Origin: an uncultured Flavobacteriaceae bacterium
GTDB lineage: Bacteria > Bacteroidota > Bacteroidia > Flavobacteriales > Flavobacteriaceae
Assembly: GCA_937959395.1 (NCBI GenBank)
Contig: CALGLR010000011.1
Span: 1 to 64,000, forward strand
Direction: 5' to 3'
DNA: 64,000 bases
The stretch's first letter is position 1. Each line of letters opens with the position of its first letter. Made by a program: the position numbers and the translations under genes. The notes beneath the pieces were generated by a model. It was given only the letters and a program-made list of their open reading frames with translations. It ran no database searches and was not told where the DNA came from. Of this stretch, positions 1 to 64,000 are shown piece after piece.

Positions 1-140
1 TCTTGAACTTTAATGTTTCCGTCAACCTTAGCTGAATCTAGAATTTCTCCTGCTCTACTTCTACCTATTCCATAGATATAAGTTAAAGAGATTATGCCTC
101 TTTTTTGTTTTGGTATGTCTACACCTGCAATTCTTGCCAT
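1..140 (-). CDS. rpsM: 30S ribosomal protein S13 (uS13), N-terminal part
   Basis: The minus-strand frame from the ATG at 138-140 reads [15 protein letters not shown] and then the helix-turn region [14 protein letters not shown], the usual N-terminus of S13, which sits in the head of the 30S subunit and contacts the P-site tRNA. About 46 codons are present; the rest runs off the left edge of the window. It follows rpmJ after a 105-bp gap, the normal order of the alpha part of the ribosomal cluster. The gap is AT-rich and contains short TTAG-type repeats but no promoter match that I can see. Confidence 0.95.
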
Positions 141-245
141 ATTTTTTTAGTTTCTAGTTGTTAGTTTTTAGTTGTTAGAATCCTAAACATTTCTATTTCA
201 ATCAGATTCGTCTAACGTCTAAACTCTAATGACTCAAGTCTTAAT

Positions 246-362
246 TTATCCTTGTCTTTGTTTAAATCTAGGGTTCTTTTTGTTAATCACATAAAGTCTC
301 CCTTTTCTGCGTACGATTTTACAATCTACACTTCTCTTTTTTACTGATGCTCTTACTTTCAT
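246..362 (-). CDS. rpmJ: 50S ribosomal protein L36 (bL36), zinc-free type
   Basis: A 38-codon gene starting [15 protein letters not shown] and ending FKQRQG, the standard length and ends of L36, a small protein of the large subunit. The usual zinc ligands of the family are Cys11, Cys14, Cys27 and His33. Here only Cys14 remains; the others are Ser11, Asn27 and Phe33, so this is a form that cannot bind zinc in the normal way. It lies 5 bp downstream of infA and is surely cotranscribed with it. Confidence 0.95.
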
Positions 363-367
363 CGTAG

Positions 368-583
368 TTAGTATCTATAAGTTATTCGAGCCTTAGATAA
401 ATCGTAAGGACTCATTTCTAATTTCACTTTATCTCCTGGTAATAATTTAATGTAATGCATTCTCATTTTACCAGAGATATGTGCTGTCACAATGTGACCA
501 TTTTCTAATTCAACACGAAACATAGCATTTGATAATGCTTCTATTATCGTACCATCCTGTTCTATTGCTGCTTGTTTTGCCAT
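368..583 (-). CDS. infA: translation initiation factor IF-1
   Basis: A 71-residue single OB-fold protein. Recognisable IF-1 stretches are [16 protein letters not shown] near residues 15-30, then [18 protein letters not shown] and the closing [14 protein letters not shown]-1 binds the ribosomal A site during initiation. It lies between secY and rpmJ. In many bacteria map and adk separate secY from infA; here the 97-bp gap holds no gene. Confidence 0.97.
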
Positions 584-680
584 ATTTTAGTTATTAGTTC
601 TTAGTATATAGTCTATAGAACTTTATAATTTAATCTCTTTTATTTTCTATTAACTAATTACTAGTTACTATCGTCTAATT

Positions 681-2024
681 TTAAGCGACTGCTTTTCTAT
701 TTTTACCTGTTTTCATCAAGCCATCATAGTGCCTATTTAACAAGTAAGAATTTACTTGCTGCATAGTATCTATTGCAACTCCAACCATAATTAATAGTGA
801 TGTTCCACCAAAAAATAAGGCCCAACCTTGTTGTACATCTAAAAGCTTAACTACAAATGCTGGAAATATAGCAATTAGTGCTAAAAATATAGAACCTGGT
901 AATGTTATTTGTGACATGATTTTATCTAAGTATTCAGAAGTTTCTGTTCCAGGACGAATACCAGGAATAAAGCCTCCACTTCGCTTTAAATCATCTGCCA
1001 TTTTATTTGTAGGCACTGTAATTGCTGTATAGAAATACGTAAATATTATAATTAATAAAGCGAATACGATGTTGTACCATAAACCAAACATATCTTGAAA
1101 ATTAGCTTGCAACCATTGTCCTGCTGTAGTATTCTCTAAAAAAGAAGCCTTTCCTATTAAACCAGGAACAAACATGATAGCTTGTGCAAAGATAATTGGC
1201 ATCACACCAGATGCATTTAATTTTAAAGGAATATATTGTCTAGATCCAAATACATTTTTCTCATAACCTCCAGTAGCAGAACGACGCGCATACTGTACTG
1301 CAATTTTTCTAACAGCCATTACTAACATTATAGATGCTAGAATGATACCAAACCAAATTACAATTTCAAAAAGGATTAACATCACTTTATTTTCTACCAA
1401 TCTCGATTCGACATTTTGTACAAATGATAATGGCATAGTAGCTATAATACCTACCATAATTAATAATGAAATACCATTACCAATACCTTTATCAGTAATT
1501 TTCTCACCTAACCACATTGCAAAAACACAACCTGTTACCAATATAATTATAGAAGAAAAATAGAATAAACCACCTGTTCCTAATAAGAAAGCAGATTGTG
1601 GTATACCTAAACTAGGTAAACTTGCTAAATAACCAGGAGCTTGAACTAAACAAATACCTATGGTTAACCATCTCGTTATTTGAGTAATTTTTTTCTGGCC
1701 ACTAGCCCCTTCCTTTTGTAGCTTCTGTAAATAAGGAATAGCTATTCCCATTAATTGAACTACAATTGATGCTGATATATAAGGCATTATTCCTAAAGCG
1801 AATACAGATGCATTAGCAAATGCACCTCCTGTAAAAGCATTTAATAAACCTAAAATTCCTCCATCTGTACTATTTTGCAAACCACCAAGTTGTGCAGCGT
1901 CGATACCTGGTAATACTACCTGAGCACCAAAACGGTAAACTAAGAGTAAGCTAAGAGTTACAAGAATCCTGTTTCTTAACTCCTCTATTTTCCAAACATT
2001 TTTTAACGTTTCTATAAATTTCAT
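681..2024 (-). CDS. secY: preprotein translocase subunit SecY
   Basis: A 447-residue polytopic membrane protein with about ten hydrophobic segments, the normal size and topology of SecY, the channel of the Sec translocon. Conserved parts include the N-terminal helix region RILVTLSLLLVYRFGAQVVLPG, the stretch around GGYEKNVFGSRQYIPLKLNASGVMPIIFA, and the cytoplasmic loop GGFIPGIRPGTETSEYLDKI that contacts ribosome and SecA. It follows rplO by 15 bp at the end of the spc part of the cluster. Confidence 0.97.
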   Translation of the reverse strand: MKFIETLKNVWKIEELRNRILVTLSLLLVYRFGAQVVLPGIDAAQLGGLQNSTDGGILGLLNAFTGGAFANASVFALGIMPYISASIVVQLMGIAIPYLQKLQKEGASGQKKITQITRWLTIGICLVQAPGYLASLPSLGIPQSAFLLGTGGLFYFSSIIILVTGCVFAMWLGEKITDKGIGNGISLLIMVGIIATMPLSFVQNVESRLVENKVMLILFEIVIWFGIILASIMLVMAVRKIAVQYARRSATGGYEKNVFGSRQYIPLKLNASGVMPIIFAQAIMFVPGLIGKASFLENTTAGQWLQANFQDMFGLWYNIVFALLIIIFTYFYTAITVPTNKMADDLKRSGGFIPGIRPGTETSEYLDKIMSQITLPGSIFLALIAIFPAFVVKLLDVQQGWALFFGGTSLLIMVGVAIDTMQQVNSYLLNRHYDGLMKTGKNRKAVA

Positions 2025-2039
2025 GTGCTTCGATTAGTC

Positions 2040-2492
2040 TTATAAAGTTGCAGCTTCTCCTCCTGCAGCCTCAATAGCAGACTTTGCAGTAGCAGTAAAT
2101 TTATGAGCTGTAATGTTTAATTTAGATTTTAATTCACCTCTTCCAAGTATTTTAACTAGCTCATTTTTGCCAGCTAAACCTAAAGTGATGATCGCTTCTA
2201 AATCTAGAGTATCTTTAATTTTCTTTTCATCAACTAATTGCTGAATAGTATCCAAGTTAATTCCTTGGTATTCTTTACGGTTGATGTTTGTAAAGCCAAA
2301 CTTAGGCACACGTCTTTGAAGTGGCATTTGCCCTCCTTCAAAACCAACTTTCTTAGAATAACCAGAACGAGACTTTGCTCCTTTGTGACCACGTGTTGCT
2401 GTGCCCCCTTTACCAGAACCTTGTCCTCTACCTATTCTTTTACCTTGGTTTTTAACTGAACCTTCTGCGGGTTTTAAATTACTTAAATCCAT
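2040..2492 (-). CDS. rplO: 50S ribosomal protein L15 (uL15)
   Basis: A 150-residue protein with the long glycine- and basic-rich N-terminus of L15 (GKRIGRGQGSGKGGTATRGH, about residues 18-37) that threads into 23S rRNA, followed by a compact domain ending TAKSAIEAAGGEAATL. Length is normal. It lies between rpmD and secY. Confidence 0.97.
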   Translation of the reverse strand: MDLSNLKPAEGSVKNQGKRIGRGQGSGKGGTATRGHKGAKSRSGYSKKVGFEGGQMPLQRRVPKFGFTNINRKEYQGINLDTIQQLVDEKKIKDTLDLEAIITLGLAGKNELVKILGRGELKSKLNITAHKFTATAKSAIEAAGGEAATL

Positions 2493-2509
2493 TTTTCAGT
2501 ATTATATTA

Positions 2510-2689
2510 TTAAGCTTCTTCAACAGAAACTAAGTGATTTACTTTTCTTACCATTCCTAAAATGTTAGGAGTGTTTTCGTGCTCTACGGTTTGACCAATC
2601 TTTTTAAGACCTAAAGCTAGTAATGTTAGCTTTTGCCTTTTAGTACGATTAATCGCGCTTTTAACTTTGGTTACTTTTATCTTTGCCAT
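2510..2689 (-). CDS. rpmD: 50S ribosomal protein L30 (uL30)
   Basis: A 59-codon gene. The translation starts MAKIKVTKVKSAINRTKRQK and continues with TLLALGLKKIGQTVEHENTP and NILGMVRKVNHLVSVEEA, the standard L30 pattern (short ferredoxin-like fold in the large subunit). The start is the ATG whose complement lies at 2687-2689, 10 bp after rpsE. The stop is 17 bp before rplO. Confidence 0.96.
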   Translation of the reverse strand: MAKIKVTKVKSAINRTKRQKLTLLALGLKKIGQTVEHENTPNILGMVRKVNHLVSVEEA

Positions 2690-2699
2690 CTCTAAACTA

Positions 2700-3224
2700 T
2701 TATCCGTTAAAAACTTTTTCTAATGAAACTCCTCTCTCACGAGCAATTGTTTTAGCACTTCTTAACTGCAATAATGCGTCAAAAGTTGCTTTTACAACAT
2801 TATGAGGATTTGATGATCCTTGAGATTTAGAAAGTACATCATGTACTCCTACTGCTTCCAATACTGTTCTTACAGCACCACCAGCAATAACTCCTGTACC
2901 AGGAGCTGCAGGAATAATGTTTACTCTTGCTCCACCATATTTACCCTTTTGTTCATGAGGTAAAGTTCCTTTGATTATAGGAATACGAACAAGGTTCTTT
3001 TTAGCATCTTCAATTGCTTTTGCTATTGCACTAGCAACATCTTTAGACTTTCCTAAACCATGTCCTACAACACCAGCTTCATCTCCAACCACAACGATTG
3101 CCGAGAAACCAAATGCTCTACCTCCTTTTGTTACTTTAGTAACTCTTTGTACACCAACTAAACGATCTTTAAGATCTAACCCACTTGGTTTTACTAACTC
3201 TGCGCTTTTGTATTTTTGATACAT
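2700..3224 (-). CDS. rpsE: 30S ribosomal protein S5 (uS5)
   Basis: A 174-residue protein with the two S5 domains: a double-stranded-RNA-binding-like N-terminal half ([20 protein letters not shown], about residues 22-41, then [19 protein letters not shown]) and a C-terminal half containing [21 protein letters not shown]5 lies near the mRNA entry channel and affects decoding fidelity. It sits between rplR and rpmD. Confidence 0.97.
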
Positions 3225-3230
3225 AATTTC

Positions 3231-3587
3231 TTAGAATTTAAGTCCTGCTTCTCTAGCTCCTTCAGCTAATGATTTTACTCTACCGTGATATAAATAACCA
3301 CCTCTATCGAAAGCGATAGTTGACACACCTGCTTTAAGGGCTTTTTCAGCTAAAGCCTTACCTACTAATGTAGCTACTTCAGACTTATTTCCTTTAGCAG
3401 AACTAATATCTTTATCTCTTGAAGAAGCTGCTGCTAAAGTTTTACCTGAAACATCATCTACTACTTGAGCATAAATTTCTTTATTACTTCTAAAAACAGC
3501 TAATCTTGGTCTCTCTCCAGTTCCTGAAACAACCTTACGGATTCTGTTTTTAATTCTTATTCTTCTTTGGTTCTTTGTTAACGCCAT
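3231..3587 (-). CDS. rplR: 50S ribosomal protein L18 (uL18)
   Basis: A 118-residue protein with a basic N-terminus ([20 protein letters not shown]) and the 5S-rRNA-binding core [20 protein letters not shown], ending [21 protein letters not shown]18 carries 5S rRNA into the large subunit together with L5. It lies between rplF and rpsE. Confidence 0.97.
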
Positions 3588-3597
3588 AACTAACTTA

Positions 3598-4140
3598 TTA
3601 AGCTGATTTACCTGCTTTTCTTCTTATTTCTTCACCTACAAACTTGATTCCTTTTCCTTTATAAGGTTCAGGTCTTCTAAATCCACGTATTTTCGCAGCA
3701 ACTTGTCCTACAAGTTGTTTGTCATGTGATGTTAACTTAATGATAGGGTTTTTACCTTTATCTGAAACAGTTTCTACTTTAACTTCAGGAGCTATACTCA
3801 TCACTATATTGTGAGAAAATCCTAATGCTAATTCTAATTTGTTTCCTTGGTTACTTGCTCTGTATCCTACTCCTACAAGCTCAAGCTCTTTAGTCCATCC
3901 TTTAGAAACACCTGCAATCATATTATTGACTAGTGATCTGTATAAACCGTGCTTTGCTTTACTTTCTTTATTATCAGATGGACGTGTTACTAACACATTT
4001 GCATCTTCAACTTTAACTGTTACAGTATCATAAGGTTGAGATAATTCTCCCATTTTACCTTTAACTGTAATTACGTTATCTTTTACTTCTACTGTAACTC
4101 CTTCAGGAATTGCAACAGGGTTATTTCCTATTCTTGACAT
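3598..4140 (-). CDS. rplF: 50S ribosomal protein L6 (uL6)
   Basis: A 180-residue protein starting [20 protein letters not shown], with two repeated beta-alpha domains and the signature [20 protein letters not shown] close to the C-terminus. L6 lies beside the sarcin-ricin loop of 23S rRNA. Length and order (after rpsH, before rplR) are normal. Confidence 0.97.
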
Positions 4141-4159
4141 TTCTTTCTCCCTTTATAGA

Positions 4160-4558
4160 TTAGTAAACGTAACATAAAACTTCCCCACCAACATTATCTC
4201 TCTTCGCTTGTTTACCTGTCATAACACCATGAGATGTTGAGACGATAGCAATTCCAAGTCCATTAAGGATTCTTGGTAATTCCTTAGAATTAGAATACAT
4301 ACGTAAACCTGGTTTACTTATTCTTTGAATCTTGTGAATTACGGGTTCTTTTGTTTCTTTATTGTACTTAAGCGCTATTTTAATAGTGCCTTGTACTGAA
4401 GAATCGTCGAACTTATAACTTAATATATATCCTTGATCGAATAATATTTTAGTTATGTTCTTTTTTAAATTTGATGCAGGTATTTCAACTACTCTATGAT
4501 TAGCACGCACTGCGTTTCTAATACGAGTCAAATAATCTGCAATTGGATCTGTATACAT
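4160..4558 (-). CDS. rpsH: 30S ribosomal protein S8 (uS8)
   Basis: A 132-residue protein starting MYTDPIADYLTRIRNAVRAN and ending with the conserved STSHGVMTGKQAKRDNVGG signature. S8 binds helix 21 of 16S rRNA and, in Escherichia coli, also represses the spc operon. The 71-bp gap to rpsN is longer than most gaps in this cluster, so a control site there is possible, but I see no clear structure in it. Confidence 0.97.
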   Translation of the reverse strand: MYTDPIADYLTRIRNAVRANHRVVEIPASNLKKNITKILFDQGYILSYKFDDSSVQGTIKIALKYNKETKEPVIHKIQRISKPGLRMYSNSKELPRILNGLGIAIVSTSHGVMTGKQAKRDNVGGEVLCYVY

Positions 4559-4629
4559 ATGTATTAATTTGCGGTCTGGGTTTTCAATTTCAAATATAAT
4601 GATATCGAACCTTAGACCAATTTATAATT

Positions 4630-4899
4630 TTACCAACTTGCTTTTCTAACACCAGGAATTAAACCCTGATTTGCCATTTCTCTGAATGTTACACGAGAAA
4701 TACCAAAGTTACGCATATAACCTTTTGGTCTTCCAGTTAATTTACAACGATTGTGCATACGCACTGGAGATGCATTTTTTGGTAACTTTTGTAATGCTTG
4801 ATAATCTCCAGCTTCTTTTAAAGCCTTACGTTTTTCAGCATATTTAGCTACTGTTTTAGCTCTTTTCACCTCGCGGGCTTTCATTGATTCTTTAGCCAT
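4630..4899 (-). CDS. rpsN: 30S ribosomal protein S14 (uS14), zinc-free long form
   Basis: An 89-residue S14. It has the conserved C-terminal part [20 protein letters not shown] near residues 58-77 but only one cysteine, so it belongs to the long form without the CxxC zinc motifs. It lies 3 bp after rplE, between rplE and rpsH. Confidence 0.97.
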
Positions 4900-4902
4900 A
4901 AC

Positions 4903-5454
4903 TTAGTTTTTTTGAAAAGGTAACCCTAATTCTGTTAATAATGATTTTGCTTCTTTATCAGTAGGAGCAGAAGTTACAAATGTAATATCCATTCCTGATA
5001 TTTTATTGATTTTATCAATATCTATTTCAGGAAAAATAATCTGTTCAGTAACTCCTAAATTATAATTTCCTCTTCCGTCGAAACCTTTAGCTTTTATTCC
5101 ATTAAAATCTCTTACACGCGGTAAGGCAGATGTAATAAGACGATCTAAAAATTCGTACATTCTTTCTCCTCTTAACGTAACCTTAGCGCCAATTGGCATT
5201 CCTTTACGTAATTTGAAAGTTGCAACATCTTTTTTAGACAATGTTGAAATAGCTTTTTGTCCTGTTATAGTAGTTAATTCGTCTACTGCGTAGTCTATTA
5301 ACTTTTTGTCTGCAACCGCAGCACCAACTCCTTTAGATAAAACTATCTTTTTAAGTTTAGGTACTTGCATTACATTACTATAACCAAATTCTTCTGTAAG
5401 AGCTGCAACTACTTTGCTTTTATACTCTTCTTTAAGTCTAGGTGAATATGCCAT
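4903..5454 (-). CDS. rplE: 50S ribosomal protein L5 (uL5)
   Basis: A 183-residue protein with standard L5 stretches: [20 protein letters not shown] (about 32-51), [20 protein letters not shown] and [20 protein letters not shown]. It binds 5S rRNA and the P-site tRNA region. It follows rplX by 2 bp. Confidence 0.97.
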
Positions 5455-5456
5455 AA

Positions 5457-5768
5457 CTATATTACTTCATTAGATTTTTTTGAAAATCTTACTTTCTTAT
5501 CGCCTTCCATTCTGAAACCTACTCGTGTTGTTTCCCCTTTTGAGTTCAACAACGACAAATTAGATATCTGCATTGGCGCTTCTTTTTCTACGATTCCACC
5601 TTGAGGGCTCTGTGCACTTGGTTTAGTATGTTTCTTAACCATGTTTACGCCCTCAACGATCGCTTTGTTCTTATCTATTAATACCTTAAGTACTTTACCT
5701 TCTGATCCTTTATGATCTCCAGCTATTACTTTTACAGTATCTCCTGATTTAATTTTAAGCTTTGTCAT
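5457..5768 (-). CDS. rplX: 50S ribosomal protein L24 (uL24)
   Basis: A 103-residue protein with the N-terminal KOW motif ([20 protein letters not shown], about residues 9-28), an early assembly protein of the large subunit. The open frame also allows a TTG start at 5780, four codons upstream. I chose the ATG at 5768 because L24 proteins start M-x-K-x-K-I-K-x-GD and the TTG would directly abut the rplN stop. Confidence 0.95.
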
Positions 5769-5780
5769 CTTCTTTATCAA

Positions 5781-6149
5781 TTAAAGCACTTCTGGTGCCA
5801 ATGATACAATTTTCATGAATGATTTATCACGAAGTTCTCTAGCAACAGGTCCAAAAACACGTGTTCCCCTCATTTCACCCGTTGGGTTTAAAAGGACACA
5901 AGCGTTATCGTCAAATCTTATATAAGATCCGTCTGGACGTCTTACTTCTTTTTTAGTACGTACAACTACTGCAGTAGAAACAGCACCTTTTTTAATGTTT
6001 CCATTAGGTGTTGCATCTTTTACGGTAACAACGATTTTGTCACCTACAGAAGCGTATCTTCTTTTAGTACCACCTAGAACACGTATTGTTAATACTTCTT
6101 TTGCTCCAGTGTTATCTGCTACTCTTAGTCTTGATTCTTGTTGTACCAT
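5781..6149 (-). CDS. rplN: 50S ribosomal protein L14 (uL14)
   Basis: A 122-residue protein that matches L14 over its full length: [20 protein letters not shown] at the start, [20 protein letters not shown] in the middle and [20 protein letters not shown] near the end. L14 forms an intersubunit bridge. It lies 2 bp after rpsQ. Confidence 0.98.
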
Positions 6150-6151
6150 AA

Positions 6152-6409
6152 TTACTTAGCTCTTTCAATTATTTCAACTAATCTCCAACACTTAGATTTA
6201 CTTAAAGGTCTTGTTTCCATGATCTTTACTGTATCTCCAATGTTACAATCGTTTGTTTCGTCATGAGCAACATATTTCTTTGTTTTCAAAACGAATTTAC
6301 CATACATAGGGTGTTTTACTTTTTTAACTTCAGCAACCACAATTGATTTCTGCATTTTGTTACTAGTAACAACACCTATACGTTCTTTTCTTAAGTTTCT
6401 TTTTTCCAT
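6152..6409 (-). CDS. rpsQ: 30S ribosomal protein S17 (uS17)
   Basis: An 85-residue OB-fold protein, starting with [19 protein letters not shown] and including [20 protein letters not shown] and [20 protein letters not shown]17 is a primary 16S rRNA binder. It lies between rpmC and rplN. Confidence 0.97.
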
Positions 6410-6421
6410 GTCTTTGCAGAA

Positions 6422-6613
6422 TTATTGTAAATCTCTTTTAGTTAATTCAGTCGCAATTCTAGCAACAGTTCTTCTAGCTGCACGTAATTGAATTGGGTTC
6501 TCTAAAGGAGATACTGCATGAGCCATTTTTAAATCTGAATAACTCTTCTTTGTCTCACCAAGTTTCTCTTGTAACTCAGCTATTGATAGTTCTTTAATCT
6601 CTGATTGTTTCAT
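6422..6613 (-). CDS. rpmC: 50S ribosomal protein L29 (uL29)
   Basis: A 63-residue helical protein (MKQSEIKELSIAELQEKLGE at the start, RAARRTVARIATELTKRDLQ at the end). L29 lies at the polypeptide exit and contributes to the docking site for trigger factor and SRP. It lies 10 bp after rplP. Confidence 0.97.
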   Translation of the reverse strand: MKQSEIKELSIAELQEKLGETKKSYSDLKMAHAVSPLENPIQLRAARRTVARIATELTKRDLQ

Positions 6614-6623
6614 ATCAAATAAA

Positions 6624-7043
6624 TTATGCTTGGTAATCTCTTGCGATTACAAACTTAGTTTTTACAGGTAATTTTTGTGCTGCTAAACGTAAAGCTTCTT
6701 TAGCTATATCTAATGGCACTCCTCCTACTTCGAAAAGTATTCTACCTGGTTTAACTACTGCAGCCCAATATTCAACAGCTCCTTTACCTTTACCCATACG
6801 TACTTCAAGAGGTTTCTTTGTAATAGGCTTGTCTGGAAATATTTTAATCCAAAGTTGACCTTCTCTTTTCATGTGACGTGTAGCGGCAATACGAGCAGCT
6901 TCTATTTGACGCGAAGTTAAAAAATTCGAATCTAATGATTTTATTCCGAAAGTACCGTTTGAAAGTTCATGACCTCTACCAGAGATCCCTTTCATACGTC
7001 CTTTCTGTTGTTTACGAAATTTTGTTCTTTTAGGCTGTAACAT
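6624..7043 (-). CDS. rplP: 50S ribosomal protein L16 (uL16)
   Basis: A 139-residue protein beginning [20 protein letters not shown] and containing [20 protein letters not shown] (about 78-97), the loop that reaches the peptidyl transferase centre. Length is normal. It lies between rpsC and rpmC. Confidence 0.98.
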
Positions 7044-7063
7044 TTTTTCTTTTCTTTAAAAAA

Positions 7064-7792
7064 TTACTTTCTACGACGAGATTGGTTCTTGTTATTTCCA
7101 CCACCTTGTCCTCGTCCACCTTTTCCTTGCTTCTTAGATAATCCAACAAGAGGAGAAAGTTCTCTTTTACCATATACTTCACCTTTCATGATCCATACTT
7201 TAACACCCAATCTACCATAAGTAGTATGTGCCTCAACTAAAGCATAGTCAATATCGGCTCTAAAAGTTGATAAAGGAATACGTCCTTCTTTATAGTGTTC
7301 GCTACGTGCCATTTCAGCACCATTTAAACGACCACTAATTTGAATTTTAATTCCTTCAGCGTTCATACGCATTGTAGCAGCAATAGCCATTTTTATAGCT
7401 CGTCTGTAAGAAATTCTATTTTCTATTTGACGTGCAATGCTTGATCCTACTAAAAATGCATCAAGTTCAGGTCTCTTTATTTCAAAGATATTAATCTGAA
7501 CTTCTTTACCAGTAATTTTCTTAAGTTCTTCTTTTAACTTGTCTACCTCTTGACCGCCTTTACCAATAATGATACCAGGACGAGCCGTTGTGATAGTAAC
7601 GGTTACAAGTTTTAAAGTTCTTTCAATAATTACTCTACTTACACTAGCTTTAGATAAACGCGCATGAACGTATTTTCTAATCTTATCGTCTTCGGCAAGT
7701 TTATCACCATAATCGTTTCCTCCGTACCAGTTAGATTCCCATCCTCTGATAATTCCTAAGCGATTTCCGATTGGATTTGTCTTTTGTCCCAT
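7064..7792 (-). CDS. rpsC: 30S ribosomal protein S3 (uS3)
   Basis: A 242-residue protein starting [20 protein letters not shown], with the type II KH domain whose GKGG loop is at residues 77-80, and a C-terminal part containing [20 protein letters not shown]. It ends in a glycine- and arginine-rich tail. S3 shapes the mRNA entry site. The frame is open for 12 more codons upstream to 7828, but that would overlap rplV and add non-conserved residues, so I use the ATG at 7792. Confidence 0.97.
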
Positions 7793-7799
7793 ATCTATC

Positions 7800-8207
7800 T
7801 TAGCTTTGTGTATTATTATTAGCTCCAACTACGATTGTTACGTGGTTAGAACGTTTTCTTATTCTGTGTGCACGACCTTGAGGTGCTGGACGTAATCTTT
7901 TTAACATAGATCCTCCGTCAACTCTAATTTCTTTAACAATAAGTTCAGCTTCTTCTATACTAGCATCTTCGTTTTTAGCTTGCCAGTTTGCTATTGCAGA
8001 TACTAACAACGTTTCTAAACGTTTAGACGCTTCTTTAGAATTAAACTTTAAAATGTTAAGTGCTTTTTCTACGCGTTCACCTCTTACTAAATCGGCTACT
8101 AAACGCATTTTTCTCGGTGATGTAGGACAGTTATTAAGCTTAGCAAAAGCAACTTGCTTTTTACCTTCCTTAATAGCGTCTGCCATTTGTTTTTTACGAC
8201 TTCCCAT
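7800..8207 (-). CDS. rplV: 50S ribosomal protein L22 (uL22)
   Basis: A 135-residue protein with the core [20 protein letters not shown] (about 23-42) and the long beta-hairpin that lines the exit tunnel ([20 protein letters not shown]). It has an extension of about 18 residues before the core ([20 protein letters not shown]), which I believe is common in Flavobacteriia. Its stop lies 7 bp before rpsC. Confidence 0.96.
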
Positions 8208-8212
8208 AGCTA

Positions 8213-8491
8213 CTACTTTTTACCTTTATTTTTAGCACCTGCATGACCCCTAAAAGATCTTGTCGGTGAAAATTCTCCTAATTTATGTCCTACCATATTT
8301 TCAGTAACATATACTGGTACAAATTGGCGGCCATTGTGAACTGCTATAGTTTGCCCAACAAAATCCGGAGTAATCATACTTGCTCTAGACCAAGTTTTAA
8401 TTACTGTTTTTTTATTAGAGTCAACGTTTGCTGCCACTTTTCTTTCTAATTTATAATGAACGTAAGGTCCTTTTTTTAACGATCTTGCCAT
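8213..8491 (-). CDS. rpsS: 30S ribosomal protein S19 (uS19)
   Basis: A 92-residue protein ([19 protein letters not shown] at the start, then STIP-like region [20 protein letters not shown] and [20 protein letters not shown]). S19 forms a head complex with S13. It lies 3 bp after rplB. Confidence 0.98.
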
Positions 8492-8494
8492 ATC

Positions 8495-9319
8495 TTATTT
8501 CTTTCTACGTTCTACAATATATTTATTACTTGCTTTTGTCTTAGAACGTGTTCTAAATCCTTTAGCTGGTATACCATTTCTAGAACGAGGATGTCCACCT
8601 GATGATTTACCTTCACCACCACCCATTGGGTGATCAACTGGATTCATTACTACTGGTCTTGTTCTTGGTCTTCTTCCTAACCATCTTGTTCTACCTGCTT
8701 TACCACCAACTAATAACTGGTGATCTGAGTTAGAAACAACTCCGATTGTTGCCATACATTCTGCTAATAACAATCTCGTTTCACCTGATGGCAATTTGAT
8801 TGTTGCAAACTTACCATCTCTTGCCATTAACTGAGCAAAAGCACCTGCACTACGAGCCATAACAGCTCCCTGTCCTGGACGTAACTCTAAACAAGAAACG
8901 ATTGTTCCTAAAGGAATGTTAGCCAGTTTCATTGCATTACCTATTTCTGGATCTACTTGATCTCCTGACACAACATTTTGACCAACTTTTAAACCATTTT
9001 GAGCAATGATATAAGTTTTCTCTCCATCTTGATAGTTAAGTAAAGCAATAAATGCTGTTCTGTTTGGATCATATTCTATAGATTTTACTTCGGCAGGAAT
9101 ACCTGTCTTGTTTCTTTTAAAATCGATAATACGATACCTTTTCTTATGACCACCACCTTTATAGCGCATCGTCATACGACCTTGACTGTTTCTACCACCT
9201 GAACGTTTTTTCGGAGCTAATAAACTCTTCTCCGGCTTATCAGTTGTAATGGCGTCATATCCATTTACAACTCTAAATCGCTGTCCTGGTGTGATTGGTT
9301 TTAATTTTCTTACTGACAT
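8495..9319 (-). CDS. rplB: 50S ribosomal protein L2 (uL2)
   Basis: A 274-residue protein that matches L2 throughout, including [20 protein letters not shown] in the N-terminal half and the near-invariant segment [20 protein letters not shown] with the histidine needed around the peptidyl transferase centre. It lies between rplW and rpsS. Confidence 0.98.
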
Positions 9320-9330
9320 TTGTCTTTTAA

Positions 9331-9621
9331 TTACATGTTAGTGTATAAATCAATTATCTCACCTTCCGCCAGTTGTACAATTGCTTTTTTACGAGCATTT
9401 GTTTTACCATGTTGTATACCAGTTTTTGTAAACTTAGTACTACGATCTGGACGGACATTTATAGTTCGAACTTTTTCAACAGAAACACCATAAGCAGCTT
9501 CAACCGCTTTTTTAATTTCCACCTTGTTCGCCTTTGTATTCACGAAGAAGCTAAAACAGTTGTTTAATTCACTGTTTGCAGTCGCTTTTTCTGTGATTAT
9601 CGGTTTAATTAAGATATTCAT
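9331..9621 (-). CDS. rplW: 50S ribosomal protein L23 (uL23)
   Basis: A 96-residue protein starting [18 protein letters not shown], with [20 protein letters not shown] and [17 protein letters not shown]23 sits at the polypeptide exit and is a docking point for trigger factor and SRP. It is 7 bp after rplD. Confidence 0.97.
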
Positions 9622-9628
9622 TGTCTTT

Positions 9629-10258
9629 CTATTTACTTAAATTCGTTTCAATTCCTTCTAAAGCTCCTTCTAAAAGCACTACTTGATTTGCATTCAAAAT
9701 CTTGTAAGTGCTTATTTCTGAGGCCATTATAACTTCTGAACCTTTTAAATTACGTGACGACAAATATACATTATTATTCGAAGCCCCCAATACAAAGAGA
9801 GATTTTTTACTTTCAAGGCCTAAAGCCTTTAAAACTCCCGTGAAATTTTTAGTTTTTGGAGTGTCAAAATTAAAGTCTTCCAACACAACTATAGACTTTT
9901 CACTAGCTTTAATACTTAATGCAGATCTACGCGCTAAACGCTTTACATTTTTATTAAGTTTAATATTATAACTTCTTGGTCTTGGTCCAAACATACGTCC
10001 ACCACCTCTAAAAACACCAGACTTAATACTACCTGCTCTAGCTGTACCTGTTCCTTTTTGTTTTTTGATTTTACGTGTACTACCTGTAATCTCTGCACGC
10101 TCTTTAGATTTGTGCGTTCCTTGTCTTTGGTTTGCTAAATATTGTTTAACATCCAAATACACGGCGTGATTATTAGGCTCAATAGCAAAAACATCGCTAG
10201 AAAGGTCTGCCTTTCTACCTGTTTCTTTTCCGTTTATATCTAAAACTGCTACTTTCAT
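9629..10258 (-). CDS. rplD: 50S ribosomal protein L4 (uL4)
   Basis: A 209-residue protein with the extended tunnel loop (GSTRKIKKQKGTGTARAGSI followed by GGGRMFGPRPRSYNIKLNKN, about residues 60-105) and a globular C-terminal domain. L4 is the autoregulator of the S10 operon in Escherichia coli. Here the start overlaps the rplC stop by one base (TAATG), so the two are translationally coupled. The structured spacer upstream of rplC is a possible place for control by L3 or L4, but that is inference. Confidence 0.97.
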   Translation of the reverse strand: MKVAVLDINGKETGRKADLSSDVFAIEPNNHAVYLDVKQYLANQRQGTHKSKERAEITGSTRKIKKQKGTGTARAGSIKSGVFRGGGRMFGPRPRSYNIKLNKNVKRLARRSALSIKASEKSIVVLEDFNFDTPKTKNFTGVLKALGLESKKSLFVLGASNNNVYLSSRNLKGSEVIMASEISTYKILNANQVVLLEGALEGIETNLSK

Positions 10259-10875
10259 TATTTTCTAATCGTTACATAAGCGTTTTTATGACCAGGAACA
10301 CATCCTTTAACCACAAGTAGATTCTTTTCAGCAACTACTTTTAAAACTCTTAAATTTTGAACTTTTATAGTGTCTCCACCCATTCTTCCTGCCATTTTCA
10401 TTCCTTTGAAAACTCTTGCTGGATAAGATGCCGCTCCAATAGAACCTGGTGCTCTTAAACGGTTATGTTGACCGTGAGTCGCTTGACCTACACCTCCAAA
10501 ACCATGACGTTTTACAACCCCTTGGAATCCTTTTCCTTTTGATGTTCCAGAAACATCTACAAATTCACCTTCTACAAAGTGCTCTACAGTGATAGCATCA
10601 CCTAACTTGTACTCCTCATCAAAACCTTGAAATTCTACGATTTTGCGTTTTACAGAAGTTCCTGCTTTTTTAGCGTGACCTAAGTCCGCTTTAGTAGCAC
10701 TTTTTTCTGTCGCGTCATCGAAACCAAGTTGAATAGCTTTATAGCCGTCAACTTCTTCAGTTCTGACTTGGGTAACGATACATGGCCCAGCTTCGATTAC
10801 TGTACATGGCATATTCTTACCATTTTCATCGAAGATGCTGGTCATACCGATTTTTTTTCCAATTAACCCAGACAT
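10258..10875 (-). CDS. rplC: 50S ribosomal protein L3 (uL3)
   Basis: A 205-residue protein: [20 protein letters not shown] at the N-terminus and the internal loop [20 protein letters not shown] followed by [18 protein letters not shown], which reaches the peptidyl transferase centre. It is the first gene after a 163-bp spacer holding three hairpins, unlike the tight spacing elsewhere in this cluster. Confidence 0.98.
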
Positions 10876-10915
10876 AATTATTATTATTTGTTATTATTCA
10901 TTTATTAAAAACATA

Positions 10916-10943
10916 CAAGGCTGAAAAATACGTTTCAGCCTTG
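10916..10943 (-). terminator. terminator- or attenuator-like hairpin before rplC
   Basis: A perfect 11-bp inverted repeat (CAAGGCTGAAA at 10916-10926, TTTCAGCCTTG at 10933-10943) with a 6-nt loop. In the direction of transcription it is followed by TATGTTTTTAATAAA, a U-rich stretch, so it has the form of an intrinsic terminator. Because rplC and about 20 further ribosomal genes lie downstream, it is more likely an attenuator or partial terminator than an operon end. The role is inferred. Confidence 0.7.
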
Positions 10944-10963
10944 AATTGTATTTTTACCGTTTT

Positions 10964-11022
10964 TCCTAAACCCTCGTTTAGGACATGTAATTACTTCATG
11001 AGATTCCCACCTTCGTGGGAAT
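10964..11022 (-). promoter_or_regulatory. two hairpins in the rpsJ-rplC leader
   Basis: Two perfect inverted repeats lie in the spacer after rpsJ. The first in transcript order has arms at 11003-11010 and 11015-11022 (ATTCCCAC/GTGGGAAT, 4-nt loop). The second has arms at 10964-10971 and 10976-10983 (TCCTAAAC/GTTTAGGA, 4-nt loop). With the terminator-like hairpin at 10916-10943 they fill most of the 163-bp gap. This looks like a structured mRNA leader for rplC-rplD. I see no Bacteroidota-type -7 box in the gap, so it is probably read from the upstream promoter. Confidence 0.55.
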
Positions 11023-11038
11023 GTTCAATAAAAGTAAA

Positions 11039-11344
11039 TTATACTTTTATCTCCACTTCAACACCACTTGGTAATTCAAGCTTCATTAAAGCATCAATAG
11101 TTTTAGAAGATGAAGAGTAAATATCAAGTAATCTCTTATAAGAGCTTAATTGAAATTGTTCTCTTGACTTCTTATTTACGTGTGGTGAACGTAATACAGT
11201 AAAAATTTTCTTGTGTGTTGGTAATGGGATTGGCCCAGTTACAACAGCTCCTGTACTTTTTACTGTTTTTACAATCTTATCTGCAGACTTATCTACTAAG
11301 CTATGATCGTAAGACTTTAATTTAATTCTAATTTTTTGACTCAT
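11039..11344 (-). CDS. rpsJ: 30S ribosomal protein S10 (uS10)
   Basis: A 101-residue protein starting [20 protein letters not shown] and including [21 protein letters not shown]10 belongs to the head of the 30S subunit and, as NusE, to antitermination complexes. It lies 11 bp after fusA, so it is grouped with the str genes, while a structured 163-bp gap separates it from rplC. Confidence 0.98.
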
Positions 11345-11355
11345 TTTCTTAACTT

Positions 11356-13482
11356 TTAAGATTGTTCTCCTTTAGCTGCTTTTATTACTTCTTCTGAAAT
11401 ATTAGAAGGTGTTTCAGCATAGTGCGAAAATTCCATAGTAGATGTTGCTCTACCTGATGATAATGTTCTTAATGTTGTTACATATCCAAACATTTCAGAT
11501 AATGGTACAGTGGCTTTTACAGTTTTTGCACCAGCTCTATCTCCCATATCACTTACTTGACCTCTTCTTCTATTTAAATCACCTACGATATCACCCATGT
11601 TTTCCTCTGGAGTAATAACTTCCAACTTCATTATAGGTTCCATAATTACAGCTTTGGCTGCTTTTGCAACATTTTTAAAACCAAGTTTGGCAGCTAATTC
11701 GAAAGATAATTGATCCGAATCCACGTCGTGATAAGAACCATCTCTTAAAGTAATCTTCATAGCATCAACTTCGAAACCTGCTAAAGGTCCATTTACCATT
11801 GCCATTTTAAATCCTTTTTCAATTGAAGGTATAAATTCCTTAGGAACATTACCACCTTTAATTACAGAAGTAAATTGAAGACCTACTTCACCTTCATCTG
11901 CTGGCTCAATAGTAAATACAATATCTGCGAATTTACCACGACCACCAGATTGCTTTTTGTAAACCTCTCTATGATCTGCAGAAGCAGTAATAGCTTCCTT
12001 ATACTCAACCTGAGGTTGCCCTTGGTTTACTTCTACTTTAAATTCACGCTTTAAACGATCTACAATAACGTCAAGGTGAAGCTCACCCATTCCAGATATA
12101 ATAGTCTGTCCAGAAGCTTCATCAGAACGCACTGTAAATGTTGGATCTTCTTCAGCTAGCTTAGCTAAACCAATACCTAATTTATCAACATCTGCTTTAG
12201 TTTTTGGTTCAACCGCGATACCAATTACTGGATCTGGAAAGTCCATAGATTCTAAAACAATAGGATGCTTTTCTGCTGAAAGTGTATCTCCTGTTTTTAT
12301 AGATTTAAAACCAACAGCAGCTCCAATATCCCCAGCTTCTATATAGTCAATTGCATTTTGCTTGTTAGCATGCATTTGATAGATACGTGAAATACGTTCT
12401 TTTTTTCCAGAACGATTATTTAACACATAAGAACCTGCATCTAAACGACCAGAATATGCTCTAAAAAATGCTAAACGCCCTACGAAAGGATCAGTAGCAA
12501 TTTTAAATGCTAAAGCAGCAAATGGTTCGTCTACGCTTGGTTTACGGATTTCTTCTTTATCTGTATCTGGATTAGTTCCAACAATACCTTCCTTATCCAT
12601 TGGAGAAGGTAGGTAACGACATACAGCATCTAATAAGAATTGTACACCTTTATTTTTGAAAGCAGAACCACAAATCATAGGAATGATAGCCATATCCATT
12701 ACAGCAGCTCTAAGCGCAGCGTGCACTTCATCTTCTGTAATAGAATCTTCGTCCTCCATAAATTTCTCCAAAAGATCTTCATCATAACTTGCTACTTCTT
12801 CAATTAAAAGTGCACGATATTTACGAGCTTCTTCTTTCATATCCTCAGGAATTTCGATAATATCGAATGTTGCTCCTTGAGTTTCATCATGCCATACAAT
12901 AGCACGGTTTTTTACTAAATCTATAACACCTTTAAAATCTTCTTCGTCACCAATGTTTAAAACGATTGGCACGGCGTTAGATTTCAACATGTCTTTTACT
13001 TGTTGACAAACCCCTAAAAAGTCAGATCCTTGACGGTCCATTTTATTAACGAAACCAATTCTTGGTACTTTATAGTTGTCAGCCAATCTCCAGTTGGTTT
13101 CAGATTGTGGCTCTACACCATCAACTGCACTAAACAAGAATACTAAACCATCTAAAACACGTAAAGATCTATTTACCTCTACAGTAAAATCTACGTGGCC
13201 AGGAGTATCAATTATATTAAAATGATATCCTTTTGTATCCGCTATTGCTTCTCCATTTTCTGTTGGAAATTTCCATTCGCATGTTGTAGCTGCAGATGTG
13301 ATAGTAATACCACGCTCCTGCTCCTGCTCCATCCAATCCATTGTAGCAGCACCATCATGCACCTCTCCAATTTTGTGAGAAACTCCTGTATAATAAAGAA
13401 CACGCTCTGTTGTTGTTGTTTTACCAGCATCAATATGAGCAGCAATTCCAATATTTCTTGTGAATTTTAAATCTCTTGCCAT
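11356..13482 (-). CDS. fusA: translation elongation factor G
   Basis: A 708-residue translocation GTPase. The P-loop AHIDAGKT is at residues 15-22, followed by the switch region, DTPGHVDF and the G4 motif NKMDR. Domains II to V follow, ending with [20 protein letters not shown], typical of EF-G. Its place between rpsG and rpsJ marks it as the main EF-G of the cell rather than a paralogue such as EF-G2 or TetM-type proteins. Confidence 0.98.
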
Positions 13483-13488
13483 TTCTTA

Positions 13489-13965
13489 TTAAAATCTAAA
13501 GTGAGAGAATGCTTTATTTGCTTCAGCCATTTTGTGAGTATCAACTCTTTTCTTAACCGCTGCTCCTTCTTCTTTAGCTGCTGCTAAAACCTCAGACGCT
13601 AAACGTTGTGCCATAGATTTTTCGTTTCTTTTACGAGAATAGCTAATTAACCATTTCATAGCTGTAGAAACCTTACGATCTGCACGGATTGGGTTAGGAA
13701 TTTGAAATGTAGCACCACCAACTCTACGACTACGTACTTCTACGTGAGGCATAACGTTAGACAATGCATCTTTCCACACTTCTAATGCTGTTTTTTCTTC
13801 GTCTGTTTTTTTTGAATCTACAATATCAATCGCATCGTAGAAAACTTTGAAAGCTACCGACTTTTTTCCATCCCACATCATCATGTTAACGAAACGAGTT
13901 ACTAACTGATCGTTAAAACGTGGATCCGGCAAAAGCGGTCTTTTTTTCGCTGCTCTTTTTCTCAT
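13489..13965 (-). CDS. rpsG: 30S ribosomal protein S7 (uS7)
   Basis: A 158-residue protein with the S7 pattern (LPDPRFNDQLVTRFVNMMMW, about 12-31; MPHVEVRSRRVGGATFQIPN, about 73-92). It nucleates assembly of the 30S head. Length is normal. It lies between rpsL and fusA. Confidence 0.98.
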   Translation of the reverse strand: MRKRAAKKRPLLPDPRFNDQLVTRFVNMMMWDGKKSVAFKVFYDAIDIVDSKKTDEEKTALEVWKDALSNVMPHVEVRSRRVGGATFQIPNPIRADRKVSTAMKWLISYSRKRNEKSMAQRLASEVLAAAKEEGAAVKKRVDTHKMAEANKAFSHFRF

Positions 13966-13988
13966 GTCTTTTCTTTAAAAGTTTTTAA

Positions 13989-14363
13989 TTACTTCTTTGG
14001 GCGTTTTGCACCATACTTAGATCTACGTTGTGTACGACCATCTACACCTGCGGTGTCTAATGCTCCACGAACGATATGATATCTAACTCCTGGCAAATCT
14101 TTTACCCTTCCACCTCTAACTAATACTATCGAGTGCTCTTGAAGATTATGTCCTTCTCCGCCAATGTATGCATTAACCTCGTTACCGTTTGTTAAACGAA
14201 CCCTTGCTACCTTACGCATTGCTGAGTTTGGTTTTTTTGGTGTCGTTGTATAAACACGAGTACATACACCACGTCTCTGAGGACAAGAATCTAAAGCAGC
14301 CGATTTACTCTTCTTAGTTATTTTGGCTCTTCCTTTTCTTACTAATTGTGAAATTGTTGGCAT
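13989..14363 (-). CDS. rpsL: 30S ribosomal protein S12 (uS12)
   Basis: A 124-residue decoding-centre protein starting [20 protein letters not shown]. The streptomycin-related positions look wild type: lysine in [12 protein letters not shown] and in [13 protein letters not shown]. The frame is open for 22 more codons upstream, but they cross the promoter and transcription start region, so the ATG at 14363 is the real start. First gene of the ribosomal block. Confidence 0.98.
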
Positions 14364-14407
14364 ATATTGTATATATAATATTTTATAACCTCTTCTTAAG
14401 AGGGGTG

Positions 14408-14437
14408 CAAATGTAGGAATTAAAATCAATAATTCAA
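14408..14437 (-). promoter_or_regulatory. promoter of the rpsL ribosomal operon
   Basis: On the minus strand the sequence reads TTG, 19 bases, then TACATTTG, an exact fit to the Bacteroidota sigma-70-type consensus (TTG at -33, TAnnTTTG at -7). The -7 box complement is at 14408-14415 and the -33 at 14435-14437. The expected start site, near 14402, falls at a small hairpin (CCTCTT at 14389-14394, AAGAGG at 14398-14403), so the mRNA may begin in a stem. This leaves a leader of about 40 nt before rpsL. Confidence 0.85.
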
Positions 14438-14523
14438 ATCATACCGCATTAATTTTTTGAACTGCACAAAAATTCGTTTAACAACCATATTATATCTTCC
14501 CTTTTTCCGTTAGCTTTACATAA

Positions 14524-14531
14524 TAAATTTG
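14524..14531 (+). promoter_or_regulatory. -7 promoter box for the Omp85-like gene
   Basis: TAAATTTG is an exact match to the Bacteroidota -7 consensus. The -33 position, 19 bases upstream, reads TTT instead of TTG. It lies 11 bases before the GTG start, which implies a very short leader. It is divergent from the rpsL promoter, with about 90 bp between the two -7 boxes. Confidence 0.5.
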
Positions 14532-14542
14532 TAATATATAGA

Positions 14543-16243
14543 GTGCTTAGATTTTCTACTTCGATAATTATCCTACTATTCTTTTTTTCTTCGGAAATAA
14601 TTGGGCAAGAATTACAATTAAAAATTACGAGTATAGATAGCACAAAGAATGCTATTATTGACAGCTTAAGCTATTCTAATCGTTTTAAAGATTATAATTC
14701 TATTAAGAAAGAAGTTGATTCGTTTCAAATAAGATTGCATACTGCAGGCTACATAAACAATAAACTAGTTCAATTTCAAAAGAAAAACGACTCTATTTTC
14801 AATGTCGCTTTTCAATTAAATAATAAATACAAATACATTCAGATTAAATATTCGCCAGAATTTATTAATCCAAGTGTCATTAATGATATTACGCAAAACA
14901 TAAAAAATAATGACACTTTATTTACTATACCTTTTAATAAAACGGAATCTATTTTAAATTATATCAATGAGAAACTTACTGAGAATGGTTACCCCTTTAC
15001 AAAAATTAAATTATCAAAAATAGGAATCAAAGATAAAAACACTTTAAAAGCTTCGTTGATTGTATTAAAAAATAAAACCCAAAGAAGCTTAGATAAAATA
15101 ATACTTAAAGGTTATGAAAAATTTCCAAAATCTTTTTTAAAGCGTTATTTAAAAATAAAACCTGAAAAAACATTCAACATCTCTTCTATTAATAAAAAGA
15201 TTGAAACTTTAAATAATCTTAAATTTGCTAATCAAATTAGACCTCCTGAAGCACTTTTTACAAAAGATTCTACCATACTATATATATATGTAGAAAAAAA
15301 ACAAAGTAATTCGTTTGATGGTTTTCTTGGATTTAATACTAATGAGGAAAATAATAAGTTAGAATTTAATGGGTATCTTAATCTTGACCTTAATAATAAT
15401 TTCAATTACGGCGAATCCTTAGGTATAATTTATAAAAGCGATGAAAATGAACAAACCACTTTTCAAGCCAACCTAAATACACCTTATATATTAGGCTCTC
15501 CCATTGGAGCCGAATTAGAATTAAATCTTTTTAAAAAAGATTCAACTTTTAGCACTGTTAGTCAACAAGCAAAGCTATATTATCAATTAAATAGTAAAAC
15601 AAAAGTTTATTCTGGAGTAGATTTTTCGGAATCTACTAATTTATTAAATCAGGATGATAGTATAGAGATACAAGATTATAAATCTAATTTTTACACATTA
15701 AGTTTTAGCTTTGAAAGAAGAAATAGGGCTTACTCTTTATTTCCAATACAATCTAGTTTTATTTTGGAAACAGGTTTTGGTAATCGTGTTAAATCGAACA
15801 CTACCGAAAATCAAACAAAAATATCGACCGATATCTTTCATATTTTCAATTTAAACACAAAAAATAGTATTTATGGAAGACTCAATGGGAGTTGGTTAAC
15901 ATCAGACTCTTTTTTAGAAAACGAGCTATATCGATTTGGAGGTATTAATTCTATTAGGGGTTTTGAAGAAAATAGTTTAACAGCAAATTTGTTTACTACT
16001 TTAAATACAGAATACCGCTACAAGTTAAATTCTAATATATATATACATAGCATAATTGATTTAGGATACTTTGACAATTCAATTTCTAAGCAACAAGAAA
16101 ACTTATATGGTTTTGGTTTCGGTTTTGGACTAATAACAAAATCTGGCTTATTAAAATTTAATTTTGCTAATGGAAGAACTCAAGAGCAACAATTTAAATT
16201 TTCTAATTCAAAAATACATTTAAGTTTAATCGCTTTGTTTTAA
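14543..16243 (+). CDS. Omp85/BamA-like outer-membrane protein
   Basis: A 566-residue protein with an N-terminal signal peptide (about residues 1-21, ending IIGQ), then a region of about 200 residues that looks like POTRA-type alpha/beta repeats (for example KTQRSLDKIILKGYEKFPKS), then a beta-rich half. The Omp85 signature loop is visible as FGGINSIRGFEENSL with R472-G473-F474, and the chain ends in Phe, as expected for a barrel. It is shorter than BamA (about 800 or more residues) and resembles the smaller TamA/surface-antigen group. The start is GTG; no ATG lies nearby that would keep the signal peptide. Substrate unknown. It is transcribed away from the ribosomal block. Confidence 0.75.
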   Translation: MLRFSTSIIILLFFFSSEIIGQELQLKITSIDSTKNAIIDSLSYSNRFKDYNSIKKEVDSFQIRLHTAGYINNKLVQFQKKNDSIFNVAFQLNNKYKYIQIKYSPEFINPSVINDITQNIKNNDTLFTIPFNKTESILNYINEKLTENGYPFTKIKLSKIGIKDKNTLKASLIVLKNKTQRSLDKIILKGYEKFPKSFLKRYLKIKPEKTFNISSINKKIETLNNLKFANQIRPPEALFTKDSTILYIYVEKKQSNSFDGFLGFNTNEENNKLEFNGYLNLDLNNNFNYGESLGIIYKSDENEQTTFQANLNTPYILGSPIGAELELNLFKKDSTFSTVSQQAKLYYQLNSKTKVYSGVDFSESTNLLNQDDSIEIQDYKSNFYTLSFSFERRNRAYSLFPIQSSFILETGFGNRVKSNTTENQTKISTDIFHIFNLNTKNSIYGRLNGSWLTSDSFLENELYRFGGINSIRGFEENSLTANLFTTLNTEYRYKLNSNIYIHSIIDLGYFDNSISKQQENLYGFGFGFGLITKSGLLKFNFANGRTQEQQFKFSNSKIHLSLIALF

Positions 16244-16304
16244 GCGTTTATAAGCGTTTCAACGACAAAACACGCTGTTGATGTTAAAAATTTAACCATT
16301 TATT

Positions 16305-16337
16305 GTTGGTTTATTAACTTTTTATTATGATTTTTGA
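16305..16337 (+). promoter_or_regulatory. conserved promoter-like block before susC-type gene 1
   Basis: This 33-bp block is identical at 31 positions to 27631-27663, which lies at the same distance before the second SusC gene, although the surrounding DNA differs. It contains TTG, a 20-base spacer and GATTTTTG, one base off the -7 consensus. It probably drives both SusC units together; a binding site for a shared regulator is also possible. Confidence 0.6.
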
Positions 16338-16364
16338 AGATCTAATAAAAACAAATCATAAAAA

Positions 16365-19300
16365 ATGAATTCAAAGTTAAACACGATTTTAACGCTGTTT
16401 CTGGCGTTAATTGTGCAATTGTCGTTTGCACAAGAAAAAACAATTTCGGGTACTATAACCGACGAGAGTTCTTTACCCCTTCCGGGAGTAAATATTGTCG
16501 TTAAAGGCACAAGCACTGGAACACAGACAGATTTTGATGGAAACTATTCTATTACTTCAAGTACCGGCTCAACTTTAGTATATTCTTTCGTTGGCTATAA
16601 AACTGAAGAAAAAGTGATAGGTGCTTCAAACACGATCAGTTTTGGAATGTTACCCGATGTAGAAGCAATTGATGAAGTAATTGTAACTGCCCTTGGTATT
16701 AAGAAAGAAGAAAAAGCATTAGGTTATTCTGTTGCTAAAGTAAAATCTGAAGAATTAGAACAAAGAGCTGTTGCAGATGTAGCAAGAGTACTTGATGGAA
16801 AAGCTTCTGGTGTTCAAATTACTGCGCAATCTGGAACTTCTGGATCTGCAACAAATGTAATCATTAGAGGATTTAACTCTATTAATGGAAGTAACCAAGC
16901 GTTATTTGTTGTAGACGGTGTCCCTTTTAGTAGTGATAATAATACGTCAGGTAGTTTTGCTTCAGGTAACGTTGGATCTAGTCGTTTTCTAGATTTGGAT
17001 CCTAACAGTATTGAAAGTGTTAGTGTACTTAAAGGTCTTGCTGCTGCAAACTTATATGGTACTCAAGGTAGTAACGGTGTTATATTAATTACAACCAAAT
17101 CTGGAAGTAATGCAAAAAAAGTAAGCAAAACAGAAGTAACAGTAGCTTCTTCTTATTTTGTTAATGAAATTGCCTCTTTACCAGATTATCAAGACAGTTA
17201 TGGTGGGGGGTTTAATCAATCATTTGGTTGGTTCTTTAGTAACTGGGGACCTGCTTTTAGTCCAGAAGGTGTAGATGGTTATTTAAATGACCCTGCAGGT
17301 TTAATTGATGCAGAAGGGACGGTTAGACACCCTTATGCGACTTCTGCTTTCCTTAATGGCCCTAATGGAAACAATGGAAATAATATATTGAGTGATCAAT
17401 TTAGAGGGCAGCGCTATGAATACAGACCGTATGATAATGTCTCAGGCTTCTTTCAAAGCGGTGCTGTAAAAAGTAATTCGGTTAATATTAAAGGGGGTTC
17501 TAAAGATGGAGATGTTTCTTTCAATACTAACTTTGGTCATTTAGATGAAACAGGTTTTACTCCAGGTAATGGATTAAGAAGAACTAACATCTCTGTTGGT
17601 GGTGTTGCTAAATTGAATAATAAATTTACTGTAAATGGCACATTTAATTATGCGTTAACGAATTTTAAGTCTCCTCCTGTATCTGCTAGTTTAGGTAATG
17701 GAACAACGGGATTCTCTGTTTTTGGCAATGTTTTCTTTACTCCAAGAAATGTTGATTTAAATGGTTTACCTTTTGAAATTCCTGAAACTGGTGGTAGTAT
17801 ATATTATCGTAATGGTAATGATATTATTAATCCAAGATGGACTTTAAAAAATGCTGGTACTAAACAAATTACAAATAGAGCATTTGGAACGACTAGTTTA
17901 ACATATGATTTTAATGAAAATTTAAGTGCAACCTATAGAGCTGGTATCGATTTTTATAACGAAAGAACAACCGAATCATCAAACAAAAATGGAGTTAATT
18001 TTGATGACGCCGTTTTTGGTTTTCTTCAAACAACTGAAGTAAACAATACTATATGGGATCATTTCGCATCCTTAAACGGAGATTATGATTTAACCGATGA
18101 TATTGGTTTAAGTTTCGTAACTGGTTTAACAAGTCGTTCTACACAATTTAGAAGACAAGGTCTAAGAAGTACTGGACAAATTGTATTTGGAGTTAAAAAA
18201 CATTTTAATTTTGAAAACCAAAGCACAACTTATGCTGATGGAACCACACAAATAGAGTTTGAACAAATTAGAAATATTGTTGGTTTATTAGGAGAAACTA
18301 CTCTAGATTATGGAAATCATACTTTCCTTACCCTATCGGCTAGAAATGATTGGGTTTCAAACTTACCTGTAGAAAACAACTCTCAATTTTATGCTAGTGT
18401 TAGTGGTTCTTTCTTGCCAACTGCTGCAATTGAAGGGTTGAGATCTGAAAGCGGTAAAGGATTAAATTATTTAAAATTGAGAGCTGGTTTAGGACAATCT
18501 GCTGGTTTTCCAACTGGTTACCCTGTTTCTCCTGTAGTCATCCAAGCTACACAACAAAATGGTGGTAATGCTGGCACAATAGTAACTAATACATCTTCCG
18601 ATACTAATTCTAATGAAGGTTTAAAACCTGAACTAATAACTGAAGTTGAAGTTGGTTTTGATTCTAGATTTCTAGACAATAGAATAAACATAAGTGTTTC
18701 TTATTTCGATAGACAAACAAAAAACTTAATTGTTAATACTCCTCTAGCTCCATCCTCTGGATTTACCAGTAAAACTACAAATATTGGTAAAGTTGAAGGT
18801 TCTGGTTGGGAAGCAGACTTAGGATTTGATATTTTTAAAAATGAAAACAATGGCTTTAATTGGAATTCAAGAGTAAACTTTACACAAAGTAAACAAATTG
18901 TTACTGAGCAAGATACGGACCAAATAATTTATTCTGGCTTTAACAATTTAGGTAATGCAGCTATTGAAGGGGAGCAATTAGGTGTTATTGTAGGTACTCA
19001 AATATTAAGAGATGATAATGGGAATTTTGTTGTGAATAGTGCAGGTAACTATATTGATCAAACTAATATTATTTTAAATGATGGTCGTTCAATTACGCCC
19101 ATTATTGGTAACCCAAATCCTGATTTCGTGATGAACTACTCCAATTCATTATCATACAAAAACTGGAATTTAGGTTTTCAAATAAACCATACTGTTGGAG
19201 GAGATGTTTACTCGTCTACAATATCTACTCTTTTAGGTCGTGGATTAATAGTTGAAGATAGAAAAAACACTTTTATCTTACCAGGTGTTCAGCAAGGGAC

Positions 19301-19643
19301 TACAACTCCAAATCAAACGCAGATAAATAACTCTACCTATTATTTCACTAATGTTTTGTTTGGCCCTAATGAATTACAAATATATGATGCTTCTGTAATT
19401 CGTTTACAAGAATTATCATTTGGATATTCATTCCCAAAAAGGTATTTAGATAAAACACCATTTGGTTCATTATCTTTAACAGCTAGTGGGTTTAATTTAT
19501 GGTATGATGCATATAATACACCAGAAGCTGCTAACTTTGACCCTAATGTTGCAGGAACTGGTATTGGAAATGGTAGAGGTTTTGATTTCTTAAATGGTCC
19601 TAGTTCAAGACGATTTGGAGTTAGCCTCAAAGCATCATTTTAA
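16365..19643 (+). CDS. SusC/RagA family TonB-linked outer-membrane transporter 1
   Basis: A 1,092-residue outer-membrane receptor. A signal peptide (residues 1-22, ending SFAQ) is followed by a carboxypeptidase-regulatory-like domain (SGTITDESSLPLPGVNIVVK, about 27-46), the SusC-specific stretch VIVTALGIKKEEKALGYSVA (about 105-124), a plug with GKASGVQITAQSG and VIIRGFNSI, and a long beta barrel ending GVSLKASF. SusC proteins import oligomers or peptides by TonB energy through a SusD lid. The partner SusD gene follows after a 67-bp gap with a hairpin. The substrate cannot be read from the sequence. Confidence 0.93.
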   Translation: MNSKLNTILTLFLALIVQLSFAQEKTISGTITDESSLPLPGVNIVVKGTSTGTQTDFDGNYSITSSTGSTLVYSFVGYKTEEKVIGASNTISFGMLPDVEAIDEVIVTALGIKKEEKALGYSVAKVKSEELEQRAVADVARVLDGKASGVQITAQSGTSGSATNVIIRGFNSINGSNQALFVVDGVPFSSDNNTSGSFASGNVGSSRFLDLDPNSIESVSVLKGLAAANLYGTQGSNGVILITTKSGSNAKKVSKTEVTVASSYFVNEIASLPDYQDSYGGGFNQSFGWFFSNWGPAFSPEGVDGYLNDPAGLIDAEGTVRHPYATSAFLNGPNGNNGNNILSDQFRGQRYEYRPYDNVSGFFQSGAVKSNSVNIKGGSKDGDVSFNTNFGHLDETGFTPGNGLRRTNISVGGVAKLNNKFTVNGTFNYALTNFKSPPVSASLGNGTTGFSVFGNVFFTPRNVDLNGLPFEIPETGGSIYYRNGNDIINPRWTLKNAGTKQITNRAFGTTSLTYDFNENLSATYRAGIDFYNERTTESSNKNGVNFDDAVFGFLQTTEVNNTIWDHFASLNGDYDLTDDIGLSFVTGLTSRSTQFRRQGLRSTGQIVFGVKKHFNFENQSTTYADGTTQIEFEQIRNIVGLLGETTLDYGNHTFLTLSARNDWVSNLPVENNSQFYASVSGSFLPTAAIEGLRSESGKGLNYLKLRAGLGQSAGFPTGYPVSPVVIQATQQNGGNAGTIVTNTSSDTNSNEGLKPELITEVEVGFDSRFLDNRINISVSYFDRQTKNLIVNTPLAPSSGFTSKTTNIGKVEGSGWEADLGFDIFKNENNGFNWNSRVNFTQSKQIVTEQDTDQIIYSGFNNLGNAAIEGEQLGVIVGTQILRDDNGNFVVNSAGNYIDQTNIILNDGRSITPIIGNPNPDFVMNYSNSLSYKNWNLGFQINHTVGGDVYSSTISTLLGRGLIVEDRKNTFILPGVQQGTTTPNQTQINNSTYYFTNVLFGPNELQIYDASVIRLQELSFGYSFPKRYLDKTPFGSLSLTASGFNLWYDAYNTPEAANFDPNVAGTGIGNGRGFDFLNGPSSRRFGVSLKASF

Positions 19644-19656
19644 AGTTTAACCATTA

Positions 19657-19692
19657 TGTAGACGCAACCATAGCTATATAAACGCGTCTACA
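19657..19692 (+). repeat. hairpin between susC-type and susD-type genes
   Basis: A perfect 9-bp inverted repeat (TGTAGACGC at 19657-19665, GCGTCTACA at 19684-19692) with an 18-nt loop fills the middle of the 67-bp gap. No U-tract follows, so it is not a classical terminator. It could stabilise the upstream mRNA or set the SusC:SusD ratio. The second pair, with a 14-bp gap, has no such structure. Confidence 0.6.
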
Positions 19693-19710
19693 AATAAATA
19701 ATTAAAGATT

Positions 19711-21498
19711 ATGAAAAATTTATATAAATACTTATTTGCTGCTTTAATTGCATCAAGTGTATTGTTTTACTCTTGTGAAACATTTGAATTGGAGCAAGTA
19801 ATAAACCCTAATGCCTTATCACCAGATCAAGCAGACCCAACGTTCCTTTTAAATAGAGTACAAACTGATTATAGATCTGCTATAACAACATTTAATGATC
19901 AAGGTGCAGATCTTGGGCGAATTGATAATTTTAACAGAGCCAATGCTGGAAATTACTTAAATGGATTAGTTGATGCAACTCTTAATAATCCATGGAATAG
20001 GTTATATAGCGGAATGATACCTGATATTAAAGCTATTGAAGATTTGAATACTACAGAAAATAATTTAAATTTTCATGTCGGTATTTCTAAAATTATGCAA
20101 GCACATTTAATGATGCTTATGGTAGATTTCTTAGGGGATATTCCTTTCTCTGAAACTAATCAACCTGAAGAATTTCCAAATCCATCTTTAGATGATGACC
20201 AAGCTGTTTATAATTCAGCTATTGCATTAATTGATGAAGCTATTACTTTATTGAATGCTGGTGGAACTAATATTTCCTTTCAAGATCTTTACTATAGTGG
20301 TGATAGTGATAAATGGATAAAATTAGCAAATACCTTAAAAATGCGTGCCGATTTAACTATTGGTAATTACCCAAGTGTAGTTAATGCAACAAATGTAATA
20401 ACCGATACTACTGATGATTTTGCTTTCGCTTATGGAACAAATGTTCAAAATCCTGACACACGTCACCCTGATTATATTACTGACTATACTACATCTGGAG
20501 CTAATATTTATCAATCAAACTGGTTAATAAACTTAATGATTGGACCAAATTCTAGTACTCCAAGTGATCTAGATGTAAATTCAGACCCTAGAAGACGTTA
20601 CTATTTTTACAGACAGAATGCTAATACACCAAATAACAGATCATTTGTTCAATCTGCAACTGGAACTTTTTCTTTAGAAACTACTTCAGGAACAGCAGAA
20701 ACTTTGCAATGTTCTTTAGAGCAAACTCCTCCACATTTGGCATTTACAGAACAAGAAAATTATTGGTGCTCTACTCGATATGGGTATTGGGGAAGAGATC
20801 ATGGTAATTCAAGAGGAACTCCTCCAGATGGCAATCTTAGAACTGCCTCAGGAGTATATCCTGCAGGCGGTGCTTTTGATGATCATAACGATTACTCAAC
20901 AACTAATGCTAATGGTGATGTTGTAGGATACACTTCTAGACTTAATTTAGGAGCTGGAGCTGGTGGCTTTGGTATTGAGCCAATCTATTTAGCTTCTTAT
21001 GTCGATTTTATGAAAGCTGAAGCTGCTTTAGCTGCAGGTATAGGTAATCCATCTGCTTTAATAAGATCAGGATTAGAAAAATCAATTGCAAAAGTACAAA
21101 CTTTCGCAGCTAATGATCCTTTAGCCAATTTAACTAACGCTCCTACTAATGCACAAGTAACTGCATGGATTGATGTTAAAATAGCAGAATTTGATGCGGC
21201 ACCTATGTCTTCTACTGTTGATACTAATGGCTACCCAACTGTTAGAGATAAAATGGATATTTTAAGTGAGCTTTATTTTACAACTATATATGGTGGTGCT
21301 GCCGATGCTTTTAATTTTATAAGAAGAACTGGATACCCAAGAACAATGTCTAGAAATATAGATCCTGCTCCTGGAACTTTTCCTAGAACGTTCTTATATC
21401 CTAATGTTGAAGTTTCTACTAATCCAAATGTAAATCAAAGAACTAATTTAGATACTCGTGTATTTTGGGATAGTGGTGTAACAAGTCCAGCAAACTAA
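19711..21498 (+). CDS. SusD/RagB family outer-membrane lipoprotein 1
   Basis: A 595-residue lipoprotein: signal peptide of about 22 residues ending LFYSC, with the lipobox cysteine. The early LNRVQTDYRSAIT and the helical TPR-like repeats, including FHVGISKIMQAHLMMLMVDF and FLGDIPFSETNQPEEFPNPS, are characteristic of the SusD-like group with long loops. It should form the hinged lid of the SusC transporter encoded just upstream and bind the ligand at the cell surface. The fold assignment is by motif; the ligand is unknown. Confidence 0.88.
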   Translation: MKNLYKYLFAALIASSVLFYSCETFELEQVINPNALSPDQADPTFLLNRVQTDYRSAITTFNDQGADLGRIDNFNRANAGNYLNGLVDATLNNPWNRLYSGMIPDIKAIEDLNTTENNLNFHVGISKIMQAHLMMLMVDFLGDIPFSETNQPEEFPNPSLDDDQAVYNSAIALIDEAITLLNAGGTNISFQDLYYSGDSDKWIKLANTLKMRADLTIGNYPSVVNATNVITDTTDDFAFAYGTNVQNPDTRHPDYITDYTTSGANIYQSNWLINLMIGPNSSTPSDLDVNSDPRRRYYFYRQNANTPNNRSFVQSATGTFSLETTSGTAETLQCSLEQTPPHLAFTEQENYWCSTRYGYWGRDHGNSRGTPPDGNLRTASGVYPAGGAFDDHNDYSTTNANGDVVGYTSRLNLGAGAGGFGIEPIYLASYVDFMKAEAALAAGIGNPSALIRSGLEKSIAKVQTFAANDPLANLTNAPTNAQVTAWIDVKIAEFDAAPMSSTVDTNGYPTVRDKMDILSELYFTTIYGGAADAFNFIRRTGYPRTMSRNIDPAPGTFPRTFLYPNVEVSTNPNVNQRTNLDTRVFWDSGVTSPAN

Positions 21499-21516
21499 TT
21501 TAAAAAAACTGATATT

Positions 21517-22368
21517 ATGAAAAAAATAATAAATATTTTATTTATATCAACTTTTATCTTTACTATGAATTCTTGTAGTGATGAAGATAAGACCATTGAT
21601 GAGGTATTAGATATTGAATCTGGTGCCGTATTAAGAACAATTAATATAAATAATACAACCTTAGACGCTAATGACCCTTCTATCGCATTTTCTGTTGAAG
21701 TAGAAGAACAAGATAGAGAAGATGGTGCTTTATTTAAGCAAGTGAACTTATTTGTATCATTGAGAGATCAAACGCCTGATAATGGAATGACTCCTCCTTC
21801 AAAATCATTGATAAGATCTATTCCTGCTTCTAATTTTTCTCCTGGCCCTGTTAATTTACCTAGAGGGACAGTCTCTGCTACTCTAGCTGAAGCTATAGCT
21901 GCAATGGGTTTATCAAATACGGAATTTTCTCCCGCAGATATTGCTATTTTTGATTTAGAGCTAGAATTAACGGACGGTAGAAAATTTGATGCTTCTAATG
22001 CCGGAGGTTCTATCACTGGTGGTTTTTTTAATTCTCCTTATACCTATAGTGGCTTAATTATTGGGTGCCCTCCTGAACCAGGTGATTATGTTATAAAAAT
22101 GAAAGACTCATATGGTGATGGATGGCAAAGTGATAGAGGTATTGTAGCTTCTATTGATGGTGTTGAAACTGATATATTACTTGCTAGTGGTAGTGAAGGA
22201 ACATTTACGTTAACTGTTCCTGCTGGAACTCAAGAATTAAAATGGACTTATACTGGAGATTCTTTTCCAGGAGAAGTTTCATTTGATATTCTTGGTCCTG
22301 GTGGTGAAGAATTAGGAAACTTTAGTAATCCTTCTGTTGGAATACTTCCTGTTCTTTTATGTTTATAA
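21517..22368 (+). CDS. surface lipoprotein of SusCD unit 1, function unknown
   Basis: A 283-residue lipoprotein (MKKIINILFISTFIFTMNSC, cysteine at about 20). The middle part is acidic and beta-rich; the C-terminal 90 residues contain DYVIKMKDSYGDGWQSDRGI and look like a separate beta-sandwich domain. It lies 18 bp after the SusD gene and before a strong terminator, so it is the third member of a SusC-SusD-lipoprotein operon. In such operons the third protein is often an extra surface ligand-binding protein; that role is inferred from position only. Confidence 0.7.
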   Translation: MKKIINILFISTFIFTMNSCSDEDKTIDEVLDIESGAVLRTININNTTLDANDPSIAFSVEVEEQDREDGALFKQVNLFVSLRDQTPDNGMTPPSKSLIRSIPASNFSPGPVNLPRGTVSATLAEAIAAMGLSNTEFSPADIAIFDLELELTDGRKFDASNAGGSITGGFFNSPYTYSGLIIGCPPEPGDYVIKMKDSYGDGWQSDRGIVASIDGVETDILLASGSEGTFTLTVPAGTQELKWTYTGDSFPGEVSFDILGPGGEELGNFSNPSVGILPVLLCL

Positions 22369-22391
22369 AACAAAAAATCTAATAACAATAC

Positions 22392-22421
22392 AAAAAGAGC
22401 TTTATTTATAAAGCTCTTTTT
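22392..22421 (+). terminator. intrinsic terminator of SusCD unit 1
   Basis: A perfect 13-bp stem (arms 22392-22404 and 22409-22421, core AGAGCTTTA/TAAAGCTCT) with a 4-nt loop, running straight into a T-tract. It lies 24 bp after the lipoprotein stop codon and separates this operon from the FG-GAP gene. Confidence 0.88.
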
Positions 22422-22454
22422 TTTATTTTTGACTATTAATTATTTTTATCTTTT

Positions 22455-25400
22455 GTGAAGCCTATATACCTTATATCCCTATTATTCATATTTATAATAT
22501 CATGTAATAATAAACCTGGTAATGACAACGCAAATACGATATTAGTTAAAAAAAAGTCTTCTAAATTATCTAGTTTTAGTAAAGTGCCATCTTCTAAAAG
22601 TGGAATTACTTTTAATAACCAATTAAATCATGATATTTCAACTAAATTTAACTTATTCGATTATGATTATTTTTATAATGGAGCTGGCGTTGGTATTGAA
22701 GACTTAAATAATGATGGCTTAAAAGATATTTTCTTCACTGGGAATCAAGTTGAAAATAAATTATACATCAATAAAGGCAATTTAGTTTTTGAAGATATCT
22801 CAAAAACAGCTAATATTAATATCAATAAATATTGGTCTAATGGTGTTACTTTTGTTGATATCAATAATGATGGGTGGATGGATATTTATGTTTCCCAAGG
22901 CGGTCCTTTTGAAAAAAAGAATCGTAAAAACCTACTTTATATAAATCAGAAAAACTTAACGTTTAAAGAAGAGTCGGCCAAATATGGACTAGATGATCAT
23001 GGAATTAGTACGCAATCTGCTTTTTTCGATTTTGATAAAGATGGTGATCTAGATTGTATTGTAATGAATGAGAATGAACTTTACGGTACAGATCCTATAA
23101 CATTTCATAATCTTCTTAAAAACAAACAACTTCTAAAAGACAATTCAAGTCATTTTTATACAAATGATAATGGCAAGTTCTATGATATTACAGAAAAAGC
23201 AGGTCTCCTTAAACCTTCTTTTGGTTTAGGACTCTGCGTTAGTGATATTAATAATGATAATTGGTTAGACATTTATATTTCTAATGATTATTATCTTCCC
23301 GATGCGATGTATTTAAACAATAAAAACGGAAGTTTTACTGATAAAATTAAAGAGACTACCAAACAAATTTCATTCTATGGAATGGGCTTAGATATCGAAG
23401 ATATTAATAATGATAATTTGAATGATATTTTTGTTTTAGATATGGCAGCAAGTGATCATGTAAGATCTAAAACATTAATGGCTTCTATGAATGTTTCTAA
23501 GTTTAATTTATTAGTAGATAAACTAGACTTTCAACATCAATACATGTTCAATTCATTACAATTAAACCTAGATAATAATACCTTTCATAATATTATTCAG
23601 TCTACAAATATGGCCAAGACGGACTGGAGTTGGTCTGCGTTAATATTTGATACTAACAATAATTCTAATGAAGATTTATATATCACAAATGGTTATAGAA
23701 GATATGCTTTAGATAATGATTCGCAAAATAATATTATTAAAATGCAAAGGGCTTATAATGGTAAAGTCCCTTTGACTATTAAAGAGAAATTATACAATAG
23801 CTTACCTTCAGAAAAACTTCCAAATATCCTATATGAAAATTCTGGAAACTTAAACTTTAAAAATATTACCGATTTATCTGACCTTAATGAACCTTCATTT
23901 TCAAATGGCGCTGCTTATTCAGATTTAGACAACGATGGAGATCTCGATCTTGTGGTTAATAATATGGATGATGAAGCTTTTCTTTTTGAAAATAATTCAA
24001 ATATAAATAATGAAAATAATTATTTGAAAGTAATTCCTAAAGGAACTCTTAGTGAAGACTTCGCAAAAGTTAAAATAACATTTAACGGAAAAACTAAGAC
24101 TAAAGAATCTAAACGTGTAAGAGGTTATTTATCATCTGTAGATAAAACAATACACTTTGGTTTAGGGAAGTCCAAATTAATAGATACATTAAAAATAACT
24201 TGGCAAAGCGGAAAATATCAAGAATTATATAATATAAAAAGTAATACAACACTTACATTAAATGAAAAGGACGCACTATTAAAAAGCTCTATCTCTTCAA
24301 AAAACAAATGGTTTAATAAAGTTGAAACTATAATTAATTACACTCATAAAGAGAATAAATATAACGACTTCGAAAAAGAGATTCTTTTACCTTATAAACA
24401 ATCAACTCTTGGCCCCATAATTAGTAAAGGTGATTTAAATGGCGATTCTAAAGACGATTTATTTATTGGTGGCGCATCAGGTCAAGCTTCTGCCCTATTC
24501 ATTCAAACTAAAACGGGTTATAAAAAATCTAATGTTTCACTATTTGAAAAAGATTCTGGCTATGAAGATATGCAAGCACTTTTCATTGACATAGATAATG
24601 ACAATGATAATGATTTATACGTCGTTAGAGGAGGAAGTGAATTTAGAGAAAAATCGTCCAATTTGAAAGACCAAATATATATTAATGATGGTAATGGTGT
24701 TTTATCTAAAAAAGAATATGACCAACTTTCTTATAATTTATTGAATGGAAAAACTATTTCAAAAATCGATTATGACAAGGATGGCGATTATGACATTATT
24801 ATAGGTAATCGAATTCAACCTCAAAAATACCCACTACATGAACCCTCAATTATATACAGAAATGACAACGGAAAACTAACAAATGTAACGAAGCTAATTG
24901 CTCCAAGTTTTGAGAATTTTGGAATGATAAATAAAGTCATTACTACAGATTTTAATAATGACGGTTGGGAAGATTTTATAGCAGTAGGTGAATGGACAAC
25001 AATTGGTTTATTTCTTAATAATAAAGGTGTTTTTGAAGATGTTTCATCCAGAAGTAATTTAGACAAGCAAAAAGGATGGTGGCTTTCTATACATGAAACA
25101 GATATAAACAATGATGGTTTTAAAGATTATATTATAGGAAACATAGGTACTAATATCAAATTTAAAGCTTCAAATGAAAAACCATTAAGTATTCATGCAG
25201 ATGATGTTGATTATAATGGGACCCATGATGTTATACTTAGTCAAGTATATAATGATATTTCTGTACCGGTTAGAGGAAGAGAATGTTCTTCTCAACAAAT
25301 GCCTTTCATTTCAAAAAAAATTCCAACCTATAATGAATTTGCTAACTCAAGCTTAGTAGATATTTATGGTACAGAAATAAATAATATCTATAAAAAAGAC

Positions 25401-25784
25401 GCAACTCAATTTAAATCTGTGGTATTAATTAATAAAGGAGGTATAGACTTTAAAAGTGTTGAATTACCCAAATTAGCTCAAACACTACCTATATTGGGTA
25501 TAGATAGCTATGATTTTAACAATGATGGAATTAAAGAAATTATTATTGCTGGTAACATCTATAATACAGAAGTTGAAACCCCAAGATTAGATAACCCTTT
25601 TGCGCTTATTCTAAAATCAAATAAAAAAGAAAAATACACTATTATAAAACCAGACGAATCAGGCTTGTATCTTAATGGAGATGTAAAAGATGTGAGAATT
25701 TTGAAACATGACAAACAAGATAAAGTTTTTGTTCTTTTTACGACTAATAATAATAAATCGCAGACTTTTGAATTGAAGAAATAA
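22455..25784 (+). CDS. FG-GAP/VCBS repeat lipoprotein with ASPIC/UnbV domain
   Basis: A 1,109-residue surface lipoprotein (signal peptide ending FIISC, cysteine at about 17). It carries at least ten FG-GAP-type calcium-binding repeats with the core D-x-N-N-D-G-x-x-D (for example FVDINNDGWMDIYVS and YSDLDNDGDLDLVVNN), in two groups around an ASPIC/UnbV domain at about residues 515-610 (KVKITFNGKTKTKESKRVRG, HFGLGKSKLIDTLKITWQSG). A conserved stretch, VRGRECSSQQMPFISKKIPT, lies near residue 940. Such proteins often accompany SusCD pairs; their exact job is unknown. Start is GTG. It lies between two SusCD units and 33 bp before the arylsulfotransferase-like gene. Confidence 0.85.
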   Translation: MKPIYLISLLFIFIISCNNKPGNDNANTILVKKKSSKLSSFSKVPSSKSGITFNNQLNHDISTKFNLFDYDYFYNGAGVGIEDLNNDGLKDIFFTGNQVENKLYINKGNLVFEDISKTANININKYWSNGVTFVDINNDGWMDIYVSQGGPFEKKNRKNLLYINQKNLTFKEESAKYGLDDHGISTQSAFFDFDKDGDLDCIVMNENELYGTDPITFHNLLKNKQLLKDNSSHFYTNDNGKFYDITEKAGLLKPSFGLGLCVSDINNDNWLDIYISNDYYLPDAMYLNNKNGSFTDKIKETTKQISFYGMGLDIEDINNDNLNDIFVLDMAASDHVRSKTLMASMNVSKFNLLVDKLDFQHQYMFNSLQLNLDNNTFHNIIQSTNMAKTDWSWSALIFDTNNNSNEDLYITNGYRRYALDNDSQNNIIKMQRAYNGKVPLTIKEKLYNSLPSEKLPNILYENSGNLNFKNITDLSDLNEPSFSNGAAYSDLDNDGDLDLVVNNMDDEAFLFENNSNINNENNYLKVIPKGTLSEDFAKVKITFNGKTKTKESKRVRGYLSSVDKTIHFGLGKSKLIDTLKITWQSGKYQELYNIKSNTTLTLNEKDALLKSSISSKNKWFNKVETIINYTHKENKYNDFEKEILLPYKQSTLGPIISKGDLNGDSKDDLFIGGASGQASALFIQTKTGYKKSNVSLFEKDSGYEDMQALFIDIDNDNDNDLYVVRGGSEFREKSSNLKDQIYINDGNGVLSKKEYDQLSYNLLNGKTISKIDYDKDGDYDIIIGNRIQPQKYPLHEPSIIYRNDNGKLTNVTKLIAPSFENFGMINKVITTDFNNDGWEDFIAVGEWTTIGLFLNNKGVFEDVSSRSNLDKQKGWWLSIHETDINNDGFKDYIIGNIGTNIKFKASNEKPLSIHADDVDYNGTHDVILSQVYNDISVPVRGRECSSQQMPFISKKIPTYNEFANSSLVDIYGTEINNIYKKDATQFKSVVLINKGGIDFKSVELPKLAQTLPILGIDSYDFNNDGIKEIIIAGNIYNTEVETPRLDNPFALILKSNKKEKYTIIKPDESGLYLNGDVKDVRILKHDKQDKVFVLFTTNNNKSQTFELKK

Positions 25785-25817
25785 TCGTGTTTAATTTCTC
25801 TATAATAATTTATACAA

Positions 25818-27449
25818 ATGAATTGTAAATCAATATTAATATTGCTTTTTTTAATAAACTCTTACATTGTAAAAGCACAAAATACAGTAGGCACAATTTC
25901 TTTAACTGAAAATGCTTTTGAGGGTTATACATTGCTTACATTACATACTAAAACTTATCTTATAGATAATTGTGGAAAATTGATTAATGAATGGTCTAGT
26001 TCTTTCCCGCCTGGGAATGCTGTTTATTTATTAGAGAATGGCAATTTGCTAAGAGCAGGAAGAACTCCTAGTACAGATATTACTTTTGGTGGGCAAGGAG
26101 GAATTATAGAATTGTACAACTGGGATGGGGACTTAATTTGGAGTTATTTATACGACACGCCACTTCACAGACAACACCATGATATATTTCCTATGCCTAA
26201 TGGAAATGTACTTATTCTAGCGGCAGAAGTTATGACAGAGTCCGAAGCAATTCAAGCAGGAAGAAACCCAGCTTTGTTAATAGAAAATCGCTTATTTAAC
26301 GAACAAGTAATCGAAGTAGAACCAGTTGGTGCTAACGATGGAAATATTGTCTGGGAATGGAATTTTAAAGACCATTTAATTCAAGATTTTGATAACACAA
26401 AAGATAATTTTGGAGATATTGCTAACAACCCACAATTATTAGATATAAACTTTCTTAATGGAGGAAATGGAAATGCAAATTGGATTCATATGAACTCTGT
26501 ACAATATAATGCGGATTTAGATCAAATTATATTAAGCGGAAGAGCTTTAAGTGAAATTTTCATTATTGATCATTCTACAACGACTATACAAGCTGCTAGC
26601 AATTCAGGAGGCATCTATGGAAAAGGTGGTGATTTATTATATCGTTGGGGAAATCCACAATCTTATAAACAAGGAACTGAAGCTAATAGACAATTATACG
26701 GGCAACATTTTCCGCATTGGATACCCTCAGGATTCGAAGATGGAGGAAAAATAATATTATTTAATAACGGAGATAGAAGAACTCCAGAATTTTCAGAGGT
26801 TTACACATTAGAATTACCAGAATCTAGTCCTGGAATATATGAATATGTAAATGGATCAAGCTTTGGACCAATAGCTCCTGATTATATCTATTCAGATGAA
26901 AATCGTTTTTACTCACGAATCGTTAGTAGTGCTCAAAGACTACCTAATGGCAATACTCTTATTTGTGCAGGTTTCAAAGGAGATATTTTTGAAATAGATA
27001 ATCAAGAAAATATAGTTTGGGAATATGTTTCCCCTGTAAATAATAATAATGGAAACATTGCAACACAAGGAGATGAAACGACAAGTTTCATAAATATAAC
27101 TTTTAGAGCTTTAAAATATGCTGTTGATTACCCAGCTTTTGTAGGAAAAGATTTATCACCAGGGGATCCTATTGAATTAGATTTTAATACAGATGTCTGC
27201 GACAATGTGGGAGTTAGTGATGAAGAATTTATTGGATTTAAAATTTATCCAAACCCAACTACAAATGAATTATTTATAAAAACCAACGATACGATATTAA
27301 AAATTGATATATATAATGCTTTGGGTAGCCTAATTCTATCAAATAAAGGAATAGATTATTTTCAACTGAAACACTTAAACTCTGGAATTTATTTTATTCG
27401 AATTCAAACGAATGAAAAGAAATATATAAGGAAAATCATAAAATATTAA
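25818..27449 (+). CDS. secreted arylsulfotransferase-like protein with T9SS sorting domain
   Basis: A 543-residue protein. The signal peptide covers residues 1-20 (ending VKAQ). A beta-propeller-type body follows with repeated L-x-N-G-N-x-L motifs and the arylsulfotransferase (ASST) family pattern: H120-H121-D122 and NWIHMNSV with H224. ASST enzymes move sulfate between phenolic donors and acceptors. The last 75 residues (FKIYPNPTTNELFIK to RKIIKY) form a type A T9SS sorting domain, so it should be exported across the outer membrane and anchored or released. Activity is not proven: related propeller proteins can lack it. It follows the FG-GAP gene by 33 bp. Confidence 0.78.
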   Translation: MNCKSILILLFLINSYIVKAQNTVGTISLTENAFEGYTLLTLHTKTYLIDNCGKLINEWSSSFPPGNAVYLLENGNLLRAGRTPSTDITFGGQGGIIELYNWDGDLIWSYLYDTPLHRQHHDIFPMPNGNVLILAAEVMTESEAIQAGRNPALLIENRLFNEQVIEVEPVGANDGNIVWEWNFKDHLIQDFDNTKDNFGDIANNPQLLDINFLNGGNGNANWIHMNSVQYNADLDQIILSGRALSEIFIIDHSTTTIQAASNSGGIYGKGGDLLYRWGNPQSYKQGTEANRQLYGQHFPHWIPSGFEDGGKIILFNNGDRRTPEFSEVYTLELPESSPGIYEYVNGSSFGPIAPDYIYSDENRFYSRIVSSAQRLPNGNTLICAGFKGDIFEIDNQENIVWEYVSPVNNNNGNIATQGDETTSFINITFRALKYAVDYPAFVGKDLSPGDPIELDFNTDVCDNVGVSDEEFIGFKIYPNPTTNELFIKTNDTILKIDIYNALGSLILSNKGIDYFQLKHLNSGIYFIRIQTNEKKYIRKIIKY

Positions 27450-27541
27450 TAAGAAATTAGACTTCATATATTCTACAATAATTTAACAAATACATTAAGC
27501 TTACTGTAATAGCTATAACTATTTCGTTTTATTTTTCTATT

Positions 27542-27570
27542 AAAAAACACCAAAAACCTTAGTGTTTTTT
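27542..27570 (+). terminator. weak terminator after the arylsulfotransferase-like gene
   Basis: A 9-bp stem (AAAAAACAC at 27542-27550, GTGTTTTTT at 27562-27570) with an 11-nt loop; the 3' arm itself provides six Ts. It lies about 90 bp after the stop codon and before the promoter block of the second SusC gene. Being A/T-rich, it may be only partly active. Confidence 0.55.
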
Positions 27571-27630
27571 CAATATTTAGCCATACATCCAAAAAAATAA
27601 GCTGTACATCTTAAATATTATGACAAAAAA

Positions 27631-27663
27631 GTTGCTTTATTAACTTTTTATTGTGATTTTTGA
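27631..27663 (+). promoter_or_regulatory. conserved promoter-like block before susC-type gene 2
   Basis: A near copy (31 of 33 bases) of the block at 16305-16337, again shortly before a SusC start codon (28 bases here, 27 there). TTG at 27632-27634, 20 bases, then GATTTTTG. The two SusCD units are probably expressed under the same conditions. Confidence 0.6.
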
Positions 27664-27691
27664 TTAAGACTAATTCAAATAAAATTTAAAT

Positions 27692-30600
27692 ATGAAAACA
27701 AAGTTTAGTGGAATTCTAACGCTATTCCTAGCGTTTGTTGTGCAAATCTCATTTGCACAACAAAAAACAATTGCAGGTACTATTGCTGATGAGAACAATC
27801 TGCCCTTACCTGGGGTTAATGTTGTAGTTAGTGGAACTAATGCTGGAGCACAAACAGATTTTGATGGAAATTACTCCATTGGTGCGCCTATAGGATCTAC
27901 AATTACTTACTCATTTGTAGGATACAAAACAATTGAAAAGACAGTTGGTGGAGCAAATAATATTAGCTTTGCAATGGAAGTTGATGTTGCCGCCATTGAA
28001 GAAGTTGTCATTGTTGCTTATGGAGCTACAAGTACAAAGCCAACAAGTAATGTCGCCGTACAATCCGTTTCATCACAGACTATAGAAACAAGACCTAATG
28101 CATCCCTAATTCAAACTTTACAAGGTCAAGCTTCTGGTTTAAATATTACTACTGGATCTGGACAACCAGGTGCAAATAGTGAAATTAATCTTAGAGGAGT
28201 TGGATCTATAAATGGTAATACAGAACCTCTATTCATTATGGATGGTATACCTATAGATCAAGATAACTTTAGAAGTTTAAACCCTTCTGAAATTTCTTCT
28301 GTAAGTATTCTTAAAGATGCAGGTGCTACCGCAATTTATGGAAACAGAGGAGCTAATGGTGTAGTTATTATAACTACAAAAAGAGGTAAATACAACTCTG
28401 AATTTAAAGTAAATTATACTAGTATTACCAGTATATCAAATTTACAGGCTAATGATTATAACCTGATGAACTCAACAGAACAATTACAATTAGAAAGAAC
28501 AGATGGGACTGGAAGAGGTGCTGGACTTGGAGATGCAGAAATTGCTGCAATAGCAAGGTATGCAAATACAGATTGGGTAAATGTGTTCTTTAGACAATCA
28601 TTAACTCAAAACCATACCTTAAATTTTTCTAATGGAGGTAAAAATGTGAATACTTTCACTTCATTAGGTTATTTTGAACAAAAAGGTATTTTAGTTCAAA
28701 GTGGATTACAACGTTTTAATTTTAGATCTAATGTTTCAGGAAAATCTAAAGATGAACGATTTAATTATGGAACTTCTTTATCTTTAAATTTTTCAAAAAA
28801 TAATGAACCTAACGCTATTGGGGGAGGAGCTGTAAATAGAAATTTTGTTCTAGGTGCATATCAATCATTACCATATATAGCTCCAGAAGAATATGTTCCT
28901 GGTGAAGGAGGATCTATTCCTCCTCAATTTTCTCTTACTCCACTTTTGTTATTAGACAGACTTGCAACTTATGAACGGACTGAAAATGAAATTAAAATGT
29001 TAGCAAACATAAATTTTAGCTACAAATTATCAGATTATGTAACTGCAAATACTAGTCTAGGCGCAGATTTTACTGAAGAACAAAGATTAAGAACTGAAGG
29101 TCCAGATTCTTTTAACTCTGTATTTTTTGCAGGTGTTGGTGAAGATTTACCTGGAACACAAGATCAACAAATGACAAGAACCATAGGTCTTAATGTTGTG
29201 AATTCATTAATTTATGCAAATACTTTTAATGACTTACATACTCTAGATGCAGGTATTTATACTGAATATTTTAAAGCTCATTTAAGAACTTTTGGTTTTA
29301 GAGCTCAAGGTTTAGATCCTAGGACATTTTTTCCAGGTGATGGTGGAGGTTTTGTAGATGATAATGGTGATAACGATTTTTATATAGATCTTGCTAACGC
29401 CAATATTAACAATGCCGGTCTCTTTTCTTATTTTGCAAATGCAAACTATGATTATGACAAAAAATACGGTTTTGGAGCAACTATTAGAAGAGATGCTTCT
29501 TATAGGTTTAGTAGTACAAATAGATGGGGTACTTTCTATTCTGTTTCTGGTCGATGGAATATTGATAAAGAATCTTTTATGGCTACCTCTCCTTTTAGTT
29601 TACTTAAATTGAGAGCTTCATATGGTACAACAGGTAATCAAGATATAGTTGGGTCTACGGGACAATTTGCTCCATTTGGAGGTGCTAATTTAACCTTAGA
29701 CACGTTCATAACTGGGTCTGGTTATGGAAATCAAAACTCAATCGTAACTAGTCAAATTGGTAATTCGAACTTAAAGTGGGAAACCATTACTCAAGGTAAT
29801 ATAGGTTTAGACTGGGAAGTCTTCAATAGCCGTTTTTCTGGTTCTTTAGATTTTTATAATAAAGAAACGTCAGATGTGTTTCAATTTCAACCAACTGCAG
29901 CATATACTGGAACTACTGGTTTATTTGTAAATAGTGGTGAGCTTATCAATAAAGGTGTTGATTTAACTTTAAGATATGATGTATTAAAATCTGATAAAGG
30001 ATTAAACCTTAAAGTTAATTTTGTAGGCAATTATAATAAATCAGAACGTTTTGGAGCTAACGATTCAACTATTGAAGAAGGTGGTAAATTATTCCAATAT
30101 TACTCTTTAGATTATGCGGGTGTTAATCCTGCAACTGGTAACATATTATTTGTAGATATAAACGGTAATTTAACTGAAAACCCTGATCCAGATACCGACC
30201 GTAAATTTACTGATAAGAATAGATTTCCAGATTATCAAGGAAGTTTTGGATTTGATGTAGATTACAAAGGTTTTTTCGTAACAACACAATTTAACTACAT
30301 TATTGGAGTAGATAGATTTGATAATGATTATGCTGGGTTCATCGATCCTGATAACATTGGGAATTTTAGACATTCAAGAGATATTTTAAGAGCTTGGACG
30401 CCTGATAACCGCGTAACTGACATTCCATCTTTAGATGCTACAAATTTAGATTTAGCAGGCACTAGGTTTTTACAAAGTGCAGATTATTTAAGACTTCGAT
30501 TTGTTAATTTTGGGTATAGTTTCTCAAGAGAACAATTAGATGCTTTTAAACTAAATTCAGTTAAAATTTTCGTTAATGCAGAAAACCTTGTTACGCTATC

Positions 30601-30700
30601 GGGTTGGAGAGGTTATGATGCAGAAAGTACAATTGCAAATGGATCAAGAAATTATCCTACACCAAGATCAGTATCATTTGGTTTAGAAATAGGATTATAA
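27692..30700 (+). CDS. SusC/RagA family TonB-linked outer-membrane transporter 2
   Basis: A 1,002-residue receptor with the same plan as the first: signal peptide (1-22, SFAQ), regulatory-like domain (AGTIADENNLPLPGVNVVVS, about 27-46), SusC stretch EEVVIVAYGATSTKPTSNVA, plug with GQASGLNITTGSGQPGANSE and a barrel ending SVSFGLEIGL. The N-terminal 60 residues are very like the first SusC, but plug and barrel differ strongly, so the two should take different ligands. It starts a compact four-gene operon (gaps of 14, 11 and 5 bp). Confidence 0.93.
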   Translation: MKTKFSGILTLFLAFVVQISFAQQKTIAGTIADENNLPLPGVNVVVSGTNAGAQTDFDGNYSIGAPIGSTITYSFVGYKTIEKTVGGANNISFAMEVDVAAIEEVVIVAYGATSTKPTSNVAVQSVSSQTIETRPNASLIQTLQGQASGLNITTGSGQPGANSEINLRGVGSINGNTEPLFIMDGIPIDQDNFRSLNPSEISSVSILKDAGATAIYGNRGANGVVIITTKRGKYNSEFKVNYTSITSISNLQANDYNLMNSTEQLQLERTDGTGRGAGLGDAEIAAIARYANTDWVNVFFRQSLTQNHTLNFSNGGKNVNTFTSLGYFEQKGILVQSGLQRFNFRSNVSGKSKDERFNYGTSLSLNFSKNNEPNAIGGGAVNRNFVLGAYQSLPYIAPEEYVPGEGGSIPPQFSLTPLLLLDRLATYERTENEIKMLANINFSYKLSDYVTANTSLGADFTEEQRLRTEGPDSFNSVFFAGVGEDLPGTQDQQMTRTIGLNVVNSLIYANTFNDLHTLDAGIYTEYFKAHLRTFGFRAQGLDPRTFFPGDGGGFVDDNGDNDFYIDLANANINNAGLFSYFANANYDYDKKYGFGATIRRDASYRFSSTNRWGTFYSVSGRWNIDKESFMATSPFSLLKLRASYGTTGNQDIVGSTGQFAPFGGANLTLDTFITGSGYGNQNSIVTSQIGNSNLKWETITQGNIGLDWEVFNSRFSGSLDFYNKETSDVFQFQPTAAYTGTTGLFVNSGELINKGVDLTLRYDVLKSDKGLNLKVNFVGNYNKSERFGANDSTIEEGGKLFQYYSLDYAGVNPATGNILFVDINGNLTENPDPDTDRKFTDKNRFPDYQGSFGFDVDYKGFFVTTQFNYIIGVDRFDNDYAGFIDPDNIGNFRHSRDILRAWTPDNRVTDIPSLDATNLDLAGTRFLQSADYLRLRFVNFGYSFSREQLDAFKLNSVKIFVNAENLVTLSGWRGYDAESTIANGSRNYPTPRSVSFGLEIGL

Positions 30701-30714
30701 TAAAAAAAATAAAA

Positions 30715-32187
30715 ATGAAAAATATAAAAAAATTATTTGTATGTATTTTAGTATCTGTTACATTTTCATGTAATGATGCTATTGATATTGATCAACCAGG
30801 ATTATTGCTTTCTGAGAATGCATTTGGTTCGGTAAGTGATTTAAATGATGGTTTAATTGGTGTATATGGAGGTTTCGATAATACTCAAGAAATACTATTG
30901 AACGCGATCTTTACGGATGAAATAACCTTAGGTTTAGTTAATGGTGGTCAAAATAGAAACAGTTATGGTTTAATATTAACTTCAGCTAGCCCAACACCTT
31001 TTACGATGTGGACTAAATATTATATTGCACTAGCAAATATAAATAGACTAATAAAAGGAGCTAGTTTCTTAACTCCTGAAAGTACTGAAGTAGATCAATA
31101 CAATAGCATATTAGGTCAGGCATATGCATTAAGAGCTTATGCACATTTCCAATTGCAAACCTATTTCTCTACAGATTATACTGATGACTCAACAACTGGA
31201 GTTATTGCTCTTAATTTTGTTCCAGAAATTGGTCAAGAAGTAGCAAGAAATACTAACGGAGAAGTTTTTGATTTTATAAATAGTGATTTAGTTTTAGCTA
31301 ATAGTTTATTATCTGATGACACATCTGATCCTACTTTTATTAACAAAGATTTTGTAACTGCTTTAAGGGCAAGAATGGCACTTTACAGAGAAGATTATAC
31401 TTTAGCAAGCACTCTTGCTTCTTCTTTATTAACTAATTATCCATTAGCTAATTCATCTGTTTTTCCAAATATTTGGACTGATGACTCAAACGGGGAAATT
31501 ATATTTAAATTAGAGAGAGTAGAAAACGATCCATACAGTGGCCAAGGTCTTGCTGGCGGTGGAACTGCTGGAAGTTTATTTGCTTTTGGTAACAGTACTT
31601 TATCTGGCTCTCCTTTTATGGAAATGGATAGAAACTTATACAATTCATTTGATCCTGCTGATGTAAGACTAAGTACTTATATAGATCCTAGTTCTCTTAT
31701 TGATACAGATTATCAAAATAGTATAGATTATAAAAACACAGATGTTTTAGTTATTAGAAAATATCCTGGATCTGGTGGTATAAATCTATTAAATGATTTA
31801 AAAATATTTAGATCTTCAGAAATGTTATTTATAATGGCCGAAGCTGAAGCTGCAAACAATCAACTAGGAAATGTAGCCACTCTAATAAAGCAATTGAGAG
31901 ATTCAAGATTTACAACACCGCAACCTTTACCAACTTATGCCGATCAAACTGCTGCTTTTGCTGATATATTAGATGAAAGAAGAAAAGAATTAGCTTTAGA
32001 AGGTCATAGATGGGTTGACATAAAAAGAATTGGTTCTAAAGCTGGTAAAACTTTGGAAAGAGAGCCTCTTGATTGTGCTGAGGTGGGAGTATGTACTATG
32101 AGTAATACTGACAAACGTTTTACTATGCCAATTCCTTTAGCAGAATTAGATGTAAATTCTTTACTAACTCAAAACCCTGGTTACTAA
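30715..32187 (+). CDS. SusD/RagB family outer-membrane lipoprotein 2
   Basis: A 490-residue lipoprotein (MKNIKKLFVCILVSVTFSC, cysteine 19). It has the classical SusD features: ALRAYAHFQLQTYFSTDYTD near residue 140, and the C-terminal LDERRKELALEGHRWVDIKR near residue 422, which is a hallmark of the family. It is the lid of the upstream SusC. It is shorter and only distantly like SusD 1, which again suggests a different ligand. Confidence 0.92.
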   Translation: MKNIKKLFVCILVSVTFSCNDAIDIDQPGLLLSENAFGSVSDLNDGLIGVYGGFDNTQEILLNAIFTDEITLGLVNGGQNRNSYGLILTSASPTPFTMWTKYYIALANINRLIKGASFLTPESTEVDQYNSILGQAYALRAYAHFQLQTYFSTDYTDDSTTGVIALNFVPEIGQEVARNTNGEVFDFINSDLVLANSLLSDDTSDPTFINKDFVTALRARMALYREDYTLASTLASSLLTNYPLANSSVFPNIWTDDSNGEIIFKLERVENDPYSGQGLAGGGTAGSLFAFGNSTLSGSPFMEMDRNLYNSFDPADVRLSTYIDPSSLIDTDYQNSIDYKNTDVLVIRKYPGSGGINLLNDLKIFRSSEMLFIMAEAEAANNQLGNVATLIKQLRDSRFTTPQPLPTYADQTAAFADILDERRKELALEGHRWVDIKRIGSKAGKTLEREPLDCAEVGVCTMSNTDKRFTMPIPLAELDVNSLLTQNPGY

Positions 32188-32198
32188 AAAAAAAGATT

Positions 32199-33053
32199 AT
32201 GAAAAAAATAGCAATTTTATTAATCGCAGTAAGCATATTTGTTAGCTGTGAAAAAAATGAGAATTTACAATTCGATAATGAAAATGGCCAGACTTTAGCC
32301 TTCTTTGAAGTAGAAAGTTCAAACCTTCCAGTTGTAATTGACGATTCAGGATCAGTTGATGTAAGAATTGGTGTTACTACAATTTCTACATCTGCAAGAA
32401 CTATAAACGTTTCAGTAGTAGATGATGAAACGACTGCGTTGCCAGATACGTATTCTTTAGCTTCTAGTACTGTTACAATACCTGCCAATGAATACTTTGG
32501 AGTTTTAACTATAAATGGTGTAGATAATAATGTTGATACAGCGGCAAAACTAATAACTTTAAAATTAGAAGGTATATCTGGTGGAATAGTAGATCCAACT
32601 CTTCATGTAGTAAGTATTTTTGAAGTTTGTCCTATTCCTAGTGGAGCCTTTCTAGGAAATTATGCCATGGAACAGCTTACAGTTATAAACCCAGCAGATG
32701 GTGTTCAAGTTTTTGAAAATCAAATCTTAGCTATAACTATACCAGAAGACGGTGCAGAAACTAGTAGACAATTTGAAGCTATTTATTTAGAAGCTTTAAA
32801 CATCGGACAACCCGCTACTACTGTAACTTTTAGCTTAGTTTGTAATAATATAATTGTTGATTCTGGTATTGAAACTCGCTTAGTATGTGCAGCTGGAGAA
32901 CCAGTAATTACACTTGGTCCTGGTGACGTTCCTTCTAATTATGATGCTACAGATGATAGTGTTTTTGAACTTACTCTTACCGAATATGAAACTGGAGGAG
33001 ATGCTTGTTCTGCCTCTCCATATCAAGTAACATTTAGACTTACTAAACAATAA
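32199..33053 (+). CDS. surface lipoprotein of SusCD unit 2, Calx-beta-like
   Basis: A 284-residue lipoprotein (signal peptide ending IFVSC, cysteine about 17). Residues 35-130 have the alternating pattern of a Calx-beta or DUF4843-like sandwich (VVIDDSGSVDVRIGVTTIST, then STVTIPANEYFGVLTINGVD), as in many lipoproteins next to SusCD. The C-terminal half has several cysteines (CPIPSG, LVCNN, RLVCAAG, DACSAS). Position suggests a surface ligand-binding or complex-building role; not proven. Confidence 0.7.
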   Translation: MKKIAILLIAVSIFVSCEKNENLQFDNENGQTLAFFEVESSNLPVVIDDSGSVDVRIGVTTISTSARTINVSVVDDETTALPDTYSLASSTVTIPANEYFGVLTINGVDNNVDTAAKLITLKLEGISGGIVDPTLHVVSIFEVCPIPSGAFLGNYAMEQLTVINPADGVQVFENQILAITIPEDGAETSRQFEAIYLEALNIGQPATTVTFSLVCNNIIVDSGIETRLVCAAGEPVITLGPGDVPSNYDATDDSVFELTLTEYETGGDACSASPYQVTFRLTKQ

Positions 33054-33058
33054 AACAA

Positions 33059-33850
33059 ATGATTATGAAAAAAATAATATATTTATTTGCAATTAGCATT
33101 TTCTTAATGGGTTGTGAATCTGATGATAAATTATCTGGAGGCAATGCCGATTCTGGATGGATTCAATATGACACAGAAGCTACAAATCTTGAGGCAGATT
33201 CAGATCCAATAGAACTTCCGATTTCTTTACCTTATGGTATTAATAAAGAAGGTTTAACTATTACATATCAAGTTACTGCTTTAGTAGGTAATGCTCCTGC
33301 ATCTTTGTTGGGTACATTTACAACCAAACTTAATGCAAGTGAAGACACTGGCTCGATTTTAGTAACTCCTGTTAACAATGGTGAATATTATCAATTATTA
33401 TATACGTTAACTAAATCTAGCAATCCTGATTACCTTATTGGATTATCTGATGGTAGTAAAGTAACAAAACATATTGTTACTGTTTTTGATGTTAAAACAT
33501 CTTATACTGGAGATACTTCTTCAGTAGATATAAGTTTGCCTGCTGGAACATTCCCAGCTTTCACATCTACTTTCACAGCTGTAGATGGTGAAATAAATAT
33601 GTGGACTTTAGATACAACATGGGGACCCGATTTTGTAAATCTTCTTAGTGGAGGTGGTGCACCTCCAGGCTCTTTCCCTTATCCTTCTACATTAACCTTA
33701 AATGATGATTTAACAGTTACTATTACTTCTACTGAAGCTTATGCAACTGGCGGAGAAGGAACTTATGACCCTATAACAGATACTTTTACTCTAAATTTAA
33801 CACAAGGAGTATTTAATAACCCTTTTACTGCTGATGTTATTTTAAATTAA
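33059..33850 (+). CDS. small lipoprotein, last gene of SusCD unit 2
   Basis: A 263-residue lipoprotein. Two ATGs are possible: the first gives MIMKKIIYLF, the second, two codons later (33065), gives MKKIIYLFAISIFLMGC with the usual short signal peptide, and may be the true start. The rest is acidic and beta-rich with no family I recognise. It begins 5 bp after the preceding lipoprotein and ends just before a strong terminator, so it closes the operon. Confidence 0.68.
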   Translation: MIMKKIIYLFAISIFLMGCESDDKLSGGNADSGWIQYDTEATNLEADSDPIELPISLPYGINKEGLTITYQVTALVGNAPASLLGTFTTKLNASEDTGSILVTPVNNGEYYQLLYTLTKSSNPDYLIGLSDGSKVTKHIVTVFDVKTSYTGDTSSVDISLPAGTFPAFTSTFTAVDGEINMWTLDTTWGPDFVNLLSGGGAPPGSFPYPSTLTLNDDLTVTITSTEAYATGGEGTYDPITDTFTLNLTQGVFNNPFTADVILN

Positions 33851-33877
33851 CGGTATTTTTTACACACTTAAAAAGCT

Positions 33878-33910
33878 AGAAGCTGTCTTAAAAGACAGCT
33901 TCTTTTTTTA
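33878..33910 (+). terminator. intrinsic terminator of SusCD unit 2
   Basis: A 12-bp perfect stem (AGAAGCTGTCTT at 33878-33889, AAGACAGCTTCT at 33892-33903) followed by seven Ts. It lies 27 bp after the last lipoprotein stop and only 14 bp before the rlmB start. Confidence 0.9.
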
Positions 33911-33923
33911 TACCTTTACCCCT

Positions 33924-34658
33924 ATGGAAAAAGAAACACAAATTTATGGTTTAAGAGCAATAATTGAAGCTATAAATGCAAATGAGACTATAGATAAAGT
34001 TTTTTTACAAAAAGGCCTTAAAGGTGATCTTTTTGGTGAATTAGAGCAAACTATAAGAACATCTGGTACAAATGTTTCATATGTTCCTATTGAAAAACTA
34101 AATAAATTAACTAGGAATAACCACCAAGGTGCCGTTGCTCAAATTTCTCCAATTGCTTTTTATGATTTTGAAGACCTCGTAAATAATGTCTTAGAAATAA
34201 AGAAAGCACCTTTATTTCTATTATTGGATCAATTAAGTGATGTACGTAATTTTGGAGCTATAATTAGAACTGCAGAATGTACAGGTGTTGATGGTATAAT
34301 TATACAAAAAAAAGGAGGCGCGCCAATAAACGGTGATACTATAAAAACGAGTGCAGGAGCTGTGTTTAAAATACCAATTTGTAAAGTAGATCATATAAAA
34401 GATGCTTTATTTTATCTTCAAGGTTCTGGAGTTAAAGTAATTGCTGCTACCGAAAAAACAGAGAATACTGTTTATGATATTTCTTTTAAAGAACCTTGTG
34501 CTATTATTATGGGATCTGAAGGTCGTGGAATAAATCCTTCAGTTTTAAAATTAGTAGACGCAAAAGCAAAATTGCCTTTATATGGAGAAATTGAATCGCT
34601 TAACGTTTCTGTTGCTTGCGGTGCATTTCTTTACGAAGCAGTCAGGCAACGTCTATAA
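33924..34658 (+). CDS. rlmB: 23S rRNA 2'-O-methyltransferase RlmB (SpoU family)
   Basis: A 244-residue protein with an N-terminal substrate-binding domain (IYGLRAIIEAINANETIDKV) and a C-terminal SPOUT domain. The three SpoU motifs are present: DVRNFGAIIRTAECTG, IIMGSEGRGI and IESLNVSVACGAFLYEA, which form the knot and bind S-adenosylmethionine. RlmB methylates G2251 in 23S rRNA in Escherichia coli; a related tRNA-modifying SpoU paralogue is less likely given the N-terminal domain. TACCTTTA, one base off the -7 consensus, lies 6 bp before the ATG, so the mRNA could be almost leaderless. It converges with the rhomboid gene, overlapping by 6 bp. Confidence 0.88.
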   Translation: MEKETQIYGLRAIIEAINANETIDKVFLQKGLKGDLFGELEQTIRTSGTNVSYVPIEKLNKLTRNNHQGAVAQISPIAFYDFEDLVNNVLEIKKAPLFLLLDQLSDVRNFGAIIRTAECTGVDGIIIQKKGGAPINGDTIKTSAGAVFKIPICKVDHIKDALFYLQGSGVKVIAATEKTENTVYDISFKEPCAIIMGSEGRGINPSVLKLVDAKAKLPLYGEIESLNVSVACGAFLYEAVRQRL

Positions 34659-35414
34659 ATCATCACTTTCTTTATTGGGTTTAAAAGTGTATTTAACTTT
34701 AGATAGTATACTTTCTTCAATCTCCATAATTTCTTCTTCATCTTGGTCAAAACGATTTTCTATAAAATTACCATCTTCATCAAAATGCTGTAAAAAGAAA
34801 TCGCCTTCTTCATTGTAATTAGGATCTTCCCAAGCATACACTTTAGGTTTTGCTATTTCTTTCTTAAAAATATAAGCAAAGATAATTCCTGTAATCATAC
34901 CAGAAAGGTGACCTTCCCATGATATGCCTTCTTCAATTGGTAATGTATACCAAATCATACTTCCGTAAAGAAAAACAACTAATAATGATAAAGCAATTAA
35001 TCTAAAATGTTTAGCAATTACACCTTTAAAGAAAATAAAACTTACTAATACATATATTAATCCGCTAGCACCAATGTGGGTAGATGGTCTGCCAATACAC
35101 CAGGTTAAAAATCCAGATAATAAAATACCATATAGTAATACTTTCCATGCTATTTTATGATAAAAATAGAATAACGCTGCAGACAAAACCGCTAACGGAA
35201 TAGAATTATGATATAAATGCGTAATTCCTGAATGGATAAAAGGGCTAAATAAAATACCTCGTAAACCTACTAAGCTTTGAGGTCGCACTCCATATTTATT
35301 TAAACGAAAACCAAAACGGATTTCTAAAGCAAAAATTAACCACAATAACATTACAAATGAAAGGGGGAAAATAATTACATCTAAGGAAAATTTAAATTGC
35401 TCGTCTTTAACCAT
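34653..35414 (-). CDS. rhomboid family intramembrane serine protease
   Basis: A 253-residue membrane protein with about six hydrophobic segments. Catalytic features are visible: GASG with Ser117, His169 in WEGHLSG, and the conserved HLYHN (about 66-70) that stabilises the oxyanion. Rhomboids cleave single-pass membrane proteins within the bilayer. After residue 190 comes a charged, acidic cytoplasmic tail of about 60 residues (NEEGDFFLQHFDEDGNFIEN), which I do not recognise as a domain. The stop codon lies inside the 3' end of rlmB. Confidence 0.9.
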   Translation of the reverse strand: MVKDEQFKFSLDVIIFPLSFVMLLWLIFALEIRFGFRLNKYGVRPQSLVGLRGILFSPFIHSGITHLYHNSIPLAVLSAALFYFYHKIAWKVLLYGILLSGFLTWCIGRPSTHIGASGLIYVLVSFIFFKGVIAKHFRLIALSLLVVFLYGSMIWYTLPIEEGISWEGHLSGMITGIIFAYIFKKEIAKPKVYAWEDPNYNEEGDFFLQHFDEDGNFIENRFDQDEEEIMEIEESILSKVKYTFKPNKESDDL

Positions 35415-35502
35415 ATACTAATGAAAGTCGCAAATAACTCTCCAAACTAACTCATCTGAAATATTGTCAGTTACAAAAAGGGTTATTATTATTTTAAACG
35501 CA

Positions 35503-35674
35503 AGTTCGACATAAGAAAATCGCGTCAGTTCGAGTACTTCGACTTTAGGGGAAGTGTATCGAGAATAGTGGTTTTCATATCAAAAATCTATTCTCTATAC
35601 TATTTCTTTCCACTTTGTTCCAAAAAATCACTCGAATTGACGGCTTTTGATCACTAACATCTTTATGTCGAACT
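35503..35674. repeat. 172-bp nested palindromic intergenic element
   Basis: This fills the middle of the 388-bp gap between the divergent rhomboid and rarA genes. Three nested arm pairs fold on each other: AGTTCGACATAA (35503-35514) with TTATGTCGAACT (35663-35674), perfect; CGTCAGTTCGAGT (35523-35535) with ACTCGAATTGACG (35630-35642), one mismatch; GTATCGAGAATAG (35556-35568) with CTATTCTCTATAC (35588-35600), one mismatch. It also carries ACTTCGACT, shared with the repeat motifs near 54212 and 56270. It encodes no protein. The remaining parts of the gap, 35415-35502 and 35675-35802, hold nothing I recognise. Confidence 0.75.
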
Positions 35675-35802
35675 GAGGTTTCAACCTAATGTATAATATA
35701 CAACTTTTAATTAAGAGTAATTAAAACAAAAAAAGGCTTTCTAGTTAATAAAATTGTGCTAATAGGTATTCTATTTAAGAAGAATTAAACTAATTTTATC
35801 GC

Positions 35803-37080
35803 ATGAATACGCCTTTAGCTGAACGTTTAAGACCAAAAACACTTGCAGACTATATTAGTCAGACTCACTTAGTTGGAGATAATGGATCTTTAACGAAACA
35901 AATTGCTCAAGGATTAATCCCTTCAATGCTATTTTGGGGACCACCAGGTATTGGAAAAACGACATTAGCAAATATCATTGCTGCAGAGTCTGGGCGCCCA
36001 TTTTATACTTTAAGTGCTATTAGTTCTGGCGTAAAAGATGTGAGAGAAGTTATTGAAAAAGCAAAACAAAGCGGAGGCTTATTTTCAACTAAAAATCCTA
36101 TATTATTTATTGATGAGATTCATCGTTTTAGTAAATCTCAACAAGACTCATTATTACAAGCTGTTGAAAAAGGATGGGTAACACTTATAGGAGCAACAAC
36201 TGAAAACCCTAGTTTTGAAGTCATACCTGCCTTATTATCTCGTTGCCAAGTCTACATATTAAAACCCTTTGATAAAAAGGACTTAGAAAGTCTTTTACAA
36301 CGTGCTATAAAAAAAGACGACTACCTTTCTAAAAAAACAATAAACCTAAAAGAAACTGAAGCTTTATTACGCCTTTCGGGAGGAGATGCAAGAAAACTCC
36401 TTAATATTTTTGAATTGATAGTAAACTCGGAAACGTCTGATACTATTACAATTACCAATGAAACTGTTTTAGATAAAGTTCAAAACAACACGGTACGTTA
36501 TGATAAAACAGGAGAACAACATTACGATATTGTTTCAGCTTTTATAAAATCGATTAGAGGCAGTGATCCTAATGCTGCTGTATATTATCTGGCTAGAATG
36601 GTTGAAGGTGGTGAGGATGTGAAATTTATTGCAAGACGCTTACTTATTTTAGCCAGTGAAGATATAGGAAATGCAAACCCAACAGCTCTAGTAATGGCTA
36701 ATACGACGTTTCAAGCTGTTGCAACGATTGGTTATCCAGAATCTCGAATTATATTAAGTCAATGTGCAACTTATTTAGCTTGCTCCCCTAAAAGTAATGC
36801 TGCATACGAAGCTATTGGTAAAGCTCAAAAACTAGTTAAAGAAACGGGAGATTTAAGTGTTCCGCTAGCCATTAGAAATGCACCAACCCAATTAATGAAA
36901 GAAATTGGTTATGGAGAAAACTATAAATACTCTCATAACTATGAAAACAATTTTGCTGAACAAGAATTTTTACCTTCAGAAATTAAAGGCACTAATTTAT
37001 ATAATCCAGGAAATAATCAAAGAGAAAATGCACAACGTGAGTTTTTAAAACAACGTTGGAAAGAGAAATATGGATATTAG
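35803..37080 (+). CDS. rarA: replication-associated recombination protein A (RarA/MgsA)
   Basis: A 425-residue AAA+ ATPase of the clamp-loader group. Walker A GPPGIGKT is at residues 46-53, Walker B LFIDEIH at about 101-107, and sensor 1 is in LIGATTENPSFEV. The C-terminal tetramerisation part is present (EDIGNANPTALVMANTTFQA and QLMKEIGYGENYKYSHNYEN), ending in the usual QRWKEKYGY. RarA acts at stalled replication forks. Its TAG stop codon is the first unit of the 7-bp repeat that follows. Confidence 0.95.
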   Translation: MNTPLAERLRPKTLADYISQTHLVGDNGSLTKQIAQGLIPSMLFWGPPGIGKTTLANIIAAESGRPFYTLSAISSGVKDVREVIEKAKQSGGLFSTKNPILFIDEIHRFSKSQQDSLLQAVEKGWVTLIGATTENPSFEVIPALLSRCQVYILKPFDKKDLESLLQRAIKKDDYLSKKTINLKETEALLRLSGGDARKLLNIFELIVNSETSDTITITNETVLDKVQNNTVRYDKTGEQHYDIVSAFIKSIRGSDPNAAVYYLARMVEGGEDVKFIARRLLILASEDIGNANPTALVMANTTFQAVATIGYPESRIILSQCATYLACSPKSNAAYEAIGKAQKLVKETGDLSVPLAIRNAPTQLMKEIGYGENYKYSHNYENNFAEQEFLPSEIKGTNLYNPGNNQRENAQREFLKQRWKEKYGY

Positions 37081-37123
37081 CCTTTAGCCTTTAGCCTTTA
37101 GCCTTTAGCCTTTAGCCTTTAGC
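37077..37123. repeat. 7-bp tandem repeat (TAGCCTT), short array
   Basis: Six full copies of TAGCCTT plus TAGC run from the TAG stop codon of rarA and fill the gap to the convergent gene downstream. The array ends CAAAATTAAAA, as does the long array at 44763-44892, and the phase relative to the stop codon is the same. It contains stops in every frame on both strands and no palindrome, so it is neither coding nor a terminator. Confidence 0.95.
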
Positions 37124-37127
37124 AAAA

Positions 37128-37901
37128 TTAAAATTTAATATTTAGAACTTCTTGTTTTTGGTTTCCATTTTCATAGAATTCTAATAGCCACTTTCCATTA
37201 GATTCATAAATAATAGCAGCTTTTCCTTCAACTAAAAAAACACTGTTTTTACTTGTTTTTAACATTCTGTATACAACTTTAGGTTTACTATCGACTAATT
37301 GAAATCCATTATCTATAGCTTGCGCATATAATATATTTGAATTATTAGTTACTATTGGGGTATTGATTGTTTTAATAGGCTGATCAATCTTTTCCTCTTT
37401 TACTTTATCCAGATTCTTTTGTTCTATTACCGTTGGTAATTGAGAAGACGCAACACTATTTTTTGTTGTTGGTTCATATTTATGATTTAAAGTAGAGAGT
37501 GATTTAAAGGCCCCTCTTAAAGCCTGATTATACGCTATTTTATATTCTTTCTCTCTAGATTCTCCTTCTTTAGATTTGTAAACCTCTTTATTATTACAAT
37601 CTTTTAAGATTATAGTAAGTATGGTTTTGAATAATTTCTTGTCATTTATAACATTAGAAGTTAAGGCCAAGCATCTGTCGTTTTTTAAATCCTCAGGAAA
37701 TTCAGATCCTTCCATTAAAGCAACAAATCCATATTTATTAAATAGAAATTCTGAAAGAGAATTAAGTTGGAACTGATCTGCTTTATTTAAGAAATCATAT
37801 TGATTAGGAACTATCACATATTTATATTTATTTAAATTAGTTTGCGAAAAACCTGAAACAAAGACTAAGAATAATAAAACAATAATGCTATTTCTAATCA
37901 T
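37128..37901 (-). CDS. secreted protein of unknown function
   Basis: A 257-residue protein with a signal peptide (about 1-19, ending SGFSQ). No lipobox. The N-terminal part (KYVIVPNQYDFLNKADQFQL) and the segment AYNQALRGAFKSLSTLNHKY resemble proteins of Bacteroidota that I cannot name to a family. The last 60 residues form a beta-rich stretch (VYRMLKTSKNSVFLVEGKAA). It lies 28 bp after the DUF5723-type gene and is the last gene of a three-gene envelope operon. Confidence 0.6.
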   Translation of the reverse strand: MIRNSIIVLLFLVFVSGFSQTNLNKYKYVIVPNQYDFLNKADQFQLNSLSEFLFNKYGFVALMEGSEFPEDLKNDRCLALTSNVINDKKLFKTILTIILKDCNNKEVYKSKEGESREKEYKIAYNQALRGAFKSLSTLNHKYEPTTKNSVASSQLPTVIEQKNLDKVKEEKIDQPIKTINTPIVTNNSNILYAQAIDNGFQLVDSKPKVVYRMLKTSKNSVFLVEGKAAIIYESNGKWLLEFYENGNQKQEVLNIKF

Positions 37902-37929
37902 TTCTTTATTTTTTTTGATAAATATACCT

Positions 37930-39309
37930 TTATTTTTGATTAAAAATATAATTAAAACCCAATTGCACAGAAGTACTTTTTGCTTTGGCCAAATTTTGGA
38001 AACTTAGTAAATTATCTGCCATTAAATAAAAATTAACAGGGCCCATTTGAGTAGAAACTCCTACTCCTAAATTTTTAAAAGAATAAGAATCTATAGTATA
38101 GGTTCCTTTAAATCGTAATGCATTAAATAATTCCCTATAGTAATAAACCGTAAGTGCGTTTTGTATTTTTCTAGGTCGAGTGATGCTATATAACTGCACA
38201 CCTATTTCGTTTAAATACCCTTCACTATTATCAAGACAATCACAAGTCTCATTATAACTATTACCAAAGGCATAGCGTAAAGCAGCATTTAATTTAACAG
38301 GTCTAAAAGTCGTATATGAATTATCTGTTTTTGTTTCTTGAAATAACTCATCAAAGTTATCTTCAACGACATCCCAGTATTCTTGAGCTGTTTCAGCTGT
38401 ACTCCCATCTGGAAAAAGAGGGTTAATTCCTGAGAATGTGTATTGATCTTTAATAATATAATTTTCAACATTCCTAGAATGTCTAATAAAACCTATATCC
38501 TGTATACTTGCATCTATCGTTGTTTGTTTAGTTAATGTGTAAGTGAATCCAAAATCAACACCTAATCCTAAATTCCCTCTTTTTAATAGCGCTCCTGCTC
38601 CTTCAGCTTCATCTAATCCCTTTATTCCCGAAGTTCTAAGCTCTAAATCAAGATCAAAAATATGATCATAAAAATTATCACTGCCTGCTCTTGTTGTAAA
38701 AGATCCTTTATTGTTTATAGAACTCATATTTATAAGACTATAATAAACTTTACCTCTAATACCATAATTTAATTTTTTACTCACTTTTTTTGTATACCCA
38801 GCATGAAATACCAATAAAGATTCACCTGAAGCTTTAACTTGATTTAAATTAAAAACACGACCAATATTACTAGCATTACCCTCTATTCCTAGCTCTGCAA
38901 TATCCTTAGGAAAATAAGCAATAACATCTGTTTCTAGATAAACCCCAAAAGATATATACTTCTTTCTTCCTAAATTTTTACCTAATGCAAAACCACCAGA
39001 TAGTAGTTCAATTTGTTGATTTACTCCAAAGAAATCATTTTCATCTAAACTGTAGATAACATTAGACACTTTCTCTCCAAAAGGAACAGCATTATCTGCG
39101 AAAAGATCATATGCAGTCACACCAGACAATCCTACACTAGCATGAATGTGTGATAAAAAAGGAATCCCAAAATACCAATCGTTTTCTATTTTTCCACCAG
39201 GGTTTATTAGAAGAGATTGCGGGGTTTGCGAAAGGCCATATAATACTTGCTTATTCTGTGAAAATGAAAAACAAGTTATTAGTAATAATAACAAGCTTAT
39301 TTTTCTCAT
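37930..39309 (-). CDS. outer-membrane beta-barrel protein, DUF5723-like
   Basis: A 459-residue protein with a signal peptide (1-18, ending FSFSQ). The N-terminal region (LYGLSQTPQSLLINPGGKIE) and the alternating amphipathic strands up to the final FNYIFNQK fit a porin-like barrel of the DUF5723 type found in Bacteroidota. Function not known. It overlaps the upstream lipoprotein by 4 bp, so the two are coupled. Confidence 0.7.
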   Translation of the reverse strand: MRKISLLLLLITCFSFSQNKQVLYGLSQTPQSLLINPGGKIENDWYFGIPFLSHIHASVGLSGVTAYDLFADNAVPFGEKVSNVIYSLDENDFFGVNQQIELLSGGFALGKNLGRKKYISFGVYLETDVIAYFPKDIAELGIEGNASNIGRVFNLNQVKASGESLLVFHAGYTKKVSKKLNYGIRGKVYYSLINMSSINNKGSFTTRAGSDNFYDHIFDLDLELRTSGIKGLDEAEGAGALLKRGNLGLGVDFGFTYTLTKQTTIDASIQDIGFIRHSRNVENYIIKDQYTFSGINPLFPDGSTAETAQEYWDVVEDNFDELFQETKTDNSYTTFRPVKLNAALRYAFGNSYNETCDCLDNSEGYLNEIGVQLYSITRPRKIQNALTVYYYRELFNALRFKGTYTIDSYSFKNLGVGVSTQMGPVNFYLMADNLLSFQNLAKAKSTSVQLGFNYIFNQK

Positions 39310-39866
39310 TCACCAGTATTTATATTAAGATAGAATGTCGCTTTAGATTTTAATTCTATGCGACCTATTGTATTTTCATTAATAACAGATCCATCTGTAC
39401 TTGGAAATAATATTGCTGTAAAAACAATTTTATTTGTAGCTTTTAAATTAACGAGGTCGTCACCTTCAAAAACTTCAATATAATCTGTAATTACATCTTG
39501 ATTATTAATTGAAGCCACAGTATTAACTGTAAAAGTATGTTGCACTTCTTCTTCAGGGTTTAAAAAATCAATTCTGGTTTGAAAAGCACGTTCAATACTA
39601 TTTGTTATTTTAAAAGTAAATACGGCTTTAACAAGATTATCAATTACAAAATCGTCATCAAAAACATCAATTACAGTTGCATCTTGAGCTTCAGCAACTT
39701 CATCTCCTGCATTATTTACAAAAAAAGTGCTAGCTGGTTCATTAAAATAAATAACACTCGTTTCTAAAACTGGATTTAAGGAGAAGTTCTCAGCCTGTTC
39801 AAAATCGACATCTTTAACACAAGATGTAGTAATTAACAACAATAATAGTGGTTTTATAAATTTCAA
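39306..39866 (-). CDS. small lipoprotein of unknown function
   Basis: A 186-residue lipoprotein (signal peptide MKFIKPLLLLLITTSC, cysteine 16). The start is TTG, as no ATG lies before the signal peptide. The rest is acidic and beta-rich. It is the first gene of the operon that continues with the DUF5723-like barrel and the secreted protein, which suggests that the three act together at the outer membrane. Promoter not clear: the upstream DNA is the palindromic element at 39887-40050. Confidence 0.65.
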   Translation of the reverse strand: MKFIKPLLLLLITTSCVKDVDFEQAENFSLNPVLETSVIYFNEPASTFFVNNAGDEVAEAQDATVIDVFDDDFVIDNLVKAVFTFKITNSIERAFQTRIDFLNPEEEVQHTFTVNTVASINNQDVITDYIEVFEGDDLVNLKATNKIVFTAILFPSTDGSVINENTIGRIELKSKATFYLNINTGE

Positions 39867-39886
39867 ACGCTTAGGTTTTAGTTGTT

Positions 39887-40050
39887 ATACCAAATAAACA
39901 TCATAATCATTGGTTAAATCGGTTTCTTTTTCATTCATATTTCAATATAAAATAGAACCGTAATTAAGGCTATGCTTATATTTTCTATTTCATCTGAAAA
40001 TGAAAAATAATTCAAATTTAAACCAATAACTTTTGAAATTCATTTGGTAT
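39887..40050. repeat. palindromic MITE-like element, copy A
   Basis: A 164-bp element with 9-bp perfect terminal inverted repeats (ATACCAAAT at 39887-39895, ATTTGGTAT at 40042-40050) and a second inner pair (ATTGGTTAAAT near 39909 with ATTTAAACCAAT at 40016-40027). The centre holds GGCTATGCTTATATTTT, which is shared with copies B and C. It occupies most of the 280-bp gap between the YjjG-like gene and the lipoprotein gene. No coding capacity. Confidence 0.7.
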
Positions 40051-40146
40051 TATCATAATAATGATTTAATTGAAAACGTTTTTATATCATTTCATTCTCA
40101 TTATTAGTAATTTACATTAAAAACGGTAAAAACTAAAAAGTTATTG

Positions 40147-40830
40147 TTACAAAATGTGTTTTAATTCTAAAAGATGACTTATCGATTTAATATTTTCTTC
40201 TAGTTTAATATTATGATAATTATAACAAATTGCAGCCATACCAACATCTAACGCGCCTTGAACATCTGCCTCAAAATTGTCTCCAATCATAATACTTTTT
40301 TCGGGATTTGTTTTGGCAAATTCTAAGGCCATATTAAAAATTTTAGGGTTAGGTTTCTTAACTCCAGCCATTTCAGAATTGGTAATCGTTTCAAAGTAAT
40401 GGGATAGTTTTGATTTTTCTATTTTTTTATCCTGAGCTTCTTGAAATCCGTTAGTAATAATATGTAATTTATATCTCGGTTTTAAATACTCTAAAATCTC
40501 TTGAGTGCCTTCAAGTAAATAATTAAAATGAGTTAAATAAGTCATATAATCTTGAGACAATTTATTTATTTTTTCATCTGAAACAGAAACAGATACGGCA
40601 TTAAATGTATCTTTCAATCTATTATATCTTAAATTAGTTTGGTTCACTTTTTCTTCTCGATAAAGTTTCCAATATTTTAAATTAATAGGAACATAATGTT
40701 CTAAAAAATGATCTAAATCAACATTAACAACATTCAGTTTTAAAATTTTTTCAAAAGCTAATTTTGAATTTTTATCAAAATCCCAAAGGGTATGATCTAA
40801 ATCAAAAAACACGTGTTCTATATTACTCAT
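40147..40830 (-). CDS. HAD family nucleotidase, YjjG-like
   Basis: A 227-residue haloacid dehalogenase hydrolase. Motif I is FFDLDHTLWDF with the nucleophile pair D10/D12; motif II lies in HIITNGFQEAQ; motif III/IV region is KKPNPKIFNMALE and IMIGDNFEADVQGA. This is the pattern of the YjjG/pyrimidine 5'-nucleotidase group, which clears non-canonical nucleotides. The start overlaps the end of the preceding gene by 8 bp. Confidence 0.85.
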   Translation of the reverse strand: MSNIEHVFFDLDHTLWDFDKNSKLAFEKILKLNVVNVDLDHFLEHYVPINLKYWKLYREEKVNQTNLRYNRLKDTFNAVSVSVSDEKINKLSQDYMTYLTHFNYLLEGTQEILEYLKPRYKLHIITNGFQEAQDKKIEKSKLSHYFETITNSEMAGVKKPNPKIFNMALEFAKTNPEKSIMIGDNFEADVQGALDVGMAAICYNYHNIKLEENIKSISHLLELKHIL

Positions 40831-42121
40831 TAACCGAATTTAATATCATATTAAATAATTCTTTATATCCTTTCCACTTAGGGTTATTAGTAAATGTGTA
40901 GTTATGGAAAACAGAGACAAACTCGCCATTTACAGCCTTTACTCTATTCATCATATTTTGTAAAATTTGTTTTTTATCTAGTAACGATTGTTTCTTTAAT
41001 AAGGCATTATCTAAGACATGATACGAATTAACTTTTAAGGGCGTTTGTATTTCATAATCTAAATCATAAAAAAAGAATGGCGTACAGGTTCCTGCTCTAA
41101 AACCAATATGATTTATATATCCCATTGTAAAATCTTCTTTAATTTCTAGATCTATTAAATTTCGGTAAGACTCTGGTAAATTTAATTTAGAAAAAGATTG
41201 TCTAGAGGCTTGTAAATCGGTATTTATTATCGCTTCCATTCTCAATTTTTCAATTTTAAGTGTTTTAAAATTTTCAAGAGCGAAATAACTAGTTTTTAAT
41301 CCTATTTTACAATAATCTCCAACTTGTTTAATTAAACTTGTAAAGCTTCTTTTTTGGACATTAATATTCTTATCGTATGTAGAATAATCGCCTATTAAAA
41401 AAAATACAACAAATTTAAACTGTGACTGTTTTTGTCTATTTATAATATATTTAAAAGTGTCGAATGGATCCCTTTCAAATCCTAGTAAAACCGAATAGCG
41501 TTCATATAAATTCTTTAATCTAAAACGTAACAAATCTTTTAACGTTCCTCCAAGAGATCTCATTATCCCTTTAGATTTATATTTATAAGCACAAGGCACG
41601 TCTATAACTGGTTTTATACTATAACTTTTAGTTTCAAACTTAAATTCCGGATAATTAACTTCTAATAAACTTTTAAATTTATAGGCCCATATATCTACAA
41701 CTGGCTCGTGTAAAAACCCATTTTGATAGGCCAAACTTTCTTCGGCAGTAAAACGACCATATTCATCTTTCACATGCGGTAAATACTCTTCATAACGACT
41801 TAATAAATAAAAAGAAGCAGCAAAAATATCGAAAGGTAAAGCACTCTTTTCTACACTAGGAAAAAAACAGCTCGTTTTCTCCCAATCGCTTACAATAAGT
41901 TCAAAATCTGTAATACCTTGTTCAAAAAGTAGTTCATGCGACTGTATAAAAATTTCATTACTTAAAGGCTGCCTTGTATAAGATATTTTTAAAGAATCAT
42001 GTGCTATAAACTCTTCAATTTTTGTAGTAAAAGATACTGGTAAGCCTATAATTCTAGTGCATATTTGCTTAAAAGCATACTTTACTCTTGGTGTTATTTT
42101 ATGGGTGTATACTAATAGCAT
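40823..42121 (-). CDS. polysaccharide deacetylase-like protein
   Basis: A 432-residue protein. The N-terminal 150 residues (LLVYTHKITPRVKYAFKQIC, then FDIFAASFYLLSRYEEYLPH) match a Bacteroidota domain that precedes NodB-like deacetylase domains; the C-terminal part contains a NodB-like barrel with VIDVPCAYKYKSKG and FRAGTCTPFFFYDL. The classical metal-binding motif TFDDG is not obvious; DVPCAY occupies the place of the first motif, so catalysis is uncertain. No signal peptide. It is upstream of and coupled to the YjjG-like gene. Confidence 0.68.
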   Translation of the reverse strand: MLLVYTHKITPRVKYAFKQICTRIIGLPVSFTTKIEEFIAHDSLKISYTRQPLSNEIFIQSHELLFEQGITDFELIVSDWEKTSCFFPSVEKSALPFDIFAASFYLLSRYEEYLPHVKDEYGRFTAEESLAYQNGFLHEPVVDIWAYKFKSLLEVNYPEFKFETKSYSIKPVIDVPCAYKYKSKGIMRSLGGTLKDLLRFRLKNLYERYSVLLGFERDPFDTFKYIINRQKQSQFKFVVFFLIGDYSTYDKNINVQKRSFTSLIKQVGDYCKIGLKTSYFALENFKTLKIEKLRMEAIINTDLQASRQSFSKLNLPESYRNLIDLEIKEDFTMGYINHIGFRAGTCTPFFFYDLDYEIQTPLKVNSYHVLDNALLKKQSLLDKKQILQNMMNRVKAVNGEFVSVFHNYTFTNNPKWKGYKELFNMILNSVNE

Positions 42122-42162
42122 ATATTTAATATAGGACGATACCGGTTTCTCTTCAAAAATAA

Positions 42163-42193
42163 CAAATCTAAGCTTGAATTTAGATTATACCAA
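42163..42193 (-). promoter_or_regulatory. promoter of the deacetylase-YjjG operon
   Basis: On the minus strand: TTG (complement at 42191-42193), 20 bases, then TAGATTTG (42163-42170), an exact -7 match. The expected leader is about 35 nt. The TTG lies inside the terminal inverted repeat of the palindromic element copy B (42187-42207), so the repeat appears to supply the -33 element. Confidence 0.65.
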
Positions 42194-42399
42194 TTATGAT
42201 TTAAAATGAGACATTATTAATTTAAGTTATATTTTGTTCAGATGAAATAGAAATCTTTAGATTCATGAGTTCTTTAATTTTAAATATGATCGATACGAAC
42301 TAAAATACAAGCATAGCATTAGCTACGTTTTTATTTTATGTTGAAATATGAGCAATATAGAAACCAATTACATGGCTTATTTTAAGTTATAATTGGTAT
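42187..42399. repeat. palindromic MITE-like element, copy B
   Basis: A 213-bp element with 21-bp terminal inverted repeats (42187-42207 and 42379-42399) that begin ATACCAATTAT and differ at about three positions. The shared core GCTATGCTT lies on the minus strand here (42309-42317), so it is inverted relative to copies A and C. A further ATACCAATT at 42406-42414 may be the end of another, lost copy. It fills the 297-bp gap between the methyltransferase and deacetylase genes. Confidence 0.7.
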
Positions 42400-42418
42400 T
42401 ACTTATACCAATTGAATT

Positions 42419-43237
42419 TTAATTCTTCTGTAATAAATAAAAAATTTCATTTAAAGTTAAGTCTTTACTTAGTTTTATGCTATTATCATAAGTCTTTGAA
42501 AGACTATAATAATCTTGTTGGTCAATTAATTTATAAGCCTCTATATTTTTATAGAAGTGATCTGGTAAAGACAAACAATCTGAAGCGACTACACCTCCTC
42601 CTTTTTTATTTATAAAATCTAACAATTTTTGAAAAGCTGTTGTTTCTTTTACAGTATCATTAAATGATACACTCCCAATAAAATCTCCAGTTTTTTGAAT
42701 GCTTTCAAAAAAATTAAATAATTTGACGCATTCTTCCATTTTTAGGAAGAACAACACACCTTCAATAAGAATTAATGAGGATTTATTTTTTACGATTGAG
42801 TGAATTTCAGAATGTAATTGATCTTCATAATCTTTACTAAAATCAACACCTAGAAAATGTATTTTTCTTTTTGGCAATATCTTTTTCGCCTGCCATTGCA
42901 TCACTTTGACTTCCTTATAATCAACAATTTCGGGCTTATCAATTTCAATATTTATAATGGATTGATCTAAAAGAAAAGGATACATACTAAAACCACTTCC
43001 AAAATTTATTAAAACCTCGATATCATTATTTGCTACTAGTGTTTTAATAGTCTCCAAAAAGTATCGATTTCTTAAACAGTGAGCATTTGTTTCTTCAGAT
43101 GAAATCGCATTGAGGTACTCTTTAGTTAAAGTCTCTCGTTTTTCATTATGCCAAAGTTTTGCATAAATATCTTTACTTAATGTTTCATTGTATGAACGTA
43201 ACATACAGGTCATAAACCCAGATTCTTCTGTCTCCAT
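42419..43237 (-). CDS. SAM-dependent methyltransferase, leucine carboxyl methyltransferase-like
   Basis: A 272-residue protein. NFGSGFSMYPFLLD (about residues 78-91) is the glycine-rich SAM motif in the form seen in the LCM/PPM1 family, followed by IEIDKPEIVDYKEVKV, where the acidic residue would bind the SAM ribose, and LILIEGVLFFLKMEECVKLF. Substrate unknown; bacterial members methylate carboxyl groups or small molecules. It stands alone between two copies of the palindromic element. Confidence 0.7.
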   Translation of the reverse strand: METEESGFMTCMLRSYNETLSKDIYAKLWHNEKRETLTKEYLNAISSEETNAHCLRNRYFLETIKTLVANNDIEVLINFGSGFSMYPFLLDQSIINIEIDKPEIVDYKEVKVMQWQAKKILPKRKIHFLGVDFSKDYEDQLHSEIHSIVKNKSSLILIEGVLFFLKMEECVKLFNFFESIQKTGDFIGSVSFNDTVKETTAFQKLLDFINKKGGGVVASDCLSLPDHFYKNIEAYKLIDQQDYYSLSKTYDNSIKLSKDLTLNEIFYLLQKN

Positions 43238-43256
43238 AAGTACTATCTCTTTTCTA

Positions 43257-43394
43257 AATAGAATTTACTGCAATAAATCGCCCTTTTCTTCTTTCTATTT
43301 CAATAAAAAAAGAAATCGTAACTATTGCTATGCTTTATTTTTGTATTTCATATAAAGTATAAAATCATCAATATGTTTTACAATAAATTCTATT
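43257..43394. repeat. palindromic MITE-like element, copy C
   Basis: A 138-bp element with perfect 11-bp terminal inverted repeats (AATAGAATTTA at 43257-43267, TAAATTCTATT at 43384-43394), extending with mismatches to about 22 bp. The core at 43317-43357 (CGTAACTATTGCTATGCTTT, then ATTTTTGTATTTCATATAAAG) is nearly the same as in copy D and similar to copy A. It is in the 199-bp gap between the divergently oriented ends of the methyltransferase start and the radC stop. Confidence 0.7.
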
Positions 43395-43436
43395 CAAAAA
43401 TGAGATTAGAATAAATTTATAAAATGTAGGGTTACA

Positions 43437-44135
43437 TTAAAGTAATTCCTCATCTGCAAAACTAAAATAACTCTTTTCGGTAATGATTAAGTGATCTAGC
43501 ACTTTTATATCTAAACTTTGCGCTCCTATTTTAAGTTTTTGAGTTATTTCTTTATCAGCTTTACTTGGTTTTAATGATTGAGAAGGATGATTATGAGCCA
43601 ATACTAAACCTACAGCATTCAATTCTAATGCTGTTTTCAAAACCAATCTTACGTCGACTAATGTACCAGTAATTCCTCCTTTACTTATTTGTTTTTTTTG
43701 AATTATTTTATTAGAGTTATTTAAGTAAATAACCCAAAACTCTTCATGTGGTAATTCGCCAATAATTGGTAACATTAACTCAAAAACAGATCTACTTGAT
43801 GTTATATCTTCACGCTCTAAAGCGGCCTCCCCTCCTCTTCTTCTACCTAACTCTAATGCTGCTATAATAGTTATTGCTTTTGCTTCACCAATCCCTTTAA
43901 ATTCCATCAGTTGTTTAATAGATAGTTTTCCTAATTCGGTTAAGTTATTATTTACTGAAGCCAAAATACGCTTACATAAACCAACTGCACTTTCTTCCCT
44001 ATTACCTGAACCTATTAAAATTGCAACAAGTTCTGCATCACTTAGCACTTGCTTTCCTTTGTAGAGCAGTTTTTCTCTAGGTTGATCGTCTTGCGACCAA
44101 TTTTTTATCGAAAAAGTAGGTGTTTTTAATTCCAT
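43437..44135 (-). CDS. radC: RadC family JAB-domain protein
   Basis: A 232-residue protein with an N-terminal UPF0758 domain, a helix-hairpin-helix (FKGIGEAKA, about 79-87) and a C-terminal JAMM/MPN+ metalloprotease-like domain: H181-x-H183 and D194 in LVLAHNHPSQSLKPSKAD. All zinc ligands are present. Named for DNA repair, but its role is unclear; the symbol follows common use. Confidence 0.93.
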   Translation of the reverse strand: MELKTPTFSIKNWSQDDQPREKLLYKGKQVLSDAELVAILIGSGNREESAVGLCKRILASVNNNLTELGKLSIKQLMEFKGIGEAKAITIIAALELGRRRGGEAALEREDITSSRSVFELMLPIIGELPHEEFWVIYLNNSNKIIQKKQISKGGITGTLVDVRLVLKTALELNAVGLVLAHNHPSQSLKPSKADKEITQKLKIGAQSLDIKVLDHLIITEKSYFSFADEELL

Positions 44136-44321
44136 GCGATAAACCTACATCATTTTTTTGATTTAAGAAAAAAACACTTTTATCAAACCTTTAAAATTTG
44201 TACATTTCATGGCGATTCTAAACTCTAAAAAATGAAACATTCATAACTAAAAAATTAATCGCAAGAGCAATGACTATATGAATGCTACGTGTGACCAATA
44301 AAAAACAATAAAAATAAGCAC

Positions 44322-44765
44322 ATGAAATCGATATTTACTCCTGAAACACATCAAGAGGTTCTTAATCGCATTAAGAATCTTAACGAAAATTCGCAACCCA
44401 GTTGGGGGAAAATGACAGTAGGACAAATGGCGAACCATTGCCAACCGCCCTTAAATGTTATGCTTCAAAAACAAGATTATGGGTTAAAACCGAATTGGCT
44501 CGTAAAAACGTTCTTTAAAAAATCGATGTATAATGATAAACCATGGCGAAAAAACATGCCTACACCTAAGCGTTTTCAAGTTACAGAACAAAAAGATTTT
44601 AATGTAGAAAAAGAAGAGCTTGTTAATTTGCTTGAAGAACTACATAACCATAAAGATAAAACCAATTGGCAACCGCATCCTGTTTTTGGTGAGTTCACTA
44701 AAAATCAATGGGGGCAAATGCAATACAAGCATTTAAATCATCATTTATCACAATTTGGAGTGTAG
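44322..44765 (+). CDS. DUF1569 protein (DinB-like fold)
   Basis: A 147-residue protein with the DUF1569 pattern: SQPSWGKMTVGQMANHCQPP near residues 26-45, with the metal-type histidine, and HPVFGEFTKNQWGQMQYKHL followed by NHHLSQFGV at the end. Members share the DinB four-helix fold with likely metal binding; no reaction known. Its TAG stop codon is the first unit of the long 7-bp tandem repeat. Confidence 0.82.
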   Translation: MKSIFTPETHQEVLNRIKNLNENSQPSWGKMTVGQMANHCQPPLNVMLQKQDYGLKPNWLVKTFFKKSMYNDKPWRKNMPTPKRFQVTEQKDFNVEKEELVNLLEELHNHKDKTNWQPHPVFGEFTKNQWGQMQYKHLNHHLSQFGV

Positions 44766-44892
44766 CCTTTAGCCTTTAGCCTTTAGCCTTTAGCCTTTAG
44801 CCTTTAGCCTTTAGCCTTTAGCCTTTAGCCTTTAGCCTTTAGCCTTTAGCCTTTAGCCTTTAGCCTTTAGCCTTTAGCCTTTAGCCTTTAGC
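44763..44892. repeat. 7-bp tandem repeat (TAGCCTT), long array
   Basis: Eighteen perfect copies of TAGCCTT plus TAGC, 130 bp in total, with no sequence variation that I can see. It starts on the TAG stop codon of the DUF1569 gene and ends CAAAATTAAAA, exactly as the short array at 37077-37123 does. It lies 89 bp before the next start codon. There are stops in all frames on both strands. Copy number is likely to change by slippage. Confidence 0.97.
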
Positions 44893-44981
44893 AAAATTAA
44901 AAAATTGGCTTTAAAGATTGGAGTTTTAGTTATAAAATTCAAAAATCGTTAACCGTAATTCAAAAATCTAAAATTTCTCTC

Positions 44982-45572
44982 TTGAAATATCCTCCAAAAC
45001 ATCATCAAGATACTGACATTAATCACATGATTGATGTTATTAAAACATATCCTTTAGCTACTATTATTTCAGTTAAAGAAAATAGCCCTTTAGTAACACA
45101 TTTACCTCTAATTTACGAAGATGGAAAACTCATTGGGCATATCGATATATATAACCCACAAACCGAGTTATTAAAAGACGATAATGATTTAACCATTATA
45201 TTTTCTGGTCCTCAATGTTATATTTCGCCAAGTATATATACAACAAAACAATTACCAACTTGGAATTATATTAAAGTACACTTAAAAGGCAAAGTGAAGC
45301 GTATTGAAAATGATGCCACTTTGAAGCAATCGTTAATTACAATGACTGAGTTTTTAGAAGCACCAGATCATAAATATGTTTTAGAACCAGATAATCCAAA
45401 GATAGATCCTAATCTTAGTTACATAAAACTATTTGAAATTGAAATTACTAATTGGGAAGGAAAATTTAAACTCTCACAAGACAAACATCCTAGAGATATT
45501 AAAAATGCGAGAGAAGAACTCGTTCGCGCTAATCAAGAAAGTATAAAGTTATTTTTAGGGAAAGTGTTTTAG
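44982..45572 (+). CDS. PaiB-like FMN-binding protein
   Basis: A 196-residue protein of the FMN-binding split-barrel (PaiB) family: MIDVIKTYPLATIISVKENS, VTHLPLIYEDGKLIGHIDIY and the hallmark SIYTTKQLPTWNYIKVHLKG. In Bacillus, PaiB is called a negative regulator of sporulation and protease genes, but a redox or small-molecule role is as likely. The start is TTG (MKYPPKHHQ); the family normally begins close to this point with YxPxHF, and no ATG fits. It lies downstream of the long 7-bp repeat. Confidence 0.82.
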   Translation: MKYPPKHHQDTDINHMIDVIKTYPLATIISVKENSPLVTHLPLIYEDGKLIGHIDIYNPQTELLKDDNDLTIIFSGPQCYISPSIYTTKQLPTWNYIKVHLKGKVKRIENDATLKQSLITMTEFLEAPDHKYVLEPDNPKIDPNLSYIKLFEIEITNWEGKFKLSQDKHPRDIKNAREELVRANQESIKLFLGKVF

Positions 45573-45580
45573 AAATAGTA

Positions 45581-47017
45581 TTAATCAAACTCTTCTATAA
45601 CGTTTATTGGATATTTTGATTTAAGCTTACTAAGCTCTTCTCTGTATTTTTCAAACTCTTCATACCGTAAGCGATTTCGTGCTTCTCGAACATTGGTACC
45701 ATATTCTTTAAACTTTATCTGGTTTTCTTTCCGTAACTCATCCGCAGCCTTAGCATGTGCAGAAAGTAATGTAATATATTCTTGATAGCTTGTTTGTTCA
45801 GCATAGTGATATTCAAAAATAGTTTCAGCATTAATTCTATTTTTTAGATAACGTATCAACTTTACTTTCGGTATTTTCATTCCATCTACACTATACGTGT
45901 TATTTACTTTGATTCTTAACGTGTCATACTCCTTTTCATTATCAAATCTGGGCCAAGAAAATGGTGATGGTGGTGATGGTGAAATTATTGCCGCAGTTGA
46001 ATCTCTAAATTTAATATCGGAATAGTGCAATCTCTTAGTTAAAGTAACATAATTAAGACGGCTATAGTATCTATCATCGTGGTGTAAATCATATAATACT
46101 TTATAAACACCGTTTGCTACAATTTCTGCTTCAACTTTTTTTATAACTTTTAAATCGATTTTTCTATTTGCAGTAAGTTTAGTTGTTGTTCTAGGTAACA
46201 ATTCTTGTCGTATATACTTTTTTTCAGCGTTTATAATTTCGGAAAGCTTACTTAATGGAAACTTTATATTATCCTCTCCTTGTATAAAAACAATATTCTC
46301 TTTATTTTCTACTAGTTTTAGTCTTATCATAGGATACCTTTGGTAGTTCTCATTTTGAGAAAAATAAGATCGAGGCAAATCATAAACTGGTCTTTGCGTT
46401 AACAAAGATTGGTCCATTTTCTTATAATCCAAAATGTTAATTTGTGCCAATCCTGTAACTAAAACAGCTATTATTAAAAAATGGAGCAACAAAATTTTAT
46501 ATTTCTTTTTAGGAAGAACCAAAATTATAGTTTTCCAAGTTTCTAAGTACAAAGTTATAATCAATAAAATCATTGGGATTCCCAATACTGGAAGATATTG
46601 AAAATCGACCCACCAAATTGAAAATATACCCATCATAAGAGCAATTTTACCAAACCAGGACATAAAACTGAAATTAAGAAATGCTTGATCATTAATAATA
46701 CGATGTCGCTTATTATTCTTTTTCGAAAAAATGGATCTAGAAATACTCATTAAAAAACTAATGGCTATGGAGTTCCCAAAAATTAAGGAAAGAGCAGCAA
46801 AAAAGAAATTGTAAACTGTTCTATGCTCCTCAATAACTACATCTAAAGGTAAACCAAAACCAAATGACATTATTCTATAAATTTCCCTCAAAAAAGAAAA
46901 CGTAAAATAAATTAACACAGAAGAACATAAACCAATTAAAACAGACCATATAATGTGCTTTTTAGAAATCGATCTAAAATTTATAGTATCATCGTAAAAA
47001 AGCCTTTTGAATTTCAT
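45581..47017 (-). CDS. membrane protein with ExbD-like C-terminal region
   Basis: A 478-residue protein. The first 190 residues hold about five membrane segments (for example IIWSVLIGLCSSVLIYFTFS and LLLHFLIIAVLVTGLAQINI). The rest should lie outside the cytoplasm. Two parts of it resemble ExbD periplasmic domains: IVFIQGEDNIKFPLSKLSEI and LRIKVNNTYSVDGMKIPKVK, the latter followed by YQEYITLLSAHAKAADELRK and a charged end LSKLKSKYPINVIEEFD, similar to the tails of flavobacterial ExbD proteins. I do not know a named family of this size. Stands alone. Confidence 0.55.
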   Translation of the reverse strand: MKFKRLFYDDTINFRSISKKHIIWSVLIGLCSSVLIYFTFSFLREIYRIMSFGFGLPLDVVIEEHRTVYNFFFAALSLIFGNSIAISFLMSISRSIFSKKNNKRHRIINDQAFLNFSFMSWFGKIALMMGIFSIWWVDFQYLPVLGIPMILLIITLYLETWKTIILVLPKKKYKILLLHFLIIAVLVTGLAQINILDYKKMDQSLLTQRPVYDLPRSYFSQNENYQRYPMIRLKLVENKENIVFIQGEDNIKFPLSKLSEIINAEKKYIRQELLPRTTTKLTANRKIDLKVIKKVEAEIVANGVYKVLYDLHHDDRYYSRLNYVTLTKRLHYSDIKFRDSTAAIISPSPPSPFSWPRFDNEKEYDTLRIKVNNTYSVDGMKIPKVKLIRYLKNRINAETIFEYHYAEQTSYQEYITLLSAHAKAADELRKENQIKFKEYGTNVREARNRLRYEEFEKYREELSKLKSKYPINVIEEFD

Positions 47018-47132
47018 GATTAGGTTGTATCTAACTAATAAGTATTAATAATACAAAAAGTGTTACATTATAGTCTCTATATTAATTCGACTACTTATTA
47101 AAACTCCTTAGATTGAACTCCTATTTCTCGTA

Positions 47133-48488
47133 TTATTCTACTAGACCACGTACCTCCTCAAAATCTAATCCGCCATAATTACCAGAGCTCATCAATAACA
47201 ATGCTTTATCATCAAAATTTTGATTAAATAAATACGCTTTAAATTCTTTAGGGTTGGTGTATATAATTAAATCATCTCGTTGAAAAGCTGTTGCAATTTG
47301 CTCGTGTGTGACTTCTTCTAATTTTTTAATTTCTACGGCATGCGGTGAATAAAATACCACTGCTTCATCTGCTGCATCTAAAGCGCCTTTATATTCTTTT
47401 AAAAACTCTGCATTTAAACTACTATAGGTATGCAATTCTAAACAAGCTACTAATGTTCTATTATTGTATTGCTCTTTCACAGCCTTAGTTGTAGCTTCAA
47501 CCTTACTCGGTGAATGTGCAAAATCTTTATAGGCAACACTATTACTACTTTCTGCTATTTTTTCTAAACGCTTACTCGCTCCTTTAAAAGTTGCAATGGC
47601 TTCATAAAAATCATCTTCATCTATTCCCATATGTTGGCAAATCCATTTGGCTCCTGCTAAATTATTTAAATTATGTTTTCCAAATATTTCTATTGGTAAA
47701 TCGCCTTCAGGAGTTTCTAGTAATGTTTGTCCGTTTTCAACTTTATAAGTAGGTGTATGATAAGCGAGTTTTCGAATGGTATTTTCGCTAGCTTCTACAA
47801 CACGTTTCACTTCTGCGTCTTCTTCATTGTAATTAATACTTCCACCGTTTACTATAGAATCTATGAAAATATCAAACTGTTTTACATAGTTTTCATAAGT
47901 AGGAAATACATTAATATGATCCCAAGCAATACCACTCAATAAAGCGATATTTGGTTTATATAAATGAAATTTAGGCCGTCTATCTATTGGAGAACTTAGA
48001 TATTCATCACCTTCTAGTACTATAAAATCATTATCCTTTGTTAGTTTAACCATAACATCAAATCCTTCAAGCTGAGCACCAACCATATAATCGACATCTC
48101 TATCATGATAATGCATCACATGCAAAATCATAGAAGTTATCGTTGTTTTTCCATGACTTCCGCTAATTACAACTCTAGTTTTGTGCTTAGATTGTTCATA
48201 TAAAAATTCTGGGTAAGAATAAATTTTGAGTTCTAGTGCTTGTGCTTTTAATAATTCTGGATTATCTTCTTTGGCGTGCATCCCTAAAACAATAGCATCT
48301 AAATCTGAAGTTACTTTTTCTGGAAACCATCCAAATGCTTCTGGGAGTAAACCTTTAGCTGCTAAACGAGATTTTGAGGGTTCAAAAATGGTATCGTCGC
48401 TTCCAGTAACTTGGTATCCTTTATTATGTAAGGCTAGGGCTAAATTGTGCATTGCGCTGCCTCCTATTGCTATAAAATGTACGTTCAT
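47133..48488 (-). CDS. mpl: Mur ligase family protein, Mpl-like (murein peptide recycling)
   Basis: A 451-residue Mur ligase. Residues 1-100 form the UDP-binding Rossmann domain (MNVHFIAIGGSAMHNLALAL); the ATP loop GSHGKTT is at 110-116; LEGDEYLSS is the carbamoyl-lysine/central domain region; the C-terminal part has KDFAHSPSKVEATTKAVKEQ. Together these suit Mpl, which attaches recycled L-Ala-gamma-D-Glu-meso-DAP to UDP-MurNAc. A second MurC cannot be excluded, though MurC is normally in the dcw cluster, which is not here. A promoter with its -33 in a palindromic repeat lies directly upstream. Confidence 0.82.
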   Translation of the reverse strand: MNVHFIAIGGSAMHNLALALHNKGYQVTGSDDTIFEPSKSRLAAKGLLPEAFGWFPEKVTSDLDAIVLGMHAKEDNPELLKAQALELKIYSYPEFLYEQSKHKTRVVISGSHGKTTITSMILHVMHYHDRDVDYMVGAQLEGFDVMVKLTKDNDFIVLEGDEYLSSPIDRRPKFHLYKPNIALLSGIAWDHINVFPTYENYVKQFDIFIDSIVNGGSINYNEEDAEVKRVVEASENTIRKLAYHTPTYKVENGQTLLETPEGDLPIEIFGKHNLNNLAGAKWICQHMGIDEDDFYEAIATFKGASKRLEKIAESSNSVAYKDFAHSPSKVEATTKAVKEQYNNRTLVACLELHTYSSLNAEFLKEYKGALDAADEAVVFYSPHAVEIKKLEEVTHEQIATAFQRDDLIIYTNPKEFKAYLFNQNFDDKALLLMSSGNYGGLDFEEVRGLVE

Positions 48489-48508
48489 TTGTTTATTTTG
48501 AAGATGAT

Positions 48509-48539
48509 CAAATATAGTAATTCCTCCCTAGCCCTCCAA
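48509..48539 (-). promoter_or_regulatory. promoter of the mpl-like gene
   Basis: On the minus strand: TTG (complement at 48537-48539), 20 bases, then TATATTTG (48509-48516), an exact -7 match, with a leader of about 15 nt. The -33 TTG lies within the left arm of the palindrome at 48519-48672, in the sequence CCTTTGGAGGG. Confidence 0.7.
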
Positions 48540-48672
48540 AGGAGGGAACACTCATTTGGACTCACTATCACTTTAGAATTATATGTATTCAGAGACGAGA
48601 AAAATTAAACATTTAAGGTCCAGAAACTCATCCGAGTAAGAGTTTCCTCCTTTGGAGGGCTAGGGAGGAATT
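48519..48672. repeat. long inverted repeat, GGAGGGCTAGGGAGG type
   Basis: Two 30-bp arms (48519-48548 and 48643-48672) are reverse complements at 29 of 30 positions, separated by 94 bp. The arms contain the small palindrome CCTCCTTTGGAGG. A diverged third copy of the arm (TCTCCCCTTTGGGGAG, 48675-48690) lies just outside the right arm. The gap belongs to the mpl start and the TPR gene stop. Non-coding; the arms would make a cruciform or a strong RNA stem. Confidence 0.85.
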
Positions 48673-48703
48673 ATTCTCCCCTTTGGGGAGTTAGAGGGGA
48701 TTC

Positions 48704-49657
48704 TTAAAGTGTATTGATTTGCGCCTTTTCTGTTTTAAACACTTCTATTTTAGGAAGCTCAAAAATCGCCATATCAATCCATTTAAGTGCTTCTACTTTG
48801 TCTTTTTTATGTTTATAAATTTGAGCCAATCTGTAATAAGCCCAAGCCTTAGGTACGCCATCTTTTGCAGAATAATTTTGGATATAACGTTGTAAACATT
48901 GCTCGCCTTTATTAAGCTTAATATTATATTCAGCACAAACTTTTCCTATTTGGTAATGCATCGCATTACGTTCTTTTTTCTCTTGGGAAGCTTCAATTGT
49001 CGCTACAGCCTTCTCTGGTTGCTTTTCTTTTTCATAAAGCGCCGTAAGTTTATCGTAGCAAGTTACAGATCCACCTATATTTATCGCTTTTTTATAATAA
49101 GCTTCTGCTTGCTCTGGTTCGTCATCGTACTCATTAATATATCCTTTTGCTAAATAACCATCGACCTTAGAAAGTGCTTCAAGCTCATTAGCATATTTAA
49201 GAGATTTACTTTTACTTCCACCAATAATTCCTGGTAATTGCATGTATAATTCAACAAGTGCCCAACGGGTTTCTATATGTTTAGGATCTAACTCTGCTGC
49301 TCGTAAAAAGGCTTCTTTTACATCTCCTATAATCGTTAACGCTTTCATTTTATTTATTTGCAATGCTTTCATTCCTAAAGCACCTCCATATTTATAATGA
49401 TAATTCGCATCATTATCATTAACCTCGGTTAATGTTTTATAATTCATTATAGCTCCATCCCAATTTTTTTGATACCCATAAGCATCTCCTAATAATTCAA
49501 TCGCTTTTAAATCTTTTTGATTATTTGTTACATATGTAGATAGTAGCATTTCTGCTTTAGAATAATTTTTCTTATTAAAAAGCACTTCTACTTCCTCAAA
49601 AATAGTTTGAGCTGGCATTAATAATGGAAAGAATAAAAGCAATAAAAATAATCTCAT
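48704..49657 (-). CDS. secreted TPR-repeat protein
   Basis: A 317-residue protein with a signal peptide (about 1-17, ending LMPAQ). The body is made of tetratricopeptide repeats, seen as FNKKNYSKAEMLLSTYVTNN, AIELLGDAYGYQKNWDGAIM, EPEQAEAYYKKAINIGGSVT and AWAYYRLAQIYKHKKDKVEA. TPRs serve protein-protein contacts; the partner is unknown. It is likely periplasmic. Upstream TAGCTTTG fits a -7 box. Confidence 0.8.
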   Translation of the reverse strand: MRLFLLLLFFPLLMPAQTIFEEVEVLFNKKNYSKAEMLLSTYVTNNQKDLKAIELLGDAYGYQKNWDGAIMNYKTLTEVNDNDANYHYKYGGALGMKALQINKMKALTIIGDVKEAFLRAAELDPKHIETRWALVELYMQLPGIIGGSKSKSLKYANELEALSKVDGYLAKGYINEYDDEPEQAEAYYKKAINIGGSVTCYDKLTALYEKEKQPEKAVATIEASQEKKERNAMHYQIGKVCAEYNIKLNKGEQCLQRYIQNYSAKDGVPKAWAYYRLAQIYKHKKDKVEALKWIDMAIFELPKIEVFKTEKAQINTL

Positions 49658-49676
49658 AGTTCTTCTGTCGTAATTA

Positions 49677-49684
49677 CAAAGCTA
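49677..49684 (-). promoter_or_regulatory. -7 promoter box for the TPR gene
   Basis: TAGCTTTG on the minus strand is an exact -7 match, 19 bases before the ATG. No TTG is found at the expected -33 distance, so the assignment is tentative. Confidence 0.4.
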
Positions 49685-49856
49685 AACTTTCTTCTGGTAT
49701 TGTTTTTGATTTCTATAAATATAGTATACAAAAAAGAATCATTAACTTTAATCTTTATTATGTTCCCTCAACGAAATACATCGTTTACACATTTAGTGTT
49801 TCAAAAAGTGGACCAGAACCGTATCTTACGAAGATTAATTACAAACGTTTAAAAAC

Positions 49857-52800
49857 ATGACCCGTTCACTTTTAGTACTAATGCTTATATTTTTCGCCAA
49901 CATAGCAGCTTCTCAAAATGATAATTATTCTAAATTATGGTCTGAAGTTGAGCAATTTGAAAACCAAGGCTTGCCTAAATCGGCTTTAAAAGTTGTTCAA
50001 ACTATAGAATCTAAGGCCAGAAGTGCAAACCATTCTTCACAAATAGTGAAAGTGCTACTCTTTAAAAGTAAGTTATCATTAACCCTAGAAGAAGATGCGC
50101 AACTTAAAATTATTACCGATTTTAAAACAGAAATAGATAAAAGCGCTACGCCTACAAAAAATCTTTTACAAAATGTATTGGCTAATTTATATTGGCAGTA
50201 CTTTCAACAAAACCGTTATAAATTTTACAACCGTACCAAAACAGAAAGTAAAGTTGATCCTAGCGATTTTAGAACTTGGGATTTACAAACACTTTTTAGC
50301 GAAATTCACACCTATTTTGATGCCTCATTGCAGAATGGTCTTATACTTCAAAAAACGTCTTTAGATCCATTCGATGTTATTATTAATAAAGGAGAAGGCT
50401 CTAAATTGTTTAGACCTACTTTATATGATTTCCTGAGTCACAATGCCTTAAATTTTTATGTAACGAAAGAATATAATATTACTAAACCCGCTTATAAATT
50501 TGAGATTAACGATACGAATTACCTTTCTAATGCCAAGGACTATTCTACTTTACAACTCATTTCAAAAGATACCGCGTCTTTAGAATTCAAAGCATTAAAG
50601 ATTTATCAAGACCTAATTGCTTTTCATTTAAAAGATAAAAACCCTATAGCACTAACCGATGTTAATATTCAGCGCTTAAAATTTGTTTATGAAAATGGAC
50701 GCTTTACTAATAAAGACAAGCTATTAGAAAACGCTTTTAAAACAGAAAGTGAAGCCTACGATTCAAATGAAGTTTCTGCACTTTATAATTTTGAATTAGC
50801 AACTTTATATACCACTCAAGGTAATAATTATAGCACTAAAAAAGATGCCGCGATACAATGGAAACTAAAAGAAGCAATAGCCTTGTGTGATCGGGCAATA
50901 ACCAAATTCCCAGAAAGTATTGGTGCAAAAAAATGCCAGCGCTTAAAATCTCAAATAGAAGCACCAAGTTTATCGATTCAGTCTGAAGCTTTTTTACCCA
51001 TTCAAAAAAAGGCAAAACTATTATTAACCTATAAAAATATAAACGCCCTCTCTTTTTCAATTTATAAACTCTCAAATGACGAATACCAAAATTTTATAAA
51101 AATTTATCGAGAAAATGAAAAAGAAGCGTTCATTGAAAAACTTTCAGTAGAAAAAAACTGGAAGACTACACTTAAAAATGAGAATGACTACCAACAACAT
51201 GCTTCAGAAATTTTGATTTCCGAATTATTGGGAGGACGTTACCTAATTACTGGTAAAAGTTTAGATTTAGATACAAATTTCTTTGCCTACACCACCATAC
51301 AAATCACAGATATAGCAGTAGTTGAATACAATAATGGTGAAAAAAAACAATTTCAGCTTATTAATAGAAATTCTGGTGAACCCATTGCTAATGCAAAAGT
51401 AAAATTACATTTTAAGTCTCGTAATAAAACAAATACAGAACAAAAAACCAGCGATTTAAAAGGTATTATAACCTTATCTAAGGTAAAAGAACGACACTAT
51501 AATTTATCCATGGAAGTTAATCATAAAAATGATACGGCTTATTTTGACAATTATTATTTAAGGAACTATTATTCAAACCAAGAAAAAACAAATAGCTATT
51601 ATAATTCGTTTTTATTCACAGATCGAAGTATATATAGGCCAGGGCAAACGCTTTATTTCAAAAGTATTTTAATGAAAACTGAAGACAATACGTCTCAAGT
51701 TATAGCTAATGAAAAGTGTGAGGTCATTTTATATAATACTAATGGAGAAACTATTAAGAATCAAACCTTTAAAACCAACGAATATGGTTCGATTCATGGT
51801 GAATTTATTTTGCCTAATGGCGGATTAATGGGAGACTATAGAATTGAATTAAAAGGAGAAGCCAATTACAGAAGCTCTTCTTATTTTTCTGTTGAAGAAT
51901 ATAAACGTCCAAAATTCGAAACAAAATTCAAACCAGTGACTGAAACCTATAAAATCAATGATGTCATTACTTTAAAAGGAGAAGCTCTAGCTTTTGCTGG
52001 AAGTAACATTACTGATGCCAAAGTTGTTTATCGTGTGACTCGCAAAGTAAATTATCCGCATTGGTATTATTGGTCTAGACCTAACTTTTTTAGTGAACCA
52101 CAAGAAATAGCACATGGCGAAACAGTAACTAATAATAAAGGTAGTTTCGAAATTGATTTTAAAGCCATTCCAGACCAAAGTGTTGATAAAAAAGGATTGC
52201 CAGTATTTAAATATGAAGTGACTGCAGATGTGACTGATATTAATGGAGAAACGAGAAGCGCAACTACTATTGTTAATGTGGGTTATCATGCATTAACGGC
52301 AAAGATTACCATAAATGAAACATTAGATAAAACAAAAAAAGATCATGAAATTGCTATAGGGACTAAAAATTTGAATGACGAATTTGTTCCAGCAACTGGC
52401 GTTATAAAAATATACAAACTAAAAGCACCAAAAACTGTTTTACGTAAACGGCCGTGGGCTGCTCCAGATTATCAAACCTATAGTGAAACTCAATTTAAAG
52501 CACATTTTCCGCACGATGCTTATAAAAACGAAGACCAACCTGAAAATTGGGAAAAAGGCGATCTTGTTTTTAATGAAACATTTGATACTAATAAATCGAA
52601 AACTTTAAAGTTAGGCACTATCAAAAAATGGTATTCTGGACGCTATATAGTCGTTCTTGAAGGCAAAGATCAATTTGGACAGTTAGTGAAAGATGAGGCA
52701 CAAACTACACTTTTTAAAGATGTGGAGCTATTTGATAATGAATTATTTACTATTAGGGCTTCGCAGGACAGTTACAAACCTGGTGATAATGCAGAATTAA

Positions 52801-55800
52801 CTTTAGGGTCTTCAGCTGAAACACTTTTTGTAACTGTAGTTGTTGAAAAAGATAATAAAGTGATCGACGAGCAAATCATAAAATTGAATAAAAACACGAA
52901 AAGCATCTCTGTTCCTGTAACAAAAGATGATGTTGGAGGTTTTGTAGTGCATTATAGTTTTTCAGCTTTTAATGGTTTTAATGGTGGCGCTTTACCTATT
53001 AATGTGCCTTACGAAAAAACCAATTTAGAAATAGAAACCTTAACTTTTAGAGATCGACTAAAACCAGGAACAGACGAGACTTGGACCTTTAAAATTAAAG
53101 GCCCAAAAAGCGATCAAGTTTCTGCTGAATTATTAGCTAGTATGTACGACGCGTCTTTAGATCAATTCAAACCGCATTCTTGGCAATTTAATCCTATACA
53201 AAAACCAATTTATAGAAGCAGAACTAATAGAGATGCGCAACGCAGTTTTTCAATTAATAGTTTTAGTGTACATCGTAAAAATCAAAATAACTATTACGAA
53301 CAGCCACAGCAATATGATCAGTTAAATTGGTTTGGTTTATATCTTGGTGGTGGGGGAAATTATGCAATGAAATCCAGAAGAAGAATGGGTGTTGGAATTG
53401 AAGCAGCTCCAATGTCGATTCAAGTTGTAGAAGATAATCTAGAACTGGAAGAAAGTGCAGTATCATCTAATGCTGCATACTATGGAGCAAGTTTAGCTGA
53501 TTCTAAAAATTCAAGTACTAATAAAGATGCTTTTGACGAAGAAGAAACAAATACTAATAAAAAAGAATCTAAATCTACAGCAGTACAAATTCGAAAAAAC
53601 CTTCAAGAAACAGCATTTTTCTTTCCACAATTGCAAACCGATAAAGACGGCACGGTTTCTTTTAGTTTTACAACACCAGAGGCCTTAACCAAATGGAACT
53701 TGCAATTATTAGCGCATACAAAGTCCTTAGAAAGCACTACAAAAAGTTTAGAAACGGTGACTCAAAAAGAATTGATGGTTATTCCAAATGCACCGCGTTT
53801 TTTACGTGAAGGCGATCAAATTAAAATAAGCACTAAAATTGCAAACCTTTCTAATAAAAATCTATCCGGTACGGCTACGCTTCAACTGTTTGATGCCTTA
53901 ACTGGTGAAGACATTAGTAAAAAATTACTATCAAGCTCAAATAATTCTCTCCCTCAGGGAGAGATACCAGAGGCAGAGAGAAAATTTAATGTTGATGCAA
54001 ATGGTAATACACAAGCTACTTGGCAGTTAACTATTCCGCAGAATATACAAGCCGTACAATATAAAATAATCGCAAAATCGAATACGTTTAGTGATGGTGA
54101 ACAAAATGCATTACCCGTATTAACGAATAGAATGTTAGTCACAGAAACGTTACCAATGTGGGTGAAAAGTAATGAAACACGAACGTTTACTTTAGATAAA
54201 TTAAAAAACCTTACTTCGGCTACGCTCAGCAACCAATCTGGCGCGCTCAGTAACCAGTCGGGCACGCTAAGTAATCATAAGTTAACTCTTGAGATTACTT
54301 CTAACCCTGCATGGTATGCCGTTCAGGCGCTTCCTTATTTAATGGAATATCCTCATGATTGTAACGAGCAAACATTCTCGCGCTATTATGCGAATGCTTT
54401 GGCAAGCCATATTGCAAATTCAAACCCTAGAATTCAAAATGTGTTTAACCAATGGGCCTCTCAAAATGCACTCGTTAGTAATTTAGAAAAAAACGAGGAA
54501 TTAAAATCTATCCTTATTCAAGAAACACCTTGGTTACGCGATGCACAAAGCGAAAGTGAACAAAAAAAACGTATTGCTTTACTGTTCGATTTAAATAAAA
54601 TGACCAACGAACTGGCGGCTGCAAATCGGAAACTAGTTAATAGTCAAATGTCATCAGGAGCCTGGTCTTGGTTTAATGGTGGTAGAGAGAATCGTTACAT
54701 TACACAGCATATTATTACTGGTTTTGGTCACTTAAATAAACTTAATGTAAAAACAGATCAAAATACCAAAATGATCGAAAAAGCGATTCGTTATTTAGAT
54801 AACCAATTCATAAAAGAGTATAAAGACATTACTAAATATGATGCAAAAACCGATTTAACTACAAACCATTTAAGTCATACCCAATTGCATTATTTGTATA
54901 TGCGAAGCTTTTTTCCGCAGATAAAAAAATCGAAAGAAGTCAATGAGATTATTACTTATTATCATACACAAATTAAAAAGTATTGGTTGTCTCGCTCTTT
55001 ATATGCTAAAGGGATGATGACTTTAATTACACGTCGCTTAAATGATAATACTACCGCTTCTAAAATATTAAGGTCGTTAAAAGAAACAAGTATTACTTCA
55101 GAAGAACTAGGAATGTACTGGAAAGAAAACGCCAATTCATGGTATTGGTATCAGGCGCCAATAGAAACGCAATCGCTTTTAATTGAAGCATTTTCTGAAA
55201 TTCAAAAGGACACAAACACTATAGATAATCTTAAAATTTGGCTGCTTAAAAACAAGCAAACCAATCGCTGGAAAACAACAAAAGCAACTACAGATGCTGT
55301 TTACGCTTTATTACTTCAAGGTAGCGATTGGCTAAGCGTTACAGATGCTGTTGATGTGACTATTGGTAATAAAACTATAGAACCTAAAAAATTAGAAGCC
55401 GTAAAAGTTGAAGCTGGTACTGGTTATTATAAAACGTCATGGAATACTTCAGAAATTAAACCAGAAATGGCTAGTGTAGAAATTACTAAAAAAGGAAAAG
55501 GTATTGCTTGGGGTGGTTTATATTGGCAATATTTTGAAGATCTAGATAAGATTACTTCAGCGGAAACACCTTTAAAATTAAAGAAACAGTTGTTTTTAAA
55601 ATCCAATACAGATAAAGGAGAAGAAATTACTCCTATTACAGAGAATACAGCTTTAAAAGTGGGCGATTTAGTTCGCGTTCGTATAGAATTACGTAATGAT
55701 AGAGTTATGGAATTTGTGCACATGAAAGATATGCGTGCTGCCGGATTAGAACCTATAAATGTATTGTCTCAATATAAATGGCAAGATGGTTTAGGGTATT

Positions 55801-55988
55801 ATGAAAGTACTAAAGACGCTGCTACAAACTTCTTTTTTGATTATTTACCAAAAGGTGTTTTTGTATTCGAGTATGATTTAAGAGTTAATAATGCTGGAAA
55901 TATGAGTAATGGTATTACGACGATTCAAAGTATGTATGCTCCAGAATTTAGTAGCCATAGTGAAGGGATTAGAATTAAAGTAGACTAA
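49857..55988 (+). CDS. alpha-2-macroglobulin family protein
   Basis: A 2,043-residue secreted protein with a signal peptide (1-19, ending IAASQ) and no lipobox. Macroglobulin (MG) domains fill the first 1,100 residues (TDRSIYRPGQTLYFKSILMK is the typical MG start). The A2M domain follows (FFFPQLQTDKDGTVSFSFTT) and then an alpha-alpha toroid with the thioester motif Cys1502-Asn-Glu-Gln1505. Bacterial members trap proteases in the periplasm or at the surface. The motif reads CNEQ, not the common CGEQ or CLEQ, but both thioester residues are present. No pbpC gene is nearby. Two low-complexity parts near residues 1364-1375 and 1456-1475 look like in-frame repeat DNA. Confidence 0.92.
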   Translation: MTRSLLVLMLIFFANIAASQNDNYSKLWSEVEQFENQGLPKSALKVVQTIESKARSANHSSQIVKVLLFKSKLSLTLEEDAQLKIITDFKTEIDKSATPTKNLLQNVLANLYWQYFQQNRYKFYNRTKTESKVDPSDFRTWDLQTLFSEIHTYFDASLQNGLILQKTSLDPFDVIINKGEGSKLFRPTLYDFLSHNALNFYVTKEYNITKPAYKFEINDTNYLSNAKDYSTLQLISKDTASLEFKALKIYQDLIAFHLKDKNPIALTDVNIQRLKFVYENGRFTNKDKLLENAFKTESEAYDSNEVSALYNFELATLYTTQGNNYSTKKDAAIQWKLKEAIALCDRAITKFPESIGAKKCQRLKSQIEAPSLSIQSEAFLPIQKKAKLLLTYKNINALSFSIYKLSNDEYQNFIKIYRENEKEAFIEKLSVEKNWKTTLKNENDYQQHASEILISELLGGRYLITGKSLDLDTNFFAYTTIQITDIAVVEYNNGEKKQFQLINRNSGEPIANAKVKLHFKSRNKTNTEQKTSDLKGIITLSKVKERHYNLSMEVNHKNDTAYFDNYYLRNYYSNQEKTNSYYNSFLFTDRSIYRPGQTLYFKSILMKTEDNTSQVIANEKCEVILYNTNGETIKNQTFKTNEYGSIHGEFILPNGGLMGDYRIELKGEANYRSSSYFSVEEYKRPKFETKFKPVTETYKINDVITLKGEALAFAGSNITDAKVVYRVTRKVNYPHWYYWSRPNFFSEPQEIAHGETVTNNKGSFEIDFKAIPDQSVDKKGLPVFKYEVTADVTDINGETRSATTIVNVGYHALTAKITINETLDKTKKDHEIAIGTKNLNDEFVPATGVIKIYKLKAPKTVLRKRPWAAPDYQTYSETQFKAHFPHDAYKNEDQPENWEKGDLVFNETFDTNKSKTLKLGTIKKWYSGRYIVVLEGKDQFGQLVKDEAQTTLFKDVELFDNELFTIRASQDSYKPGDNAELTLGSSAETLFVTVVVEKDNKVIDEQIIKLNKNTKSISVPVTKDDVGGFVVHYSFSAFNGFNGGALPINVPYEKTNLEIETLTFRDRLKPGTDETWTFKIKGPKSDQVSAELLASMYDASLDQFKPHSWQFNPIQKPIYRSRTNRDAQRSFSINSFSVHRKNQNNYYEQPQQYDQLNWFGLYLGGGGNYAMKSRRRMGVGIEAAPMSIQVVEDNLELEESAVSSNAAYYGASLADSKNSSTNKDAFDEEETNTNKKESKSTAVQIRKNLQETAFFFPQLQTDKDGTVSFSFTTPEALTKWNLQLLAHTKSLESTTKSLETVTQKELMVIPNAPRFLREGDQIKISTKIANLSNKNLSGTATLQLFDALTGEDISKKLLSSSNNSLPQGEIPEAERKFNVDANGNTQATWQLTIPQNIQAVQYKIIAKSNTFSDGEQNALPVLTNRMLVTETLPMWVKSNETRTFTLDKLKNLTSATLSNQSGALSNQSGTLSNHKLTLEITSNPAWYAVQALPYLMEYPHDCNEQTFSRYYANALASHIANSNPRIQNVFNQWASQNALVSNLEKNEELKSILIQETPWLRDAQSESEQKKRIALLFDLNKMTNELAAANRKLVNSQMSSGAWSWFNGGRENRYITQHIITGFGHLNKLNVKTDQNTKMIEKAIRYLDNQFIKEYKDITKYDAKTDLTTNHLSHTQLHYLYMRSFFPQIKKSKEVNEIITYYHTQIKKYWLSRSLYAKGMMTLITRRLNDNTTASKILRSLKETSITSEELGMYWKENANSWYWYQAPIETQSLLIEAFSEIQKDTNTIDNLKIWLLKNKQTNRWKTTKATTDAVYALLLQGSDWLSVTDAVDVTIGNKTIEPKKLEAVKVEAGTGYYKTSWNTSEIKPEMASVEITKKGKGIAWGGLYWQYFEDLDKITSAETPLKLKKQLFLKSNTDKGEEITPITENTALKVGDLVRVRIELRNDRVMEFVHMKDMRAAGLEPINVLSQYKWQDGLGYYESTKDAATNFFFDYLPKGVFVFEYDLRVNNAGNMSNGITTIQSMYAPEFSSHSEGIRIKVD
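53946..53964. repeat. palindrome inside the alpha-2-macroglobulin gene
   Basis: TCTCTCCC (53946-53953) and GGGAGAGA (53957-53964) form a perfect 8-bp stem with a 3-nt loop. It is followed by CCAGAGGCAGAGAG. This is unlike the AT-rich coding sequence around it and like intergenic palindromes of Bacteroidota; it is read in frame as SLPQGEIPEAER, a stretch that lies between two domains. Confidence 0.6.
54213..54278 (+). repeat. 21-bp in-frame tandem repeat in the alpha-2-macroglobulin gene
   Basis: About 2.7 copies of a 21-bp unit encode LSNQSGA-LSNQSGT-LSNH. The DNA begins ACTTCGGCTACGCTCAG, close to ACTTCGACTTCGCTCAG at 56270-56286, a non-coding repeat in the gap downstream. So the tandem seems to come from the same kind of repeat. 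The GC content is higher than around it. Confidence 0.7.
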
Positions 55989-56123
55989 ATTTTCCATTAT
56001 ACAGCTATTCTGATGTAAAAATTATTTTAATAAAAATAGAAATTTTAATGAGAATCTTAGTGTTAGAACAGGTTTTATTATGAAGTTCTTAAATCCAACA
56101 TTAACGTCTTTAGTTCTTCAATC

Positions 56124-56156
56124 TTCTTGATTTTTTATTAAATAAAAAATCAAGAA
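56124..56156. terminator. 16-bp perfect AT-rich palindrome after alpha-2-macroglobulin
   Basis: Arms TTCTTGATTTTTTATT (56124-56139) and AATAAAAAATCAAGAA (56141-56156) are perfectly complementary with one base between. T-rich on both strands. It lies 136 bp after the macroglobulin stop and may act as a terminator, but it lacks a GC core. The 528-bp gap 55989-56516 otherwise holds repeat copy D, another hairpin and a promoter; no gene. Confidence 0.45.
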
Positions 56157-56188
56157 TTTTCAAACTTAATGCATACCTCTACATCATA

Positions 56189-56374
56189 ATACCATTTCTC
56201 ATTTGAAATAACCGTAATAAAACGTTCTTTTTTACTTTCTATTTTATTAAAAAAAGAAAACGTAACTATACTTCGACTTCGCTCAGTACAGGTTGCTACC
56301 TCTTATTTTTGTAATTCATATAAAGAAAAAAATAAGTGGTTTCTTTTACAATAATTTCAAACAAGAATTGGTAT
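56189..56374. repeat. palindromic MITE-like element, copy D, with insert
   Basis: A 186-bp element with imperfect terminal inverted repeats (starting ATACCATTTCT at 56189 and ending AGAATTGGTAT at 56374; about 22 of 28 positions pair). Its centre reads CGTAACTAT, then 24 bp starting ACTTCGACTTCGCTCAG (56270-56293), then TGCTACCTCTTATTTTTG, then TTCATATAAAG. Without those 24 bp it aligns with copy C, so they form an insertion or replacement. Confidence 0.7.
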
Positions 56375-56416
56375 AAACTTGAAAATCCCTGTCGTTTAAA
56401 TCGACCTCATATACGA

Positions 56417-56450
56417 GGTTTTTATGAGATTTATCTTTCTCATAAAAACC
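56417..56450. repeat. 13-bp perfect hairpin upstream of a lipoprotein gene
   Basis: GGTTTTTATGAGA (56417-56429) and TCTCATAAAAACC (56438-56450) pair perfectly around an 8-nt loop. A smaller palindrome (CCTCATATACGAGG) lies directly before it. It ends 33 bp before the -7 box of the next gene, so it could be an operator or the end of the preceding repeat region. Function unknown. Confidence 0.5.
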
Positions 56451-56483
56451 TAACAATCAAATTTTTAAATTACAAATCAGCGC

Positions 56484-56491
56484 TACTTTTG
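56484..56491 (+). promoter_or_regulatory. -7 promoter box for the 56517 lipoprotein
   Basis: TACTTTTG is an exact -7 match, 25 bases before the ATG. The -33 position reads TTT instead of TTG. Confidence 0.5.
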
Positions 56492-56516
56492 AAGAAATAT
56501 TTAAAACTTAATAATT

Positions 56517-57356
56517 ATGAAAATTACATTTAAAAAAACAAAAATTTATCTTTTAGCATTCATGGCATCTGTAGCGTTTTTACAAAGTTGTTCTAAAGAT
56601 GACAGTAATTCGGATCCTCAAACTGAAGAAATTTCAGAAATAAACTATGAGTATAGAGGTGTACTTTACAGTGAAGCTGATTTGGAAAAAGAAAATGAAA
56701 GCATTTTAACAAACTCATATCAAGTTTATAATGAAGAAGCACTAAAAATTTCTATTTTCGACACTGCTGAAGAAGCTGATAATTTTGCAGCATCAATATC
56801 TGATGAGGATTTTATTGATCCTGAAACTATAACACATAACAGGAGTAATAGCATGAAAGGTAACAGCATTCCTATCGAAGACATTTGCGATGGTCAGAAA
56901 TTCATGTCTTTTAATGCCAAACTTTTTGAAAACAAAAACCTTAAAGGGAAATTTTTATTATACATTAAAAATAATATCAATGTCACTAAAAAGGGAACTG
57001 TTAAAATAAAGTTACCAAAAAACTGGAAGAAAAGGATTTCTTCTTTAAAAATTAAACAAACTAGAGCTATAAAAATTACACCTGAAAATAATCCAACCAA
57101 TAGCTGTCAAAGGTTATTAGCAAATTTTGATCTTAATACAAAAAACAATAAAGCTATAGCTAATGGACCTATTGTAAGCGATGCTTTTGCTGATCTTATT
57201 ATTAATGGAGGTGATCCTAGCAATATAGATCCAAAAAAAGCTAGTACTCTTACAATAAAAGATCTAAGCAAGACAAGAGTATTTTCTCTACAAGAAAGCC
57301 CAACAGTAAATATAAATAATAAGTTAGTTTCTTTTGAAGTTACATCATTTTTATAA
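56517..57356 (+). CDS. lipoprotein of unknown function
   Basis: A 279-residue lipoprotein (signal peptide ending FLQSC, cysteine at about 25, followed by the acidic SKDDSNSD that favours surface export in Bacteroidota). The middle part is lysine-rich (KKGTVKIKLPKNWKKRISSL). I recognise no family. A single gene with its own promoter, ending at a two-sided palindromic terminator. Confidence 0.65.
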   Translation: MKITFKKTKIYLLAFMASVAFLQSCSKDDSNSDPQTEEISEINYEYRGVLYSEADLEKENESILTNSYQVYNEEALKISIFDTAEEADNFAASISDEDFIDPETITHNRSNSMKGNSIPIEDICDGQKFMSFNAKLFENKNLKGKFLLYIKNNINVTKKGTVKIKLPKNWKKRISSLKIKQTRAIKITPENNPTNSCQRLLANFDLNTKNNKAIANGPIVSDAFADLIINGGDPSNIDPKKASTLTIKDLSKTRVFSLQESPTVNINNKLVSFEVTSFL

Positions 57357-57379
57357 CTAGTGATTAATAATTTTTAATA

Positions 57380-57517
57380 AAAGAGGCTGTCTAAAAAGGT
57401 TCGTTTCGTTAACCTGAACTTGATTCAGGGTATCACAAAAGGCTAACAGATCCTATTGTGAGATTCTGAAATAAATATTAGAATAACGATTGTAAATCCT
57501 TTTCAGACAGCCTCTTT
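57380..57517. terminator. two-sided palindromic element between convergent genes
   Basis: Arms of 20 bp (57380-57399 and 57498-57517, core AGAGGCTGTCT/AGACAGCCTCT, 19 of 20 paired) enclose 98 bp and end in T-tracts on both strands. The interior has a further palindrome (CCTGAACTTGATTCAGG, 57413-57429). It sits between the lipoprotein (+) and metalloprotease (-) stops, so it probably ends transcription from both sides; its long loop is unlike a simple terminator and more like a terminator with repeat DNA inside. Confidence 0.65.
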
Positions 57518-57604
57518 TTTTAAAAAAATAATGCTTTTTTTCTCTGTAACTCGATCACACAACTTAAAGAAGTTCTTCAAATTGACTATAACATCATTTT
57601 TAAC

Positions 57605-59347
57605 TTACTTAATTATAATCTTTGATGTGTGGGTTTGATTGTTAGTTTTTACATTAAATAGGTATACGCCCTTCGCAAAAAAAGAAACATCTAATTTTTC
57701 ATGATTGCGACTAAATTCACCTTTACCAACCATAGCGCCTTGTAGGGTCATTATTTCATAATTCGCATCAATCAAATGATGCTTAATATTAATTTCTCCA
57801 TTGGTAGGGTTAGGATATATTTGAATAGTTTCATCATCAAAATCACTAACTGACAAAGATTTAGGAGGCACTTGTCCAGAAATAAAGTACTGCCCTAAAG
57901 ACCCATAATCAGAATAACCTTCACCAGAAACATCTCCAAACCCTACACCATCGACTTCTAAATAATAAATACCATCAGTAACAGTTTCACTTAATGTAGA
58001 AGCATCAAATCCATCTGCATCTGCATTTGCAATTTCTGTACCTGAAGCATCAAGTAATCTCACTTTCAAATCTAAATTTTGCGAATACTCATACTGATTA
58101 GCAGGTCTGACATCTAGGTCTATTGTTCCAGAGCCCACTTCCATTTTAAACAAATCTACATCTAATGTTTGTCCTATAATACCAAAATTTTCAGTCTCTA
58201 ATACTTGTCCATTATTTCCAATAAATAAATCAGTACTATTTGCTATATCATCACCATAATCATCTTCTCTATATCCTACGCCATTAGTTGAACCTGATAA
58301 TATACTAAGATCGTTTTCTTGATTATTCGCACCTGAATATTCTCCTTTGCTAAACTGAGAATAACCATTAGTTACTGTTCCCATTATCACACGATAAAAA
58401 CTATGCCCTGGATAATATTCAGCAGATGCATTTCCATCATGTCTTAACCCGAAAGTATGTCCTGCTTCATGAGAGCCTACATTTGCTGCTTTAACAGGCG
58501 ATTGTACAGGCCCTCCCATTTTTACCCAGCAAGGATTATCACTACCATCATTAAAAGAATTCAAAATAGCTACACCAGGATTATCAGGAAAAGTATTGTT
58601 ATATATAACCATTTGCCTAGAATTTCTATTTGCATTATCATATACACTTCTAGTTGTTGTGACATTTATATTAAACGGGGCATAATCTTCTGACACAATA
58701 TAAAAAACCTCTTCTATTTCTTCATTAGTTAAGCCAGCCGGCTCTGCATTAACAGTACCCCAAGATCCGCCTGACACATTTTCTCCATCAAAATCTAAAT
58801 ATAGAACCCCTGGAGCTCCTGGGAAGCTTTCTAATTCTGGTATTGCTTCTTTTCTCGAATTATAATCTCTTCTATACCTATGGTTTTCTTTTTGTGGTTC
58901 TAGCCCAGAAAAGGTATTCTCTATAATACAAACTTGGGAATGAATATCTACTTTCTCAATAAATACTTCTTTTTGTTCATTAGTAGAAATTAAATAAGCT
59001 TCATTATCATTATAAAATAATAGTTTTCCTTTTATTCCATTCTCATCACCTTTAAAAAAGAAAGTTGCATTTTGGAATCCATCTACTTTTCCAAAAAGGT
59101 AATACGCCCCTTCTTTGCAATCATTCGATTGAACATTAATAGTAAATGATTTTTGAGTTGTAACTTGTAAATTGAACTTTTGGTTTTTAGTTGATTTTAA
59201 ACGAGATTCAACAAAAGGTTTTACAACCTCTTCCAAACCTCCTAATTTATATAGGTTATTAGATTGTTGTGAATGGATTGTTGATATGTTACTTAATAAT
59301 AGTAAAAGCACTAGAATAGGCCTTAGAAACATTTTGATAAACTGCAT
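57605..59347 (-). CDS. T9SS-secreted metzincin metalloprotease
   Basis: A 580-residue protease. A signal peptide (about 1-26, ending STIHSQ) is followed by a propeptide-like region up to about 165, then the catalytic domain with the zinc motif H293-E-A-G-H297-T-F-G-L-R-H303-D, the HExxHxxGxxHD form of the metzincins; Met-turn probably in the MGTVTNGYSQFS stretch. A PPC-like beta domain follows (VDLFKMEVGSGTIDLDVRPA, then YYLEVDGVGFGDVSGEGYSD). The last 75 residues (IQIYPNPTNGEINIKHHLID to TSKIIIK) are a type A T9SS sorting domain. It should be exported to the surface or medium. All catalytic residues are present. Confidence 0.9.
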   Translation of the reverse strand: MQFIKMFLRPILVLLLLLSNISTIHSQQSNNLYKLGGLEEVVKPFVESRLKSTKNQKFNLQVTTQKSFTINVQSNDCKEGAYYLFGKVDGFQNATFFFKGDENGIKGKLLFYNDNEAYLISTNEQKEVFIEKVDIHSQVCIIENTFSGLEPQKENHRYRRDYNSRKEAIPELESFPGAPGVLYLDFDGENVSGGSWGTVNAEPAGLTNEEIEEVFYIVSEDYAPFNINVTTTRSVYDNANRNSRQMVIYNNTFPDNPGVAILNSFNDGSDNPCWVKMGGPVQSPVKAANVGSHEAGHTFGLRHDGNASAEYYPGHSFYRVIMGTVTNGYSQFSKGEYSGANNQENDLSILSGSTNGVGYREDDYGDDIANSTDLFIGNNGQVLETENFGIIGQTLDVDLFKMEVGSGTIDLDVRPANQYEYSQNLDLKVRLLDASGTEIANADADGFDASTLSETVTDGIYYLEVDGVGFGDVSGEGYSDYGSLGQYFISGQVPPKSLSVSDFDDETIQIYPNPTNGEINIKHHLIDANYEIMTLQGAMVGKGEFSRNHEKLDVSFFAKGVYLFNVKTNNQTHTSKIIIK

Positions 59348-59647
59348 AATAATGAGGGAATTAAATGAATTAATATTAAATATAGTGTTTTAAAAAAAAA
59401 TCACTATAGTATTGACTTTCAATTTATTAAACTCAAATATAGTATATATTTTTAATCTATCATAGTATTTCCAACAAGTTGTATTTCTGTTTGACACAAG
59501 AACTATTATTTATAGCATAGAAAAGTAGAATTACTGAAATATTGTAAAATCTAATGATGTTAGTTAATTTAGTTTAAGTCGACAAAGTTTAAAAAGAATT
59601 ATTATTTAATTCTTAAATTGAGAGTCATTAACCAAAACCAAATAATT
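59348..59647. other. 300-bp gap between divergent genes
   Basis: Very AT-rich DNA between the metalloprotease and DoxX starts. It should hold both promoters. On the minus strand TATATTTA, one base off the -7 consensus, lies close to the metalloprotease start, but I find no convincing -33. The plus-strand frame from the TTG at 59618 joins the DoxX gene; I take it as untranslated leader. No repeat element of the types seen elsewhere is visible. Confidence 0.5.
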
Positions 59648-60019
59648 ATGAATGCAAAAGTCTTTATGGTTCTAAGAATTCTTCTTGGAATTTTCGTTAT
59701 CGTTTTCGGAATTAATAAGTTCTTGAATTTTTTACCGATGCCAGAACTCTCTGCAGATGCAGGTGCTTATTTTGGAGCACTAATTAATTCTAAAACAATG
59801 ATTTTAGTCGCTTTAGTAGAAATTATTGCAGGACTAGCACTTATTTCAAACAAATATGGTGCTTTATTAGCAATTATTTTAATGAGCGTTTCTGTGAATG
59901 CAGTATTATTTCATGCGGTTTTAGACCCTGGAGGAATTGGGGGAGCTGCAGTATTGTTATTATTAAACATTGCTGTTTTAGTAGGTTATAAAGAGAAATA
60001 CATAGAATTATTGAGTTAA
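59648..60019 (+). CDS. DoxX-like small membrane protein
   Basis: A 123-residue protein with four hydrophobic segments and the DoxX-type start MNAKVFMVLRILLGIFVIVF-GINKFLNF, followed by LVALVEIIAGLALISNKYGA. DoxX-like proteins are found in redox or thiol stress complexes, but the role here is unknown. A TTG start 10 codons upstream is possible in frame; I chose the ATG because the family starts close to this point. Confidence 0.8.
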   Translation: MNAKVFMVLRILLGIFVIVFGINKFLNFLPMPELSADAGAYFGALINSKTMILVALVEIIAGLALISNKYGALLAIILMSVSVNAVLFHAVLDPGGIGGAAVLLLLNIAVLVGYKEKYIELLS

Positions 60020-60043
60020 TTAAATCGATTCAAAAAAACAGTA

Positions 60044-60523
60044 ATGAAATTTATATTTATATTTTTAATGTCTATACTAACTTCTTGTAATGATAATGAT
60101 GACAATACTAATAACAACGGTACTATAAATAACAATTCTAATCAAATTTTAGAAATTGTTAGTGTAACCACTTCTGGAAACAGTAATAATTATACTTTTA
60201 ATGTTGGTATTACTAGTCCAGATACTGGTTGCGAACAATATGCAAATTGGTGGGAAGTTATTACAGAAGATGGTGCTTTAGTTTATCGTAGAATTTTAGG
60301 CCATAGTCATGTAAATGAGCAGCCATTTATCCGTTCTGGTGGATCTGTAACTATTTCTGAAGATCAAATTGTAATTATTAGAGCGCATATGAATAATTCA
60401 GGTTATGGTGGTAAAGCATTTAAAGGGTCTGTTTCTTCAGGCTTTTCTAAAATTACACTTCAAAATGACTTTGCGTTAGAATTAGCTGAATTAGAACCAC
60501 AACCTAATGGTTGCGCTTTTTAA
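60044..60523 (+). CDS. small lipoprotein of unknown function
   Basis: A 159-residue lipoprotein (MKFIFIFLMSILTSC, cysteine 15), then an Asn/Asp-rich linker (NDNDDNTNNNGTINNNSN) and a beta-rich domain with CEQYANWWEVITEDGALVYR and SHVNEQPFIRSGGSVTISED. Cys63 or thereabouts and a C-terminal Cys (NGCAF) could form a disulfide. No family recognised. It lies 24 bp after the DoxX-like gene, probably in the same transcript. Confidence 0.7.
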   Translation: MKFIFIFLMSILTSCNDNDDNTNNNGTINNNSNQILEIVSVTTSGNSNNYTFNVGITSPDTGCEQYANWWEVITEDGALVYRRILGHSHVNEQPFIRSGGSVTISEDQIVIIRAHMNNSGYGGKAFKGSVSSGFSKITLQNDFALELAELEPQPNGCAF

Positions 60524-60630
60524 TTCTAAAATTACACCTACATTATTCTGCAAATTATAATGATATTAAAAATGAAAATTTTATACTATTTAGAGTAAAA
60601 AAAGTTAAATAATTTATAAATACACCTCTT

Positions 60631-60685
60631 TTAATGTATAAAATGAAAAATAACACACAAAATTAGTCTTCATTTTACACATTAA
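60631..60685. repeat. 17-bp inverted repeat in a 302-bp gap
   Basis: Arms 60631-60647 and 60669-60685 (TTAATGTATAAAATGAA / TTCATTTTACACATTAA) pair at 16 of 17 positions with a 21-nt loop. It lies 108 bp after the small lipoprotein and 110 bp before the next promoter box. No T-tract follows on the plus strand. It could be an mRNA 3' structure or a regulator site. The rest of the gap 60524-60825 holds only the promoter box at 60795. Confidence 0.55.
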
Positions 60686-60794
60686 ACAATCCGAAAATCG
60701 TAGTAAACAAACCTCTTATCGAATAACTAGTCATTTACAGGTTGTAACTTACAAGCATGTTAACTTTTAACATCGAATTATCCTTTAGAGTAAG

Positions 60795-60802
60795 TAAATT
60801 TG
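60795..60802 (+). promoter_or_regulatory. -7 promoter box for the lamin-tail/nuclease gene
   Basis: TAAATTTG is an exact -7 match, 23 bases before the ATG. The expected -33 TTG is missing. The likely leader contains a small inverted repeat (TGTTG ... CAACA, about 60801-60818). Confidence 0.5.
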
Positions 60803-60825
60803 TTGATAAATAACAACATACTGCT

Positions 60826-62604
60826 ATGAAAACAACTACTCCCTTTGCAAAAAACACGCTTCTTTTATTTTTATTTTTTATATTAAGCCTGCATGTACAA
60901 TCACAAATTATTATAAATGAAATCCATGCAGACCCCGCAACTGGAATTGAAGGAGATGCTAATGGAGATGGAATTAGAGATGCCTCACAAGATGAATTTG
61001 TAGAACTATACAACACAAGTTCCAACTCAATAAATCTTGCAGGATGGACTATTTCAGATGAATTTGGAGTACGTCATACCTTTGCTGCGACTACAACTAT
61101 TCCTCCTCAAGGTACGATAGTAGTATTTGGTGGCGGTACACCTAATGGTGATTTTGGAGATTCTAAAATAAGAACGGCAATCTCTGGTTCGCTAGGGTTT
61201 TCTAATGCTGGAGATACTGTAATATTAAAAAATGATAATGATGTAGAAGTTGCTTCTTACGAATACAATAATGAAGCTAGCGACAATCAATCTATTACAA
61301 GAAGTCCAGATATTACTGGAGACTTCACGAAACACCTTACAGCTACAAATGGAAGCTTAAGATTCTCTCCAGGAACAAAAATAGATGGAAGTAACTTTCC
61401 AGGAAATGATGGTAATGATGATCCTGATCCTGTAGCAGGAGGTTTAAAAGTAGTAACATGGAATGTTGAATGGTTTGGGAACACTACAAATGGACCATCT
61501 CCAGAAAACACACAAAAACAACGTGTAAAAACAATTATTCAAACTATAGATGCCGATATTTTTGCACTACAAGAAATAGCAGATGAAAATTTAATGACTG
61601 AATTAGTTGATGAACTACCAGAATATGAATGGTCATTCTCAATATATACTTCTGGTTCAGGCAATAACTCTCCAGGAGTTTCTCAAAAAGTTGCTTTCAT
61701 ATACAAACCTGCCAGAATAACAAATGTCTCTTTTGAAGGTTTACTTCTTGATTTAAGCCCTAAATATAATGGTGGCAATACTGATGAAATTTCTGATTAT
61801 CCAACGAGTCCCTCTCAATTTTGGTCGAGCGGAAGAATGCCTTACATGTTATCTGCTACGGCATTAATTAATGGATTTTCTGAAGATATTAAAGTGATTA
61901 ATATTCATGCTAAAGCAGGAAGTAATAATGGTCCAATTAGAAGAGCCTATGATGTTGAAAAATTAAAAGAATATATAGATACAGACCTAGGTAATGAAAA
62001 TGTTATCCTCTTAGGGGATTATAACGATAATACAAAAAACGGAAGTTCTACTTACGATGATTATATTTTTGATACCGCTAGTAATCCTGGAAATGACCTC
62101 GGGTATTATGAAATAGTAACTAGGCCTCTAGATCTTGCAGGAGAAAACACATTTGTTGGAAACAATCGTTTTATCGATCATATTACAATAACTGATGAAT
62201 TAACTGATAATTTCATACCTGGCTCAGTAAAAGTGCATAAAGAATTCGTAGGGTCTGATTATACAGATACAACTTCAGATCACATCCCGGTATCGGCAAG
62301 GTTTACTTTCGATTCTACTTTAGGAACTGACGATGTTAAAATAACGAACGCACTTAGTTTAAAAGATCAAATTCTTGTTTATCCTAATCCAACTAATGGG
62401 CCAATAAATGTCTTGATTAAAACGTTAACTAAAGATGATTTAAATTATTTCATTTATGATATAAAAGGCGCTATAATTTCGGAAGGCGTATTAGAAACAG
62501 GAAAAAAACAACAATTAAACACGAATCTAAATGCAGCTGGAGTGTACACTTTAAAAATCGTATCTCCTCAAGAAGTTGTAGTTAAAAAAATTATTCGTTA
62601 TTAA
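60826..62604 (+). CDS. T9SS-secreted lamin-tail/endonuclease-exonuclease-phosphatase protein
   Basis: A 592-residue secreted protein. The signal peptide covers about 1-26 (ending HVQSQ). A lamin-tail domain is at about 27-125 (IIINEIHADPATGIEGDANG, FVELYNTSSNSINLAGWTIS). An endonuclease/exonuclease/phosphatase domain spans about 205-500, with VTWNVEWFG, IFALQEIADE (catalytic Glu), VINIHAKAG, ILLGDYND and the final TSDHIPVSARF (catalytic Asp-His). The end (ILVYPNPTNGPINVLIKTLT to KKIIRY) is a T9SS type A sorting domain. It is probably an extracellular nuclease or phosphodiesterase; substrate not proven. Confidence 0.88.
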   Translation: MKTTTPFAKNTLLLFLFFILSLHVQSQIIINEIHADPATGIEGDANGDGIRDASQDEFVELYNTSSNSINLAGWTISDEFGVRHTFAATTTIPPQGTIVVFGGGTPNGDFGDSKIRTAISGSLGFSNAGDTVILKNDNDVEVASYEYNNEASDNQSITRSPDITGDFTKHLTATNGSLRFSPGTKIDGSNFPGNDGNDDPDPVAGGLKVVTWNVEWFGNTTNGPSPENTQKQRVKTIIQTIDADIFALQEIADENLMTELVDELPEYEWSFSIYTSGSGNNSPGVSQKVAFIYKPARITNVSFEGLLLDLSPKYNGGNTDEISDYPTSPSQFWSSGRMPYMLSATALINGFSEDIKVINIHAKAGSNNGPIRRAYDVEKLKEYIDTDLGNENVILLGDYNDNTKNGSSTYDDYIFDTASNPGNDLGYYEIVTRPLDLAGENTFVGNNRFIDHITITDELTDNFIPGSVKVHKEFVGSDYTDTTSDHIPVSARFTFDSTLGTDDVKITNALSLKDQILVYPNPTNGPINVLIKTLTKDDLNYFIYDIKGAIISEGVLETGKKQQLNTNLNAAGVYTLKIVSPQEVVVKKIIRY

Positions 62605-62640
62605 ATTATAAGAATTCAATTGTAACTTAATGAATCAAAA

Positions 62641-63255
62641 TTATAGCGATTTCAATGCTTTTGAAATCGCTTGCCTCGAAGCACCTATTAAATCACCTAA
62701 ATCTTTTTGAGTGAGAAGGTCGAAAAGCAGGTAGCTTTCATCATTAATATCTTGAATCGTAATATTAAAGAAACGCTGTAAATACTTAATTTTCTCAATA
62801 GTTCCTTTTTCATTTATTGTGCCTAGCTTTTTTTCAGCATTACACCATCTTTGAACAATGTATGATATGAACCATTCAGAAACAACTGGATTTTCGATAA
62901 TCATTTTTTTAAAAAATGAAAGATCATAAATACGCATTTGTGTATCTACTATTGCTTTAGAAAATTCTTGAAATTCGTTACTAAGATATTTTAAATTTCC
63001 AAAGAAATCCTTGTGTTGTAAAACATCATAAACATACTCTTTTCCTAATTCGGAATAGCCGCCTAACTTTACACTGCCCTGTATAATTTCATAAATAGAA
63101 TCATGCCTTGTTGATACTTGATAAACGTAATCTCCTTTTTTAAAAACTTTTTCTTTTACAAGTGTACTTATATCTATATCTAAATTGTCCTTGAGATAAT
63201 TATAAAAATTAAAAGAAAAATGTACTTTACTAATAGGTCTTGAATAACCAGGCAT
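62641..63255 (-). CDS. Crp/Fnr family transcriptional regulator
   Basis: A 204-residue protein. Residues 30-120 are a cyclic-nucleotide-binding-like sensor (KVFKKGDYVYQVSTRHDSIY, EIIQGSVKLGGYSELGKEYV); residues 160-204 are the helix-turn-helix (LLTQKDLGDLIGASRQAISK). There are too few cysteines for an Fe-S cluster as in Fnr. It ends only four residues after the recognition helix (ALKSL), without the usual wing. The frame stays open 17 codons upstream to the stop codon of the E1 gene, but without an ATG. It lies 51 bp after the E1 gene and may be cotranscribed with it. Confidence 0.85.
   Translation of the reverse strand: MPGYSRPISKVHFSFNFYNYLKDNLDIDISTLVKEKVFKKGDYVYQVSTRHDSIYEIIQGSVKLGGYSELGKEYVYDVLQHKDFFGNLKYLSNEFQEFSKAIVDTQMRIYDLSFFKKMIIENPVVSEWFISYIVQRWCNAEKKLGTINEKGTIEKIKYLQRFFNITIQDINDESYLLFDLLTQKDLGDLIGASRQAISKALKSL
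62646..62670 (-). terminator. hairpin at the end of the Crp/Fnr gene
   Basis: GCGATTTCAA (62646-62655) and TTGAAATCGC (62661-62670) form a perfect 10-bp stem with a 5-nt loop. It covers the last codons of the coding region; TATAATTTTG follows in the transcript. It is a likely terminator built into the gene end, in the 36-bp gap between convergent genes. Confidence 0.6.
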
Positions 63256-63306
63256 AGATACGCGTTTTCCTACAATATAGTCAATAAAGTTAAAACGTTC
63301 ATGTGA

Positions 63307-64000
63307 TTAATAATTAAGTAACTCCTCAATTTTTACTTTAATTTTTTCAGTTGAAGGAATCATCGTCTCTTCTAAAACCGAATTTAAAGGAATTGCTGGC
63401 ATGTTTTCGCTTCCAATAGTCATTACAGGTGCATCCAAATATTTAAAACATTCTTCCTGAATTTTACTAGCTAAAGCTCTTGCAAAACTGTTATTGCTAG
63501 GCTCTTCTGTTACCACAAGACATTTTCCTGTTTTTTTAACCGATTTCATAATGATGTCTTCATCTAGAGGAAATAAAGTTCTCAAATCTACGACTTCCAC
63601 TTGATCTCTCATTCCTTTAGTCGCATTCATTGCCCAATGTACTCCCATACCATAACTTACAATGGTTAATGTTTCTTTATTCTCTTGTTTCCATATTTCT
63701 TGCAGTATGTTTGCTTTTCCAAAAGGAAGCATGTAATCTTCGGCAGGCTCTATAGAAGTCGCTCCTTTAGTACCTGGCACTTTACTCCAATATAATCCTT
63801 TGTGTTCTAGAAAAACTACTGGATTAGGGTCGTAATAAGCTGCTTTTAACAATCCTTTTAAATCGGCACCATTACTAGGATATGCAATTTTAATACCTCT
63901 AATATTTGTTAAGATACTTTCTACTGAAGATGAATGATAAGGACCTCCACTTCCATAAGCACCAATTGGCACTCTAAGAATCATGCTTACTGGCCATTTT
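63307..64000 (-). CDS. 2-oxoacid dehydrogenase E1 component, beta part (partial)
   Basis: The 3' 231 codons of a thiamine-diphosphate dehydrogenase E1 gene; the frame stays open through the right edge (KWPVSMILRVPIGAYGSGGP). Visible parts are the end of the pyrimidine-binding domain (HSSSVESILTNIRGIKIAYP, PVVFLEHKGLYW) and the full transketolase C-terminal domain (ETLTIVSYGMGVHWAMNATK, EVVDLRTLFPLDEDIIMKSV, CLVVTEEPSNNSFARALASK). This pattern suits a branched-chain or pyruvate E1 beta; in Flavobacteriia it is often fused to the alpha part. Specificity cannot be told from this piece. Confidence 0.9.
   Translation of the reverse strand, partial: KWPVSMILRVPIGAYGSGGPYHSSSVESILTNIRGIKIAYPSNGADLKGLLKAAYYDPNPVVFLEHKGLYWSKVPGTKGATSIEPAEDYMLPFGKANILQEIWKQENKETLTIVSYGMGVHWAMNATKGMRDQVEVVDLRTLFPLDEDIIMKSVKKTGKCLVVTEEPSNNSFARALASKIQEECFKYLDAPVMTIGSENMPAIPLNSVLEETMIPSTEKIKVKIEELLNY

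Follow-up and report, generated by a model that had tools for sequence, protein, structure and literature searches.

Short palindromic repeats read in frame in loops of an alpha-2-macroglobulin-like gene and other genes of Flavobacteriaceae, and their association with endonuclease genes

Why does an alpha-2-macroglobulin (A2M)-like gene carry, within its reading frame, DNA that looks like an intergenic repeat? The question arises in the window analysed here, a stretch of 64,000 nucleotides from an uncultured Flavobacteriaceae bacterium, where the forward-strand gene at 49857-55988 holds a 2043-aa ORF with MG2, a bait-region domain, A2M, a CxEQ thioester motif and bMG10. An initial annotation had noticed a palindrome and a 21-bp tandem repeat in this gene, took both for repeat DNA, likened them to the in-frame palindromic elements of Rickettsia, and knew of no such report from Bacteroidota. 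We find that in-frame insertion is well supported and, beyond what had been noticed, that other genes are affected, that the A2M gene has three hotspots, and that endonuclease genes accompany the repeats. Our main reading, which we hold with a probability of roughly 0.78, is that the two segments (sites A and B) arose when short palindromic repeats were copied into surface loops without disturbing the frame; such repeats were probably spread with the help of nucleases and survived where the loop tolerated them.

Both features were found on the forward strand where they had been described. The palindrome TCTCTCCCTCAGGGAGAGA lies exactly at 53946-53964, in frame in the A2M ORF, and is followed by TACCAGAGGCAGAGAG in the site A insert (53946-53980), which encodes the peptide SLPQGEIPEAER and belongs to a family of pyrimidine-arm palindromes linked to DUF559. 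The site B insert (54213-54274) starts with ACTTCGGCTACGCTCAG at 54213, contains a copy of the repeat CTTCGNCTNCGCTCAG (54214-54229) as well as tandem units with a period of 21 bp (54222-54274; 2.5 copies as measured, 2.7 as first reported), and encodes TSATLSNQSGALSNQSGTLSN. None of 200 dinucleotide shuffles of the A2M gene produced a perfect palindrome with arms of at least 9, and genome-wide pattern searches returned 76 copies of CTTCGNCTNCGCTCAG versus none of the reversed pattern; we therefore set chance aside for both the palindrome and the site B repeat. The same repeat occurs in 33 of 37 genomes of the family, with the reversed control at zero in all 37. The view that both segments are repeat DNA was supported, with one reservation for site A, whose palindrome is present as a single copy in this genome at up to 2 mismatches and whose repeat nature follows from the inserts that relatives carry at the same site and from its family around DUF559 genes. 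Strict pyrimidine-arm patterns are low-copy throughout (0-3 per genome).

Mapped on a predicted structure, as had been proposed, both inserts fall in low-confidence segments. The fold predicted for the fragment encoded by 53598-55244 (mean pLDDT 66) resembles the complement C3/C4/C5 family, with site A in a loop between strands (fragment residues 115-123) and site B within the segment 176-238. A third hotspot, site C (54745-54805, forward strand), is a predicted turn between helices 366-381 and 387-414, and is empty in the window gene while carrying repeats in 13 of 89 scored orthologues. Downstream of the A2M gene lies an intergenic copy, CTTCGACTTCGCTCAG (56271-56286, forward strand); the flank of this intergenic repeat (56230-56360) recurs on other contigs at L014, L017 and L019, the first two of which share its longer flank, and the repeat seems to belong to a longer dispersed element.

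The alignment of orthologues, suggested as a way to see whether the segments are missing elsewhere, revealed empty sites. A congener (G001) is without either insert and has the short loops DLSNTNNDKTFKV and KLKTNNSPTLKHHKLTLE; relative to it, the window gene is longer by 33 nt at site A and by 42 nt at site B. No recognised repeat was present at site B in 81 of 89 orthologues, and filled loops, which in other genera had received several repeat families, differed from one another, holding TCTCTCCCTTCGGGAGAGATGCC-type palindromes, CTCCCCCTTCGGGGGAGCTAGAGGGGGC, GTCAGGTCGAGCGCAGTCGAGACC, GTGTCTGAGGCTCTCGAAGACACC or ACTTCGACTCCGCTCAGTGACC (either orientation). The outcome expected of ordinary protein sequence, namely the same peptides encoded by different DNA in all orthologues, was thus not what we found. 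Across 108 A2M genes, 38 of 43 matches to GCTCAG/GCTCGAC-type repeats clustered in three intervals of less than 100 bp each, which cover ~4% of the examined span and were drawn after the matches had been seen, so that a binomial figure overstates the significance; the intragenic pyrimidine-arm palindromes were all but one at site A. On a quick tree calculated without the insert columns, which cannot distinguish gains from losses, parsimony requires 8 changes for the 8 carriers at site B and 23 for site A. Apparent independent gains could also result from recombination between A2M alleles. In the A2M genes at L054 and L072, the frame also runs through another palindrome, (A)TCCCGATAGCTATCGGGA(T), downstream of site C.

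Other ORFs of this genome also contain the site B repeat. In-frame copies were found in PolA (two), LeuRS, Mfd, TopB (two), Tex, ArgRS, GluRS, MnmE, 3-hydroxyacyl-CoA dehydrogenase and LpxH, with gene names confirmed by NCBIfam except for Tex, which was named from its sequence. Alignments with up to 12 relatives showed empty sites for PolA, LeuRS, Mfd, TopB, Tex, GluRS and MnmE; the copies in LpxH, ArgRS and 3-hydroxyacyl-CoA dehydrogenase (L166, L016 and L012) are candidate insertions, LpxH having no orthologue match among the 12 relatives searched. The majority of the repeat-carrying genes belong to DNA or tRNA metabolism, and in-gene copies read mostly as TSTxLS or xPSGExxG. A repeat preceding a HemW-like ORF (L184) may be untranslated. 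A loop in the editing domain of LeuRS forms a second hotspot, empty in 4 genomes and filled in 6 others with at least 4 repeat arrangements. One LeuRS (L232) has yet another type of repeat, CGTCATTGCGAGCGAAGCGAAGCAATC, in frame in this loop, and similar peptides (VIASETSQS) stand in frame in the same loops of Mfd at L250, L252 and L254.

In one relative, the LeuRS loop contains a DUF559 domain. Genome searches for partner enzymes covered GIY-YIG and DUF559, and yielded 25 DUF559 matches in 13 genomes, 7 of them in frame within large ORFs of several genera (LeuRS in 3 genomes, MetH in 2, IleRS and RecG); for both nucleases the frequencies are not representative, because the genomes were picked for inserts or many repeats. 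These in-gene domains are bordered by translated palindromes, for example CCCCAAAGGGG and CCCCCTTCGGGGGTTAGGGGG, and the right end in RecG, TCTCCCCTCCGGGGAGATTAGAGGGGCTTCC, is closely similar to the site A inserts of A2M. We observed a pairing of repeat type and nuclease: pyrimidine-arm palindromes accompany 18 of 19 DUF559 loci versus 1 of 29 GIY-YIG loci, whereas CTTCGNCTNCGCTCAG-type repeats were found at 10 of 29 GIY-YIG loci (within 350 bp) versus 1 of 19 DUF559 loci, the GIY-YIG loci having been set by fixed coordinates, with a strict regular expression missing most of them. The density of pyrimidine-arm stems within 350 bp of DUF559 is 10 times that of the outer parts of these loci, and CTTCGNCTNCGCTCAG-type repeats reach a density of 0.90 per kb near the GIY-YIG domain but are absent from the outer parts of the GIY-YIG loci. 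In four genomes (L295, L296, L300, L316), GIY-YIG and a GHMP kinase of the GYDIA family form one reading frame, joined by a repeat-encoded linker. A weakly supported branch (57/85) has all seven in-gene DUF559 domains on one side, and within one genome the copies in IleRS and RecG are sisters (92/89), a pattern that movement of the element between host genes would produce. The host proteins likely stay functional, judging from a genome (G136) in which the one LeuRS gene found in our search carries the DUF559 insert, and from the single-contig genome with inserts in IleRS and RecG (G250), for which an assembly artefact is therefore unlikely.

From this association, we suggest that the partner endonucleases probably spread the repeats. 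The endonuclease would cut or nick DNA, and repair would copy the element, or just its palindromic end, to another place. As several reading frames of the palindromes stay open, a copy could survive as a linker peptide if its phase was right and the loop tolerant; other copies within genes would be lost. Site B probably grew further by slippage once the insert was in place. Such a mechanism would resemble that of REP repeats and their RAYT transposases, with the difference that the partners would be nucleases and that translation is tolerated.

The likeness to REPs also provides the strongest competing account, to which we assign a minor yet real share of the probability: the repeats could be REPs mobilised by RAYT or IS200 enzymes, or IS-derived MITEs, with GIY-YIG and DUF559 being passengers or sharing the same preference for permissive sites. 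REPs with RAYT are a known precedent, and intragenic REPs are described in DNA-repair and tRNA synthetase genes (PMC3733652). That only about one third of the GIY-YIG loci carry the repeat nearby counts against our main reading. A passenger role fits poorly with the pairing of repeat type and nuclease family, with repeat ends that lie directly on both sides of the nuclease gene, and with DUF559 and its ends having entered 4 kinds of host gene together, as one unit. Distinctly less probable is that these sites are ordinary fast-evolving linkers that grew by slippage or tandem duplication of native codons, in the absence of any mobile DNA. Site B does contain 21-bp tandem units, empty orthologues have NTSTTLKHH, close to the peptide of the repeat (the native TSTTL resembles TSTxLS), and some long A2M inserts match no known repeat. 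Against this, site B shares 14 fixed bases identically with the 76-copy repeat, the same DNA stands in MnmE, TopB and other unrelated genes, and the same place in A2M is occupied by palindromes and by copies in other frames, including one orthologue with the site B repeat read in another frame (L068) and one with the repeat in both orientations (L131), which led us to set slippage aside as the origin of the inserts. The least probable account takes the in-gene DUF559 domains for inteins or introns that are spliced out, with the short inserts as their scars. It draws on the homing-endonuclease fold of DUF559 and on the continuous reading frame through it, but was set aside because a Pfam scan found no Hint/intein domain in the host ORFs, no group I/II intron was detected by Rfam in six in-gene DUF559 loci, and the element (~150 aa) is nearly all DUF559.

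The predicted fold of the in-gene DUF559 domain (pLDDT 82) resembles that of the homing endonuclease I-Bth0305I (PDB 3r3p), with a DUF559/Vsr-like fold, which was its second-best PDB match (TM-score 0.78-0.80 on target). The acidic residues E35, D63, E74 and D76 are invariant, such that DUF559 presents both the predicted fold and the conserved acidic residues of a homing endonuclease. I-Bth0305I is intron-encoded, whereas the domain here remains part of the host ORF and is translated along with its palindromic ends, no splicing element having been found. We regard the odds as evenly balanced that a homing-type endonuclease (DUF559, perhaps also GIY-YIG) with translatable palindromic ends constitutes a mobile element that enters essential genes in frame, is removed from neither RNA nor protein, and seeds short palindromic copies as new loops in many host proteins.

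Rickettsia is the best-known source of in-frame palindromic repeats, and the repeats described here are translated and comparable to the Rickettsia palindromic elements (RPEs). These are dispersed palindromic repeats that stand in frame in conserved genes, with host proteins that apparently remain functional (Ogata et al. 2000/2002, as summarised in PMC10969869). The likeness noted at the outset holds for the in-frame placement, the loops and the bias to information-processing genes. Many genomic copies were found for site B as opposed to the single-copy palindrome of site A, and in-frame insertion in conserved genes with empty orthologue sites was observed; the inserts of 33 and 42 nt lack the ~150 bp and the conserved peptide of RPEs, and we do not assign them to that class. 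According to the same source, RPEs are ~150 bp long with conserved peptides, whereas the units here measure ~20-40 bp and frequently form tandem or mixed arrays, with several unrelated families per loop, occurrence in Flavobacteriaceae, endonuclease partners and whole in-frame endonuclease elements. Within the literature covered, no mobiliser of RPEs is identified.

A second comparison is with the intragenic GTAG/CGTC REPs of RAYT systems, short and mostly intergenic palindromes of which some are read in frame, with a bias to DNA and tRNA metabolism genes that the present repeats share, including DNA-repair and tRNA synthetase hosts (PMC3733652, 2013). The partners here are GIY-YIG and DUF559 instead, and recurrence at the same site, given there for one case, recB of two Xanthomonas species, is common in A2M and LeuRS. 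The same paper lists CGTC repeats in Bacteroidetes, and no flavobacterial intragenic case is named in the text consulted. Our literature search, which had most subscription journals outside its reach, likewise found no report of in-frame palindromic repeats from Bacteroidota and none that links DUF559 or GIY-YIG to palindromic repeats. As Flavobacteriaceae are free-living and offer hundreds of genomes and many strains in culture, along with hotspots that recur and candidate enzymes, the origin and mobility of the repeats and their effect on host proteins are testable in this family. New protein loops can originate from non-coding repeats, and, as a caution, repeat-derived peptides should not be taken for conserved protein features.

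Elsewhere in the window, two perfect heptamer arrays, TTAGCCT (6.7 copies, 37077-37123) and TAGCCTT (18.6 copies, 44763-44892), are possibly phase-variable or structural.
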